From NCBI GenBank assembly GCA_013696395.1, contig JACCYQ010000038.1, positions 1-56,100 on the forward strand: DNA of 56,100 nucleotides. The letters run 5' to 3'. The stretch is from Chitinophagaceae bacterium (lineage in GTDB: Bacteria > Bacteroidota > Bacteroidia > Chitinophagales > Chitinophagaceae). This document shows positions 1 through 56,100 of the stretch, one piece after another. A model generated the notes under the pieces. That model was not told the DNA's origin and ran no database searches. It saw nothing but the letters and a program-made list of their open reading frames with translations. The number at the start of each line of letters is the position of its first letter. Position 1 is the first letter of the stretch. A program made the translations under genes and the position numbers.

Positions 1-2
1 AA

Positions 3-707
3 GAATTGGTGGCATTGAATGGTTTGAAGAACCAGTTATTTTCTGTAATTGCTCACGATCTGAAAGCTCCTATGTATGCATTGCGAAATTTATTCCGGAA
101 TATGCAGCAACAGGATATGCCAGCTGAAGATATAAAACTAATGGTTCCAGATGTAGTAAATGATTTGAATTATACTACCTCCCTGATGGATAATTTATTG
201 CAATGGGCTAAGAGCCAGATGAAGGCGGATGCCGTTAAACCTATTGAGCTGGATCTTTACTTAATGGTAGAAGAAGTCACCCGCATGTTAAGGTTGCAGG
301 CCGAACAGAAAAATATCTTAGTTAAACATTCTATCAAAAAACCCATGCTGGTATTTGTTGATGCGGATATGGTCCATCTCGTTTTGCGAAACCTGCTCTC
401 AAATGCGATCAAATTTACACCGGCAGGCGGACAGGTTTTTATTGAAGCCCATGAAGCTGCAGAATTTGTGGAAGTTTTTGTGAAAGATTCAGGAAAAGGA
501 ATGAGTGCAACTGATATCAAAAAGATCAGGGATAATATTTTCTTTACGACTAATGGTACTGCCAGTGAATCCGGAACAGGCCTGGGTTTAATGTTATGTA
601 AAGAATTTCTATCCAAAAATGGCGGACAGCTTCATATAGAAAGTATGCAGGAAAAAGGTAGTACAATTTCGTTTACACTGCCCTGTAACAATCAGGTAAT
701 ATTATGA
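3..707 (+). CDS. Sensor histidine kinase, C-terminal part (5' end outside window)
   Basis: This is the transmitter half of a two-component sensor kinase. The frame is open from the first bases of the window, so the sensor part lies upstream and the TTG at position 6 is not a credible start. The phospho-acceptor H-box IAHDLKAP has its His codon at 54-56. It is followed by an N-box ([10 protein letters not shown]), a G1 box (DSGKGM) and a G2 box (GTGLGL), so the HisKA and HATPase_c domains are complete and should be active. The stop codon overlaps the end of convergent purC by 6 bp. The ligand and the response regulator cannot be told from this fragment. Confidence 0.9.
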
Positions 708-1634
708 ACCTATTAAATTGTTAAGGGAGGCTGTTGTGCATTGCAATATATCTTCATCGTTCAAATCAGTTGGGATAAAATTTTCGCCGGTTAGTTTTTC
801 ATAAAGTTCAATGTATCTCTTTGAAATAGTTTGTACCCAAACATTACTCATTTGCGGGACAGTTTGGCCTTCCTTACCCATAAAGCCATTTTCTATCAGC
901 CACTCCCGTACAAATTCCTTACTGAGTTGTTTTTGTCTTTTGCCCTTTTGTTGTCTTTCCTCAAAACCTTCTGCATAGAAATATCGCGAGGAATCAGGTG
1001 TATGTATTTCATCCATCAAAACAATTTCATCCCCTAATTTTCCAAATTCATATTTTGTATCAACCAATATCAATTTTTGCCTCGCGGCTATTTCTTTTCC
1101 TCTTTCAAAAAGTTGATGCGTAAAATTTTCAAGCATTTCCCATTCCTTTTGGGTTGCCAGTCCGGAGGCTATGATTTCTTCTTTCGAAATATCTTCATCA
1201 TGTCCTTCGGATGCTTTGGTGGAAGGAGTGATAATAGGATGGGGAAAAAAATCATTTTCATTCATGCCTTCTGGTAGGGTTAATCCACAAAGGTTTCTCT
1301 GTCCACTATTATAAGTCCTCCATGCGTGGCCTGTAAGATTTCCGCGTATAACCATTTCAATTTTAAAAGGGACGCATTTTTTTCCAATGGATACATTGGG
1401 AACAGGCACATCCAGGAGCCAATTTGAACATATGTTTTTTGTTGCATGTAACATAAATGCAGCAATCTGGTTAAGAACCTGTCCTTTATAAGGTATAAGT
1501 TCAGGCAATACGACATCAAATGCAGAAATACGATTGCTGGCAATCATAACCAGTAGATTATCATCAATAGTATAGACATCTCTTACTTTACCACGATAAA
1601 AATTTGTTTGCTTTGGAAATTGAAATGTTGTCAT
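702..1634 (-). CDS. purC: Phosphoribosylaminoimidazole-succinocarboxamide synthase (SAICAR synthetase)
   Basis: PurC joins CAIR and aspartate with ATP to form SAICAR in de novo purine synthesis, in the cytoplasm. The protein has 310 residues. It shows the family pattern: an N-terminal YRGKVRDVY nucleotide-binding stretch, [15 protein letters not shown], then [13 protein letters not shown], and a C-terminal VDTKYEFG / [13 protein letters not shown] block. The length fits the longer bacterial/fungal-like type rather than the roughly 240-residue E. coli type. The start is placed at ATG 1634-1632, giving MTTFQFPKQ; the frame stays open 16 codons further upstream but that part looks non-conserved. 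The gene stands alone and converges on the upstream kinase with a 6-bp overlap. Confidence 0.96.
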
Positions 1635-1784
1635 AAAAACTAATATAGTAATCACCTTAAAATCAAGCAAAATCAATTTCAAAGGGTTTTCAACAAATTG
1701 TTCTATTTACTTGAAAATTAAATTTTAAGATGAATTTTGTAATGCTTATTTTTCCGGACAAATTTAACTACTAAAAATTGCCTT

Positions 1785-4502
1785 ATGAGTAAAAGCTTTC
1801 GCTACCTGGCATTGTGCCTGATGGTCAGTATTATTTCAATAGCTGCCAGTGCACAAAAAATTATCATCAATGGTAATGTTCGCAATGCCAGTTCCACTGA
1901 ACAAGTACCGGCTGTATCTGTAACTATCAAAGGAACTTCACAGGGAACCTTTACAGACCAAAATGGTGACTTCAGTTTATCAGTCGATAATCTTCCGGTA
2001 GTATTGGTAATAAGTTCTATTGGATATGAATTACAGGAAGTGACTGTAACAAATGCATCCCAACAAATAAATGTCAGCTTTGTTCCTTCTTCATCTCTTG
2101 GCGAAGAAGTGGTAATCTCAGCCAGCAGAGTAGCAGAAAGAATTCTTGAATCTCCGGTTACCGTTGAAAGAGTAAGTGCAGCAGCTATTCGGAATGCACC
2201 CGCCGCATCTTTTTATGATGTAGTAGGAAATATAAAAGGAGTTGATATGACCACATCTTCCCTAACTTTTAAAACACCCAGTACACGCGGATTTAACGGA
2301 AGTGGTAACCTGCGGTTTAACCAGTTAGTGGATGGAATGGATAACCAGGCTCCTGGACTTAATTTTTCCGTAGGAGGTGTAATTGGTTTAACTGAACTGG
2401 ATGTGGAGAGTATGGAATTATTACCAGGTGCGTCATCTGCATTATATGGTCCCGGGGGTATGAATGGAACTTTATTAATTAACAGTAAAAATCCATTTCG
2501 TTACCAGGGTCTTTCATTCCAGATTAAACAAGGCATCACACATACTGATGGCAAATACCGGGATCCGGCACCCTATTATAATTGGGCCGTACGGTATGCC
2601 AAAACAATAGGAGAAAAATTTGCATTCAAAATTAATTCAGAGTATATACAAGCTCAGGACTGGGTTGGAGCAGACTATCGCAATTACGCCAGGTTAGGGA
2701 CAAGTGGTAGTATTATACCAGGTACCAGGGAATCCGATCCTAATTATGATGGAGTTAATGTATATGGCGATGAAACAACTGCTGATATTCGGCAGGTTTT
2801 ACAAGGTGTAGCCGCACAGGCACCATTCCTGGCACCATATATTAATACATTAACAGGATCTCCAATTAATGTTTCCCGCACAGGTTATACTGAAAATGAT
2901 GTAGTGGATCCAAACACCACGAATTTTAAATTAACCGGGGCACTTCATTATAAGATCACCCCACGTTTGGAGGCGGTGGTTGCTGCATATTGGGGAACTG
3001 GTAATACTGTATATACAGGTAGTGACAGGTATTCTTTAAAAGATCTGAAAATCGGTCAATACAAAGTTGAATTAAACCATTCAAATTGGTACTTGCGTGC
3101 ATATACAACACAGGAAAATGCTGGTCAGTCATTCAATGCAACAGTTACAACACGATTGGTTAATGAGGCCTGGAAACCTAGTCCTGGGGCTACCGGATGG
3201 TATTCACAATACGGACAAGCATATCTTGCTGCAAAATTAGCTGGTGCTGGTGATGATGCTGCTCATGCTACAGCAAGAGCAACTGCCGACATTGGACGTC
3301 CTGCACCGGGCAGTGAACAATTTAAAAAATTGTTTGACCAGGTACGTTCAGTTCCCATTTCAGAAGGAGGTGGTTTATTTGTTGATAAAACTGACCTGTA
3401 TAATTATGAAGGACAATACAATTTCAGTCATATAACAGGTTCAGTCGTTGATATCCTCATTGGTGGAAATTATAAAAAGTATGGTCTGGATTCTGAAGGA
3501 ACTTTGTTTGCTGATTCAGCTGGTATTATTTATATCAATGAATATGGTGGTTATATTCAGGCATCCCGATCAATATTAAATGATCGTTTAAAACTTACAG
3601 TAGCGGGTCGTTATGATAAAAATACCAATTTTGAAGGACGATTTACGCCCAGAGCTACGGCCTTGATTAAAATTACCGAGAATAATAATATTCGTTTATC
3701 ATACCAGACAGCTTATCGCTTCCCATCTACTCAGCAACAATGGATCAACCTGGATGTAGGAGGCAATGTAAGATTGATTGGAGGTGTTCAGGAATTGAAG
3801 GATTTTTATCGATTTAACAGCAACCCCGTTTATTCTTTATCAGGACAGCCGGTTACTTTTGATAAATTAAAACCTGAATCTGTAAAATCTTATGAAGCTG
3901 GTTACAGAGGGCTTTTTGCTCAGGGAAAATTATTGTTTGATGTATATGGATACTTTGGTAAATACACTGACTTTATAGTACGCACATTGGTAATGCAATC
4001 AAAAACAGGCAATCCTTCAGATTTGAATAATCCTGATCAGCGTATGATTTATTCAGTTCCTGTTAATACGGAGAATGAAGTTGAAACATATGGTTATGGT
4101 ATTAGCTTGGATTACCGGTTACCAAAGAATTTTATATTGGGTGCAAATTTTACTTCAGATGTATTGGATAAAATACCTCCGGGATTTGTTGCCTTCTTTA
4201 ACGCTCCAAAATACAGGGCGAATATGAATTTTGGTAATACTGGCCTCGGCTCCAAACAACAGTGGGGTTTTAATGTAGTATATCGCTGGCAGGATGCCTT
4301 CTTTTATGAGGGGGATTTTGCATCAGGTATGATTGAACAAATTCAAACGCTCGATGCACAGGTTAGTTATAAAATGCAAACATCAAAATCTGTCATTAAG
4401 GTTGGTGCCAATAACCTGCTGAATCAATATTACCGGAATGCTGCCGGTAATCCATCCATTGGTGGATTGTATTATGTGAGCTATGGTTACAATATTTTTT
4501 AA
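1785..4502 (+). CDS. TonB-dependent receptor with carboxypeptidase-regulatory-like N-domain
   Basis: This is an outer-membrane transporter of 905 residues that would take up a ligand using TonB energy. A signal peptide ends near residue 23 (SAAASAQ-like end). A CarboxypepD_reg-like beta-sandwich follows at about 27-110 (INGNVRN ... GTFTDQNGDFSL). The plug is at about 120-235 (VERVSAAAIRNAPAASFYDVV, then GASSALYGPGGMNGTLLI), and the rest is a 22-strand-type barrel ending in an aromatic residue (Phe). No SusD-like gene follows. Instead a FAS1 lipoprotein begins 26 bp downstream and is probably co-transcribed. The substrate is unknown. Confidence 0.9.
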   Translation: MSKSFRYLALCLMVSIISIAASAQKIIINGNVRNASSTEQVPAVSVTIKGTSQGTFTDQNGDFSLSVDNLPVVLVISSIGYELQEVTVTNASQQINVSFVPSSSLGEEVVISASRVAERILESPVTVERVSAAAIRNAPAASFYDVVGNIKGVDMTTSSLTFKTPSTRGFNGSGNLRFNQLVDGMDNQAPGLNFSVGGVIGLTELDVESMELLPGASSALYGPGGMNGTLLINSKNPFRYQGLSFQIKQGITHTDGKYRDPAPYYNWAVRYAKTIGEKFAFKINSEYIQAQDWVGADYRNYARLGTSGSIIPGTRESDPNYDGVNVYGDETTADIRQVLQGVAAQAPFLAPYINTLTGSPINVSRTGYTENDVVDPNTTNFKLTGALHYKITPRLEAVVAAYWGTGNTVYTGSDRYSLKDLKIGQYKVELNHSNWYLRAYTTQENAGQSFNATVTTRLVNEAWKPSPGATGWYSQYGQAYLAAKLAGAGDDAAHATARATADIGRPAPGSEQFKKLFDQVRSVPISEGGGLFVDKTDLYNYEGQYNFSHITGSVVDILIGGNYKKYGLDSEGTLFADSAGIIYINEYGGYIQASRSILNDRLKLTVAGRYDKNTNFEGRFTPRATALIKITENNNIRLSYQTAYRFPSTQQQWINLDVGGNVRLIGGVQELKDFYRFNSNPVYSLSGQPVTFDKLKPESVKSYEAGYRGLFAQGKLLFDVYGYFGKYTDFIVRTLVMQSKTGNPSDLNNPDQRMIYSVPVNTENEVETYGYGISLDYRLPKNFILGANFTSDVLDKIPPGFVAFFNAPKYRANMNFGNTGLGSKQQWGFNVVYRWQDAFFYEGDFASGMIEQIQTLDAQVSYKMQTSKSVIKVGANNLLNQYYRNAAGNPSIGGLYYVSYGYNIF

Positions 4503-4528
4503 TTCTTATTCTAAAAAACTTATTTAAT

Positions 4529-5623
4529 ATGTTTTCAATTATCAATAAAAAAGCAGGGGCAGTGATTCTGGCAGCAGGTTTTCTTGTTTTCCAGTCCTGC
4601 AACAAAGAGTTCGAAGATATTGATCCGGTTGTAAAACCAGATATTACAACAACTATCGGCTCTATCATTGAAACGGATGCCAGTTTTTCTATTTTTAAAT
4701 CTGCGGTAACTAAAACGGGTTTATTACCACTTTTAAAAAATCCGGATGCAAAAATTACTTTGTTTGCTGTGGATGATGCAGCTTTTGCTGCTTCAGGTCT
4801 TTCGCAAGCAATAGTTGATGGACTACCTGTAGCCCAGCTGGCTGCAATTTTAAGATACCATATAGTACCTCAGGCTTTGCCATCTTCTGCCATTACAGCG
4901 GTGATGCCTCCCGTCCAGATGCCTACACTTTTACCTTTGGATCCAACCAATCCATTGGTGAAAATGAATATTCATTTATCTAAAATAGGAACAACTATTT
5001 ATGCTAATAATATCCCGGTAAAACAGAGTGATATTCTTGCTGGTAATGGTGTGATCCATAAAACGGTGGCAGTTGTTATGCCTCCTTCGGTTTTATTGTC
5101 GAATATAATTTATGATGATCCGCAATTTTCCATTTTTGAAGCGGCTATAAAAAGAGCTTCACAAGGTAGTACGGGAACATCCAGTTTTGATTTTCTGCTT
5201 CAATTTCCTGTGGTAAACCTGACAGTATTTGCACCCACAAATGATGCGATGAAACAACTTGTCAGCGCTTTGTCCGGGGGAATGGTGCCTGTGGCAGCAC
5301 CTGAACAGGTGTTCATCGATTTTATAAACAACTTTGTTCCGGTTCAGAATGCAGCAGGTATTGTTGCTTATCATATTCTGACTGCCAGGAATTATGCGCA
5401 TAATTTCCCTACCACACCTACATGGATTCCCACGGCATTGAATGGAGCCATACCAACCCACCCGGGTGTTCAGGTACAAAGCACTTTCACAGGGCCATTT
5501 GCTACGGCACTAACGGTAATGGGTGTAGGTAATGGCGGTGTAGCTTCTAATGTAACACCACTTGATCAGAATGCGGTGAATGGAGTAGTACAGGTGATTG
5601 ACCGGGTATTATTACCTCAATAA
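4529..5623 (+). CDS. Lipoprotein with two fasciclin (FAS1) domains
   Basis: This 364-residue protein has a lipoprotein signal peptide with the lipobox ending VFQSC at Cys 24, so it is probably anchored in the outer membrane or on the surface. Two FAS1 folds follow, at about 45-185 and 200-363. Both carry the typical phrases: LKNPDAKITLFAVDDAAFAA and YHIVPQ in the first; VVNLTVFAPTNDAMKQL and AYHILTAR in the second; each ends near a GVVxVID-like strand. FAS1 domains are adhesion or ligand-binding modules. Its position 26 bp after a TonB receptor suggests it works with that receptor, perhaps in SusD's place, but that is inference. Confidence 0.88.
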   Translation: MFSIINKKAGAVILAAGFLVFQSCNKEFEDIDPVVKPDITTTIGSIIETDASFSIFKSAVTKTGLLPLLKNPDAKITLFAVDDAAFAASGLSQAIVDGLPVAQLAAILRYHIVPQALPSSAITAVMPPVQMPTLLPLDPTNPLVKMNIHLSKIGTTIYANNIPVKQSDILAGNGVIHKTVAVVMPPSVLLSNIIYDDPQFSIFEAAIKRASQGSTGTSSFDFLLQFPVVNLTVFAPTNDAMKQLVSALSGGMVPVAAPEQVFIDFINNFVPVQNAAGIVAYHILTARNYAHNFPTTPTWIPTALNGAIPTHPGVQVQSTFTGPFATALTVMGVGNGGVASNVTPLDQNAVNGVVQVIDRVLLPQ

Positions 5624-5647
5624 ATTTCCGTTGATATAATGAACTAT

Positions 5648-5674
5648 AAAACCTCCCGAGCGGAGGTTTTATCA
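5648..5674 (+). terminator. Hairpin terminator after the TonB receptor/FAS1 pair
   Basis: The inverted repeat AAAACCTCC / GGAGGTTTT (5648-5656 with 5662-5670) has a five-base loop and lies 25 bp past the FAS1 stop. The T-run is short. It can also serve the opposite strand, where the convergent gene at 5746-6576 ends. Confidence 0.65.
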
Positions 5675-5745
5675 TTTTAAATTTTACCTTTTAATTTTAA
5701 TAGAATGTGTAATCAGCATTTATTATTCTGATTCAGGGCTATTTT

Positions 5746-6576
5746 TTAGAATTGATAGCGGTATTCAATTTTACCAACGATCTGCTTATCGCGGTCAAAT
5801 AAAACTTCCCTGATTTTTAAACCCTGGTTATTATACTGGTATCTCCAGATCTGGTAATCAACGCTGTTAACGGGCACAGAAATTTTTTGAATAACCTGGC
5901 CATTATCAGAATACTCAAACATGAAATCGGGTAATAATCTACCGGCTTTTTTATTAAATCTTACAATATCAGTCAATTGATTTTGATCGTCGTAATAATA
6001 AAAAATGCGATCCATTTCAATTCCTTTTTTCTTCCATATTTCTTCTGCAACATTACCATCTTTATCATATTCAAAAGTTATTTCCATAGCAGGTGCATTA
6101 TTAATGCTGCGTAACATCTTTTCCGGTTTTCCTTCAGCATTATATTGCCACACATGTTCTTCTGATTCCTTCAATCCACGACTGGTGTCAACGGCTATAC
6201 TGCTTAATGATTGTAATATTCCATTAGGGCTATAAGTATATATTGTAGTATTAGCCAAAAAACCGGAACTGTCAACCGTCTTATTTACTTTATTCATTTC
6301 ATTAAAATAAGTTGAAAGTCTGGATGTTTCGGCCTGGTTCTTAGACTGTGTTCGTAATACCTTTTGAGATAAATCAAATTGTTGAACGATCCGGAAATCT
6401 TTCGATGGTGAACCATTTGCTTCTATACTGATAATTTCAACAGAGCGAAGATTTGCTTTTCTATAGGAAGCAATTAAATCGTTTGCTTCCCGGGTGCCAA
6501 CAATATCTTTATAATAATACTGGGATTGTGCGCCAATTGAAAAGGCAATAAAAAAAAGTAACAGAATATTTTTCAT
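5746..6576 (-). CDS. Secreted YD-repeat-like protein of unknown function
   Basis: This 276-residue protein has a clear signal peptide (about 1-18, ending GAQSQ). The mature part consists of successive beta-hairpin phrases such as TIYTYSPNGILQSL, VWQYNAEGKPEKM, FEYDKDGNVAEEIW and FEYSDNGQVIQKI. These resemble the YD/RHS-type repeats of small Bacteroidota exported proteins. No enzyme motif is visible. It converges on the FAS1 gene and is divergent from the DUF3667 gene, so it looks monocistronic. The exported beta-rich character is seen directly; the function is not known. Confidence 0.75.
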   Translation of the reverse strand: MKNILLLFFIAFSIGAQSQYYYKDIVGTREANDLIASYRKANLRSVEIISIEANGSPSKDFRIVQQFDLSQKVLRTQSKNQAETSRLSTYFNEMNKVNKTVDSSGFLANTTIYTYSPNGILQSLSSIAVDTSRGLKESEEHVWQYNAEGKPEKMLRSINNAPAMEITFEYDKDGNVAEEIWKKKGIEMDRIFYYYDDQNQLTDIVRFNKKAGRLLPDFMFEYSDNGQVIQKISVPVNSVDYQIWRYQYNNQGLKIREVLFDRDKQIVGKIEYRYQF

Positions 6577-6675
6577 CAGATAAAGGATATTGTTTTATTA
6601 CCAAAAATAACCTGATTTATGGAGTATCATAGCTAGTATGTAAATATTGTACTTATTTTTAAGAAAATATTCACC

Positions 6676-7749
6676 TTGTCTCATAGTCCTGAAAGAAAAG
6701 AGAATGATTGTTTGAATTGCGGCGCCATTGTCCATGGCCGTTTTTGTCATGTTTGTGGACAGGAAAATAAAGTTCCCAGGGAAAATTTCTGGGATCTGGT
6801 TATCCATTTTTTTTATGATATCACGCATTTCGACAGTAAGTTTTTTGATACCATAAAATATCTTTTGTGGCTGCCCGGATTTCTACCGCAGGAATTTATA
6901 AAGGGCAGAAGAGCCAGTTACCTGAACCCTATCAGGATGTATATTTTTACTTCAGCCTTTTTTTTCCTGATTTTTTTTGCATTTATAAATCCTTCTGATG
7001 GGATGTTAGCTGGAACCAAATTGAATATTTCACCTGCTGAACGGGATTCGCTACTTATTAAAACAGAAATGCAAATCAAGGAAAAAGGCAATACTCCTAA
7101 ACTTCAAAAATTCAAAAGATTGCTTGAAGACAGTACCCAGGAAGTATCAACAGATGATCTAATGATGCAGAGTGATGATTTTACGGTGATCAACCTTGGA
7201 GCCAGGAGATATAAATCACTCTATGAATATGATTCCATTCAGCAAAATTTACCAGCATCAGAAAAAGATGGATGGTTAAAAAAAACCTGGAATAGGAAGG
7301 AATTACAGATCAACGAAAAATACAGGTCGGATCCATCATCTACTTTTGAAAAATTATCATATACTTTTTTACATAAACTTCCTTATCTTCTTTTTATTTC
7401 TTTGCCGTTTTTTGCATTGATTCTGAAATTGCTTTACATCCGTCGTGGTTGGTATTATGCGGATCATGTAATTTTTTCTGTTTATCATTATATTTTCAGT
7501 TTTTTAATGCTCCTTTTTATTTTTGGATTTAATGCACTTTCGGATTGGACGAATTGGGGTTTTTTTAATTTTTTAATGGGCCTTTCATTTTTTGTCTGGT
7601 TTTTTTATTTATATAAATCGATGCGCCGTTTTTATGGACAAAGACGATTTAAAACCATCATCAAATTCTTTTTGTTAAATATACTGGGCTTTGTTTGTAT
7701 TGTATTTTTGCTCATTTTCTTTGTATTATTCTCCATCTTTCAGTTATAA
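6676..7749 (+). CDS. DUF3667-type membrane protein with N-terminal zinc ribbon
   Basis: This 357-residue inner-membrane protein begins with a zinc ribbon (C12-x2-C15 and C24-x2-C27 in CLNCGAIVHGRFCHVCG). A conserved amphipathic segment follows (LPGFLPQEFIKGRRASYLNPIRMYIF). After it come one membrane span near 95-112, a charged domain at about 115-215, and four more spans from about 235 to the end. This matches the DUF3667 layout common in Bacteroidota. No ATG precedes the ribbon in frame, since TAG stops it at 6634, so TTG 6676 is the likely start. It ends 9 bp before mazG and may be co-transcribed with it. Confidence 0.82.
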   Translation: MSHSPERKENDCLNCGAIVHGRFCHVCGQENKVPRENFWDLVIHFFYDITHFDSKFFDTIKYLLWLPGFLPQEFIKGRRASYLNPIRMYIFTSAFFFLIFFAFINPSDGMLAGTKLNISPAERDSLLIKTEMQIKEKGNTPKLQKFKRLLEDSTQEVSTDDLMMQSDDFTVINLGARRYKSLYEYDSIQQNLPASEKDGWLKKTWNRKELQINEKYRSDPSSTFEKLSYTFLHKLPYLLFISLPFFALILKLLYIRRGWYYADHVIFSVYHYIFSFLMLLFIFGFNALSDWTNWGFFNFLMGLSFFVWFFYLYKSMRRFYGQRRFKTIIKFFLLNILGFVCIVFLLIFFVLFSIFQL

Positions 7750-7758
7750 AATATTTCT

Positions 7759-8535
7759 ATGAACGCTTCATTACTGGATGCTTTTGGCAGGTTGGTTTCT
7801 ATTATGGATGATCTGCGTGAAAAATGCCCATGGGATAAAAAGCAAACGATTCAAACTTTAAGGCAATTAACTATTGAGGAACTGTATGAATTAACTGATG
7901 CCATTACTGATCAAAATTGGCAAGGTATAAAAGAGGAATTAGGTGATTTGTTGTTGCATATTCTTTTTTATGCAAAAATTGGAACTGAACAAAACCACTT
8001 TACTCTTGAAGATGTTATAAAAAGTATCAGTGATAAACTGATAGCCCGGCATCCGCATATATATGGTGATGTAAAAGTTAATAATGAAAGCGATGTCGAG
8101 CGTAATTGGGAAAAATTAAAATTGAAAGAAGGTAAAAAATCAGTCCTGAGTGGTGTACCAACTTCATTACCTGCAACTGTAAAAGCCATGCGCTTGCAGG
8201 AGAAGGCCAGGCAAGTAGGATTTGAATGGGAAAAAAGGGAGGATGTTTGGGAGAAAGTAGAAGAGGAAATAGGTGAATTAAAAGAAGCTGTTGAAGAACA
8301 GGATGTACAAAAAACAGAGGATGAATTCGGCGATGTAATTTTTTCTATGATAAATTATGCACGGTTTTTGCGTATAGATGCTGAAAATGCATTAGAGCGT
8401 ACGAATAAAAAATTCATCAGGCGATTTACGCAAATGGAAGAATCCGCATTAAAGAAAGGTAAGGATCTTCATCATATGACTTTGGCGGAAATGGATACCA
8501 TGTGGAATGAAATAAAATATCAACAAAAAGAGTGA
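7759..8535 (+). CDS. mazG: Nucleoside triphosphate pyrophosphohydrolase MazG
   Basis: MazG hydrolyses (d)NTPs to the monophosphate and pyrophosphate, clearing non-canonical nucleotides. The protein has 258 residues, the usual length for the two-domain form. The N-terminal domain carries LREKCPWDKKQT and the metal-binding acidic pattern EELYEL ... EELGDLLLHILF. The second MazG domain is at about 145-250 with EEIGELKEAV and EDEFGDVIFSMIN. Its TGA overlaps the GTG start of the following kinase gene by four bases (GTGA), so the two are translationally coupled. No link between the two functions is evident. Confidence 0.94.
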   Translation: MNASLLDAFGRLVSIMDDLREKCPWDKKQTIQTLRQLTIEELYELTDAITDQNWQGIKEELGDLLLHILFYAKIGTEQNHFTLEDVIKSISDKLIARHPHIYGDVKVNNESDVERNWEKLKLKEGKKSVLSGVPTSLPATVKAMRLQEKARQVGFEWEKREDVWEKVEEEIGELKEAVEEQDVQKTEDEFGDVIFSMINYARFLRIDAENALERTNKKFIRRFTQMEESALKKGKDLHHMTLAEMDTMWNEIKYQQKE

Positions 8536-11500
8536 AATATCCTTTGCGTAATATATTAATGAGAAGTAGAAGCCTTTTAATCCTGGCCTTGTTGTTGTTT
8601 GCCTTATCCTTATTGTTTCAACAATATTTTTCTCCCCAAACCGGTATAGGAAATGATAGAAAGAATATTGAAGCTTATTTGCATAAGCAGCAGCAGGGTT
8701 TCTATGATTTAATGACCGATACATTTCTCTTACAAAAACTGGTACAACGAACGGAATCTTTGGAAGATTTTAAAAGCGTTCAGGATTTAAGTTTTGGTGT
8801 TTACATTTATGCCGAAACCATCAACAATGATTACCAGATGGTTTTTTGGAATAATAAGCTGGTAATACCTGAACAGGAAACTTTTAACCTTCCGGATAGT
8901 GTGTACTTTCAAAGCCTTGCAAATGGTGATTACGTAGCTATTAAAAAGTCAGCCTCACTCCCGGGTATGACTAACCGATTGATGATTTTCGGTATGATGC
9001 CTGTTAAATTCCAGTATTATATAGAAACGGATTATACCCATCAAACATTCGCTTTTAGTAAGAATATGAATGATCGGTTACGAATTACTAATGAAGTAAC
9101 GGCGCATCCCGTAAAATCTTTGGAAGGTGAAGTATTGTTTTACCTCGATCAGCGGGCTACCGGGAATATTTCTTCCAGGGATAATATTACTATGGCTTTC
9201 CGCCTAAGCGCCTTGATTTTATTATTGATGTACTTCCATTTTACCGCAGAAAAATTGGTGAAGAAGAAAGGACCCTGGTCGGGAATAATATTTCTGACAT
9301 TGGCTCTGATAATTTTAAGGTTACTTATTTATTTATTTCCCACCTTGTTTAATCTTCGCCAATTTGAATTGTTTGACCCAAAAATATATGGGTCAACGAA
9401 TGTATTAAACTCGTTAGGCGATCTCCTGATCAATTCATTATTATTTTGCTGGATTGTTGTATTTGCATGGTCCAGATTGGGAAGTGATGAAGTGGAAAAA
9501 AAATATCATGCAGCCAGCCGTTGGGCTATTGGAATTTTCGCTTTATTAAGCCTGGTCATTTCAACTTTTATTCTTGCCGGAATTATACGGAGTATGATTG
9601 CCGATTCAAAAATATCTTTTGATGTAACAGACTTTTTCAGCCTTAGTATTTATAGCGTTGTTGGTTTTGCTGTTCTTGCCAGCCTCTCGCTGGGTTATTA
9701 TTATTTCACCCAATTCCTGTTTCGATTTATAATCCCGGCTTTTGCTGGAATGAAAGTGCTTATTTATTTTGCCATTGCCGTTTTAGGTTTATTATATAAC
9801 AGTTTTCTTTCTCCGGTTAACCTTGTACAATTTAATGTGCCTGTACTATTATGGCTGGTTGCTTATACATGGCTTCTAAGTCAGCATAATTTTGTAATTA
9901 ATCATTTTAGAGTAAATATTGCCGGTATATTGTTCTGGATATTCATTTTTTCCCTGTCCATTTCCATAATTATCCTTACCGAAAATAGAGTTAAGGAATT
10001 GAAATCCCGGCAAGTAATGGCGGAAAAAATCGCGATGGAAAATGACCCTGCCAATGAAAAGCAAATCAACGTTGCGTTGACATATATTGATAATGATTTT
10101 CTGCTGGATAATTTTGATCGCTTTCGGGATCCCTACAGTAACACTATTCTGAAAGACAGTATAATCAATTTTAGTTATGAAGGTTACCGTGATCGTTACC
10201 GTACCCGTTTATATGTATTTGATCAAAATTTTCAACCACTTTATAATGAGGATCCATCATCTTTTGAAACATTGAATAATATTGTGCAGGTACAGGCCCG
10301 GGCCACTAATGTTCCAGACCTGTATTATTATGAAACCGCTGTAGACCAGTTTACATATATTACGCGCCGCCATATAAGAGATACCAACGATGAAATGGTA
10401 GGTACTTTTTTTATCATTTCCACTCCTAAAAATTATGGAACTGATATTTTGGCACCGGAACTTTTCCGAAGGATGAATCAAACGGACCCTGAAAGTTCCA
10501 CCATTTATTCAACAGCAATTTACAATCGCCAGGTATTGGTTTCACCTTCCAATAAATATCCGTTTCCAATATATCTAAAAGATAACGAAATACCCAAGAG
10601 TGCATTTAGCCAGGTTGTAAATGGAGACTTTAATGAATTATGGTATAGAGGAGGAAATGATAAAATAGTAATCATTGCCCGGAAATCAAATTCTTTTCTT
10701 GAAACCATTACATTGTTTTCATATATTTTCTGTGCATTCCTTTTTATGGTTTCCATATTCCAGTTGGCCTCCATGATTTTAAAAACCCTTGTTGACCGCA
10801 GGAGCCTGAAAGACATATGGCAAATGAATATCCGTACCCAGGTACATAGCACCATCATCTTTGTCAGTGTACTTTCTTTTACTATCATTGGAATTGCAAC
10901 GATTTCATTTTTCATCAGTCGCTTTAACCGGAATAACAGTGAAAAATTAAGCAGAACCATGCGCATCATGGTAAACCAGATGGAAGAACAGGTTGCCAGG
11001 TATCCGGTGCTTGATGATGTTGTAAAAATGTACGATTCCTTATCTAACGATGACCTGCAAACGACTATTGAAGGAGTGGCCCAGATTCATGATGTTGAAG
11101 TGAACCTCTATGATCTTGATGGTAACATGGTTCTTACATCTACGGACAATATTTACCGAAAGGGTGTATTAAGTTCAAAAATGCATCCGGAAGCTTATTA
11201 TCATTTAAACCGCTTAAGACAAATCAGACATATCCAGAATGAGGAGGTTGCCAATCTTTCTTACCTCAGTATTTATGCACCGGTTAGAAAAAAGAATGGT
11301 GAAGCAGTAGCTTATTTAAATATTCCATATTTTACTACGCTTCGCGATCTTAATCAGGAAATTTCTAATTTTCTGGTTACCATTATAAACCTTAACGCAT
11401 TTATATTCCTGATTGCGGGGGTCGTTGCATTATTTATAACCAACCGGATCACCCGGTCTTTTTTACTGATTAGTGATAAAATGCGGGAAGTAAATCTGAA

Positions 11501-12287
11501 TCAAACCAATGAAGAGATAAAATGGCCGCGTAATGATGAAATTGGCGTACTGGTTAAAGAATATAATAAGATGGTAGCAAAGCTTGAATACAGTGCGCAG
11601 GCTTTGGCTAAAAGTGAAAGGGAGGGTGCCTGGCGGGAAATGGCGCAACAGGTGGCACATGAAATAAAAAACCCTCTGACACCAATGAAATTAAGCATTC
11701 AGTACCTGCAGAAATCGATTGATAATAACCAGGACAATGTAAAAGATTTGGCAAACAGGGTAACTGAAACATTGGTAGAACAGATTGACCACCTGTCAAA
11801 AATTGCTGCTGATTTTGCGCAGTTTGCAAATATTGGTAATACCAAAATGGAACGCATTGACCTGCATGAAGTGATAGATTCACTGAAAGATCTGTATAAG
11901 ACAAACCCTGCCATAAATATTTCATGGTACCCGGTTCAGCAAAATTCCATGGTGATTGCCGACAGAACGCAGATGAACAGGTTATTTACAAACCTTTTAT
12001 CTAATGCTGCTGATGCCTGTGATGGGAAGAATGATTGCAGGATTGAAATCACAGAGACCAGATCCAATGGGCAGGTGCAGATCAATATTACTGATAACGG
12101 AGAAGGCATTCCACCTGAAATGCAGCATAAAATATTTACACCCAATTTTACTACTAAATCATCCGGTACCGGTCTTGGCCTGGCTATGTGTAAAAGTATT
12201 GTTGAACAGGCACACGGGCATATCTGGTTCGAAACAGAGCAAGGCAATGGCACAACTTTTCACGTTGTATTACCAGTTGCTAATTAA
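8532..12287 (+). CDS. Large polytopic NtrY-like sensor histidine kinase
   Basis: This 1251-residue inner-membrane kinase starts with GTG overlapping the mazG stop. An N-terminal span (about 13-33) is followed by a roughly 180-residue extracytoplasmic region. A block of about eight spans runs from 220 to 480. A second extracytoplasmic region (about 490-725) and two spans near 730-800 come next, then a third sensor-like region (about 800-945), a span near 950-970 and a HAMP region. The H-box VAHEIKNPLTP has His 1043. The N-box NLLSNAADACDG, G1 DNGEGIP and G2 GTGLGL are intact. The H-box and N-box resemble NtrY-type kinases, but no response regulator is adjacent. It overlaps convergent polX by 8 bp. 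Confidence 0.9.
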   Translation: MKYPLRNILMRSRSLLILALLLFALSLLFQQYFSPQTGIGNDRKNIEAYLHKQQQGFYDLMTDTFLLQKLVQRTESLEDFKSVQDLSFGVYIYAETINNDYQMVFWNNKLVIPEQETFNLPDSVYFQSLANGDYVAIKKSASLPGMTNRLMIFGMMPVKFQYYIETDYTHQTFAFSKNMNDRLRITNEVTAHPVKSLEGEVLFYLDQRATGNISSRDNITMAFRLSALILLLMYFHFTAEKLVKKKGPWSGIIFLTLALIILRLLIYLFPTLFNLRQFELFDPKIYGSTNVLNSLGDLLINSLLFCWIVVFAWSRLGSDEVEKKYHAASRWAIGIFALLSLVISTFILAGIIRSMIADSKISFDVTDFFSLSIYSVVGFAVLASLSLGYYYFTQFLFRFIIPAFAGMKVLIYFAIAVLGLLYNSFLSPVNLVQFNVPVLLWLVAYTWLLSQHNFVINHFRVNIAGILFWIFIFSLSISIIILTENRVKELKSRQVMAEKIAMENDPANEKQINVALTYIDNDFLLDNFDRFRDPYSNTILKDSIINFSYEGYRDRYRTRLYVFDQNFQPLYNEDPSSFETLNNIVQVQARATNVPDLYYYETAVDQFTYITRRHIRDTNDEMVGTFFIISTPKNYGTDILAPELFRRMNQTDPESSTIYSTAIYNRQVLVSPSNKYPFPIYLKDNEIPKSAFSQVVNGDFNELWYRGGNDKIVIIARKSNSFLETITLFSYIFCAFLFMVSIFQLASMILKTLVDRRSLKDIWQMNIRTQVHSTIIFVSVLSFTIIGIATISFFISRFNRNNSEKLSRTMRIMVNQMEEQVARYPVLDDVVKMYDSLSNDDLQTTIEGVAQIHDVEVNLYDLDGNMVLTSTDNIYRKGVLSSKMHPEAYYHLNRLRQIRHIQNEEVANLSYLSIYAPVRKKNGEAVAYLNIPYFTTLRDLNQEISNFLVTIINLNAFIFLIAGVVALFITNRITRSFLLISDKMREVNLNQTNEEIKWPRNDEIGVLVKEYNKMVAKLEYSAQALAKSEREGAWREMAQQVAHEIKNPLTPMKLSIQYLQKSIDNNQDNVKDLANRVTETLVEQIDHLSKIAADFAQFANIGNTKMERIDLHEVIDSLKDLYKTNPAINISWYPVQQNSMVIADRTQMNRLFTNLLSNAADACDGKNDCRIEITETRSNGQVQINITDNGEGIPPEMQHKIFTPNFTTKSSGTGLGLAMCKSIVEQAHGHIWFETEQGNGTTFHVVLPVAN

Positions 12288-13959
12288 TTCCTTTTCGTTT
12301 ATGCGTTTCCGTTAAATAAAATTCAAACCGGGCAAGACTGAAACTACTCAGGTTATTTTCTTTGGTTAACCCGGCTTTTTGTGCGGAAAGTACACCATAT
12401 CGGATATCATCAAAGCCTTCCAAATCATGTGCATCAGGGTCTAGGGAAATCATAACTTCTTTCTCCAGGGCATAGCGTATCCATCGCCAGTCCATATCCA
12501 AACGCCTGGGATGGGCGTTTAATTCAATGGCAACATAATTGGCGGCGCAGGCATCAATAATTTTTTTATGATCCACAGGATAACCGTTACGGCTTAACAG
12601 CAAGCGGCCAGTCATGTGGCCTAAAATGATCACATAGGGATTTTCAATGGCTTTGATTAAGCGGGTCATGGCTTTTTCTTCAGTCATTTTAAGGTTACTG
12701 TGTACAGAAGCAATGACGAGGTCAAAACTGGTGAGTATATCATCTGTATAATCAAGTGTGCCATCGTTCAGAATATCACATTCAATACTTTTAAATATTC
12801 TGAATGGAGTATACCGCGCATTTAGTTCGTCAATATATTGATGTTGTGCGATTATCCTTTCATGTGATAATCCCTTTGCATAAAAAGCGCTTTTTGAATG
12901 ATCTGAAATAACCAGGTATTCAAAATTTTTTTTAATAAGTTCTTCGGCCATTTCTTCGATAGTGTGAACGCCATCACTCCAGTTACTATGACTGTGAATC
13001 AATCCGCATACTTCAGGCAGGCTTAATGGAATGGGTAACTTTTTATTTTTTGCCAAATGAATTACTACAGGATCTTCCCTTAAATAAGCCGGAATATATT
13101 CGATCCCTGCCTGTTGAAATATAGTTTCTTCAGATTCAATTATTTTATTGCTTAAGGGAAATTCTTTAATCCAGGCTTCTAAAAAAGATTGACTGCAGCT
13201 ACTGGCAAAAACCTGTTGGTGGAAATGATCTTCAGCAGTCAGGTGAATTTTTATTTCAACATTTTCAACTCCCTTAAATAACTGGTGATCTTCACTTTCC
13301 TGAATCAGTTCAAAGTTATTTGAACTAAAAAATTCTTTTACAAATGAGTGTGGGGCAGTGGTGCACCATTCAATCAAATCAATTGTTTCCATTTGCCGCC
13401 TTATTAAGCCGGTTTGTTGGATTTTAAAGGATTTGAATTCCTTATTTAATGCTGCATCCATTTGCAGGGCATATTTTTCTATTTGTGCAAAAAGATAGCT
13501 ACCCTGGTTGTTCATATAAAATTCTATCGCATGGCTGATGTTTGTTTGCGTTTTCTCACCAAAACCTTTATACAACAAAAGCCGGTTTTCATTACATGCA
13601 TAAAGTAGTTCTCCTAAACTTTCTATTTCAAGTTGTTTCCAGATAACATTTATTTTTTTAGGGCCGATCCCTTTAATGTTCATCATTTCTAAAATACCGG
13701 GGGGCGTTTTTTGGATCATTGTTTTCAATGCTGAAAGTTCGCCGGTATCTAATATTTCAATGATCTTTTTGCCGGTGCTTTCACCAATTCCTTTTAAAGA
13801 AAATAATTTTTCGCGAGGAATATTACGGATGGGTATTTCGATCTTTTCTATGTTAAAAGCAGCTATTGAGTAAGATTTACTTTTAAAAGCGTTCTCTCCG
13901 TGAACATCCATCAATTTCGCTAAAAGAGAAAATTGATCCGAAATTTCATAATTTTCCAT
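12280..13959 (-). CDS. polX: PolX-like HhH-PHP protein with degenerate polymerase motif
   Basis: The protein has 559 residues from ATG 13959. The order matches bacterial PolX. An HhH/8-kDa region comes first (about 1-150, with LKGIGESTGKK and IKGIGPKKI), then a polymerase-like region (about 155-300), then a C-terminal PHP phosphoesterase (about 318-559). The PHP metal ligands are present: HSHSNWSDG at 322-330, ISDHS at 351-355, a later SVHSNL and DPDAHDLEGF. The polymerase signature is altered: RRQMETIDLIEW at 187-198 lacks the Gly and the second Asp of the usual ETxGDxD. The likely activity is a PHP nuclease or phosphoesterase with little or no polymerase activity. This is inference from motif loss. 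Confidence 0.86.
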   Translation of the reverse strand: MENYEISDQFSLLAKLMDVHGENAFKSKSYSIAAFNIEKIEIPIRNIPREKLFSLKGIGESTGKKIIEILDTGELSALKTMIQKTPPGILEMMNIKGIGPKKINVIWKQLEIESLGELLYACNENRLLLYKGFGEKTQTNISHAIEFYMNNQGSYLFAQIEKYALQMDAALNKEFKSFKIQQTGLIRRQMETIDLIEWCTTAPHSFVKEFFSSNNFELIQESEDHQLFKGVENVEIKIHLTAEDHFHQQVFASSCSQSFLEAWIKEFPLSNKIIESEETIFQQAGIEYIPAYLREDPVVIHLAKNKKLPIPLSLPEVCGLIHSHSNWSDGVHTIEEMAEELIKKNFEYLVISDHSKSAFYAKGLSHERIIAQHQYIDELNARYTPFRIFKSIECDILNDGTLDYTDDILTSFDLVIASVHSNLKMTEEKAMTRLIKAIENPYVIILGHMTGRLLLSRNGYPVDHKKIIDACAANYVAIELNAHPRRLDMDWRWIRYALEKEVMISLDPDAHDLEGFDDIRYGVLSAQKAGLTKENNLSSFSLARFEFYLTETHKRKGIN

Positions 13960-14000
13960 AGTGCAAATTAATATCATTGAGAGCAGCGTATAAAAAGAAA

Positions 14001-14022
14001 AAAGTCTCCCGAGGGAGACTTT
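14001..14022 (-). terminator. Rho-independent terminator of the H1-like gene
   Basis: A stem AAAGTCTCC / GGAGACTTT with a four-base loop lies 27 bp past the stop of the H1-like gene. Read on the minus strand it is followed by a T-rich run (TTTTCTTTTT). It ends the L21-L27-H1 transcription unit. Confidence 0.8.
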
Positions 14023-14048
14023 GTGGTATTTTTTTCAAAAAGTGATTA

Positions 14049-14258
14049 CTACTTTTTTGCAGCTTTCCGAGGAGCAGCTTTTTTTGCGGCTTTCCTTGGA
14101 GCGGCTTTCTTAGCGGCCTTCTTAGGAGCAGCTTTCTTTGCAGCTTTTCTAGGAGCAGCTTTTTTTGCAGCTTTTCTAGGAGCAGCTTTTTTTGCAGCCT
14201 TCCGGGGAGCAGCTTTTTTAGCAGCTTTTTTCGGAGCAGCTTTTTTTGCAGTTGCCAT
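14049..14258 (-). CDS. Lysine/alanine-rich histone H1-like protein of seven nonapeptide repeats
   Basis: This 69-residue protein is the start MATA, then seven exact-length nonapeptides KKAAP(K/R)KAA, then a final KK. It is about 40 percent Lys/Arg, has no acidic residue, and resembles the tail of eukaryotic H1 and of bacterial H1-like nucleoid proteins. Such proteins bind DNA or RNA non-specifically. The repeats correspond to 27-bp DNA repeats with variation at third codon positions, which argues for selection on the protein. It lies 89 bp downstream of rpmA on the same strand and upstream of a clear terminator. The opposite strand has an artefactual Phe/Ala-rich open frame. Confidence 0.85.
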   Translation of the reverse strand: MATAKKAAPKKAAKKAAPRKAAKKAAPRKAAKKAAPRKAAKKAAPKKAAKKAAPRKAAKKAAPRKAAKK

Positions 14259-14347
14259 GTTTTTTTTGAATTTAATGGTTAGTAAATAAAATACTCGACA
14301 GTAAAAATAATTTTTTTATTTAAACTGTCAAAATATTTTAAAAAAAA

Positions 14348-14614
14348 CTAAGCTGTGGCTTCTGCCTGCGATATGGAAACGAAAGTGCGGTTATTTTTTC
14401 CTTTGCTGAATTCAACAACGCCATCTGTTAATGCAAACAATGTAAAATCTTTTCCTACACCAACATTTTTACCAGGGTGGTAAACGGTGCCTCTTTGGCG
14501 AATGATAATGTTTCCGGTGATAACAGACTGGCCACCAAAAATTTTTACGCCCAGTCTTTTACTTTGCGAATCGCGGCCATTCTTTACACTACCTTCTCCT
14601 TTTTTATGTGCCAT
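14348..14614 (-). CDS. rpmA: 50S ribosomal protein L27
   Basis: L27 sits near the peptidyl-transferase centre of the large subunit. The 88-residue protein begins [20 protein letters not shown], so no N-terminal cleavage extension of the Firmicutes type is present. It contains the family core [19 protein letters not shown]. It follows rplU by 55 bp on the same strand, the normal L21-L27 pairing. ATG 14614 is the only sensible start. Confidence 0.98.
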
Positions 14615-14669
14615 GATATTTTAATTTAATTATGTTGAAATATAATTTACGGTTATAGCATACCGTTAA

Positions 14670-14972
14670 TTATGCAATCTCCGTCACTTTGATTTTCGTA
14701 TAATGAATACGATGACCCAGTTTTTTACGGAAACCCTTTCTTCTTTTGTGTTTAAAAGCAATCACCTTATCTCCTTTTATATGGTCAACGATCTCTGCCT
14801 GGATTTTAATCTTTACCGCATCGCCAATGGAAAGCTTTCCGTCATTATCGGTTAATAACACTTCGGTAAATTCTACTTTATCTCCGGCATTACCTTGCTG
14901 GTGAGGAACGAATAAAGTCTGATTTTTTTCTACTTTAAATTGCTGTCCGGCAATCTTTACTACTGCGTACAT
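14670..14972 (-). CDS. rplU: 50S ribosomal protein L21
   Basis: L21 binds 23S rRNA in the large subunit. The 100-residue protein begins MYAVVKIAGQQFKV and ends with the conserved KHKRRKGFRKKLGHRIHYTKI rRNA-binding region. The length is typical. It is the first gene of the unit rplU-rpmA-H1-like and is divergent from the GH3-family gene, with about 150 bp between them for both promoters. Confidence 0.98.
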   Translation of the reverse strand: MYAVVKIAGQQFKVEKNQTLFVPHQQGNAGDKVEFTEVLLTDNDGKLSIGDAVKIKIQAEIVDHIKGDKVIAFKHKRRKGFRKKLGHRIHYTKIKVTEIA

Positions 14973-15123
14973 AATTTCTGAAATTAGGGATGCAAAGGTA
15001 AGGGTAATAATTCATCTGGCAAAAGGATTGTAAAACTTTCAAAAACATCGTACAGCCACCAATCCTGTTCCAGTATATTTGTGTGCTTGTAGCCATATCG
15101 GGCCTCCGCTATCAGATATATAT

Positions 15124-16620
15124 ATGAAATTAAAATCTCTTTTTGCCAAGCCGTTTGCCTCTTACATACATAATAAGATACGTAAAAGCCTCAGTACTGC
15201 TGTTGAGGACCAGGAGGCGATTTTAAAACAATTAATCAAAACCGGTAAAATAACTGAATTCGGAAAAAATCACAATTTTCAGGATATATCCCAGGTGGAT
15301 GATTTTCGGAAGGCAGTGCCGGTGCGGGATTATGAAGCTTTCAAACCTTATATAGAAAAAATAAAGCAGGGCCGGCACAATGTGCTTTGGAAGGGCCAAC
15401 CTATTTATTTTGCTAAAACATCCGGTACAACCAGTGGAGTTAAATATATACCCATTACCAAAGATTCCATACCCAATCATATTAACACGGCTCGTAATGC
15501 CTTGCTTTGTTATATGGCAGAAAGTGGCAATAATGCGTTTGCAGATGGAAAAATGATATTCTTGTCTGGTTCGCCTGTTTTAGAAAGAGTAGGTAATATA
15601 CCAACTGGTCGACTAAGTGGCATTGTAAACCATCATATTCCAAATTATTTGAGAAAAAATCAACTGCCTTCTTATGAGACCAACTGTATAGAGGATTGGG
15701 AAACAAAGCTTGACCAGGTTGTTAAAGAAACAGTTGATACTAATATGACTCTCATCAGTGGCATCCCGCCCTGGGTTCAAATGTATTTTGACCGGTTAAT
15801 AGAATTAAAGGGTAAGAAGATTAAAGACCTGTTCCCGGATTTTTCCGTTCTTGTTCATGGGGGGGTGAATTTCCATCCTTATAAAACCAGGTTATTCGAA
15901 AGTATTGGTAAAGAAGTAGCCTCGATTGAAACTTTCCCGGCTTCTGAAGGATTTTTCGCTTTCCAGGATTCACAAAACCATGACGGTTTGTTGTTAAATA
16001 CTAATAGCGGAATATTTTTTGAATTTGTTCCAGCCAATGAAATTTTCCAGGAAAACCCCACGCGGCTATCTCTTTCAGAAGTTAAAGTAGATGAAAATTA
16101 TGCATTGATAATCAATAGTAATGCAGGCCTTTGGGGATATAACATTGGTGATACTGTTAAGTTTGTTTCATTGAATCCATATCGGTTAGTAGTTACCGGA
16201 CGTATCAAGCATTTTATATCTGCATTTGGTGAACATGTAATTGGAGAGGAAGTGGAGCAGAGCCTGATGGAGGTGGCTGCGGAAGAAAATGTTCAGATCA
16301 CGGAATTCACAGTTGCACCTGTTATAGGGAGCGATGGATCAAAATCCTATCATGAGTGGTTAATTGAGTTTGAAAAAAATCCAGAGGACATGAGCAGGTT
16401 CGCTTTGAAAGTTGATCAGCATTTGCGCAATAAGAATATATATTATGACGACCTGATAAGAGGAAATATATTATCTCCATTAAAAATAAATCCTGTAAAA
16501 AAGAATGGATTCATTGATTATATGAAATCCATCAATAAATTAGGAGGTCAGAATAAAGTGCCAAGATTAAGTAATGACAGGGCTGTGGCAGATCAGCTCT
16601 CCCGTTGGGCAGACAATTAA
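15124..16620 (+). CDS. GH3-family acyl-acid amido synthetase-like protein
   Basis: The 498-residue protein belongs to the GH3 branch of the ANL adenylating superfamily, known in plants for joining amino acids to hormone carboxylates. The ATP-binding motif FAKTSGTTSGVKYIP is at about 97-111. A second motif, YPASEG-like (ETFPASEGFFAF), lies near 270, and the hinge/C-lobe follows with GRIKHFISAFGEHV. ATG 15124 (MKLKSLFAK) fits the family N-terminus better than the upstream in-frame ATG at 15079. Bacterial substrates of this family are largely unknown. It runs into dxr with an 18-bp gap, so the two may be co-transcribed. Confidence 0.88.
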   Translation: MKLKSLFAKPFASYIHNKIRKSLSTAVEDQEAILKQLIKTGKITEFGKNHNFQDISQVDDFRKAVPVRDYEAFKPYIEKIKQGRHNVLWKGQPIYFAKTSGTTSGVKYIPITKDSIPNHINTARNALLCYMAESGNNAFADGKMIFLSGSPVLERVGNIPTGRLSGIVNHHIPNYLRKNQLPSYETNCIEDWETKLDQVVKETVDTNMTLISGIPPWVQMYFDRLIELKGKKIKDLFPDFSVLVHGGVNFHPYKTRLFESIGKEVASIETFPASEGFFAFQDSQNHDGLLLNTNSGIFFEFVPANEIFQENPTRLSLSEVKVDENYALIINSNAGLWGYNIGDTVKFVSLNPYRLVVTGRIKHFISAFGEHVIGEEVEQSLMEVAAEENVQITEFTVAPVIGSDGSKSYHEWLIEFEKNPEDMSRFALKVDQHLRNKNIYYDDLIRGNILSPLKINPVKKNGFIDYMKSINKLGGQNKVPRLSNDRAVADQLSRWADN

Positions 16621-16638
16621 TAATATCAAGCATTTGGA

Positions 16639-17808
16639 ATGAACACAGAGCATCAAATTAAAAGAATAGGCATATTCGGATCAACCGGTTCAATTGGCAC
16701 ACAAACCCTGGAAGTAATTGCGGCCCACCCCGATTTATTTTCGTCCGAAGTACTTACCGCCCGTGAGAATGACGAATTATTAATTAAACAGGCTTTAAAA
16801 TTCAATCCTAACATAGTAGTTATAGGGGATGAAAAAAAATACCAGAAAGTAAAAGAAGCACTGGCAGGCACCGATGTTAAAGTTTTTGCTGGTGAACAGG
16901 CTATGGAAGATGTGGCATCAATGGATGTATATGATTTGATGCTGGCGGCCATTGTGGGATATGCAGGATTGAAACCCACCCTTATTGCAATAGAAAATGG
17001 AAAAGCAATTGCGTTGGCAAATAAAGAAACTTTGGTAGTTGCCGGTGAAATCATGATGCAAAAGGCAGTGGAAAACAGGGCTCCAATTATTCCGGTTGAT
17101 TCAGAACACTCCGCAATTTTCCAATGCCTCGTTGGTGAAACCCGTAATAAAGTTGATAATATAATATTGACAGCTTCAGGAGGACCTTTCCTAGGCCGCA
17201 AACCAAACTACCTGGTTAATATAAAAAGAGAACATGCACTGCAGCATCCTAACTGGAGTATGGGCGCAAAGATCACGGTGGATTCCGCCACTTTGATGAA
17301 TAAAGGGTTGGAAATGATAGAGGCACGCTGGTTGTTTAATTTAAAACCTGAGCAGATAAAAGTGCTCATTCACCCCCAAAGCATCATCCATTCAATGGTG
17401 GAATTTGAAGATGGAAGTGTAAAAGCGCAACTTGGTTTACCCGATATGAAATTGCCTATTCAATATGCCTTATCATTCCCCCGTCGACTTTCCAATGATT
17501 ATCCCAGGCTCGATCTTAAAAAAATAGGCACCCTTACTTTTGAAGATCCGGATATCAAAACATTCAGAAATCTTGCTTTGGCAATTGAAGCATTGAATAA
17601 AGGTGGTAATCTCCCCTGTGTATTAAATGCAGCAAATGAAATTGCCGTTTTTGCCTTTCTGCGAAACAGGTTAGGATTTTTAGACATGACGGATGTTATT
17701 GAAAAGACCATGCAGCATGTTCCATTTATTGCATCTCCAACTTTGGATGATTATAGCGCCAGTGATGGAGAAGCCCGAAACTTTGCAGCAGACCTTATCC
17801 GGTTATAA
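16639..17808 (+). CDS. dxr: 1-deoxy-D-xylulose 5-phosphate reductoisomerase
   Basis: Dxr (IspC) rearranges and reduces DXP to MEP with NADPH, the committed step of the non-mevalonate isoprenoid pathway. The 389-residue protein has the Rossmann motif GSTGSIG at 14-20 and LANKETLVVAGE. It also has the metal/substrate site around VDSEHSAIFQCL, and the flexible loop and active-site block HPNWSMGAKITVDSATLMNKGLEMIEA. Length and all key motifs are normal. It lies directly upstream of rseP, as in many bacteria. Confidence 0.97.
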   Translation: MNTEHQIKRIGIFGSTGSIGTQTLEVIAAHPDLFSSEVLTARENDELLIKQALKFNPNIVVIGDEKKYQKVKEALAGTDVKVFAGEQAMEDVASMDVYDLMLAAIVGYAGLKPTLIAIENGKAIALANKETLVVAGEIMMQKAVENRAPIIPVDSEHSAIFQCLVGETRNKVDNIILTASGGPFLGRKPNYLVNIKREHALQHPNWSMGAKITVDSATLMNKGLEMIEARWLFNLKPEQIKVLIHPQSIIHSMVEFEDGSVKAQLGLPDMKLPIQYALSFPRRLSNDYPRLDLKKIGTLTFEDPDIKTFRNLALAIEALNKGGNLPCVLNAANEIAVFAFLRNRLGFLDMTDVIEKTMQHVPFIASPTLDDYSASDGEARNFAADLIRL

Positions 17809-17923
17809 CTTTTGTTTCATCTCCATTTTTTTAAATAATTGATAAAGCTTCATATGGATAGTTAAATTAACTGATATTTGCGCCTATATTTTTCATAAAA
17901 CAATCTGGTAAGGATCAAATTAA

Positions 17924-19276
17924 ATGATGTATTTTTTAGCAATCAACTGGACCGTATTCGCAAATAACCTTGGACAATTTATACTTGCTTTCTCCATTTT
18001 AGTCGTATTACACGAATTAGGTCACTTTCTACCCGCTAAATGGTTTGGCTGCAGAGTAGAAAAATTCTATCTCTTTTTCAATCCGGGATTTTCTTTATTT
18101 AAAAAGAAAGTGGGTGAAACTGAATATGGTATTGGATGGATTCCACTAGGGGGGTATGTTAAAATCTCCGGAATGGTAGATGAGAGCATGGATAAGGAAC
18201 AAATGAAGTTACCCCCTCAACCCTGGGAATTCCGCAGTAAGCCAGCCTGGCAAAGACTGATCATTATGCTGGGGGGTGTAATTGTAAATTTTATACTGGC
18301 CCTGATCATTTTTGCAGGGATCCTTTTTGTTTGGGGTGAAGAAAAATTACCTGCTAAGAACATGGTATATGGTTTAGCGGCTGATTCGTTAGCCACAACA
18401 GTAGGTATACAGGATGGCGATGTGGTTAAAGCGGTTAACAATGAGCCATTGGTTTATCTGAATACCCTGCCCAAAAGCCTGATGCTGACAGAAAAAGTAA
18501 CGCTGAATATTAATCGTCAAGGGCGGGACACTGTCATAACATTACCGCAAGGAACCATTTCAAAATTGACCAAAAACCAACGCAGCAATTTTCTTTCACC
18601 GCGTGTTCCCGTAATTGTTGATAGTGTTGGGGAATCAGCTAAAATACTGGAAGGCGATTTGAAAAAAGGAGATCAGTTAGTTGGTATTAACGGTCAGAAC
18701 TTTATGTTTTATGATGAGTTTGATGAAGTGAAAAAAAATTACAAAGGACAAGATGTGCAGTTATCCCTTATACGGAATAACGACACGGTGAGTTCACGGG
18801 TTAGTATAGACGAAAATGGTTTGGTTGGATTTATTCCGCGCAGCCCTGCCACTATTTTGGGTACTGAAAAAATTGAATATACATTCTTGGAAAGCATTCC
18901 TGCTGGTGCCAAATATGGCGTAGACCGGTTAAAGGATTATATGGAAGGTATTCGTTTGCTATTTGTTTCAGATGAACATAAAGTGCAGGATAACCTGGGT
19001 AGCGTTGTTAGTATTGGAAAATTATTTGGCGGCTATTGGGATTGGCATCGTTTCTGGACCATGACCGCTCTATTCTCTATCATCCTTGCATTTATGAATA
19101 TTTTACCAATCCCCGCATTGGATGGTGGCCATGCACTGTTTACTTTATATGAAATGATCACCGGTCGTAAACCCAGCGATAAATTTATGGAGTATGCACA
19201 AATGGTGGGAATGGTATTGTTGTTAGGATTAATGGCATATGCGTTGGGACTGGATATATGGAGGCTGTTTAAATAA
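17924..19276 (+). CDS. rseP: RIP site-2 metalloprotease RseP
   Basis: RseP cuts substrates, classically anti-sigma factors, inside the inner membrane. The 450-residue protein has the zinc motif HELGH at 30-34 in the first span and a beta-hairpin region with GWIPLGGYVKISGM. Two PDZ regions follow at about 140-210 and 215-290, then the C-terminal spans with NILPIPALDGGH carrying the third zinc ligand. Two adjacent ATGs (17924 and 17927) could both serve. It follows dxr after 115 bp. Regulated proteolysis could act on systems such as the sigma/barrel pair at 20.8-22.6 kb, but nothing here proves that. Confidence 0.95.
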   Translation: MMYFLAINWTVFANNLGQFILAFSILVVLHELGHFLPAKWFGCRVEKFYLFFNPGFSLFKKKVGETEYGIGWIPLGGYVKISGMVDESMDKEQMKLPPQPWEFRSKPAWQRLIIMLGGVIVNFILALIIFAGILFVWGEEKLPAKNMVYGLAADSLATTVGIQDGDVVKAVNNEPLVYLNTLPKSLMLTEKVTLNINRQGRDTVITLPQGTISKLTKNQRSNFLSPRVPVIVDSVGESAKILEGDLKKGDQLVGINGQNFMFYDEFDEVKKNYKGQDVQLSLIRNNDTVSSRVSIDENGLVGFIPRSPATILGTEKIEYTFLESIPAGAKYGVDRLKDYMEGIRLLFVSDEHKVQDNLGSVVSIGKLFGGYWDWHRFWTMTALFSIILAFMNILPIPALDGGHALFTLYEMITGRKPSDKFMEYAQMVGMVLLLGLMAYALGLDIWRLFK

Positions 19277-19462
19277 AAATTTAAAATTTAAAAGTCAAAA
19301 ATTGCGTGATACTTTAAAGCAAAATTGCAAAAGTTAATTATAAAAAGTTGCGTGGTATCTCAAATGTTTCTTTTACTTATTGCAGTTGAATTTTCGTAAA
19401 TTACATGTTGCTTCAAGTAATAAATGCAAAATTTAAAAAGCTAATAAGCAATAAAAACAGAC

Positions 19463-19492
19463 TTGGTTTTTAATTTTAAATTTTTACTTTTA
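19463..19492 (+). promoter_or_regulatory. Candidate Bacteroidota-type promoter of ssrA
   Basis: TTGG at 19463-19466 and TACTTTTA at 19485-19492 are 18 bp apart, close to the Bacteroidota pattern TTTG-N17-23-TAnnTTTG, with one mismatch in each box. The second box ends 9 bp before the mature tmRNA 5' end, which leaves a leader of a few bases for RNase P. The 225-bp gap after rseP is otherwise very AT-rich and shows no gene. Confidence 0.4.
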
Positions 19493-19501
19493 ACTTAACC
19501 T

Positions 19502-19873
19502 GGGGGTGTTTGGTTTTGACAGCATAGATCTTTGAGAGTGTAAGCATGCCGGGCGTTGCGTAATTAGCCCGATAATCTGAATACGAAAAATTCAAATGGC
19601 AATACTCAGTATGCCATGGCTGCCTAATCAGTGATTAGATAGTCATTAGGGCCGCTTGAGCAGGTTGTTCTGTTACCATGCTCCGCCGCCGACTCAACAA
19701 ACAAAACAGGATGCTGTAACCGAAGGCTGTGACGGTTACTTAAGAACATACAGCTAAGGAGATAATCGGTCGTTCGGTTTTCCAGTTATTTCCCGACACA
19801 ATAAACCGGAATAAGCATGTAGAAAGCTTTTGACGAATATGTTTGGACACCGGTTCGACTCCGGTCACCTCCA
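19502..19873 (+). ncRNA. ssrA: Transfer-messenger RNA (tmRNA)
   Basis: tmRNA rescues stalled ribosomes and adds a degradation tag. The 5' end GGGGGTG pairs with CACCTCC at 19866-19872 to make the acceptor stem. The T-arm is ACCGGTTCGACTCCGGT near the 3' end. The tag frame runs 19598-19627 and reads GNTQYAMAA then TAA, with GGC as the resume codon; the YAxAA end is the usual protease signal. The 3' CCA is not encoded (the discriminator A is followed by CA), so it must be added by the CCA-adding enzyme. It is a one-piece, non-permuted gene. Confidence 0.95.
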
Positions 19874-19880
19874 CAAAAAA

Positions 19881-19910
19881 GGCAGCGAAAATTTTCGTTG
19901 CCTTTTTTTT
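19881..19910 (+). terminator. Rho-independent terminator of ssrA
   Basis: A perfect-to-near-perfect stem GGCAGCGAAA / TTTTCGTTGCC directly follows tmRNA and is followed by eight T residues. It gives ssrA its own short transcription unit. Confidence 0.92.
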
Positions 19911-20075
19911 ATGCCCGTTATTTTTAATTTGGCTGAGTTAGTATTATTTCCAAAAGAAAAATCAAAAGTCAAAATTTAAAAATGCCGGCGTGTGAATTGC
20001 CATTTTGCAGCAACTTTTACGGGTGATCGCTGGTATAATAATTTTGGATTATTAAGGCCAGAACCACTATAAAGA

Positions 20076-20435
20076 CTACACTCTGCGGCCTGCTGAAGAA
20101 AAATCAGTAAGCGTAAACACCAGTAAAATAACAACTGCCATTGCCAGGTAAAAATGATAGCCTAAGCCAGAGTCCTGGCTGCGGAACCAAAAAGCCACAC
20201 CTACCAGTGCAATGGCTACAACTATTTCAATAAGTCCGTGCAGGCGAAAAGGAATAACCTTAATAAGCCCCACTTCAAAAGCCGTGAGTATGGTAAGCAG
20301 GAAATGAATGCAGCCGAGGGCATACGTAAAGATGGCTAAATTGCCCTGCATGTCAAACATTGTGGGTGAGAGCAGAAGAAAAATAACTGTGGCATAATCC
20401 AGTATGCCATGTACTTTAGAGGAAATAACTTTCAT
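20076..20435 (-). CDS. Small four-span membrane protein
   Basis: This 119-residue protein has four hydrophobic segments (about 10-28, 32-52, 62-82 and 92-110). Conserved-looking phrases are KVHGILDYATVIFLLLSP at the start and RLHGLIEIVVAIALV in the middle. The repeated HGxxD/E pattern suggests two related two-helix units, like SPW-repeat integral membrane proteins. ATG 20435 is chosen because the upstream 23 in-frame codons are not hydrophobic and look non-conserved. No partner gene is adjacent and the function is unknown. Confidence 0.7.
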   Translation of the reverse strand: MKVISSKVHGILDYATVIFLLLSPTMFDMQGNLAIFTYALGCIHFLLTILTAFEVGLIKVIPFRLHGLIEIVVAIALVGVAFWFRSQDSGLGYHFYLAMAVVILLVFTLTDFSSAGRRV

Positions 20436-20582
20436 GTTAAACGATTTGTTCAGGAAGATATGTTCTTTTTTTTGTGTAGCAAAGAAGTTGGGTACCGGGG
20501 CCACTTAATATAGCCTTTTGAGATTTCAATAATGCGGCATATTAGAATGTAGCAATCTAAAACACTAACCCGCTAAGCTGAA

Positions 20583-20765
20583 TTATTGATGTGATCTATT
20601 TTTTACCCTGCATTTTATAAGGTGCTCTTCATGTTTTATCCCTTCGGGATTAGGATAATTCTTCAGGCCTGCATAAATAGTTTTATAAAGATTTATCACT
20701 TTGGTATAATGATCTAGTTTATCCAATTTTATTTTTCGTAAATTATTTATAATTATTTGCAGCAC
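20583..20765 (-). CDS. Possible 60-residue basic protein (uncertain)
   Basis: This open frame starts with GTG and ends inside the 400-bp region between the four-span protein and the ECF sigma gene. It is lysine-rich with a plausible helical start, but no motif, signal peptide or RBS stands out. It is divergent from the sigma gene. It may be a chance open frame; apart from it I see nothing in this intergenic region. Confidence 0.22.
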   Translation of the reverse strand: MLQIIINNLRKIKLDKLDHYTKVINLYKTIYAGLKNYPNPEGIKHEEHLIKCRVKNRSHQ

Positions 20766-20834
20766 TTTAGTGATTTCTGCGTATCTATATAAAGACAGTT
20801 AGCATTTCAGCATTAGCATATCAACTGAAAAAGC

Positions 20835-21407
20835 TTGGAAAGTTTAGACAAAATCATAGCAGGTTGTATTAATAAAGACGCCAGGTTTCAGCGATTATTT
20901 TATGATCGGTTCCGTGGTTATGCTACCAAGGTGGTTTTCCGGTACGTTTACAGGTATGATAAGTCGGTGGATGTGGTGACGGATGGGTTTATAAAGGTGT
21001 TTAATCATTTTAGCCATTTTGATAAAGTTGATGGAGAAAACCTGGAGAAAATGGTGATGGGCTGGGTAAAAAAAATTATGATCAATACGGCTATTGATGA
21101 ATTGCGCAAAGGTAACATGCTTCCTGAAATAGGTGGAATACCGGATTATGTCTGGGATTATAGTGATAAAAATTACAACTCCGACCAATTGGTGCTGTAT
21201 AAAGACCTGATCAGTTTTATCAAAGAATTGCCACCTAATTATCGAACGGTTTTTAATCTGTATGTTTTAGATGGTTATAGTCACAGCCAGATTGCCGACA
21301 TGCTTCTTATTTCAGTCAGTACATCAAGATCAAGCCTGTCGAGGGCAAAAGCACTTTTGCAAAACAAGATAAAAAATATGGAGGAGGGAATATTATGCAG
21401 GATATGA
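20835..21407 (+). CDS. ECF-type RNA polymerase sigma factor
   Basis: This 190-residue sigma-70-family protein has region 2 at about 10-95 (FYDRFRGYATKVVFRYV, DVVTDGFIKVF, MINTAIDELRK) and region 4 at about 125-185 (LPPNYRTVFNLYVLDGYSHSQIADML). It starts with TTG: a stop lies three codons upstream and the next ATG would remove region 2. It overlaps the next gene by 13 bp, so sigma and the membrane protein are made together. ECF sigma factors of this type control cell-envelope genes. The target promoters cannot be told here. Confidence 0.88.
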   Translation: MESLDKIIAGCINKDARFQRLFYDRFRGYATKVVFRYVYRYDKSVDVVTDGFIKVFNHFSHFDKVDGENLEKMVMGWVKKIMINTAIDELRKGNMLPEIGGIPDYVWDYSDKNYNSDQLVLYKDLISFIKELPPNYRTVFNLYVLDGYSHSQIADMLLISVSTSRSSLSRAKALLQNKIKNMEEGILCRI

Positions 21408-22579
21408 GCCCTGATATGGAAGAATTACTGCGTAAGGCATCAGAAAATTATCCACTGAAGCAAACAGAGGACAGATGGGATAAAATTGCTTCAGAAATAA
21501 TTCAGGATACCGCGCCTGATTCCGGTTTTCAAAAAACTTACTGGTATAAAAAGCAATTGATATTATCCGCAGTATTACTTCTTTTATTCTTAATTCTTGG
21601 GGACACCTTTTCAGGGTTGAATGATTCATCGCAAAAATTCAATAATGAAACCAAGATATTTTTACCCGTTCATACCAAAGAAAAAGTGGATAATGATAAA
21701 ATTTTATTGAAGCCGGAAAGAATAAATAAAAATTATACGGTTTCATTTATAAATCCAAAGCCTGTTAAAAGCAGCGATTCCCGGATATTATACGAAAATG
21801 ATTTTTTGGTAAAACCACTGAACCCTACATCACCAGGCATTAATCGGAACAAAGACGATAGCCATACAAGCTTGGTTCACTTTGAACAACCATTATGGGA
21901 TATCCGTGATTTGAATGAAAATATTTTTCCCTTCAATCTGAAAATAAAAACGGCTGATAAAAAAGAAACGAATTTAACCGCACGAAAAGGTTTTTATTTT
22001 GGTTTATTAGCAGGCCCAGAATTAAATACGGTAAAGAGCCAGGGAGTAAAAAAAATTGGTTTGAATGCTGGGGTTTTAGCGGGTTATCGGTTCAATAAAT
22101 CAATTTCTTTAGAAACCGGTTTATCATTATCCAGAAAATTTTATTCTACCTCCGGCGAGCACTTCAGCATGAAAGAAATTGGCCCGGCAATGCCTTCCGC
22201 CATGAAAGTGATGGAGGTTGATGGGAACACTCAAATAGTAGAAATTCCAGTTCACTTCCGGTATGAGATTTTTCAAAATAAAAAACGAAGCATTTATTCT
22301 TTAGCAGGATTTTCATCGCTGATAGTAGATCAGGAAACTAATCAGTATCATACTCTGCTGAACGGCACTGAAGAAATGGTGTATGGCATATATAAAAATA
22401 ACCGGGCATATTTTGCTTCCTCCATAAATCTTGCTATTGGTTATGAACAAAAACTTGGCACTAAAAACTTAATCCGCATTCAACCTTATATACAATTGCC
22501 CGTAAAAGGAGTGGGTGTCGGAGACCTGCAAGTGATGAACTCCGGCTTGCAGGTAGGCATTACGAGACGGGCATATTAA
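21395..22579 (+). CDS. Membrane-anchored protein with outer-membrane-type beta-barrel domain
   Basis: The 394-residue protein begins with a cytoplasmic-looking helical stretch (MEELLRKASENYPLKQTEDRWDKI, about 8-31), of the kind seen at the start of anti-sigma proteins. One span follows at about 53-70 and a disordered linker at about 75-190. The C-terminal part (about 195-394) looks like a PorT/OMP_b-brl barrel (GFYFGLLAGPELNTVK, ISLETGLSLSRKFYST). A strong GGAGGAGGG lies eight bases before ATG 21395. Its gene overlaps the sigma gene. A role as the cognate anti-sigma factor that senses the envelope is likely but inferred. Confidence 0.78.
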   Translation: MQDMSPDMEELLRKASENYPLKQTEDRWDKIASEIIQDTAPDSGFQKTYWYKKQLILSAVLLLLFLILGDTFSGLNDSSQKFNNETKIFLPVHTKEKVDNDKILLKPERINKNYTVSFINPKPVKSSDSRILYENDFLVKPLNPTSPGINRNKDDSHTSLVHFEQPLWDIRDLNENIFPFNLKIKTADKKETNLTARKGFYFGLLAGPELNTVKSQGVKKIGLNAGVLAGYRFNKSISLETGLSLSRKFYSTSGEHFSMKEIGPAMPSAMKVMEVDGNTQIVEIPVHFRYEIFQNKKRSIYSLAGFSSLIVDQETNQYHTLLNGTEEMVYGIYKNNRAYFASSINLAIGYEQKLGTKNLIRIQPYIQLPVKGVGVGDLQVMNSGLQVGITRRAY

Positions 22580-22687
22580 ATATTAATTACCGCTTTTATG
22601 GTTAACAAAAAACGGCTAAGAGCCGAACGGGTAAACTATGCCTGCAATTAAGGAGAAATCATTTTTTAATTAATAAAAACAATCATT

Positions 22688-23851
22688 ATGAAACAGAGAC
22701 ATCAATTTTTGACACTGGCGGCAATCAGTGCCTGCTTATTTTATTCTTGCCAAAAAGACATGAAAGATTCAGCAATGGATAATGCCGTTTCAGGAAAGTC
22801 GGCCAACAGCAAAGCTGCAAAAGAAAAAACCAGTGTTGGGTTTGTATACACTTTAAGTAACGAGGTAAGCGGCAACAGGGTTTTAGCGTATAGCCGGTCT
22901 GTTGCAGGAACATTAACCTGGATGGACGGTTACGCCACTGGTGGTACTGGAACAGGTGGCGGTTTAGGAAACCAGGGCGCCGTGACATTAACGAATGATC
23001 ATAAGGTTTTGCTGGCAGTGAACCCGGGCAGTAATTCTGTGTCTTCTTTTCTTACATCAAATAATGGATTGCAACATGTTTCTGTCGTAGCCTCCGGTGG
23101 AATGACTCCAGTCAGTGTAACAGTGCATAGGGATCTTGTTTATGTGTTGAATGCTGGCGGAACGGGTAATATATCAGGTTTCAGGTTATATGCGGATGGA
23201 AGTTTGCATCCCATTGCAGGTTCTACCAGGCCATTAAGTACTTCATCCGCAGGTGCCGCACAAGTGTCATTTGTACAAGATGGAAGGGTAGTTGCGGTAA
23301 CAGAAAAAGCAACCAATAAAATCATCACTTATACTATTGGCATGGATGGTATACCTGGAATGATGCACGCTATTGAATCAGCCAATGCTACTCCTTTCGG
23401 TTTTGCAGTAAGCAATGGTGGATTTATTTATGTTTCGGAAGCTGCAGGCGGCGCTCCCGGTGCCAGTACGGTATCTTCTTATTATATATCAATGAATGGA
23501 ATGATCAGCCTGGTGGATGGTCCTGAATCTGCCGGACAAACCGCGGCCTGTTGGGTGGTATTGACAAACAATGGAAAATATGTTTATGCAACCAATACCG
23601 GAAGTAATACGCTTACATCTTTTAACGCAGACCAACATGGAGAGCTGGATATTTTAGCCGCTGCAACAGCAGGAATGAATGTACTCTCACCCATAGACGC
23701 TGCATTGACCAATAATTCTAAATTTATTTACGTACTTAATGCTGGCAACGAAAGCATCACTGCATTATCTGTCAGCAATGATGGAAGCATGGATTATATC
23801 CAAAACATTCCCGGACTTCCGAATGGGGCAACCGGACTTGCAGCCAAATAA
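22688..23851 (+). CDS. Lactonase-type seven-bladed beta-propeller lipoprotein
   Basis: This 387-residue protein has a lipoprotein signal peptide with lipobox LFYSC (Cys 21). The mature part has repeated propeller blades with the pattern VYVLNAGGTGNISGFRLYADGSL, KYVYATNTGSNTLTSFN and FIYVLNAGNESITALSVSNDGS. This is the 6-phosphogluconolactonase/YncE-like fold. No catalytic role is proven for the lipoprotein members. It starts 108 bp after the beta-barrel gene; a small CGGCT/AGCCG hairpin lies between. It may belong to the regulon of the upstream sigma factor. Confidence 0.8.
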   Translation: MKQRHQFLTLAAISACLFYSCQKDMKDSAMDNAVSGKSANSKAAKEKTSVGFVYTLSNEVSGNRVLAYSRSVAGTLTWMDGYATGGTGTGGGLGNQGAVTLTNDHKVLLAVNPGSNSVSSFLTSNNGLQHVSVVASGGMTPVSVTVHRDLVYVLNAGGTGNISGFRLYADGSLHPIAGSTRPLSTSSAGAAQVSFVQDGRVVAVTEKATNKIITYTIGMDGIPGMMHAIESANATPFGFAVSNGGFIYVSEAAGGAPGASTVSSYYISMNGMISLVDGPESAGQTAACWVVLTNNGKYVYATNTGSNTLTSFNADQHGELDILAAATAGMNVLSPIDAALTNNSKFIYVLNAGNESITALSVSNDGSMDYIQNIPGLPNGATGLAAK

Positions 23852-23944
23852 AAATAATGAGATTGATTTTCAGGTCTACTAAAAATGAAATCCTTGTGAA
23901 TCTGTCAGGTTTCAGTAATAAATATTACTGTTAGAAACAAAAAA

Positions 23945-23975
23945 GGCAGGCGTGTATCACGCCGGCCTTTTTTTT
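23945..23975 (+). terminator. Terminator after the beta-propeller gene
   Basis: A stem GGC-A-GGCGTG / CACGCC-G-GCC with a three-base loop and one internal mismatch is followed by eight T residues. Confidence 0.88.
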
Positions 23976-24120
23976 GGCGTTGTCAGGTAAGCCACAAAAG
24001 AAAAATGTTGATTGATCTTAACACGGACCCATTCTATTTTTAAATAATCAGGTTTAAGTATCTTCACACCGCAACTATGTAAACTCTTTTTTTAAGATAA
24101 AAGGTACTGTAACAAGCCAA

Positions 24121-24308
24121 ATGATTGACAATTCAGCATTAGAAAAAACCCTGTGGAGTGCTGACTTCAAACTTCGCAACGGAAGATGGCCTTGCATTTG
24201 AAGATAATATGCAGCAACTTACGGCAACATTAAAAGAGCCGGTGCAGAGGTTTCAAATCTGCATGAAGTAATAAAAATTAATCTAAAAAAGTCGGTTACT
24301 CAATATGA
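24121..24308 (+). pseudogene. hsdM: Relic of type I restriction methyltransferase hsdM (both ends, core deleted)
   Basis: The first 20 codons read like the HsdM N-terminus (ALEKTLWSADFKLRN; compare LEKTLWxAADKLR). The next frame at 24182-24238 reads EDGLAFEDNMQQLTATLKE, and the frame from 24241 reads GAEVSNLHEVIKINLKK; together these look like the HsdM C-terminus. One more base in the A-run at 24286-24290 would give VGYSI then TGA at 24306-24308. So about 450-500 codons, including the methylase motifs, are gone and at least two frameshifts are present. That restored TGA overlaps the ATG of the next gene, the coupling expected in an hsdM-HEPN-MNT operon. The assignment is from recalled family motifs; the 270 bp before it hold no gene I can see. 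Confidence 0.75.
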
Positions 24309-24703
24309 ACAATCAAGACGTCAGATGGAAGCAACGCTTCCGGAATTTCGAAAAAGCGGTTCTTCACCTGAAGGAAGCAGTTGAGAAAAAAAATCTTTCC
24401 GATTTAGAAAAAGCAGGTACGATACAGATTTATGAATTCACTTTTGAATTGGCCTGGAAAACGGTAAAAGATTACCTGGAGGAAAGAGCCGTAGAAGTAA
24501 AATTTCCAAGAGATGCGATTAAACAAGGTTTTTTGTACCAGGTAATTAAAGATGGAGATGTTTGGATGGATATGCTCCAGAAGAGAAATTTAATGAGTCA
24601 CACGTATAATGAAAAAAATGCGGAACTGGCCTACAACCTGATAGTGAATGAATATTTTGGTGAATTATTTGACGTATATCAAACACTAAATAAAGAAGTA
24701 TGA
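24305..24703 (+). CDS. hepT: HEPN-domain toxin-like protein (HI0074/HepT family)
   Basis: The 132-residue all-helical protein belongs to the nucleotidyltransferase substrate-binding, HI0074-type HEPN family. The catalytic R-x4-H-x-Y motif is intact as R94-NLMS-H99-T-Y101, the pattern of HepT RNases. The middle has the family phrase YEFTFELAWKTVKDYLEE. The gene overlaps the MNT gene by four bases (ATGA) and overlapped the old hsdM stop upstream. In HepT-MntA systems the nucleotidyltransferase silences the toxin by AMPylating the Tyr of this motif. Whether this pair does so is inferred from the motifs. Confidence 0.88.
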   Translation: MNNQDVRWKQRFRNFEKAVLHLKEAVEKKNLSDLEKAGTIQIYEFTFELAWKTVKDYLEERAVEVKFPRDAIKQGFLYQVIKDGDVWMDMLQKRNLMSHTYNEKNAELAYNLIVNEYFGELFDVYQTLNKEV

Positions 24704-25062
24704 ACCCATTTGGTATTTCAAATAAGAGCTATCAGTTAATTCTTTCAACATTGGGTAAATATTCCGAAGTGGAAGAAGTGATTATTTTTGGAAGCAGGGC
24801 AAAAGGAAATTACAAACAAGGAAGTGACATAGATTTGGCAATTAAAGGCAAGGATTGCAATGAACGGTTTGCAATGAAAATAAGTGCTTTGTTGAATGAG
24901 GAGTTGCCAATACCCTATCATTTGGATATACTCTGTTACGATACATTGAATAACAAAGAATTAAAAGAGCATATAGACCGGGTGGGGAAAATATTTTTTC
25001 AGGCTAATCAGCAGCATGTATTGATGGAACCTCATGTTGATTTTAAAATAAAATCAAAATAA
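24700..25062 (+). CDS. mntA: Minimal nucleotidyltransferase antitoxin-like protein (MntA/HI0073 family)
   Basis: The 120-residue protein is a minimal nucleotidyltransferase. It carries the GS-x10-DxD signature: GS at 31-32 and DID at 43-45, within IIFGSRAKG ... GSDIDLAI. A third carboxylate is likely in LDILCYD. It starts in the stop of hepT (ATGA), so the two proteins are made in a fixed ratio. Its expected job is to modify and neutralise the HEPN partner. The C-terminus carries a short Lys-rich tail made of repeated AAAATC units that may be a small expansion. The 144 bp to the next gene hold only a 27-codon open frame of no evident meaning. Confidence 0.88.
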   Translation: MNPFGISNKSYQLILSTLGKYSEVEEVIIFGSRAKGNYKQGSDIDLAIKGKDCNERFAMKISALLNEELPIPYHLDILCYDTLNNKELKEHIDRVGKIFFQANQQHVLMEPHVDFKIKSK

Positions 25063-25206
25063 AATCAAAATTATGAAATGATAAAGGTTAATAAGCTGTT
25101 CATTGAAAACGCTTATCATTCAAATTTCATCATTGATTTTGAAGCTATGGGTCTTGTGTGAAAAGAAATGTGGATGTTGCTTCACCCGGCAACTTTTGAT
25201 TATTTC

Positions 25207-26052
25207 TTAGTTTTTCATTTGATTATAATTATCATCCGGGATTCTTTCCGCCTTTTTCCATTTACGGATGGATGTAAAGGGCAGCTTGAATAATTTACCA
25301 ATGGTGAGCTCTTTTTCATCTGCATAAGAAGAAACACCGGTTACAATTTCTGATTGATGAATATTTAACCGGACTGTTTTGTGTATCCTGTCCCAGAATG
25401 AAAAAATGATGGAGTAATTGCTATCCGCTTCTTTCTTTATCATGGAATGATGAATGCCGTGCATTCTTGGCGTTACAATTAAATAGTTCAATATTTTCTC
25501 TAACCGGAATGGAAGTTTTGTATTGCTGTGATGAAATTGTGTAGCCGCCTCAAATACTATTTCATAAATAAGAACCATAAGGGGAGATGCTCCTGTTATA
25601 ATGATTGCCACCCCACGAAAGAAAACCGAACCTATCATTTCTCCAAAATGAAAACGGAAGGCGGTTGTAATATCTAAATCCAGGTCGGTATGATGCACTA
25701 AATGAAATCGCCAAAGAACAGGTAGCTTATGCAGTAAAATATGCCAGAGGTAATTGCTATAATCCAGCAGCAAAAAAACTATGATTGACTTCACCATAGC
25801 TGGTGCATCGAACAAATAGGTTAATCCAATTTGCCAGGTTTGATTTTTTATTGCCAGCCAAATCATTGCAGGAATAAAAATAAATCGAAGCAAAGCAAAT
25901 GCGGGGATTGAAATAATGAAATTGATAAACATCCTTTTCCACCTGCTTTGAACCCGTTTTCTTAACTGAAACCTGCTTTCAAGCAGTATAAGCACCATAA
26001 AAATGGTTAGCAAAACAGGTGTGCCATAACTATCGAAAATTGATTTAATCAT
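25207..26052 (-). CDS. Fatty acid hydroxylase / sterol desaturase-family membrane protein
   Basis: This 281-residue membrane di-iron protein has the family's histidine boxes: HILLH near 105, FHLVHHTD near 116, a further QFHHSN near 192 and HGIHHS near 220. Four to five hydrophobic segments surround them. Enzymes of this family hydroxylate or desaturate lipids in the membrane using O2. The substrate is not known. It lies downstream of the arsenosugar-type glycosyltransferases on the same strand after a 219-bp gap, so membership of that operon is uncertain. Confidence 0.87.
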   Translation of the reverse strand: MIKSIFDSYGTPVLLTIFMVLILLESRFQLRKRVQSRWKRMFINFIISIPAFALLRFIFIPAMIWLAIKNQTWQIGLTYLFDAPAMVKSIIVFLLLDYSNYLWHILLHKLPVLWRFHLVHHTDLDLDITTAFRFHFGEMIGSVFFRGVAIIITGASPLMVLIYEIVFEAATQFHHSNTKLPFRLEKILNYLIVTPRMHGIHHSMIKKEADSNYSIIFSFWDRIHKTVRLNIHQSEIVTGVSSYADEKELTIGKLFKLPFTSIRKWKKAERIPDDNYNQMKN

Positions 26053-26271
26053 TGTTTCCTGATTTTATATCCGCTCCTTTTTTGTATGTCAGATTGATTT
26101 TTTTTCAAATCCCCGGTATGCCGGATTTATTTGCTTCACGCGTTATTTGCTTTTTCCTTTATCTTTTTCACGGTTGAAAAAACACCATTATAAACGCCGA
26201 ATGTCATAGAATGTTTCTTGCTGATAAATTTTTCCATATAAAGCCAGTCTGGCTCAATGGCGTTTTCAACT

Positions 26272-26967
26272 TTACAATTTATGCTTCCGGATCAATCTTC
26301 TATGTACATTCAGCATTTGCCGTTGTGAGCAACCCAAATAATACATAATCCAAATGCGATAGAAAATTCCCTGCATGCGGTAAATACCATTGTCTAAATA
26401 TTTCCTTGCTGAGGTAGTCACAACATCCTTCAATACTTTGAATCTACTGTTTTTTTTCAGGCGATGAATAATCTCCTGGTCTTCCATCATTAATAAATCT
26501 TCTCTAAAGCCACCGGATTTTTTAAATACTTCTTTTGATATATATAAACTCTGGTCACCAAAGCGAACCGCATTCACATTAAATCGGGTAAACCAGGCAT
26601 GGGTTTTTAGGAACCAATGATCGTAATCGAATGCCAGGCGAAAACATCCACTCTTAAACCCTTTGTTGTATGCTTCTAAAATCCGGCTGGTGAATTCATT
26701 TGGAGGAATGCTGTCTGCATGAAGGAAATAAAGTATATCATACTTCGCGATCAATGCGCCAAAATTCATTTGCGCGGCTCTGCCTTTTCGGTCACTCATT
26801 ACCGTTATTGCTCCACATTCTTTTGCAACAGCCATCGTTTCATCGTTGCTGCCGCCATCAACCACTATGATTTCAATATCGTACCTGCCTTTAGCATCGT
26901 GCGTTTTGCTTATTGTTTGCGCTATATGGTCAGCTTCATTATATGTTGGAATGATGATGCTGAGCAT
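26272..26967 (-). CDS. Family 2 glycosyltransferase of the arsenosugar-associated (TIGR04283) type
   Basis: The 231-residue GT-A protein begins MLSIIIPTYNEADHIAQTI. It has the nucleotide-sugar motif EIIVVDGGSNDET and a DxD-like HADS (FLHADSIPP), followed by RMQGIFYRIWIMYYLG near the end. It has no membrane span, unlike most polyprenyl GT2s. The five-base gap to the upstream DUF2064 gene shows one operon. In arsenosugar-type clusters this enzyme pairs with the DUF2064 transferase. The exact glycosyl step is inferred. Confidence 0.85.
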   Translation of the reverse strand: MLSIIIPTYNEADHIAQTISKTHDAKGRYDIEIIVVDGGSNDETMAVAKECGAITVMSDRKGRAAQMNFGALIAKYDILYFLHADSIPPNEFTSRILEAYNKGFKSGCFRLAFDYDHWFLKTHAWFTRFNVNAVRFGDQSLYISKEVFKKSGGFREDLLMMEDQEIIHRLKKNSRFKVLKDVVTTSARKYLDNGIYRMQGIFYRIWIMYYLGCSQRQMLNVHRRLIRKHKL

Positions 26968-26972
26968 GGTCG

Positions 26973-27578
26973 TTATTTGTTTTTAAGAAAACTTCTTCCC
27001 TGCTCGGTATTCAAATCTTCCTCCACGTCTATATCAGATAAGATGGGTAATAGCTGATACTTAAGATTCAGGTTTTGGCAAATTGACATCGTCTGTTCGA
27101 GCACCTGGGAGGTACTCCACGAAATATTTTCAAACAATGACGGTTGAATTTCTTTCAGGCCCAGCAAATAATAACCGCCATCCTTAGCGGGGCCAATGGC
27201 TGCATCGTTATTATCCAGCAATTTGAATGCGGAGTTAATAATGAAAGGCCCAAGCTCAAAACAATCACTGCCGATGATAACCGCCTTTCCGCATTGTGGA
27301 AATACGTAGGTGAAAGCATTGTTCATTCTTTCTCCAAGATTATTTCCTGTTTGCAGTTGTTTGATAAAATGTTCGTTTTGCCATTCGTCTTCCTTTACAA
27401 TGCAATCATCATAAAACAAAAATCTTTCAGCATGTACGGCAAGCGAAATATTCCGGGTATGTTTTAATAATTGTTTATAAATATGTAAAGCACTGGCATC
27501 ACCCATAGTTTCAGCCAGTCTGGTCTTTACTTTTCCCGGATGTGGATTTTTTATAAAAATGATCAGTGCGTTATTCAT
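26973..27578 (-). CDS. DUF2064 glycosyltransferase of the arsenosugar-associated (TIGR04282) type
   Basis: The 201-residue protein is nucleotidyl/glycosyltransferase-like. Its N-terminus IIFIKNPHPGKVKTRLAETMG matches the GKVKTRLA motif of the family, and VIIGSDCFELGP and AIGPAKDGGYYLLGL are the two central motifs. It lies between the phosphorylase gene and the GT2 gene on the same strand. The pair is typical of clusters with ArsS-type radical-SAM proteins, where it probably activates or transfers the sugar. That role is from gene context in the literature, not from this sequence. Confidence 0.87.
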   Translation of the reverse strand: MNNALIIFIKNPHPGKVKTRLAETMGDASALHIYKQLLKHTRNISLAVHAERFLFYDDCIVKEDEWQNEHFIKQLQTGNNLGERMNNAFTYVFPQCGKAVIIGSDCFELGPFIINSAFKLLDNNDAAIGPAKDGGYYLLGLKEIQPSLFENISWSTSQVLEQTMSICQNLNLKYQLLPILSDIDVEEDLNTEQGRSFLKNK

Positions 27579-27659
27579 TCTTATAATTATTTAAACATTC
27601 CTTAAAACCCAAAATGGAAATGGTGAAACCAAAAAAGAAAATTACAGGTAATTTTTTGC

Positions 27660-28469
27660 TCATAAAGATGCAATGGTTTGATAGAATAAAACGCTTAATA
27701 ATTCATCAGCTTTCCCGGCCACTTCAATGATTTCCGCAATGTTTACCGGTTTAAGATTATCAGGATCGCATTCATCCGTAATTACAGACACGGCCACGCA
27801 GGGTAATTGCATGTGTTTGGCCGCAATCACTTCCGGCACGGTGGACATCCCCACCATATCCGCTCCTATGATTTTGAGATAGCGATATTCAGCTTTTGTT
27901 TCCAGGTTGGGACCATTGACCGCTGCATAAACACCTGTATTTAAACCAATCTTTAATTCATTGGCTTTTTGTTTCAACAATTTTCTAAGGTCAGGATCGT
28001 AAGGCTCACTCATATCAGGAAAACGCTCACCCAATTCGTCCAAATTATTTCCTGTTAAGGGATTACCGGATTGTAAATTAATATGGTCATTAATTAAAAC
28101 TAAATCGCCTTTTTTAAAATTTAGATTGATACCGCCCGCGGCATTTGACAAGAAGAGTTTTTGCACTCCCAACAATTTCATTATCCGGATGGGAAAAACA
28201 ATTTGCCGCATTGAATAACCTTCATACGCATGAAAGCGCCCCTGCATTATAAGAACATTTTTATCACCCATTGTTCCAAATACCAGATTGCCTTTATGAA
28301 ATTCTACTGTTGATACGGGAAAGTTGGGAATATCAGAATAAGGAATGGTTTGTTTTACATCAATGTAATTTAATAGTTGGTGTAAACCCGTACCTAATAC
28401 AATACCTACTTCAGGTTCAGTGACTCCCCGTTCAATCAAATAATCCCTGGCTTTAAACAATTCATCCAT
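27660..28469 (-). CDS. Purine nucleoside phosphorylase (trimeric type)
   Basis: The 269-residue protein is of the PNP/MTAP family that splits purine nucleosides with phosphate. Motifs are GIVLGTGLHQL (phosphate loop), QGRFHAYEGYS, LSNAAGGIN and AAVNGPNLETKAEYRYLKIIGADMVGMSTVPEVIAAKH, the last containing the purine/ribose pocket. ATG 28469 (MDELFKARDYL) is chosen; the 22 codons upstream in frame overlap arsS and are not PNP-like. In arsenosugar clusters a PNP is thought to release the base from the arsenic-bearing nucleoside. An ordinary salvage role is the alternative. Confidence 0.93.
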   Translation of the reverse strand: MDELFKARDYLIERGVTEPEVGIVLGTGLHQLLNYIDVKQTIPYSDIPNFPVSTVEFHKGNLVFGTMGDKNVLIMQGRFHAYEGYSMRQIVFPIRIMKLLGVQKLFLSNAAGGINLNFKKGDLVLINDHINLQSGNPLTGNNLDELGERFPDMSEPYDPDLRKLLKQKANELKIGLNTGVYAAVNGPNLETKAEYRYLKIIGADMVGMSTVPEVIAAKHMQLPCVAVSVITDECDPDNLKPVNIAEIIEVAGKADELLSVLFYQTIASL

Positions 28470-28480
28470 ATAATTTTCAT

Positions 28481-28795
28481 TTAAAAAACAGCACCGCCAC
28501 AGCTTGAACCTGAACCAGCAGTGCAGCCATAACAATGTTGTCCTACAATAATTTTTCTGCTGTTAAGATTTTGAATATTGAATTGTGAAATATGCTTTGA
28601 TGTACAATTAACTTTTAATTTAAGCATCTGGTTAAAATCACAATCATACAGATAGCCATCCCATCCAATGGAAATAATATTACGGCACATCACTTTTTCT
28701 GCTGCCACAGGATTATAAGCATTCACTAGCTTTTCCATATAAGATTCATAATTGCCACTCGTTAATAAAAAGTCAAGGTAACGGCTTATGGGCAT
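28481..28795 (-). pseudogene. arsS: Truncated arsenosugar radical-SAM protein ArsS (C-terminal domain only)
   Basis: Only 104 residues remain of a protein normally about 330-350 long. What remains is the C-terminal DUF3641-type domain: MPISRYLDFLLTSGNYESY, CRNIISIGWDGYLYDCDFNQML, HCYGCTAGSGSSCGGA. The radical-SAM half with its CxxxCxxC cluster is missing. The in-frame ATG at 28795 is an internal Met of the family (as in a TNMPISRF context), not a normal start. The homology stops exactly where the inverted-repeat element at 28796-28930 begins. The remaining piece cannot do radical chemistry. The gene is 11 bp upstream of the PNP gene on the same strand. Confidence 0.85.
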
Positions 28796-28930
28796 ACTCC
28801 CTGTCCCCCTAAAGGGGAGACTTAAATTTGTACTTTCAACATTTGCTTTGGCATTTTCAATTGAATAGTTGTTTTCAAATTATCAAATCTATTTTCGACC
28901 TAAGTTACCCCTTTCGGGGTACAGGGGGCT
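28796..28930. repeat. 135-bp element with palindromic terminal inverted repeats
   Basis: The left arm (28796-28824) and the reverse complement of the right arm (28901-28930) agree over about 29 bp. The shared core is CCCTGTnCCCCnAAAGGGG followed by nnACTTA. Each arm is itself a small palindrome (CCCCnAAAGGGG). The 76 bp between the arms are AT-rich with no gene. It fills the space between the stop of the AhpD-like gene and the surviving part of arsS. It looks like a non-autonomous MITE or REP/BIME-type repeat. No second copy was seen in this window. Confidence 0.7.
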
Positions 28931-29266
28931 TTACATCGCGATTTCTTTTACCTTATTCATCATCTGCACGCCATGTACCAGTGAAGCACCGCCACGTATG
29001 GCACATGCTACATGAACTGCTTCCATCATTTGCGCTTCGCTCCATCCTTTTTCAAAGGCATCGCTGCTATACGCATCAATGCAATATGGACACTGAACGG
29101 CATGTGCAACCGCTAAAGCAATTAAGGATTTTTCTCTTGCCGTTAATTCGCTGTCTTTAAACACTTCGCCATAATAAGAAAAGAATTTATCACCTAAGTT
29201 CTTTTGAAAGTCCGCTACGTTTCCAAACTTTGCCAGGTCTTTTGAATTGTAATAATGGTCATTCAT
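28931..29266 (-). CDS. AhpD-like carboxymuconolactone decarboxylase-family protein (arsenosugar-associated)
   Basis: The 111-residue helical protein has the redox motif C59-PY-C62 in HAVQCPYCIDAYSSDAF, followed by EAQMMEAVHVACAIRGG. This is the short peroxidase-like CMD family that accompanies arsS in arsenosugar-type clusters. Its stop codon touches the right arm of the 135-bp repeat element. It would be the first gene of the operon AhpD-like, arsS, PNP, DUF2064 and GT2 transferases. Activity on peroxides or arsenic species is inferred only. Confidence 0.88.
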   Translation of the reverse strand: MNDHYYNSKDLAKFGNVADFQKNLGDKFFSYYGEVFKDSELTAREKSLIALAVAHAVQCPYCIDAYSSDAFEKGWSEAQMMEAVHVACAIRGGASLVHGVQMMNKVKEIAM

Positions 29267-29334
29267 ACTTTTATTTTTTTTAAAATTAAAAAATTAGTGC
29301 CGCTATTAGAAGCAGCACTAATCCAATTACATTT

Positions 29335-29947
29335 TTACAGGCATGTCAGGGTCACCTTATTGCCATGTAGCACTGTAAATTTCAAACTTTGCGAATAAGG
29401 ATCTTTTTCACTTTTCATAAAATCATTGCTGCCTTTGCATAATACATTCTTGCTTATTCAACTGTTTTATTGCCCCTTTTTACATCAATAGCAAGGTTAA
29501 GAGCAAGAATGTTCATTTCTTCCTTATCACACGGGCTGAAATTTCCCCATTTGTTCTCTCCACAATAACACTGCCATCATTAGTGGCTAACTCATCAAAT
29601 TTCTCAACAGGTGTTTTGTAATCAATAAACTGTTGCAGTAGGTCGGTATGGGGTTTCGGAAAATCGTGAGGTATTTCTTTTTTGAATAAAATTAGTTTCT
29701 TCCAGGGACCGTTGCTGTACCAAATCAGCATATTTGCAGTTGCTTCCTGCGGATTATCATATTTATTAATCATAACATGGGCAACTTCTTTTGGTGTAGC
29801 CGACCAGTCAGAAAGGATTTGCTTAACCTGACCATTGCTTACTTTGGATGAATTGCCCTGACCAATAGCTGTACTGTTGATGGCAAAAAGGAATGCGAAA
29901 TCCAAAAGTTCTGCGAAGCAATTGAAAGATAAGCTTAGTTTGCCTCA
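29335..29947 (-). pseudogene. Decayed gene for a secreted protein of unknown function
   Basis: The longest open piece (29905-29513, TTG start) encodes 130 residues, but the gene clearly ran further. Past 29525, a one-base shift reads CDKEEMNILALNLAIDVKRG, then TAA where a Gln codon is expected. Next comes ARMYYAKAA, then after a further shift NDFMKSEKDPYSQSLKFTVL and a stop at 29337-29335. At the 5' end ATG 29947 starts a frame (MRQTKLIFQLL) that could join a hydrophobic stretch (FAFLFAINSTAIGQ) only through another shift, giving a signal peptide. The surviving core (ATPKEVAHVMINKYDNPQEAT) looks like a family of small exported Bacteroidota proteins I cannot name. At least two frameshifts and one nonsense change make it non-functional. 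Confidence 0.65.
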
Positions 29948-30108
29948 TGTAGTTTTCTGCAACCGCAACACATGGATACATGCATCTGTAACTGAATTTT
30001 TTTCCCTCTGGCTCAGGGGGCAAAGTTCTCTTATCTCCATTAGTTGTGTTGCCTTCATGCAAGACAACATCCTTGCATTCATTAGATTTTCTAGCATCCT
30101 TTTGATTT

Positions 30109-30582
30109 TTAAGTAGTGATTGTTTCCGGGTAATATATTTTTTTAAATGAATAAACAGCAATCACTCCAAACATCAAATGTGAAAATATACTTACCCAGT
30201 TTCTTGCCATTGCGAACCAGGGAAAAACGGCTGTAAAACCATAGAAGTTGACAAAGTATAAGACCAAACCAAACACAGCGCCCAATATAATGGAAGTGCC
30301 CATGCTCATACTCCTACAAATCCATCCAATGATAACGGCATAAACAATAGATAACATTAAATGGAGAATCACAGCTACCATTAAAACACCAAAATCAAAG
30401 GTGACCGGCTGCCCCGGCATAGGTAAAACATCTTTGCCTAAAATAATAGCGGCAATCATACGCGGCGGACCCCAGGGGCTGCCGTTCATAAAAAGGGGTA
30501 CTAATATCATTTCCAACATCACGAAAACTACTCCGGCTATCAATCCGGCTAAAATGGCTGCTTTTAAAAATTGCTTATTCAT
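30109..30582 (-). CDS. Four-span inner-membrane protein of unknown function
   Basis: The 157-residue protein has four hydrophobic segments (about 8-30, 62-85, 93-115 and 127-150). Between the first two is a loop with GSPWGPPRMIAAIILGKDVLP. A fairly conserved GFTAVFPWFAMARNW precedes the last span. I do not recognise a named family. The frame is intact, although both neighbours on the same strand (the sigma gene upstream and the secreted-protein gene downstream) are broken. Confidence 0.7.
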   Translation of the reverse strand: MNKQFLKAAILAGLIAGVVFVMLEMILVPLFMNGSPWGPPRMIAAIILGKDVLPMPGQPVTFDFGVLMVAVILHLMLSIVYAVIIGWICRSMSMGTSIILGAVFGLVLYFVNFYGFTAVFPWFAMARNWVSIFSHLMFGVIAVYSFKKIYYPETITT

Positions 30583-30643
30583 AATAAATGGTTTTGTTAA
30601 AAATTAGTCGTACACTTATTCAATTCCTGACAAAAACTATTCC

Positions 30644-31194
30644 CTATTGCTTAAACCAGTTTAACTCCAAACAATTCCTTAAATGGATTTTTGCCCTGTG
30701 AATGATTTGCCAGAAGTTAGATTTAGTGATTTCAAGTTGTGTGCAAATTCCATCTGCATCATATTCTTCAAGGTATTTCATTTGCACTGCTGATGACCAT
30801 TTTTCAGGCAACTTTTGAAACAGTCTTTAAGAGCTTTTGTAAAATCAGGATCCAGCAATTCTTTTTCATTGCCCCAGTCTTTTGGGCGGCATTCCGGCTT
30901 CCACCTTTGGTTTTCATCAAAAAGCTGCTCTATGGTTCCAGAAGATATTTCTGTACCGGTCTTGTATTTTGAACGGTAGCAGTCGGCAATCTTATGGTTT
31001 AAAATCGAAATCAGCCAGGTTTTCACATTGCTTTTACCCTGGTATTTGTGATGGAATTGATAAGCAGCAAGAAACGTCTCCTGCACTAAATCTTCTGCAA
31101 CTTGCCTCTGTCGCACTTTAGCAAGAGTGTAAATAAATAAGTCTTTGGTATTGGTTTTAACTCAAATAATAATATCGTCTTTAGCAGTCGTCAA
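30644..31194 (-). pseudogene. Frameshifted ECF sigma-factor gene
   Basis: The open piece 31116-30778 contains a good region 2 (VAEDLVQETFLAAYQFHHKY, VKTWLISILNHKIADCYRSK). Upstream in the same frame comes VKTNTKDLFIYTLAKV, preceded by TGA at 31164-31162 where related proteins have Trp, and then LTTAKDDIII back to a TTG at 31194. Downstream, the A-run at 30813-30816 (minus-strand AAAA) lacks one base. In the corrected frame region 4 follows (LPEKWSSAVQMKYLEEYDAD, TKSNFWQIIHRAKIHLRNCL) to TAG at 30646-30644. One nonsense and one frameshift thus disrupt the gene. Confidence 0.78.
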
Positions 31195-31393
31195 CTTTAT
31201 TAAAAATTAAATTTAGGATTATTCGGTCTCTTGTACAGTTGCGAAAGTTGATTGTGCGTTGGCTGTTGATGTTTTGTCCTGTTACTTTAAATAGGAGACA
31301 CCTGAAAGCCTTACCACCAATTTTCAGGTGTTGATGCAGGTGGGGGATTTATAACTTCGAAACTGAAGCTGATAGGAACTATACCGATTGCTC

Positions 31394-31434
31394 CAACGTC
31401 CTGCTTGTAGCAACTTTTGTTGTAGGCCGTTATT
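31394..31434 (-). other. attC-like (integron cassette) hairpin site, candidate
   Basis: On the minus strand the nucleotidyltransferase stop TAA is the start of TAACGGCCTACAAC, then AAAA, then GTTGCTACAAGCAGGACGTT. The outer arms AACGGCCT and AGGACGTT pair with one mismatch, and the inner CAAC/GTTG arms form the tip. Extra unpaired bases (an asymmetric bulge) lie between. This is the architecture of attC sites: short, imperfectly paired, with extrahelical bases, directly after a cassette gene. The RYYYAAC/GTTRRRY cores are not perfect and no integrase is in view, so this is a candidate only. Confidence 0.38.
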
Positions 31435-31867
31435 TCAAATTGTCAATATCATCTATGTCTCGCAGACGTCCTGACTGTTTCTTGTTTTTTAGAAGATCAT
31501 CAAAACCAATAAAGTTGACAACTAAATTATCGATCGTTACCACTTTTCTATTTTTATAACACTCGTTAAAGGTAACTCCGTCTATTTCTGTCAGTAAGTC
31601 AATTCTAAATGGAGGATATCCCAATTGAATTACATTTCCTGGTTTTGTAAAATCCGATTGCTTAAGGCCGTAAGAAGAAAACCCAAATTCATTTACCGAT
31701 TTTAAAATAAGCTCTGCATTTTCTGAACTAGGGTTTAACCAAATATCTAAATCGCCAGTATACCTTGGATGCCCGTGCACTCCGACAGCATATCCACCAA
31801 CAATTAAATACTCAGCTTTGTGTTTGATTAATAATTCTATAAACTCTCTGAAGTCTTGGCTGAACAT
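31430..31867 (-). CDS. Nucleotidyltransferase-fold protein (AbiEii/DUF6036-like)
   Basis: This 145-residue protein has the fold signature VGGYAVGVHGHPRYTGDLDIWLN: a GG loop and the DxD metal site (DLD) near 39-41. A later IDLLTEIDGV strand supplies another carboxylate. This type is common in toxin-antitoxin-like pairs. It overlaps the small upstream gene by 56 bp, so the two are expressed together. Its stop codon lies in an attC-like hairpin. The natural substrate and any toxin or antitoxin role are unproven. Confidence 0.82.
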   Translation of the reverse strand: MFSQDFREFIELLIKHKAEYLIVGGYAVGVHGHPRYTGDLDIWLNPSSENAELILKSVNEFGFSSYGLKQSDFTKPGNVIQLGYPPFRIDLLTEIDGVTFNECYKNRKVVTIDNLVVNFIGFDDLLKNKKQSGRLRDIDDIDNLK

Positions 31868-32000
31868 CTTTTTTGTAATTAATGTATTGCTGTCTTAATA
31901 TTTCTATAGCTTGAAGTCTCTCAATTTCACTTTTAGAAGCCCAAAAAGTGAAATCTGAAGTCCTGTCCTTTAAATGAACTATTTTAAGTGATTTGTCCAT
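31812..32000 (-). CDS. Small partner protein of the nucleotidyltransferase (62 residues)
   Basis: The protein begins MDKSLKIVHLKDRTSDFTFW and continues with a basic helical part (ERLQAIEILRQQYINYKKDVQPRLQRVYRII). I recall such short proteins next to DUF6036-type nucleotidyltransferases, but I cannot name the family. Its last 56 bases overlap the start of the nucleotidyltransferase gene in another frame. The size, charge and overlap suggest the first gene of a two-gene module, perhaps toxin-antitoxin-like. Confidence 0.68.
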   Translation of the reverse strand: MDKSLKIVHLKDRTSDFTFWASKSEIERLQAIEILRQQYINYKKDVQPRLQRVYRIINQTQS

Positions 32001-32013
32001 ATATAAATATACA

Positions 32014-32047
32014 AAATTCAGTTGTCTCTATTTATAAAACTCAAAGT
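32014..32047 (-). promoter_or_regulatory. Candidate promoter of the small-protein/nucleotidyltransferase pair
   Basis: On the minus strand TTTG (32047-32044) and GAATTTTG (32021-32014) are 22 bp apart, one mismatch from the Bacteroidota consensus TTTG-N17-23-TAnnTTTG. The second box ends 13 bp before ATG 32000. Confidence 0.35.
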
Positions 32048-32084
32048 ATTAGGGAGTAATTGTTGCAAAATCACGGTAAAATAA

Positions 32085-32265
32085 AACGCTTCAACGCCAT
32101 CCGGCAGCAACTGAAGTTACTACCCCTGCTTCCTGCAGATGCCGGTAGGAGTGCGCATGCTGGAGCAATATGGCCAGGACATTACCATTTACCCTAAATG
32201 CAAAACCGGTAAAGCAAGGATTTCTTTTACTATTCAGTCATTGGGGCATGCTTACTACTTTTGAT
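32085..32265 (+). pseudogene. IS91-type transposase remnant (C-terminal end)
   Basis: Two frames together read like the end of an IS91-family transposase. The first reads KRFNAIRQQLKLLPLLPAD (about 32085-32142). The second, one frame over, reads PVGVRMLEQYGQDITIYPKC then KTGKARISFTIQ (about 32141-32220), with the CxxCK-like zinc-ribbon end typical of these proteins; its first Cys is replaced by Tyr. There is no start, catalytic HUH domain or terminal sequence. The 436-bp gap between the nucleotidyltransferase pair and the catalase gene holds nothing else I can identify. Confidence 0.42.
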
Positions 32266-32436
32266 ACTGCTATTGAAATTGATCCACTCTTTTCATCTAT
32301 CATTCCTTACATCTCCTTAATTTTATTTTAATTCCTCGCTATTTTCTTCTTCAAGTTGCAGGTGTAATTTTTGTATCATTATTTTATCCTCCCTCTTGAA
32401 CATTTTCCATTTTCATAACATTTCAAAAAAATTTTT

Positions 32437-34599
32437 ATGGCAAAATCAACCAAAAAAAATAGTAAGCCTGCCAATACCAAACTGGCAGATCTTTCTAAAA
32501 ACACGGTAGATGCTACCGATCAATTAATGAACACCGACCAGGGGTTACTCATTAACGATGATCATAATTCACTCAAGGCCGGCGATCGTGGAGCTACACT
32601 GCTGGAAGATTTTATTCTTCGTGAAAAGATTACTCACTTCGACCACGAACGGATTCCAGAACGCATCGTTCATGCTCGTGGCTCTGGCGCACATGGTGTG
32701 TTTAAACTTACAAACTCATTATCAAAATATACCAAAGCTGGTTTCCTTAACGATACCAGCAAAGAAACGCCTGTTTTTGTTCGTTTTAGCGCTGTAGCAG
32801 GTTCCCGTGGTTCCACGGACCTTGCACGGGATGTGCGGGGCTTTGCCGTAAAATTTTATACCCCCGAAGGGAACTTCGACCTGGTGGGTAATAATATTCC
32901 TATATTTTTTATCCAGGATGCTATGAAGTTTCCCGACCTGATTCACGCTGTGAAACCCGAACCAAATAATGAAATTCCACAAGCAGCCTCGGCGCACGAT
33001 ACATTTTGGGATTTTGTTTCTCTGATGCCCGAAAGTTCGCACATGATCATGTGGGCCATGAGTGATCGTGCCATTCCACGAAGTTTTAGTATGATGGAAG
33101 GTTTTGGCGTTCATACTTTTCGCTTCATCAACGAAAAGGGTGTAAGTCATTTTGTAAAATTTCATTTGAAACCTTTACTCGGTGTTCACTCAGTGGCCTG
33201 GGATGAGGCACAGAAAATTTCCGGAAAAGATCCTGACTTTCACCGCCGCGATCTTTGGGAGTCCATAGAAAACGGGCAATTTCCTGAATGGGATTTGGGT
33301 GTGCAGATTGTTCCTGAAAAAGACGAACATAAATTTGAATTCGATTTGCTCGATCCTACCAAGATCATTCCTGAAGAATTAGTGCCGGTACAAATTGTGG
33401 GCAGACTTACCCTCAATCGCAACCCTGATAATTTCTTTGCAGAAACGGAACAGGTAGCTTTTCACCCGGGTCATATTGTGCCGGGTATAGATTTTACCAA
33501 CGATCCTTTATTGCAGGGCAGATTATTTTCATATACAGATACACAACTTTCACGTTTGGGCAGTCCTAACTTTCACGAAATACCCATCAACCGCTCTGTG
33601 AATACCATTTTCAATAACCAGCGGGATGCGCATATGCGACAACAGATCGATAAAGGCAAAGTCAGTTATTCTCCCAACAGCCTTGGTGGTGGATGTCCAT
33701 TTTTAGCCAAAATCTCTGAAGGCGGTTTTACCAGTCACCAGGAAAGGATCGACTCTTCAAAGATCAGGGGCAGAAGTAAAAGTTTCCTGGATCATTTCAG
33801 CCAGGCTGTCCTTTTTTATAACAGCCAGTCTGAAGCGGAAAAACAGCATATCAAAGACGCATTCAGTTTTGAACTGTCGTTGGTAACGGTGCCGTATATA
33901 CGTCAAAAGGTTGTGGACCATTTCTCCAATGTAAATCTTGAAATGGCTCAATACATTGCAAAAAAAATCGGGGCCGTACCTCCCAAAAAACCAATGGCGG
34001 TTACAAATGGTGCAATTCCCGCGGATGGTAATCCAAAAGATTATCAACCTGTAATTGCCAAATCTTCCATTGAACAGTCCGCATCATTGAGCATGGCCAA
34101 TACAATAAAAAATACTATTAAAGGAAGGCAGATTGCTGTATTGATTGCGGATGGAGTAGATGAAACATCGGTAAATAAACTGAAAAGCAAGTTAAATGCG
34201 GAAGGCGCGATGGTAAAATTGATCGCACCCATTTTATCACCGGTCAAAGGAATGAATGGTGGTTCATTAACGCCAGATAAAACATTCTTCAATGCTGCTT
34301 CTGTTTTGTTTGATGCGGTTTATATTCCGGGTGGAACAAAGAGTATTGATGCTTTAAAAAATCAACCGGATGCTATACATTTTGTCAATGAAGCATTCCG
34401 GCATTGTAAGGCCATTGGAGCAGATAAAGATGCGGTGTCATTTTTACAACAGACTTACATTGCAAATAAAATTGAAAAATTGAATGCAGATAATTCCGCA
34501 CTCGGTGTAATTACGAATGGAAATATAAAGGTGTTCAGAGATGCTGTGGCCAGCCACCGCTTCTGGGAACGTGAAATGCAAAGCAAAGTGCCTGCATAA
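32437..34599 (+). CDS. katE: Large-subunit catalase (HPII/KatE type) with DJ-1-like C-terminal domain
   Basis: KatE splits hydrogen peroxide to water and oxygen with heme. The protein has 720 residues, the size of clade-2 catalases. The distal His is in [10 protein letters not shown] (His 79), the catalytic Asn in GNNIP near 152, and the proximal Tyr in RLFSYTDTQ near 368. A linker follows. The DJ-1/PfpI-like domain (about 560-715, from [20 protein letters not shown]) lacks the usual nucleophile Cys, as in other HPII enzymes. The N-terminus is Lys-rich. It is a stand-alone gene between an intergenic region and a strong terminator. Confidence 0.95.
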
Positions 34600-34608
34600 T
34601 AGATTGAG

Positions 34609-34633
34609 GCTGCAACTGGTGCAGCTTTTTTTT
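34609..34633 (+). terminator. Rho-independent terminator of katE
   Basis: The stem GCTGCA / TGCAGC with a five-base loop is followed by eight T residues, 10 bp past the katE stop. Confidence 0.88.
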
Positions 34634-34807
34634 ATGGTTAAATCAGGATATAAGACTGTTTGATAGTTATGAAGAAGAGATGCATTCAATTTAATGGAGA
34701 TTGCTTTTTCATGGGCGTCAAAAAATAAACAGTTTAAATTAAAATGGTCAAAGCTGTTTTATCTTTACTTCATGACAGAAAAAGAAATTTCAGCCCATTT
34801 TAAGAAA

Positions 34808-34815
34808 TAAATTTG
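34808..34815 (+). promoter_or_regulatory. Candidate -7 box (TAAATTTG) of the MBL-rhodanese gene
   Basis: TAAATTTG fits the Bacteroidota consensus TAnnTTTG exactly and lies 13 bp before ATG 34829, which would give a very short leader. The upstream box is weak (TTTC, about 16 bp before it). Confidence 0.4.
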
Positions 34816-34828
34816 TAAAAATAATAGT

Positions 34829-36187
34829 ATGAGAATAAAGCAATGGGAAGATAAAAACCTGGCTCATTTTAGCTATGCTGTATTAAGTGACTGCGAAAAG
34901 AAGATAATTCTGATTGATCCGGCACGGAATCCTGCGCCATACCTTGATTTTGCTAAAAAACATGATACCAAAATTATAGGGGTGATTGAATCCCATCCAC
35001 ATGCAGATTTTGTAAGTAGTCATGCTGAAATCAATAAAATTACAGGCGCCACTATTTATGTTAGCAAACTGGTAAATGCAGATTATCCACATACTGGTTT
35101 TGACGATGGTGATACCATTCAATTGGGTAAAATAAAGTTATCCGCTATTAATACACCGGGACACTCACCGGATAGTATTTCTATTTTATTGGAACATGAT
35201 GAAAAACAAAAAGCAGTATTTACTGGCGATACCTTATTTATAGGTGATTGTGGCCGCCCTGATCTCAGGGAAGGATCAGGCAACTTAAAATCAACACGTG
35301 CTGATTTGGCTAAGGAGATGTATTATTCGCTGCGCCAGAAACTAATGACATTGAACAATGACGTAATAGTTTATCCTGCTCATGGTGCAGGTACCTTATG
35401 TGGTAAAGCTTTAAGTGATGCACATAGCAGTACCATAGGCGCTGAAAAAATGACTAACTGGTCACTGCAGGAAATGACCGAAGAAGAGTTTGTAAAAAAT
35501 TTGTTGACTGATCAACCATTTGTACCCGCCTATTTCCCTTATAATGTAGAACTTAACCGGCAAGGTGCACCTGCATTTAAAGAGAATATATCGAAAGTAA
35601 AAATTTCTGATGCAGTTAAAAGTGAAAAAGATGTTTTGCATTTACAAAAGGAACTCTATATTATTGATGCAAGATCAGAAAATGAATTTAAGAAGGAACA
35701 TCTTCCAAATTCTATCAATTTAATGGAAGGCACTAAGTTTGAAACCTGGCTGGGAAGTATTATAAAGCCGGGTGAAAAATTTTACCTGGGTGGCGAGTCA
35801 ACCAGGCAGCTGAACAGGCTCATTGAACGTGCTGCAGCCATTGGATATGAAGGGCAGATAGAAGAAAGTTTTGTTATTGATTACGGATCAGAAAAAACAA
35901 ATGCAATTGATATTGCCAGCTTTAAATTTAATATGGATGATTATACAATTGTTGATGTTCGGAATCCATCTGAAGTAAAAGAGAAAGAGATTTTTCCAGG
36001 CAGTATAGCCATACCTTTAGCCGAAATCAGGAATAGAGTGGGCGAAATTCCAACCGGGAAGCCAATTGTGGTACATTGTGCCGGAGGTTATAGAAGCGCA
36101 GCTGCAAGTTCTTTGGTTCAATCAAAGTTGAATGGTAATGTGAGGGTTTATGATTTGGGAGAATCAATCAAAGAATTTTCAAAATAG
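34829..36187 (+). CDS. MBL-fold hydrolase with two rhodanese domains (persulfide dioxygenase-like)
   Basis: The 452-residue protein has an N-terminal metallo-beta-lactamase fold (about 1-240). It carries ESHPHADFVSSH for the metal site, INTPGHSPDS, and FTGDTLFIGDCGRPDL, as in glyoxalase II/ETHE1-like enzymes. The first rhodanese domain (about 255-350) lacks the active Cys (YLGGEST). The second (about 360-450) has the catalytic Cys in IVVHCAGGYRSAAA. This layout belongs to enzymes that handle persulfides or sulfane sulfur in the cytoplasm. It is followed after 169 bp by a SoxB-like gene, consistent with sulfur metabolism. Confidence 0.88.
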   Translation: MRIKQWEDKNLAHFSYAVLSDCEKKIILIDPARNPAPYLDFAKKHDTKIIGVIESHPHADFVSSHAEINKITGATIYVSKLVNADYPHTGFDDGDTIQLGKIKLSAINTPGHSPDSISILLEHDEKQKAVFTGDTLFIGDCGRPDLREGSGNLKSTRADLAKEMYYSLRQKLMTLNNDVIVYPAHGAGTLCGKALSDAHSSTIGAEKMTNWSLQEMTEEEFVKNLLTDQPFVPAYFPYNVELNRQGAPAFKENISKVKISDAVKSEKDVLHLQKELYIIDARSENEFKKEHLPNSINLMEGTKFETWLGSIIKPGEKFYLGGESTRQLNRLIERAAAIGYEGQIEESFVIDYGSEKTNAIDIASFKFNMDDYTIVDVRNPSEVKEKEIFPGSIAIPLAEIRNRVGEIPTGKPIVVHCAGGYRSAAASSLVQSKLNGNVRVYDLGESIKEFSK

Positions 36188-36356
36188 ACATGTATCGGTG
36201 AATATGAATTGAAAAAATAAAGTTTCTTTATGTGGCAGCTTTATTGATTCTTCTGTGAGTCAGATAACTTTATGTACATTAAATGCACCCAAATCAATTC
36301 AATTGAAGAATTCAAAGGGACGGTAATGTGAAGAATTTCGGTAAAAAATCAATCGC

Positions 36357-38057
36357 ATGAATTATTCAGGGTCAAGAAGAAATTTTTTACAATTCTCTAC
36401 ACTTGCAGGCCTGGGCCTGACATTGAATCCACTTTCGTCTTTATTGGGAGAAGATGATCAAGATAAAAATCCGATAGAAGAACGGATAAAAGATTTGCCC
36501 GCAGGACAACAGCGGGTAACGATTCTGCAAACAACGGATGTTCATTGCCAGATTCATCCGCATGATGAATTATTTTGGGAGAATAATAATATGACTTTTA
36601 GAAGTACTGGGGGTTATGCACACCTCGCTACTTATTTTAAACAGGTAAAAAGTAAAAACCCAAATACATTTATTATTGATACGGGTGATATGTTCCAGGG
36701 TAGTCAGTTGAGTGTAGAAACCACCGGCAAAGCGCTTCAGCCAATTTTAAACGCGATGGGTTACAATTTATATTTACCCGGTAATTGGGAAGTAGTTTAT
36801 TATAAAGATGCCATGCAGAAATTATTGGGAGGTCTTCAGGCTCCTAAATTATGTGCAAATATGTACCATGACCTGGGTAATGGCAAAAAGGGAGAATTAA
36901 TTTTTCCCCCATATCATACATGGAGTATTGCAGGTGTTAAAATAGGATTTGTCGGTTATACCGATCCGTTAGTTCCCATTCGTCAGTCACCCGATTACAG
37001 CAAGGGTATTGTTTATACTATGCCCGAAGAGAATTTGCCACATTATGTAAATGTATTACGGGAGCAGGAGCAATGCAATATGGTCATTATTTTATCGCAC
37101 CTAGGATTGTCCCAACAGATCGCATTGGCTAATTCAAAAGAATGTGAGGGCGTTGATTATATTTTTGGTGGTGATACACATGAAAGGGTTCGTAAACCGA
37201 TTGAATGCACTTATGCAAAAGTGGTTGAACCCGGGGCATTCGGATCATTTGTAGGAAGACTTGATCTGGTGGTACAAGACAATAAAATTATTAAAGAAGA
37301 TTATGTTTTAGTAGAACTCGATATCAGGAAGTACAAGGCAGATACAGATGTGCAAAAAGTGATTAAGGAAAATGAAAAACCTTATACAAGTGAAATCAAC
37401 CAGGTAATAGGGTATAGTAAACTGCCATTATACCGGTATTTCGTTGTGGAAAATACGATTGATACCTTGATCATTGATGCATTGAAATGGAAGATCGGCA
37501 CTGATATGGTGTTGTCTAATGGATTTCGATTTTGTCCGCCACGCACAAAACGGGATGCTACTGGTAATATCCCCATTACAGAAGGCTTTTTATTTGATAT
37601 GCTTCCGGTAGATTCACAAGTACGTAAAGGTATAGTGACCGGTAAGCAGTTGATAGAATGGCTGGAAAAGGAATTAAATAATGTATTTGCAAAAGATGCA
37701 GCAAAACGATTAGGTGGTTGGGTAGTGAAATTTAAAGGAATGAAGGTAACCTTCAAAGCTTTTGAAGAAATGGGGAAAAGAATTCAGTCCATTGAAGTAA
37801 ATGATAAACCAATTGATGCTAAAAAAAATTATTCAATCTGCGCCTGCGAAAGAGAAGGCGATCCTTCCAATATGCTGTGTCGCATACCGGATGTTGCAGA
37901 CGCAAAAAATACTTCTTACAGTTTACACGATGTTATGAAAGATTATTTGAAAATAAATTCTCCTGTTTCTCCTTCACCGGAGTATAATGCCATAATCCTT
38001 GATGCCCCTCAAACGCTGCTAACACAGGTGACAGGAGTAGACTACGATTTTACTTAG
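36357..38057 (+). CDS. Tat-exported SoxB-like bifunctional metallophosphoesterase/5'-nucleotidase
   Basis: The 566-residue protein has a twin-arginine-type signal (SRRNFLQFSTLAGLGLTL, about 5-22). A metallophosphoesterase domain (about 50-320) carries QTTDVHCQ, IIDTGDMFQG, ILSHLG and GGDTHERV. The usual GNHE is replaced by GNWEVVY, the Trp-Glu form seen in SoxB (GHWEF). The 5'-nucleotidase C-terminal domain (about 345-540) follows with RYFVVENTIDTLIIDALKW. SoxB removes sulfate from the SoxYZ carrier, but no soxYZ is in this window. A periplasmic nucleotidase or related sulfur hydrolase is the careful call. Confidence 0.85.
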   Translation: MNYSGSRRNFLQFSTLAGLGLTLNPLSSLLGEDDQDKNPIEERIKDLPAGQQRVTILQTTDVHCQIHPHDELFWENNNMTFRSTGGYAHLATYFKQVKSKNPNTFIIDTGDMFQGSQLSVETTGKALQPILNAMGYNLYLPGNWEVVYYKDAMQKLLGGLQAPKLCANMYHDLGNGKKGELIFPPYHTWSIAGVKIGFVGYTDPLVPIRQSPDYSKGIVYTMPEENLPHYVNVLREQEQCNMVIILSHLGLSQQIALANSKECEGVDYIFGGDTHERVRKPIECTYAKVVEPGAFGSFVGRLDLVVQDNKIIKEDYVLVELDIRKYKADTDVQKVIKENEKPYTSEINQVIGYSKLPLYRYFVVENTIDTLIIDALKWKIGTDMVLSNGFRFCPPRTKRDATGNIPITEGFLFDMLPVDSQVRKGIVTGKQLIEWLEKELNNVFAKDAAKRLGGWVVKFKGMKVTFKAFEEMGKRIQSIEVNDKPIDAKKNYSICACEREGDPSNMLCRIPDVADAKNTSYSLHDVMKDYLKINSPVSPSPEYNAIILDAPQTLLTQVTGVDYDFT

Positions 38058-38141
38058 TAAAAAAATATATTTCTAATAGCTGGTGGTTATGATCATACCT
38101 GGCATTTTGCATTTTCGATCTTTTATTTACAATAAAATTAA

Positions 38142-38255
38142 TTGAGAAAGACATTGTTATTTCTAACATTGACCACTACGGCTATTGTAATTTATTCCTG
38201 CCAGGGGGCGCTTTGTCAACCACCAAATGGCGTTTGTTTGGTGGAAGATTTTTAG
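38142..38255 (+). CDS. Possible 37-residue lipoprotein
   Basis: A short frame from TTG encodes a hydrophobic signal-like start (RKTLLFLTLTTTAIVIYSC) with a lipobox-like IYSC. A 17-residue tail with two more Cys and the end GVCLVEDF follows. It lies 84 bp after the SoxB-like gene on the same strand. It could be a small lipoprotein or a truncated gene end. No strong RBS is visible. Confidence 0.33.
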   Translation: MRKTLLFLTLTTTAIVIYSCQGALCQPPNGVCLVEDF

Positions 38256-38284
38256 AAAAAGGTGAGAGGTAAGTAAGGTGTATC

Positions 38285-38842
38285 TTAATCTCTATAACTC
38301 CAGTTAATTTTTTTATAACGATCGTAACTTAAAACCCATCGCTTTACCGGTTGCTCAAAGTTTATGGAACCCGGAACAGTAACATATTCTTTTTCAAATT
38401 CAAATCCCAGTTTTTCTAAAGCGTAATGAGGCGCAGGATTTAATGCATATGGTTCGCAGATTAACTGCTTCAATTGTAAGTTTTTAAAAAAATAAGGAAT
38501 GGTCATTTTAAGCAGTGATAAACCCAGGCCTTTCATCCGGTTGCCTGGTTGCCATATATGTAAATGCATATTCGCTTCTAAACCAAATTGACTGGGATTA
38601 GTATTGCAATGTCCTACGGGTTTTCCATCCATTTCCCAAATGATGCAATAAGCATTTTTTTGCTCATAAGGCATTTCCATTTGGTTCAACAACATTTCTG
38701 TAATTTGTTCTTTCTTAAATAGTTTTTTTACATCTACTCCCAAGCCTTCTAAATAATCCTGATCTGAATCTAACCAGTATTGTATAATATAATCAATGTC
38801 TGCTGGTTTAATTTCTCTTACTGATAATTTATTTTCTATCAT
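38285..38842 (-). CDS. GNAT-family N-acetyltransferase
   Basis: The 185-residue GNAT protein has the acetyl-CoA-binding stretch around WQPGNRMKGLGLSLLKMTIPYFF (about 96-118). The C-terminal strand pair LICEPYALNPAPHYALEKLGFEFEKEY resembles siderophore-biosynthesis-type acetyltransferases. It is cytoplasmic with no signal. It lies 75 bp downstream of the AraC-type regulator on the same strand and may be co-transcribed with it. The substrate is unknown. Confidence 0.8.
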   Translation of the reverse strand: MIENKLSVREIKPADIDYIIQYWLDSDQDYLEGLGVDVKKLFKKEQITEMLLNQMEMPYEQKNAYCIIWEMDGKPVGHCNTNPSQFGLEANMHLHIWQPGNRMKGLGLSLLKMTIPYFFKNLQLKQLICEPYALNPAPHYALEKLGFEFEKEYVTVPGSINFEQPVKRWVLSYDRYKKINWSYRD

Positions 38843-38917
38843 AACTATTTACTTGAATATGTTTAAAAGAAATTAATGCAGATGTACTTTCCTTTCATTT
38901 TCAAATTTTCAAATGGA

Positions 38918-39907
38918 CTAATTCTCAAATTGACTTACGTTTTCTTTATTGTATTTGGTCCTGTATTGTATGGGTGATAATCCTGTAATTTTTTTAAATG
39001 TTGTACGAAAAGCTTTGGTATCAGTATATCCAACTTTATACATTACTTCGTTTACATTTTCTCTCGATGTTTCCAGGCTTCTTTTAGCGGCTTCTATTTT
39101 TACTCTTTGTATATATTCAATAACACTGTTTGAAGTTGATTTACGAAAACGTCTTTCGAAATTTCTCCGCCCCATACAAAGCATGATCGCTAACTGATCA
39201 ACGGTAATTTTTTCCTGGTAATTAGTTTCAATATAATCCTGTGCTTTAATGATCTCCTGATCTTCGTGTTCCTTCTGTCCATTAAACATCATAAAGGGAG
39301 ATTGACTGCCACGGTCTATTTCAATTTCAAAAATTTTTGCGGTTAATATGGCCATTTCCCTGCCTGCAAATTTTTCCACCAGATATAGGATCAGGTTCAA
39401 TGAAGAGTAAGCTCCTCCACTGGAATAAATTCCGTCTTCATCAGTAATAATCTTATACGGAACAAGCTTTACCTTCGGAAACATACTGCGAAATTCGTTG
39501 ACTGCCAACCAATGCGTGGTACAACTTCTGCCATCCAGTAAACCTGTAGAGGCTAATATAAAAGCACCAATGCAAAGAGAAACAAGACCCGCTCCATATT
39601 TATATTGTTTAATGATCCACGGAATAAAATCTTTATTCATCTCCAGTACTTTTTTAACGTCACCATGTACAGCAGGAATAATCACTAGGTCCGCTCTCAA
39701 AGCATTATCCAAACCCATATCCGGATGTATAGTGAATGCATGCGTGGTATTAGGTTCGCGGGTAAGACCTACCAGGTAAACTTTAAATAAAGGAGGTTTT
39801 CCGGCACGTTCAAGTGCTTCATTTACTTTGGTAAACATTTTAAAGGTGGCTTCAATATTACTCAGGCTGGTATCACCCTGGGGAATCAGTAAGGCTATAT
39901 TTTTCAT
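38918..39907 (-). CDS. AraC-family regulator with N-terminal DJ-1/PfpI domain
   Basis: The 329-residue regulator has a DJ-1/PfpI-like domain at about 1-190, with Cys 112 at the nucleophile elbow (SLCIGAFILASTGLLDG) and CTTHW near 129-133. A C-terminal AraC HTH follows at about 215-318 (KITVDQLAIMLCMGRRNFER, VGYTDTKAFRTTFKKITGLSP). This is the GlxA/FtrA type. It is divergent from the five-gene run starting at 40117, with 209 bp between, so it may control that run. The effector is unknown. Confidence 0.9.
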   Translation of the reverse strand: MKNIALLIPQGDTSLSNIEATFKMFTKVNEALERAGKPPLFKVYLVGLTREPNTTHAFTIHPDMGLDNALRADLVIIPAVHGDVKKVLEMNKDFIPWIIKQYKYGAGLVSLCIGAFILASTGLLDGRSCTTHWLAVNEFRSMFPKVKLVPYKIITDEDGIYSSGGAYSSLNLILYLVEKFAGREMAILTAKIFEIEIDRGSQSPFMMFNGQKEHEDQEIIKAQDYIETNYQEKITVDQLAIMLCMGRRNFERRFRKSTSNSVIEYIQRVKIEAAKRSLETSRENVNEVMYKVGYTDTKAFRTTFKKITGLSPIQYRTKYNKENVSQFEN

Positions 39908-40116
39908 TGGTAAGTTTCTTTATGGATAGTTTAAATTATAAATGATGAGTTAATTCTGAAATAGAATTTTCCAAATTTACGGAAGCTTGTTGTCGCAATC
40001 AACCCCTTTAAATGCCGGATTTATACCATTTATTTTAATAACCAGGCTGTAGCTTTGTATTGTACAAGCGGGAGATTATGGTTCCTGTTCCCACAAGTTA
40101 CCATTAAACAAATTTT

Positions 40117-40491
40117 ATGGACATTGATACAATATTAAAAAATAAGAAATTGATTGAAGATTTTGACAAAGCATTTGCTGCAGTTGATCTTGAGTTTATC
40201 TTGTCAAGTATGACTGATGATGTAAAATGGAATATGATGGGATCGAAAGTAATGACGGGAAAAGCTGATGTAAAAAGAATGATGGATGATGTAGCTTCAA
40301 CACCCCCTGAAATTATTCCGACTAATATGGTAGCTGAAGGGGACCGGGTAATTACAGAAGGCGTCATAAAATCGGTTCGTAAAAATGGTACACCATTCAA
40401 AGCATATTACAGCGACAGCTACCTGATTGTAAATGGAAAAATAAAAGAAATGAATTCATATGTCATTGAAATCAAGGAGTTGCCATTATAA
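40117..40491 (+). CDS. NTF2-like / SnoaL-like domain protein
   Basis: The 124-residue protein has the alpha+beta-barrel pattern of the NTF2-like/ketosteroid-isomerase superfamily: FDKAFAAVDLEFILSSMTDDVKWNMMG, then MVAEGDRVITEGVIKSVRKNGTPF and YYSDSYLIVNGKIKEMNSYV. Members are diverse and many bind small ligands. It is the first of five small same-strand genes and starts 27 bp before the SRPBCC gene's ATG. The function is unknown. Confidence 0.85.
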   Translation: MDIDTILKNKKLIEDFDKAFAAVDLEFILSSMTDDVKWNMMGSKVMTGKADVKRMMDDVASTPPEIIPTNMVAEGDRVITEGVIKSVRKNGTPFKAYYSDSYLIVNGKIKEMNSYVIEIKELPL

Positions 40492-40518
40492 ATATTTATC
40501 AAACTAAATTTAACCGGT

Positions 40519-40965
40519 ATGGAAAAGGTAATTATAAAAAAGTCAATAGACATAAAAGCTTCCAAAGAAAAAGTTTGGGATGTATTAACCAAAGATGAAA
40601 TGACCAAGTCATGGTATACCGCGTTTAATCCCGGGACTTATGCAGAAACCGATTGGAAGCAGGGTAGTGAAGTTATTTTTAAAGATGGCACTGAAAATGG
40701 TATGATAGGAAAGATCGTTGCCAGTGTGCCGGGTCAGATCATTTCAACAGAATTTACAGGGACCCTGGTAAATGGGGTAGAAGATTATGAAAGCGAAGCT
40801 GCCCGGAATATTAAAGGGTTTAAAGAAACATACTATATTTCCAGTGAAGGAAATAAGTCGAAACTTTCTATTGAACAGGAAACCTCTGACGAATATGGTG
40901 ATATGATGCAAACCATGTGGGATAAAGCATTGCCATTGATTAAGCAATTGGCGGAATCACATTAA
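40519..40965 (+). CDS. SRPBCC (AHSA1/START-like) domain protein
   Basis: The 148-residue protein is a small helix-grip domain: KKSIDIKASKEKVWDVLTKDEM at the start, W near the pocket (YAETDWKQGSEVIFKDG), and the long C-terminal helix (MMQTMWDKALPLIKQLAES). The family holds hydrophobic ligands or helps Hsp90-like proteins. Its closeness to the VOC and DHFR-like genes in one run suggests a shared stress or detoxification role, which is inference. Confidence 0.88.
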   Translation: MEKVIIKKSIDIKASKEKVWDVLTKDEMTKSWYTAFNPGTYAETDWKQGSEVIFKDGTENGMIGKIVASVPGQIISTEFTGTLVNGVEDYESEAARNIKGFKETYYISSEGNKSKLSIEQETSDEYGDMMQTMWDKALPLIKQLAESH

Positions 40966-41020
40966 TCATTCAACAAACTTATTGGTTCAAATTTTTCTTT
41001 GGATATCAAAATCATCAATC

Positions 41021-41449
41021 ATGCTAAAGTTTAATCCTTATTTGAATTTTGATGGAAATGCTGAAGAAGCATTTAATTTTTACAAATCTGTAATTGGAGG
41101 GGAGTTCTCAATTGTTCAGAAGTTTAAAGATATGCCCGGAGCTGAAAAAATGTCTGCTGAAGATGCCAATAAGATCATGCACATATCTTTACCACTCAGT
41201 GATGGATATACTCTGATGGCTTCTGATACTCTCGAAGCATGGGGTCAAAAATTAAAGGTTGGCAACAATGTGTACATTAATCTGTCGCCCGATAGTGAAG
41301 AAGAAGCCGACCGTTTATTCAATGGGCTTTCTGCAGGTGGTAAAGTTGAGATGGCCATGGAGAAGACTTTCTGGGGTGCTTATTTTGGGTCATTTGCAGA
41401 TAAATATGGAGTTCAGTGGATGATCAATTATGAATACGAAAAGAAATAA
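41021..41449 (+). CDS. VOC (glyoxalase/PhnB-like) family protein
   Basis: The 142-residue protein begins MLKFNPYLNFDGNAEEAFNF, the usual start of PhnB-like VOC proteins. It carries IMHISLPLSDGYTLMASD and ends with FADKYGVQWMINYE. ATG 41021 is chosen; an earlier in-frame start (40982) would add unrelated residues. It lies between the SRPBCC gene and the DHFR-like gene on the same strand, 8 bp before the latter. The metal-binding residues cannot be fully assigned from sequence alone. Confidence 0.88.
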   Translation: MLKFNPYLNFDGNAEEAFNFYKSVIGGEFSIVQKFKDMPGAEKMSAEDANKIMHISLPLSDGYTLMASDTLEAWGQKLKVGNNVYINLSPDSEEEADRLFNGLSAGGKVEMAMEKTFWGAYFGSFADKYGVQWMINYEYEKK

Positions 41450-41457
41450 TAACCAGG

Positions 41458-42012
41458 ATGAGGAAATTAATATTATCCATGATGGTTTCCCTGGATGGGT
41501 ATATCGAGGATTCGGAAAAAAATATTGAATGGCATCGATGGAATACAGAGATGGATCAATATATGGGTGATTTTTTCAAGACGGTTGATACAATAATCAT
41601 GGGTAGGAAAACTTATGAGTTGATGGTAAGTTATTGGCCGGATATTACCACCGAGGATCCGGTCATCACAGATAATATGAATAATTTACCCAAACTCATA
41701 TTTTCAAAAACAATGACAACCACCAGTTGGAATAATTGCAGGTTGATGCATGAAATTAATATCGATGAATTCAATGCATTAAAAATGCAACCGGGAAAAG
41801 ATATGGTCATCTTTGGTGGAGCAAATCTGGCATCCGCATTTACCAAAAAAGGTTTGATAGATGAATTCAGGTTATTGGTTAATCCAGTTATACTCGGCGG
41901 GGGAACACATTTATTTAATATCAAGGACCAAAAGTTTGAATTATTTTTGATGGAAAGCAAAGCGTTTAATTGCGGTAATGTTTTGCTTCACTATCAATCC
42001 GGGCACCAATAA
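41458..42012 (+). CDS. Dihydrofolate reductase-like (RibD C-terminal) family protein
   Basis: The 184-residue protein has the family start RKLILSMMVSLDGYIEDSEKN, the middle motif TIIMGRKTYELMVSYWPD and the late motif IFGGANLASAFTKKGLIDEF, followed by NPVILGGGTHLF. The fold binds NADPH. These stand-alone proteins are not true folate reductases; substrates are unknown. It follows the VOC gene by 8 bp and precedes a 69-codon gene by 11 bp, so a five-gene operon is likely. Confidence 0.9.
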   Translation: MRKLILSMMVSLDGYIEDSEKNIEWHRWNTEMDQYMGDFFKTVDTIIMGRKTYELMVSYWPDITTEDPVITDNMNNLPKLIFSKTMTTTSWNNCRLMHEINIDEFNALKMQPGKDMVIFGGANLASAFTKKGLIDEFRLLVNPVILGGGTHLFNIKDQKFELFLMESKAFNCGNVLLHYQSGHQ

Positions 42013-42023
42013 AATTCTTTAAA

Positions 42024-42233
42024 ATGGTTGAAGTATTTAAAACGAATGTGAACGATGCAGAACTTGCCCAACAGCTTATTCATAAGTTGCTGAATTATTT
42101 TTCATTTTTCAGGGTAAACTTTGACCTTGATGATTGTGACAAAATTCTCAGGGTAGAAGGGGAGACCATCCTGCCCGAAAAAGTGATTGAATTGGTTTTA
42201 GATCATGGCTGTTTTTGCCAGGTGCTGGATTAA
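42024..42233 (+). CDS. Small protein of unknown function (69 residues)
   Basis: This short frame has a clear protein character (KTNVNDAELAQQLIHKLLNY, then RVEGETILPEKVIELVLDHG, ending CFCQVLD). The alternation of helix and strand resembles a ferredoxin-like HMA-type fold, though the metal CxxC is absent. It is the last gene of the five-gene run at 40.1-42.2 kb. It may be a ligand or partner protein. Confidence 0.65.
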   Translation: MVEVFKTNVNDAELAQQLIHKLLNYFSFFRVNFDLDDCDKILRVEGETILPEKVIELVLDHGCFCQVLD

Positions 42234-42282
42234 CAATTCAAATTTTATTACCATTTACATATTATAGAGTTGTTAGCCTTGT

Positions 42283-43611
42283 TTATATTTTGGGAAGCTT
42301 CCACCCATTATGGTATTCCGGCACTAATAATTTATTAGCAGCATTAGTATTAAATTTATTTTCTTTTTCATTCCATATTATTTTTTCATTGCTGCGGTGT
42401 GCAACATTTCCCATATGTGCATGGATAGCCACTTTAACGCCAGCTTCAATAGGACAATTCAGCAATTCTTTATTATTTAATTTTAATGCTTCAACAAAAT
42501 TCGTTGTGTGCATATCCATTCCATTATCTGTGGCTTTTTGCCAGGCAACCGCTTCCATTTTATCCTTTCCCTGTTGTTTATCTGGTCTTATTTCCCACCC
42601 ACTGCGATTTAGTATTAAGGTGCCATTCTCACCCGAAAATGAAATGCCATGTTGTAAACCCCATGGGCCAGAACCCATACCCATATTATGTTCCCAGGTC
42701 ATCTGGAAATCTCCGTAATCGTAAACGGCAGTTTGCAAATCAGGCGTTAACCGCGCATCATCCGGAAAAATATATTTACCACCAGAAGAAACCACTGATT
42801 TCGGATCGCCGGCTTTCATACCCAATAAAACCATATCAATTAAATGAACGCCCCAATCAGTCATCAATCCACCTGCATAATCCCAAAACCATCTGAATTC
42901 GTAATGAAAACGGTTTTTATTGAAAGGCCTGTTTTCGGCAGGTCCCAACCACATTTTGTAATCTACACCAGCTGGCACAGCTTCATTAGGCAATACTGGT
43001 AAAGCGGTTGTGCCTCCCCGGTACATCCACGCCCTGGTGGAATGTATTTTTCCTAACTGGCCCGAATGAACGATTTCTATAGCTTTCTTAAAATGTTGCT
43101 GGCTTCGCTGCCATTGATTTACCTGTATAAAACTGTTATACTTATTGGCAGCCGCCAGCATAATCTGTGCTTCAATAACTGAATTTGAGACTGGTTTCTC
43201 CATGTATATCGCTTTGCCAGCCGCACAGGTATCAACCAGTTGAAGGCAATGCCAATGATCAGGTGTAGCAATAATGACCACATCAACATCTTTACTATCC
43301 AGTAACTTTCGATAATCTTTATAAATTGTTGGATGATTATTGATTTTTTCAAGATCTTTTTTCCGATTGTTCAATACAGTATCATCTACATCACATAATG
43401 CAGAGCATTGTATTTCCGGTATGCGCAGCATAGATGTTAGATTGCTCCATCCCTGTCCACGGCAACCGATTACACCTACATTTATTTTTTCTAATGCAGA
43501 TTTATTTTTCCGGAATGCAGTCAAAATATCTAAAGGTACAGCTGCGGTGATTCCTGTACCTATTGATAAAACGGATATATTTTGTAAAAAGGATCTTCGG
43601 TCAATTGACAT
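42283..43611 (-). CDS. Tat-exported Gfo/Idh/MocA-family oxidoreductase
   Basis: The 442-residue protein has a Tat-type signal (DRRSFLQNISVLSIG, about 4-18). A Rossmann NAD(P) domain follows (VGVIGCRGQGWSN, DVVIIATPDHWHCLQL, YMEKPVSN), then the C-terminal sugar domain with WFWDYAGGLMTDWGVHLIDM. EKPVSN carries the conserved catalytic Lys of the family. It is divergent from the DUF1080 gene, with 140 bp between. With the second oxidoreductase at 45142 it could oxidise glycosides at C3, as known for this family in Bacteroidota. Confidence 0.9.
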   Translation of the reverse strand: MSIDRRSFLQNISVLSIGTGITAAVPLDILTAFRKNKSALEKINVGVIGCRGQGWSNLTSMLRIPEIQCSALCDVDDTVLNNRKKDLEKINNHPTIYKDYRKLLDSKDVDVVIIATPDHWHCLQLVDTCAAGKAIYMEKPVSNSVIEAQIMLAAANKYNSFIQVNQWQRSQQHFKKAIEIVHSGQLGKIHSTRAWMYRGGTTALPVLPNEAVPAGVDYKMWLGPAENRPFNKNRFHYEFRWFWDYAGGLMTDWGVHLIDMVLLGMKAGDPKSVVSSGGKYIFPDDARLTPDLQTAVYDYGDFQMTWEHNMGMGSGPWGLQHGISFSGENGTLILNRSGWEIRPDKQQGKDKMEAVAWQKATDNGMDMHTTNFVEALKLNNKELLNCPIEAGVKVAIHAHMGNVAHRSNEKIIWNEKENKFNTNAANKLLVPEYHNGWKLPKI

Positions 43612-43751
43612 ACTCGATAATTAAGATTGAATAAAAATAAGAGAATTAAAGGTATTCACTGAAACAACACGATTGTACTGGGATAATTATTAACTTAATG
43701 TTTTAATTCGATATACTTTCTTTAATTATTACGTTTTTAAAAGGCCACCAT

Positions 43752-45104
43752 ATGAAAAATAATATTTTTCTTGTATTGCTTCTTTTTGCTTACCAATTAT
43801 CATTTGGCCAATCCGCAGAATGGCAACCTTTGTTTAATGAAAAAAACCTGGATGGCTGGAAATTATTGAACGGAAAAGCAAAGTATACAGTGGAGAATGG
43901 TGAAATAGTTGGAACCACTGTCTTTAATGAACCCAATAGCTTTCTTGCCACAGAAAAAAAATACGGCGATTTTATTTTAGAACTTGAATTTAAATTGGAC
44001 AGCCTGATGAATTCAGGTATTCAGTTTCGTAGTGAAAGTAAGCCGGATTACAGGGAAGGCAGGGTGCATGGTTACCAGTTTGAATTGGACGCCACTACCC
44101 GAGGTTGGACGGGTGGTATTTATGATGAATCCAGGAGAGATTGGTTATACCCGCTGGATCTGAATCCGTCAGCAAAAAAAGCTTATAAGTTTGGTCAATG
44201 GAATAAGGCCAGAATTGAATGTATTGGTAATAATATCAGGACATGGGTGAATGGTATTCCGGCATCTTTTGTAATTGATGATATGACCCCGGAAGGTTTT
44301 ATCGCTTTACAGGTTCATTCAATCGGTAAAAAAGAGCAGGAAGGTATGCAGGTTCGCTGGCGCAATCTGAGAATAAAAACGACTGACCTGAAAGCTGAAA
44401 AGTTTACCGATCAATTTGTCGTTAACCTGGTCCCGAATAATTTGTCAGATGCGGAAAAAAATAATGGTGTTCAATTGTTATGGGATGCAAAGACAACCAA
44501 CGGTTGGCGTCGTGCATATAAAGATCATTTTCCACCAAAAGGCTGGCAGATAAAAGATGGAGAACTGAGTGTACTGCCTTCAGGAGGTGCAGAATCTGCA
44601 AATGGTGGCGATATTGTGACCAACAAAGAATATGGTTCATTTATTTTCCAGTTTGATTTTAAATTATCACCAGGAGCAAACAGCGGCGTTAAATATTTTG
44701 TAACAGAGAAAGAAAATAATACCGGATCCGCTATTGGATTAGAATACCAGATCCTGGATGATGCGAAACATCCGGATGCTAAACAAGGTGTAGTAGGCAA
44801 TCGTACACTCGCTTCACTTTATGACCTTATTCCTTCGCTGCCTGAAACCAGAGCAAGGAGACCGATTGGCGAATGGAACAGGGGAATGATCATCGTACAT
44901 CCTGATAACCGGATTGAACATTGGTTAAATGGTTGGAAAGTTTTGGAATACCAACGCGGTGTTCCCTATTTCAAAGCATTGGTTGCAAGAAGTAAGTATG
45001 CCGAATGGCCAGACTTTGGAATGGCTTCCAAAGGTCATATTCTTTTGCAGGACCATGGTGATAAGGTTTCATTCCGCAGTTTGAAAATCCAGGAATTGAA
45101 ATAA
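43752..45104 (+). CDS. Secreted protein with two DUF1080 (3-keto-disaccharide hydrolase) domains
   Basis: The 450-residue protein has a signal peptide (about 1-19, ending SFGQ). Two lectin-like DUF1080 domains follow, at about 22-215 and 235-449. Both carry family phrases: [20 protein letters not shown] and [21 protein letters not shown] in the first; [24 protein letters not shown] and [20 protein letters not shown] in the second. DUF1080 enzymes act on 3-keto-glycosides. The gene lies between two oxidoreductase genes, which supports that role. One domain could be structural only. Confidence 0.9.
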
Positions 45105-45141
45105 AATTTAAAAAAATTAATTCCATCATAAAATATTTATT

Positions 45142-46497
45142 ATGACATCCCGTAGAAAATTTATCCGGAATTCGTCCGCAATAGCTGCAGGTATTTACAT
45201 GGGCGGTTTAAGTTCAAGTGCAAAAAGCTATGGTAATATCATTGGCGCCAATGACCGCGTCAGGATTGGAGTGGTTGGATTTTCTGATCGGTTCAGAAGC
45301 TCGTTGTTTCCAAGTGTCTTAAACTATCAAAAAGAATACAATGCCCAAATTGTTGCCGTTTCTGATATTTGGAAATTGCGAAGGGATGAAGGAAAGGATT
45401 GGATGACACAAAAGCTTGGGCATAACGTACAGGCATATGTGAATAATGAAGCTCTTTATGAAAGTAAAACGGTTGATGCAGTTATCATAAGTACAGCTGA
45501 TTTCCAACATGCCCTACATACTATTGAAGCCATTAAAGCCGGTTGCGATGTATATGTTGAAAAACCATTTGCAGAAACAATGGATGATAATATTGCGGCA
45601 TTGAAAGCAGTAAAAGCGAGTAACAGGGTAGTGCAGGTTGGTTCACAAAGGCGGAGCGGATCCAATTACAAAGCAGCGGCAGACTTTATTGAACAAGGAA
45701 AGTTCGGACCCATTACCATGGTGGAACTTTCATGGAATGTTAATCAACCGGGTCGCTGGCGCAGACCTGGACTGGTTGAAAAGATCAAAGAATCAGATAC
45801 TGACTGGAAGCGATATTTGATGAATCGACCGTTTGAATCCTGGGATGCACGGAAGTACCTGGAATATCGTTTATTCTGGCCATATTCTTCCGGTATGCCC
45901 GGACAGTGGATGAGTCACCAGATTGATACGGTTCATTGGTTTACCGGGTTACCCCATCCTAGATCGGTGATTGCAAACGGTGGAATATATAAATGGAAAG
46001 ATGGCAGGCGTAATTGGGATACCATGACAGCAGTGTTTGATTATGGGCCGTTAAATGACCAGTCAACAGGATTCCAGGCTGTATTTACTTCGCGTATGCA
46101 TAATGGTGAGGAAAGGCCTGCTGAACTATATTTTTCAAATGGGGGCGAATTGAACCTGATCACTAACAAGGTTTCATCAAATGGAGGTTTGAATGAAGTG
46201 CATGCCAAAGCTATGGGTATGAAACCAAATTTATTGCCATCTGTTGACCTGGTTAAGGAAGATGTAAAAGTCGTAGCCTCTGCCAATACCGGGAGTGACC
46301 CTTTAACCAATGCACATATGCGTAATTGGCTTGATTGCATCCGGACCCGGAATCAAACAAATGCACCAGTTGAAGCAGGATATAATCATTCCATTGCTAC
46401 TATAATGACTAATGCGGCAGCACGTACCGGTGAAAAAATATTTTTTGATGAAGTAACCCAGCAGGTAATGGCAGGAGGAAAAGTGTTTAAATATTAA
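45142..46497 (+). CDS. Tat-exported Gfo/Idh/MocA-family oxidoreductase (second)
   Basis: The 451-residue protein has a Tat-type signal (TSRRKFIRNSSAIAAGIYMG, about 2-21). The Rossmann part shows GVVGFSDRFRSSLF, AVIISTADFQHALHTIEA and VYVEKPFAET with the catalytic Lys. The C-terminal domain has the family Trp/His cluster (MPGQWMSHQIDTVHWFTGLPHP). It follows the DUF1080 gene by 37 bp and is probably in its operon. It is clearly distinct from the first oxidoreductase, so the pair may act on different substrates or in opposite directions. Confidence 0.9.
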   Translation: MTSRRKFIRNSSAIAAGIYMGGLSSSAKSYGNIIGANDRVRIGVVGFSDRFRSSLFPSVLNYQKEYNAQIVAVSDIWKLRRDEGKDWMTQKLGHNVQAYVNNEALYESKTVDAVIISTADFQHALHTIEAIKAGCDVYVEKPFAETMDDNIAALKAVKASNRVVQVGSQRRSGSNYKAAADFIEQGKFGPITMVELSWNVNQPGRWRRPGLVEKIKESDTDWKRYLMNRPFESWDARKYLEYRLFWPYSSGMPGQWMSHQIDTVHWFTGLPHPRSVIANGGIYKWKDGRRNWDTMTAVFDYGPLNDQSTGFQAVFTSRMHNGEERPAELYFSNGGELNLITNKVSSNGGLNEVHAKAMGMKPNLLPSVDLVKEDVKVVASANTGSDPLTNAHMRNWLDCIRTRNQTNAPVEAGYNHSIATIMTNAAARTGEKIFFDEVTQQVMAGGKVFKY

Positions 46498-46547
46498 CGA
46501 ACTAAGTAACCTTTAATGAGCTGTCTGTTTTGGGGAGATGAGGAAAT

Positions 46548-46994
46548 TTATTGGTTTTCTGTTTTAGTCATTTCAGGTAACAATTTTCCCTCCGGTGTTA
46601 AGAAAATAATTTTTTTCTGATCTTCCCATTTCACTTCAAACTGGTAAAGGGAACGATGATTGGGAGTTTGGTATTCATAACGCTCCTTAACATCCCAGTT
46701 TGCAAACTCCGATTTTTTTAAACCATTTAAAACCACCTGCGGCAGTTCTTCTTTATCCAATTCCCGTTTTGTCAATAGCCAGTTACCTGTTGCATCGTAT
46801 TTTCCTTTCCATTTTACTCCGTTCAAATCAAAAGTTACGTCAATCCCATCTCCTTCAATATCCCACTCTACATTAGTCGCACCTGTATAAGCGATCGTAA
46901 AATGATCCCTTGCATTTTTTGGAATTGAATCCTGGCTGTAAACATTTCCCATCAAAAAGGTAAAAAATGCCAACATCAAAATTGACTTCTTCAT
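46548..46994 (-). CDS. PepSY-like exported protein
   Basis: The 148-residue protein has a signal peptide (about 1-20, ending VYSQ). Two repeats of a PepSY-like module follow: FTIAYTGATNVEWDIEGDGIDV then FDLNGVKWKGKYDATGNWL, and LNGLKKSEFANWDVKERYEY then YQFEVKWEDQKKIIFLTPEGKL. Such proteins are periplasmic and may inhibit proteases or bind ligands. It is convergent with the oxidoreductase operon and stands alone. Confidence 0.8.
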   Translation of the reverse strand: MKKSILMLAFFTFLMGNVYSQDSIPKNARDHFTIAYTGATNVEWDIEGDGIDVTFDLNGVKWKGKYDATGNWLLTKRELDKEELPQVVLNGLKKSEFANWDVKERYEYQTPNHRSLYQFEVKWEDQKKIIFLTPEGKLLPEMTKTENQ

Positions 46995-47128
46995 AGTATT
47001 AAGTTTAATAATTGAAATGTGTTGATGATGGACAAATATTGTTCCACTAAACTTTATCGTAGGTATTGGTGAGACAATGGGTAAATAAGAACGCGAACCC
47101 TTTTTCGATAGTTTTTGATCTTATTTTT

Positions 47129-47941
47129 TTATACACTTACATTAAAATCTCTTAACGCGTCATTCAAACTGGTTTTAAGATCGGTGCTGGGCTTCCGTTT
47201 TCCAATGATGAGTGCGCAACTTACCTGGTATTCACCTGCCGGGAATTTTTTTGTGAAACTGCCGGGAATCACCACACTGCGTGCAGGAATTCTACCTTTT
47301 GTTTCAACAGGTTCGCTGCCACTAACATCTATAATTTTAGTTGATTGTGTAAGCACCACATTAGCGCCGAGTACAGATTCCTTTTCAACAATTACCCCTT
47401 CAACAACGATACATCGACTGCCAATAAAACAACCATCTTCAATAATTACCGGAGAAGCCTGCAATGGTTCCAATACCCCACCAATTCCTACACCACCACT
47501 TAAATGAACATGTTTGCCTATCTGCGCACAACTTCCTACAGTGGCCCAGGTATCAACCATTGTTCCTTCATCCACGTAAGCCCCAATGTTTACATAACTG
47601 GGCATCAATACTACATTTCTTCCCAGGAAAGCGCCATAACGGGCTACAGCATGCGGAACAGCTCTGACACCGAGTTCTTTATAATTTTTTTTCAATAACA
47701 TTTTATCGTAAAATTCAAAAGGTTCTATCTCCCATGTTTGCATGGGTTGTATGCCAAAATAAAGCAGAATGGCCTGCTTTACCCATTCATTCACCTGCCA
47801 TCCATTTTCTGCAGGTTCGGCTACCCGAAATTCACCTTTATCAACCTTTTCAATCACTTGTTTAACAGCATTTTTATATTTATTTTCTTTCAGCAGTTCT
47901 CGATTGATCCATGCTTCATTTATTAGTAACTTATATTCCAT
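47129..47941 (-). CDS. dapD: 2,3,4,5-tetrahydropyridine-2,6-dicarboxylate N-succinyltransferase
   Basis: DapD succinylates tetrahydrodipicolinate in the lysine/meso-diaminopimelate pathway. The 270-residue protein has the left-handed beta-helix hexapeptide pattern from about 100 to 220. It includes MPSYVNIGAYVDEGTMVDTW, HVHLSGGVGIGGVLEPLQ and VIIEDGCFIGSRCIVVEGV, the substrate and CoA sites of the family. The N-terminal helical region begins MEYKLLINEAW. Length is normal. It is a single gene, divergent from the GT4 gene. Confidence 0.96.
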   Translation of the reverse strand: MEYKLLINEAWINRELLKENKYKNAVKQVIEKVDKGEFRVAEPAENGWQVNEWVKQAILLYFGIQPMQTWEIEPFEFYDKMLLKKNYKELGVRAVPHAVARYGAFLGRNVVLMPSYVNIGAYVDEGTMVDTWATVGSCAQIGKHVHLSGGVGIGGVLEPLQASPVIIEDGCFIGSRCIVVEGVIVEKESVLGANVVLTQSTKIIDVSGSEPVETKGRIPARSVVIPGSFTKKFPAGEYQVSCALIIGKRKPSTDLKTSLNDALRDFNVSV

Positions 47942-48063
47942 GTTTTATTTTTTGCAAACATATTATATAATTTAAATCAGCAGTATTTCATTTACCTGAA
48001 AACTGGATACAAGATGAATCAACACTTGCTTGCATTGGTTAACTTGCACCTTTAATTTATTTT

Positions 48064-49248
48064 ATGCGCATAGGTTTCGATGCAAAAAGAGCGTTTCATA
48101 ACAGTACGGGATTGGGCCATTACAGCCGGACGTTGATCCGTTCCCTGGCTACCACTTTCCGGGAGCATGAATATTATTTATTAAATACAAAGCCTTCAGG
48201 ATTATTCAATTTTGAAGATGTACAAAACGCACATGAAATATTACCTGAAAACACGTTGCACCGCGTTTTCCCATCCGCATGGCGAAGCAAATGGGTAACG
48301 GATGATCTGAAACAGTTGAATATTCATCTTTATCATGGATTGAGCCATGAAATTCCGGTTGGTATCAGGGAAAAAAAAATTCCTTCAGTAGTAACCATGC
48401 ACGACCTTATCCATGAACGTTATCCTGGCCAATATAAAAAGATTGATGTAAATATTTACCGGAAAAAATTCCGGTATGCCTGTAAACATGCAGACCTGGT
48501 GATAGCCATCAGCCAGCAAACAAAAAAAGATTTGATCGAATATTATCATGTTCAGGAAGATAAGATACGCGTATGCTACCAAAGTTGTAATCCTGCATTC
48601 TCCAGGCAGGTAGATGCTGGCGAAAAGGAAATCATAAAGAAAAAATACAATCTACCTGATAAATTTTTTTTGTATGTCGGATCTGTAATTGAAAGAAAAA
48701 ATCTGTTGAATATTTGTAAAGCGATTTTCTTATTGAGAAATGAACTGCAGGTTCCATTGGTGGTGATTGGTGAAGGTAAGGGCTATATGCAGGTGGTTAA
48801 GGATTATGTGAAACAACAGGGTATGGGTGATCTTATCATTTTTTTGTCTGAAAACCCTTCCACCAAAAGCCTGGAAAGTTTCAAAACCGCAGCGGATTTC
48901 CCGGGCATTTACCAGCAAGCCCTGGCAATGATCTATCCTTCTTTTTTTGAAGGTTTTGGCATTCCTGTTTTGGAAGCATTATTTAGCCGTTTACCAGTTA
49001 TTACATCCAATGTTTCCTGTTTGCCCGAAGCGGGTGGGGATGCAGCTTTATACGTTAACCCAAACGATGCCAATGAAATAGGTGAATCCATGAAACGGAT
49101 ATATGAGGATGAAATATTGGTTAGTGAAATGAAAGAAAAAGGTTGGCAATATGCACAAAATTTTACCCCTGAAAAATGCGCCGCTTCGGTAATGAATGTT
49201 TATAATGAATTGGTAAAAGAGTATGTACATGATCGTTATGGAAACTGA
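48064..49248 (+). CDS. GT4-type (GT-B fold) glycosyltransferase
   Basis: The 394-residue protein has the GT-B start MRIGFDAKRAFHNSTGLGHYSRTLI, where GLGHYSR is the acceptor-side glycine loop. The donor-side motif is YPSFFEGFGIPVLEALFSRLPVI, containing the E-x7-E pair of the GT4 family. No membrane span is present. The last 11 bp overlap tsaC. Donor and acceptor are unknown; a role in envelope polysaccharide is probable. Confidence 0.9.
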   Translation: MRIGFDAKRAFHNSTGLGHYSRTLIRSLATTFREHEYYLLNTKPSGLFNFEDVQNAHEILPENTLHRVFPSAWRSKWVTDDLKQLNIHLYHGLSHEIPVGIREKKIPSVVTMHDLIHERYPGQYKKIDVNIYRKKFRYACKHADLVIAISQQTKKDLIEYYHVQEDKIRVCYQSCNPAFSRQVDAGEKEIIKKKYNLPDKFFLYVGSVIERKNLLNICKAIFLLRNELQVPLVVIGEGKGYMQVVKDYVKQQGMGDLIIFLSENPSTKSLESFKTAADFPGIYQQALAMIYPSFFEGFGIPVLEALFSRLPVITSNVSCLPEAGGDAALYVNPNDANEIGESMKRIYEDEILVSEMKEKGWQYAQNFTPEKCAASVMNVYNELVKEYVHDRYGN

Positions 49249-49795
49249 TATTGAAAAATGCCTGCAGGTTTTACGCAGCGGAGGCATCATTCTTTATCCA
49301 ACAGATACTATTTGGGGAATAGGATGCGATGCCACAGATGATAAAGCCGTTGAACGTATTTTTCAATTGAAAAGGCGCCCACCCCAGCGATCTATGATTG
49401 TTTTAATGGTCGATGAAAGAGATGTCCTGAAATATACAGCTGCTGCCGATCTCCAGGTTTTTGATTATCTCAAAAAGACCGGTAAACCAACCACCATGAT
49501 TTTTGAACATGCCATTGGCCTTGCCGATAACCTGCTGGCTGAAGACGGGAGCATAGGTATACGCCTGGTAAAAGATGAATTTTGCCGGCATCTGATAAAA
49601 AGATTTAAAAAGCCCATCGTTTCCACTTCGGCTAATATAAGCGGACAAATATCACCTGCAAATTTCAAGGACATTAGTAATGATATTATCAATGGAGTTG
49701 ATTATGCCGTACATTATCGACGGGATGATCTTTCTGCATCCATCCCATCTTCAGTAGTAAAATGGAAAAATGGTAAGATAGAAATTATACGATAA
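49238..49795 (+). CDS. tsaC: L-threonylcarbamoyladenylate synthase
   Basis: TsaC/Sua5 makes threonylcarbamoyl-AMP for t6A37 of ANN-decoding tRNAs. The 185-residue YrdC-type protein has GGIILYPTDTIWGIGCDA at about 15-32, FQLKRRPPQRSMIVLM, the ATP site SIGIRLVKDEFC, and VSTSANISGQ. ATG 49238 (METDIEKCL) fits the family; ATGs at 49223 and 49229 are in the same frame. It overlaps the upstream glycosyltransferase by 11 bp, so they are co-transcribed. Confidence 0.94.
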   Translation: METDIEKCLQVLRSGGIILYPTDTIWGIGCDATDDKAVERIFQLKRRPPQRSMIVLMVDERDVLKYTAAADLQVFDYLKKTGKPTTMIFEHAIGLADNLLAEDGSIGIRLVKDEFCRHLIKRFKKPIVSTSANISGQISPANFKDISNDIINGVDYAVHYRRDDLSASIPSSVVKWKNGKIEIIR

Positions 49796-49854
49796 TTACC
49801 CGGTCTTTGTTTGTGAATGAAATAACTCACCACTCCCTGTTATCTTTGCAGATT

Positions 49855-51273
49855 ATGGATATTCAGTGCTCAGACAAAGAATTATTTATATTAAAAAAGA
49901 TCGCACATGCCGCCGAAAAAGCCGATATGCCCAGTTACCTGATCGGAGGTTTTGTCCGGGATAAATTATTGGACAGGCCGTCAAAAGATGCGGATATCGT
50001 TTGTATTGGGGACGGTATTGAACTGGCACATTTGGCAGCAAAGGAATTTGAACCAAAACCTCATGTAAGTTTTTTTAAAAATTATGGAACAGCTCATATC
50101 CGGGTGTATGATATTGACCTGGAGTTTGTCGGTGCCCGTAAAGAAAGCTACCAATATCATTCAAGAAATCCTTTGGTAGTTGCTGGTACACTGGAAGATG
50201 ATCTGAACCGTCGCGATTTTACTATCAATGCATTGGCCATTAGCCTTAATGAAAGAGATTTTGGGAAATTGCATGATCTTTTCAATGGTGTGGATGATTT
50301 GAATAATCGGGTGATTAAAACACCTCTTGATCCACTACAGACTTTTAGTGATGATCCATTGCGAATGATGCGGGCAATAAGATTTGCAAGCCAGCTCTCT
50401 TTCAATATTGAAGAAAAAACTTTCCAGGCTATCAAAGACAATGCTTATCGCATTAATATTATTTCACAGGAACGTATAACCGAAGAGATCAACAAGATAT
50501 TATTAAGTAATAAACCTTCTGTTGGTTTTGATCTTTTATATCAAAGTGGTTTACTGCATATCATTTTTCCACAAATGGTTGATTTGGCAGGGGCAGAATA
50601 TATCGACGGAAAAGGCCATAAAGATAATTTTTACCATACCCTGCAAGTAATTGATAACGTGGCAACCCGGTCGTCCGATCTCTGGTTAAGGTGGTCAGCC
50701 GTATTACACGATATTGCAAAACCGGTCACCAAAAAATTTGAAGAAGATCATGGCTGGACTTTTCATGGTCATGAAGTAATTGGAGGCAGAATGGTTCCAA
50801 AGATCTTTACCAAATTCAAATTGCCAAAGAATGAAAAAATGCGGTTTGTCAGGAAATTAGTGGAAATGCACCTGCGCCCTATCAGCCTGACCAAAGAAAA
50901 TATTACGGATTCGGCCATTCGTCGCCTGATATTTGATGCAGGTGATGATATTGAAGATTTGATGACACTATGTGAAGCGGATATCACCTCAAAAAATAAA
51001 TATAAAAAAACTAAGTACCTGGAAAATTTTCAGATGGTCAGGTTGCGATGCAGGGAAGTGGAAGCCAGCGACAGGTTACGCAATTGGCAGCCTCCTGTAT
51101 CTGGTGCATTGATCATGGAAACCTTTGGTATTAAACCTTCCCGGCCGGTTGGTGAAATTAAAACTGCCATCCGGGAGGCAATACTGGATGGCAAAATAGA
51201 TAACAGTTACGAAGCAGCATTTGCATACATGCTAGAGAAGGGAAAAATTTTTGGATTAAAGCCGGTAAGGTAA
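49855..51273 (+). CDS. cca: CCA-adding/tRNA nucleotidyltransferase with HD domain
   Basis: The 472-residue class II nucleotidyltransferase adds or repairs the 3' CCA of tRNAs. Motifs are YLIGGFVRDKLLDRPSKDADIVCIGDG (GGxVRD and DxD), the second site RRDFTINALAI, and the ATP/CTP-recognition segment DDPLRMMRAIRFASQLSFNI. A C-terminal HD domain (WSAVLHDIAKP near 283) follows. ATG 49855 (MDIQCSDKEL) is chosen over the ORF's upstream start at 49807. It matters here because tmRNA in this window lacks an encoded CCA. Whether it adds all three bases or only CC or A cannot be read off. Confidence 0.94.
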   Translation: MDIQCSDKELFILKKIAHAAEKADMPSYLIGGFVRDKLLDRPSKDADIVCIGDGIELAHLAAKEFEPKPHVSFFKNYGTAHIRVYDIDLEFVGARKESYQYHSRNPLVVAGTLEDDLNRRDFTINALAISLNERDFGKLHDLFNGVDDLNNRVIKTPLDPLQTFSDDPLRMMRAIRFASQLSFNIEEKTFQAIKDNAYRINIISQERITEEINKILLSNKPSVGFDLLYQSGLLHIIFPQMVDLAGAEYIDGKGHKDNFYHTLQVIDNVATRSSDLWLRWSAVLHDIAKPVTKKFEEDHGWTFHGHEVIGGRMVPKIFTKFKLPKNEKMRFVRKLVEMHLRPISLTKENITDSAIRRLIFDAGDDIEDLMTLCEADITSKNKYKKTKYLENFQMVRLRCREVEASDRLRNWQPPVSGALIMETFGIKPSRPVGEIKTAIREAILDGKIDNSYEAAFAYMLEKGKIFGLKPVR

Positions 51274-51321
51274 CTTTTTATATTTTGCCTATTTTTGAGG
51301 TTTAATGATAATAATATCTAC

Positions 51322-51891
51322 ATGGCAATATTAAAATTCAGGGTTTATTTTGAAGAAGATGATAGTGTTTACCGCGATGTAGTGGTAAAGCATACGCAAT
51401 CTTTTTTCGACATGCACGAAATTATCCTGAAGGCATATGAATTTGACAATAAGCATAAAGCAACATTTTACAGAAGTAATGACCATTGGCAGAGGGGTAG
51501 GCAAATTTCCCTTGAAAAGTATGACCAGGAATATAATGTACCGCCTTTAATAATGAAAGAAACGATCGTAGGTGCCGAAATCAAGCAACCCAACCAACGT
51601 TTTGTTTATCAGTATGATTTTAATAAGTACTGGACTTTTTTAATTGAGTTGATTAATGTTTCTAAAGAGGAAAGTTCCCGGATCACATACCCATCAGTAA
51701 TCAGAACGGAAGGAATAGCCCCCAGTCAATATGGTACCAAGGGATTGCTGGGAGAAAAATTTGCCGATGTTGAAGAAAAATATGATCTCAATAAAAATGC
51801 AGATGGTTTTGGCGAAGAGGGTGATGTTACAGATGGCGAAGAATTGGATATAAGTGGGGATGAGGAAACTACTGGAGAAGAAGAATTGTAA
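51322..51891 (+). CDS. Plasmid pRiA4b Orf3-like (IS1096 TnpR-type) domain protein
   Basis: The 189-residue protein has a small alpha/beta domain at about 1-125 (KFRVYFEEDDSVYRDVVVKHTQSFFDMHEIILKAYEF, then FVYQYDFNKYWTFLIELINV) of the pRiA4b Orf3-like family. A highly acidic, unstructured tail follows (about 150-189, Glu/Asp/Gly-rich). ATG 51322 is chosen over TTG 51295. It lies 48 bp after cca on the same strand and ends before a terminator. The function of the family is unknown; the domain also occurs on mobile elements. Confidence 0.82.
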   Translation: MAILKFRVYFEEDDSVYRDVVVKHTQSFFDMHEIILKAYEFDNKHKATFYRSNDHWQRGRQISLEKYDQEYNVPPLIMKETIVGAEIKQPNQRFVYQYDFNKYWTFLIELINVSKEESSRITYPSVIRTEGIAPSQYGTKGLLGEKFADVEEKYDLNKNADGFGEEGDVTDGEELDISGDEETTGEEEL

Positions 51892-51911
51892 TAAACCTGC
51901 TTGATTTTTTT

Positions 51912-51938
51912 AACCCGGTTGTTAAGCCGGGTTTTTAC
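51912..51938 (+). terminator. Rho-independent terminator after the pRiA4b-like gene
   Basis: The stem AACCCGG / CCGGGTT with an eight-base loop is followed by TTTT. It separates the glycosyltransferase-tsaC-cca-pRiA4b run from miaA. Confidence 0.85.
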
Positions 51939-51946
51939 ATAATAAA

Positions 51947-52861
51947 ATGCCAGAATCTTTATCAAATAAAACCGTTATCATTATTGCCGGTCCTACAGCG
52001 GTCGGAAAAACAGCTATCGCTGTTGAAATAGCAAAACATTTCGGAACCTCTGTAATTTCTGCTGATAGCCGTCAATGTTACCGGGAATTGGATATTGGTG
52101 TGGCAAGACCATCAAGCCAACAATTACAGCAAGTGCCTCATTATTTTATAGGAACTCATTCTATTGCTGAAGAAGTAAACGCTGTGACTTTTGAACAGTA
52201 TGCAGTGGAAAAGATAAATCAAATACATCATCATAATTCAATCGCAGTAATGGCAGGGGGCACAGGTTTATATATACGAACCTTTATAGAGGGGATGGAT
52301 GATATTCCTGCTATTTCAATAGAAATCAGGAATGAGATTTATAATCAATACAAATTGCATGGCTTAATATGGCTGCAACAAAAAGTAAAAGAAAAAGACC
52401 CGGTTTTTTTTGAAAAAGGCGAAGTGCAAAATCCGCAGCGATTAATGAGGGCGCTTGAAGTGATAGAGGCAACCGGTAAATCAATTATTAGTTTCCGAAA
52501 GGGAGTAAAAGTAAAAAGAGACTTCAGGATCATTAAAATAGGATTGGAAATTTCTAAAGAACAGCTTTATAAAAATATTTACCATCGGACTGAAGAAATG
52601 ATAAATAATGGATTGATTGAAGAAGTTCGATCTCTTCAACAATACAGGCATTTAAATGCATTAAAAACTGTTGGCTATGCGGAGATCTTCCAGTATTTGG
52701 ATCAAAAGATCCTTTTAAGCAAGGCTGTTGAACAAATTAATATTCATACAAGGCAATATGCTAAACGCCAGTTAACGTGGTTTAAAAAAGATCTGGAATA
52801 TAAATGGTTTCATCCATCAGATTTATCAGGAATACTTGCTTTCTGCCTTAATAATACCTGA
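51947..52861 (+). CDS. miaA: tRNA dimethylallyltransferase
   Basis: MiaA isopentenylates A37 of UNN-decoding tRNAs. The 304-residue protein has the P-loop GPTAVGKT at 15-22 and the substrate block SADSRQCYRELDIGVARPS. Next comes AGGTGLYIRTFIEG and, near the C-terminus, NIHTRQYAKRQLTWFKKD. Length is normal. It starts 13 bp past the terminator of the upstream unit, so it may have its own promoter close to or within that sequence. The dimethylallyl diphosphate it needs would come from the Dxr pathway. Confidence 0.97.
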   Translation: MPESLSNKTVIIIAGPTAVGKTAIAVEIAKHFGTSVISADSRQCYRELDIGVARPSSQQLQQVPHYFIGTHSIAEEVNAVTFEQYAVEKINQIHHHNSIAVMAGGTGLYIRTFIEGMDDIPAISIEIRNEIYNQYKLHGLIWLQQKVKEKDPVFFEKGEVQNPQRLMRALEVIEATGKSIISFRKGVKVKRDFRIIKIGLEISKEQLYKNIYHRTEEMINNGLIEEVRSLQQYRHLNALKTVGYAEIFQYLDQKILLSKAVEQINIHTRQYAKRQLTWFKKDLEYKWFHPSDLSGILAFCLNNT

Positions 52862-53082
52862 CTCATTGAAATAACACTATTGTAATGGTTTTTTTAGAAG
52901 TGAAGTATTCCAAATTATCTTCCCCGTACCCTCTTTAAGAAATGTGATATGAAGTGTAGCAATGTTAAATTGGGAGTTTTTTTTTAACAATTAGCGTTGA
53001 ACAGTAATCATAATACAACGTTTACCCAGTGAGTCTGCATTTTTTAAATATGCTCCAATGAGGCGCATAATTGTTAATTATT

Positions 53083-55647
53083 ATGAAGTATTTTTTCCCT
53101 TTGTTATGGTTTGTAATTTTAATTCCTGTTTCATTAAATGCCCAGGTTGATCGGGATCCTCCGGAAACAATGGAAGCACCAGTAATGCGGGTAAATAGCC
53201 CAAGCCGTATTTATGGAAAATTGTTAGCAGACAATACGCAGAAAGGGATACAGTCTGCATCTGTTCAGCTATTCATCCGTACGCAAAATCGTGATTCTGC
53301 CATTGCAGCCCAGCTTTCAAAACCAAATGGGGAATTCAGTTTTGATAATCTTCCGGTTGCCGATAGTTTCCGACTGGTTATTTCTGCTTTAGATTATGGG
53401 CTTTTTGACCAGTTTATTACACCGCAAGCCGCAAATGTACCCGGGTCTGATAATTTTCAACGTGATATGGGTAATATTATTCTTAACCAGGAAGTAAAAT
53501 CCCTGGGCGAGGTAGTGGTAACTGCAGAAAGACCGGCTTTGGAAATGGGTATAGATAAAAGAATTTTTAATGCAGATCAAAGTATTATTTCTAAGGGCGG
53601 AACGGCTGTGGATCTTATGAAAAATATTCCCGCTGTTTCAGTTGATGTAGAGGGTAATGTAGAATTAAGAAATGCTTCACCACAAATATTTGTTGATGGC
53701 AGACCTACCATTCTAACCCTGGATCAAATTCCGGCAGATAATATTGACCGTGTGGAATTAATAACCAATCCATCGGCTAAATATGATGCAGCAAGTACTG
53801 GTGGCATTATCAATATCATACTGAAAAAAAACAGGAGAGTAGGTTTGAACGGTTTAGCTTCACTTACTGGTGGACATCCTGGTATCCTGGGTGGAAATCT
53901 GAACCTGAACCTGCGCCAGGGTAAATTAAATTTCTTTTTAACGGGAGGGTATAATCGTTCAGGTGGTTTGGTTGATGGCGAAAGTTATCGTGAAAATAAG
54001 GATAATGGGATAACTACAGATTACTTCGATCAATCCAGCCATAATGAACGACTGCGACGGTTTGCATCAGTAAGATTTGGATTAGATTATTTTATTGATA
54101 ACCGGAACACGTTAACCATTTCGCAAAGTTATGTAAACGGGGGTTTTACAGGTAATGAAAGCCAGGACCAGCAATATTTTGATGTTAACAGGAATTTAGA
54201 TCGGTATGGTTTCCGTACATCTGAAGGTCGGTATGGCTTTACAAGGCATAGCACCCAGGCTAATTTTACACACAAATTTCCTGAAACGGGCAAAGAACTA
54301 AACGCTTCTGCTAATTTCAATTACGGTGATGGAACGGACGCTTCAGACATTTTGAATCTTTATTATAACCCGGATGGAAGTTCCAACCGTTCACCAACCC
54401 AGGTGAGAAATGAAGGATGGAATGATAATAGTCAAAGTACCTACCAGATTGATTTTGTTGATCCCAATGGGGATGATTCCAAAATTGAAATGGGTTTGCG
54501 GAGTTATATAAATAAACGCACAAGTACATTTAATGCATTTAGTGTAGATAATGGTTCAGAAACAAAACTGTCACTCAGTAATAATTATACATACCGGGAG
54601 ATGGTGAATGCGTTTTATTTTACATACACCGGTAAAATTAAAAGTATAGGCTACCAGGCGGGGATAAGAGCAGAGCATTCCAATTTTGAAGGGGAATTGA
54701 TTGACAGTAATAGAAAATTCGGGTATGAGTATCCTACCAAAATCAGAAACATCTGGGATGCTTTTTTCCCCAGTTTGTATTTATCAAAAGATCTTAGTGA
54801 GGATGTACAGGTTCAGTTGAATTTTTCACGCCGTATCCGCAGACCAAATTTCTGGAACCTGAATCCATTCGTAGATATCAATGATCCTGTTAATATTCAA
54901 AGGGGTAATCCTGAATTAAGGCCGGAATACACCAATTCATTCGAATTTAATTATAGCAAACAATTTGAAAACAGGAGCAGTTTTTTGGGCGCCATTTATT
55001 ACCGGAATAATGTAGGGGATATTACACGCTATAGCGATACGATCAGTACTGAACAATACCTGCAGTTAAATAATGCGGGCATTGATCCAAATGCAATTCT
55101 GAATACTTTTATTAATGCCCAAAGCACCAATCGCCTGGGTACGGAATTTACACTGCAACAAAAGTTTTCTCCAAAATTTGATATTACTCCAACACTGGAA
55201 TTCCAATATCGTAAAGTAAATGCACAAATTGGAGATCTTAATCTCGATAATGAAGGGTTTAGCTGGGAGTTTGAATTGATGGCAAACTATAAAATATTGC
55301 AGGAAACTAATCCCAATATTTTCAATAAAATGAGTTTTCAATTTTCCGGTGAATATGAGTCTGCTGAAGTAATTCCGCAGGGTAGAAGAGAACCACAATA
55401 CAGCGTTGATTTAGCCATGCGTAAAGATTTCCTGGAGAATGATAAGGGTACATTCACATTTAGTATTAATGATGTATTCAACACCAACCGTTGGGCATCC
55501 ATTTATGATACAGAAAATTTTTACCAGGAATCTTATCGCCGGCGTAATGTCCGGAACTTTCGTATCACATTCAGTTATAAATTCGGGGATGCTGATTTTA
55601 CTTTAGGTCGCCGGAATGGTGGAAACCGGGACGACGATGATGATTAA
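53083..55647 (+). CDS. TonB-dependent receptor-like outer-membrane protein (OMP_b-brl_3 type)
   Basis: The 854-residue protein has a signal peptide (about 1-21, ending SLNAQ). A CarboxypepD_reg-like domain follows at about 45-130 (GKLLADNTQKGIQSASVQL). The plug lies at about 150-245 (GGTAVDLMKNIPAVSVDVEG and PSAKYDAASTGGIINI). The rest is a long beta-barrel with RIRRPNFWNLNPFVDINDPV and GNPELRPEYTNSFEF. The end is acidic (DDDDD) rather than a terminal aromatic. This is the ferric-siderophore- or cofactor-like receptor type common in Bacteroidota. No substrate-binding partner is adjacent. The 221 bp before it contain no gene I can see. Confidence 0.9.
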   Translation: MKYFFPLLWFVILIPVSLNAQVDRDPPETMEAPVMRVNSPSRIYGKLLADNTQKGIQSASVQLFIRTQNRDSAIAAQLSKPNGEFSFDNLPVADSFRLVISALDYGLFDQFITPQAANVPGSDNFQRDMGNIILNQEVKSLGEVVVTAERPALEMGIDKRIFNADQSIISKGGTAVDLMKNIPAVSVDVEGNVELRNASPQIFVDGRPTILTLDQIPADNIDRVELITNPSAKYDAASTGGIINIILKKNRRVGLNGLASLTGGHPGILGGNLNLNLRQGKLNFFLTGGYNRSGGLVDGESYRENKDNGITTDYFDQSSHNERLRRFASVRFGLDYFIDNRNTLTISQSYVNGGFTGNESQDQQYFDVNRNLDRYGFRTSEGRYGFTRHSTQANFTHKFPETGKELNASANFNYGDGTDASDILNLYYNPDGSSNRSPTQVRNEGWNDNSQSTYQIDFVDPNGDDSKIEMGLRSYINKRTSTFNAFSVDNGSETKLSLSNNYTYREMVNAFYFTYTGKIKSIGYQAGIRAEHSNFEGELIDSNRKFGYEYPTKIRNIWDAFFPSLYLSKDLSEDVQVQLNFSRRIRRPNFWNLNPFVDINDPVNIQRGNPELRPEYTNSFEFNYSKQFENRSSFLGAIYYRNNVGDITRYSDTISTEQYLQLNNAGIDPNAILNTFINAQSTNRLGTEFTLQQKFSPKFDITPTLEFQYRKVNAQIGDLNLDNEGFSWEFELMANYKILQETNPNIFNKMSFQFSGEYESAEVIPQGRREPQYSVDLAMRKDFLENDKGTFTFSINDVFNTNRWASIYDTENFYQESYRRRNVRNFRITFSYKFGDADFTLGRRNGGNRDDDDD

Positions 55648-55667
55648 TATATAGTTACAAAGACTGA

Positions 55668-55698
55668 AATGAAGGAACTTGCTCCTTCATTTTTTTTT
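55668..55698 (+). terminator. Rho-independent terminator of the second TonB receptor
   Basis: The stem AATGAAGGA / TCCTTCATT with a six-base loop is followed by a run of T, 20 bp past the stop. The T-run ends at the stop codon of the convergent small gene. Confidence 0.88.
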
Positions 55699-56041
55699 AT
55701 GCATGGAATAATCCTGACAACAATATTAATAAGGATATATGCATGATGAGAATGATGAATTTACATATTGCACAGCATATTTTTCCTCCCCGACGCATTC
55801 TTGATAATCTTTCAAAATGAAATTGGTGATGTTTGCCATCCTCATCGGGATGATGGTTATTTACATTATCAGCCAGTGTTGGCACAAATGGATTCCAATT
55901 TACAAATGGAACACTTTCCTGTTGAGCTACGGGGGCTTCGATTGCGTTAAAATTAAAAACCATGTTTTTATTACTAACGGAGTTTGATTTGAAACTGGTT
56001 GCTAAAAGTACCAGGGCGATGAAGATGATTTTTGTGTACAT
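55697..56041 (-). CDS. Small exported protein with C-terminal hydrophobic segment
   Basis: The 114-residue protein has a signal-like start (MYTKIIFIALVLLATSFKSN). A middle rich in Asn/Pro/His follows (PTLADNVNNHHPDEDGKHHQFHFERL), then a C-terminal membrane-like segment after two Cys pairs (KICCAICKFIILIMHISLLI). The His/Asp-rich middle could bind a metal, but I do not recognise a family. ATG 56041 is used; the upstream in-frame start adds 13 residues before the signal. It is convergent with the TonB receptor. Confidence 0.6.
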   Translation of the reverse strand: MYTKIIFIALVLLATSFKSNSVSNKNMVFNFNAIEAPVAQQESVPFVNWNPFVPTLADNVNNHHPDEDGKHHQFHFERLSRMRRGGKICCAICKFIILIMHISLLILLSGLFHA

Positions 56042-56100
56042 AACCAATGTTTTAGTACCACAAATTTTGCCCTGAAACACCCCCTAAGTCAAGGTAGGAA

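Follow-up and report, generated by a model that had tools for sequence, protein, structure and literature searches.

A Chitinophagaceae gene pair encoding an ECF sigma factor and a probable trans-envelope anti-sigma factor of the Reo/Dma kind

The closest described systems are EcfO-Reo of Bacteroides fragilis and Phocaeicola vulgatus, and Dma1-Das1 and Dma2-Das2 of Bacteroides thetaiotaomicron. The Reo protein of P. vulgatus is predicted to cross the periplasm and to end in an outer-membrane barrel (PMC9308784). It has been described elsewhere that Reo crosses all five compartments, from the cytoplasm to the cell surface (PMC13114119). Strains of P. vulgatus with an active sigma factor and no working anti-sigma factor show a protective response, and treatment with the toxin BcpT results in a 33-fold increase of the sigma gene in this species (PMC9308784). 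It has been proposed that EcfO is released from Reo (PMC13114119, PMC9308784). The Dma2 protein is composed of an N-terminal anti-sigma domain, a span, a disordered tether and a barrel, and the phenotypes that follow the loss of Dma1 or Dma2 require Das1 or Das2 (PMC13088901). In both Phocaeicola and Bacteroides, the loss of a Reo/Dma-type protein activates the sigma regulon.

The window analysed here, a whole stretch of 56,100 nucleotides from the genome assembly of a Chitinophagaceae bacterium, contains a gene pair of this design (Table 1). The product of the second gene is very probably an anti-sigma factor of the Reo/Dma kind that crosses the envelope and would regulate the sigma factor encoded upstream. 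As in the EcfO-Reo system, the gene of an ECF sigma factor is followed by that of a long anti-sigma factor with a span and a barrel. The EcfO-Reo regulon includes NigD lipoproteins, and in the window the pair is followed by a lactonase-type gene whose start is lipoprotein-like. As in the Dma1-Das1 and Dma2-Das2 systems, an anti-sigma-type segment, a span, a tether and a barrel are joined in one protein beside an adjacent sigma factor. Dma3 is fused to its own sigma factor, whereas the window protein is not. The Dma systems have a role in vesiculation. Both systems are likened to the window pair by their descriptions and not by sequence, and EcfO-Reo belongs to another family of Bacteroidota than the window. 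The architecture is not new, being the kind known as Reo/EcfO and Dma/Das, and the window protein is a fresh, divergent member of it. The original prediction had called such arrangements poorly studied; this was fair when said, but is partly dated now. Reo/EcfO and Dma/Das appeared in print from 2022 to 2026. Its central proposal, one chain that crosses the envelope and signals to the sigma factor, appears to be supported, and it agrees with the published descriptions of Reo, Dma1 and Dma2.

Other routes from the envelope to a sigma factor are built differently. In the RseA/sigma-E system of E. coli, a single-span anti-sigma factor, which has a periplasmic domain and no outer-membrane barrel, is released by envelope stress. 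The single span is common to RseA and the window protein, whereas the outer-membrane-type barrel is found in the latter only. In the FecA-FecR-FecI system, the outer-membrane signal reaches the ECF sigma factor via a separate TonB-dependent receptor, whereas in the window protein the barrel is part of the same chain as the putative anti-sigma segment. No TonB-dependent receptor gene is found among the nearest ORFs on either side of the pair in the ORF lists; receptor-like ORFs occur in the window only far off, near positions 1785 and 53071.

Table 1. Features of the sigma/barrel locus and neighbouring genes, in window positions
Feature	Position	Strand	Basis or remark
M50 site-2 protease (RseP-like) gene	17924-19276	+	Peptidase_M50, E 1.2e-55
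ECF sigma factor gene	20835-21407	+	190 aa, TTG start; cognate partner by position
Probable Dma/Reo-type anti-sigma factor gene	21395-22579	+	ORF, Pfam, AlphaFold2 model, gene pairing
Putative cytoplasmic anti-sigma-like N-terminal segment, aa 1-40	21395-21514	+	Modelled helices 6-18 and 26-37; Trp28
Single inner-membrane span, about aa 54-72	21554-21610	+	Hydropathy peak 2.36; helix 47-72
Linker/tether, about aa 73-198	21611-21988	+	pLDDT below 50 at 73-193
Eight-stranded outer-membrane-type barrel, aa 199-393	21989-22573	+	Pfam, AlphaFold2, structure alignment
Codon of Thr279	22229-22231	+	Cys in most members
Codon of Val311	22325-22327	+	Met in most members
Lactonase-type beta-propeller gene, lipoprotein-like start	22688-23851	+	Pfam Lactonase, 1.3e-17; 108 nt after barrel gene

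The sigma ORF is matched by the Pfam families Sigma70_r4_2 (E 9e-15) and Sigma70_r2 (E 9e-6), and it scores below the cut-offs of the NCBIfam models TIGR02985 (56 bits, cut-off 126) and NF058625 (50 bits, cut-off 130). Its overlap with the barrel ORF, which had been noted at the outset, is borne out and measures 13 nt, with both ORFs on the same strand and regions 2 and 4 of the sigma factor recognized. The TGA stop codon of the sigma gene shares the sequence ATGA (21404-21407) with the ATG at 21404 of the barrel gene. Because of this overlap, ATG 21404 (391 aa) is the likelier start of the barrel protein than position 21395 (394 aa). The residue numbers of the window protein are counted from 21395, the 394-aa form.

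The structure of the protein was modelled with AlphaFold2 from 12 sequences, the window protein and 11 named relatives, resulting in a mean pLDDT of 62.5 and a pTM of 0.48. Two short helices of low to middling model confidence form the N-terminus, which has no Pfam match, and are followed by a long hydrophobic helix. It is the N-terminal segment, residues 1-40, that would bind the sigma factor. The barrel is matched by Pfam OMP_b-brl_2 (E 3e-8, aa 198-350). Its eight modelled strands lie at residues 199-213, 221-232, 237-253, 271-294, 298-322, 339-354, 358-371 and 380-393, with an extra short strand (325-333) within a loop, and the pLDDT is mostly 80-93 in the strands and lower in the loops. 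The sizes given in the original prediction (about 50 N-terminal, 120 linker and 200 barrel residues) fit this model.

On the strength of the modelled fold, the barrel is predicted to be located in the outer membrane. Alignment with VIA-align places it at Z 17-19 to the barrels of OmpA, OprF, NspA and OmpW, and Foldseek groups it with these too. All of the top-scoring structures are barrels of the outer membrane or designed transmembrane barrels. A soluble domain had been named as one outcome that would overturn the proposal, and the model shows an outer-membrane barrel instead. A C-terminal domain that stays in the periplasm or is associated with the inner membrane is highly improbable: the soluble barrels of PsbO align to it as well, but at Z 9.5-11.6, and a clear hydrophobic/polar alternation is seen in six of the eight strands. 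Moreover, a barrel of eight strands has both ends on the same side, which suits a periplasmic linker. A sequence search of solved structures returned no match at E 1 or better.

Known from work on gut Bacteroides and Phocaeicola, the design is also common among Chitinophagaceae, and it extends to further families of the class. A search with the single protein gave matches in 23 of 59 genomes, whereas a profile at E 1e-3 gave matches in 269 of 294 sampled Chitinophagaceae genomes, the bacterium's own genome being included in both counts. By hand count, about 151 of the 294 contain strong matches (E 1e-40 or better), and the 118 further genomes with a match contain weak, mostly partial ones. In a class-wide sample, matches were found in 190 of 247 genomes, again with the own genome included, and strong matches beyond Chitinophagaceae in 11 genomes only (hand count). 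A search of a plasmid collection yielded only one weak barrel match, in Bernardetia. The 11 named relative loci, from a separate collection, come from Chitinophaga, Filimonas, Pinibacter, Terrimonas, a Flavihumibacter MAG and other MAGs.

The two genes are coupled in nearly all of these loci. A sigma gene is located immediately upstream in 150 of the 152 barrel ORFs that reach the C-terminal part of the profile, duplicates included, which amounts to 128 unique pairs. The two ORFs without it are L171 and L030, the latter a contig-end fragment. Outside Chitinophagaceae, the sigma gene is likewise present at all 26 loci taken from the class (L187-L212), 21 of which extend to the barrel end of the profile. 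The span starts 116-191 nt past the sigma stop codon in 127 of the 128 unique pairs (median 137), with one exception at 450 nt, and this distance is independent of the choice of start codon. As the offset is so constant, the coupling is not due to chance. The gap between the sigma gene and its partner is within 30 nt in either direction in all 128 pairs, and the genes overlap in 93, when the start is chosen with a preference for the ATG closest to the stop codon of the sigma gene.

Further analyses used a set of 127 members, comprising the 128 unique pairs minus one with a span offset of 154 and including the window. Trp28 is retained in 124 of these. Lysine and arginine are more frequent before the span than after it in 116 of the 128 pairs, equal in 8 and fewer in 4, in keeping with the positive-inside rule. 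No fusion of sigma and anti-sigma factor of the Dma3 type was flagged among 30 loci (L184-L212 and L171). L171 itself encodes a full-length barrel protein of the family, and no sigma gene was found in the approximately 0.9 kb upstream of it. In L199, L200, L203 and L205, and in L032 of the own genome, at least two copies of the Trp-containing segment are seen by eye before the span, and these are possibly tandem anti-sigma domains.

The start region of the sigma gene was placeable in 123 of the 128 unique pairs, and in 103 of these the gene starts with TTG and has no ATG nearby. The partner gene begins with ATG in 127 of 128, ATG being preferred wherever available. By reading, 5 of the 14 other readable ECF genes in the own genome also have no ATG start, so this property is not unique to sigma genes of the window type.

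In the proposed mechanism, the cytoplasmic N-terminus would bind and hold the ECF sigma factor encoded directly upstream. The single span would serve as the inner-membrane anchor of the chain, the flexible linker of about 125 residues would bridge the periplasm, and the C-terminal barrel would be seated in the outer membrane. A barrel that is disturbed or fails to assemble would cause the tether to be altered or cut. This would allow the cytoplasmic part to release the sigma factor for transcription of its targets, probably its own operon too, in which case the sigma factor would be autoregulated. The trans-envelope model is carried by the architecture, the gene coupling, the conservation and the predicted barrel fold observed here. 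Inhibition of the sigma factor and a response to envelope damage would apply by analogy with the published relatives. DCA over 127 pairs (Meff 109) gave no clear coevolution excess of sigma with the N-terminus over sigma with the barrel: residue pairs with z above 4 numbered 44 of 10640 for the N-terminal segment and 155 of 39900 for the barrel, which served as the control.

The release step may be proteolytic and could involve RseP. The M50/RseP-like gene in the window is a possible processing enzyme of the barrel protein. Reading by eye of the genes listed upstream in the 11 named relatives revealed no such gene, and RseP adjoining the sigma/barrel pair was dropped as a conserved feature for this reason. 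The presence of an RseP-like gene within the window, together with a linker that varies in length, is modelled with very low confidence and would tolerate a cut, also bears on a second reading. Here, the barrel would be cut off after export and reside alone in the outer membrane, while the anchored N-terminus acts as the regulator without a continuous tether. This is quite unlikely, since no linker among the 127 members falls below about 123 aa and the members examined retain both parts in one chain; a constitutive cut would require neither. Linker length was taken as protein length minus 197 minus the span end, a crude measure by which the window protein is the shortest. When extended, the linker should always be long enough to cross the periplasm, as the continuous trans-envelope chain would need. 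Conservation in the outer half of the barrel exceeds that in the periplasmic half weakly (permutation p 0.06), and loops 1-3 are variable. A passive tether with conservation in the periplasmic half is not supported, since the difference runs weakly the opposite way.

Within the barrel, two positions stand out. Position 279 is Cys in 120 of the 127 members and position 311 is Met in 118, whereas the window protein has Thr279 and Val311. Both residues are present in 118 members, Cys alone in 2, Met alone in none and neither in 7 (Fisher 4e-10), the window protein being one of the seven. In 116 of the 120 Cys-bearing members, Cys279 is the sole Cys of the last 200 residues. Of 21 full-length members found outside Chitinophagaceae, 11 (from five families) have both residues, 10 have neither (one is gapped at 279) and none is mixed. 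Judging by the strand ends and the alternation, the two positions would lie on neighbouring strands and face the lumen, and the pair ranks 54 of 21321 in DCA. The seven Cys-less members share a mutual identity of at most 0.30, and they are not each other's nearest relatives, since the three nearest rows of each carry Cys.

This pattern counts in favour of a rival reading, in which ligand sensing is the trigger. The outer mouth of the barrel would be the binding site of a metal or small molecule, whose binding, rather than damage, would free the sigma factor; Cys-Met members would use Cys279 and Met311 with Glu283 and Glu314, and the window protein would sense something else. Such a mechanism is conceivable, if somewhat doubtful. 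The pair is absent from the window protein itself, and the variable loops and weak outer-half excess described above do not favour a conserved outer site. Another conserved pair, 250-374, co-deviates slightly more (phi 0.89, against 0.87 for 279-311, which ranks 2 of 325). The seven Cys-less members are divergent overall and deviate at other conserved positions too, e.g., at 209 in five of the seven. On the tree, there are only 6 changes of Cys279 and 8 of Met311, with 3 independent pairs on supported branches and 6 when all branches are counted. For the 3 supported pairs, Met follows Cys in 2.9 (sign test p 0.25), while the controls follow in 0 to 1.6 of 3 among the control positions listed, of 13.

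Ligand sensing is also favoured by an association with downstream genes for haem-type lipoproteins. In the 11 named loci, the pair is followed by genes for an OB-fold protein, a CxxCH lipoprotein, YceI and DUF5777, according to the gene lists and to Pfam on the Filimonas copy; motifs pick these up in 9, 11, 9 and 11 of the loci, respectively. The window has the lactonase-type gene where these relatives have the OB-fold/cytochrome/YceI/DUF5777 series. From its position, the lactonase-type gene is a candidate target or accessory of the sigma pair. A lipoprotein as the regular next gene was dropped as a rule: among the 51 pairs whose downstream stretch was of sufficient length, the next same-strand ORF has a lipobox-like start in 15 and none in 21, and no ORF lies within 450 nt in the other 15.

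At least one of the four downstream genes is found in 53 of 114 Cys-Met members and in none of the 7 Cys-less members (p 0.018), and a cytochrome c gene in 47 of 114 and none of 7 (p 0.042). Eight of the 114 are named loci that were used to build the operon profiles; without them, the counts become 45 of 106 for any of the genes (p 0.041) and 39 of 106 for the cytochrome (p 0.094), which speaks against the ligand-sensing reading. The association is weak; its statistics ignore relatedness and are based on seven Cys-less members. The stretches searched downstream were about 1.4-4 kb, mostly 3 kb, and 4 of the 127 pairs with less than 1.4 kb were dropped. Two Cys-only rows, one with the operon, were left out of both tests, and 14 of 165 first downstream matches sit on the opposite strand.

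The Cys-Met pattern, though strong in its counts, is weakened by the pair 250-374, by the tree counts and by an operon association that depends on seven members. It is unlikely that the Cys-Met subfamily carries a soft-metal, haem or redox site near the outer mouth, making it a receptor that reads a ligand at the cell surface and that precedes all or part of the OB-fold/cytochrome/YceI/DUF5777 operon in about half of its members, with the window protein as a ligand-blind or re-purposed variant. If the site were real, the window protein would be a natural variant without both site and operon. The Cys-Met pair, together with the operon linked to it and the seven members that lack both residues, offers a concrete candidate for what the barrel senses, and the pair and its operon may be the new part of these observations. 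Among the papers listed, all available without subscription, none treats, going by its listing, a Cys/Met site in Dma-type barrels, in Chitinophaga or otherwise, and no such paper containing the word DUF5777 was found. The methods are the only place in PMC13088901 where cysteine and methionine are mentioned.

The trans-envelope protein of the window is one of two such barrels paired with a sigma gene in the own genome, whose assembly is 83.65% complete; the other pair is C105, and the one DUF5777 match of the genome adjoins it. At two more loci, C88 and C17, a sigma gene is followed by a protein that the profile matches in its N-terminal part, with a sub-threshold Pfam barrel match for C17 and none for C88. 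At L072 and L073, also of this genome, a sigma gene precedes a span protein whose N-terminus is related and whose C-terminus has diverged. In both cases the gene that comes next has, by eye, a start like that of a lipoprotein, and one of these genes is a sub-threshold LVIVD-repeat match.

Elsewhere in the window, an ECF sigma-like gene on the reverse strand (30680-31116) is seemingly split over two frames. Its ORF at 30778-31116 is region 2-like by eye, and a Sigma70_r4_2 match (30680-30826) is found in a 60-aa frame. Downstream of the lactonase-type gene, at 24305-25062 on the forward strand, lies a pair of genes with NTase_sub_bind and Polbeta/NTP_transf_2 matches, resembling the HEPN-MNT toxin-antitoxin pairs.
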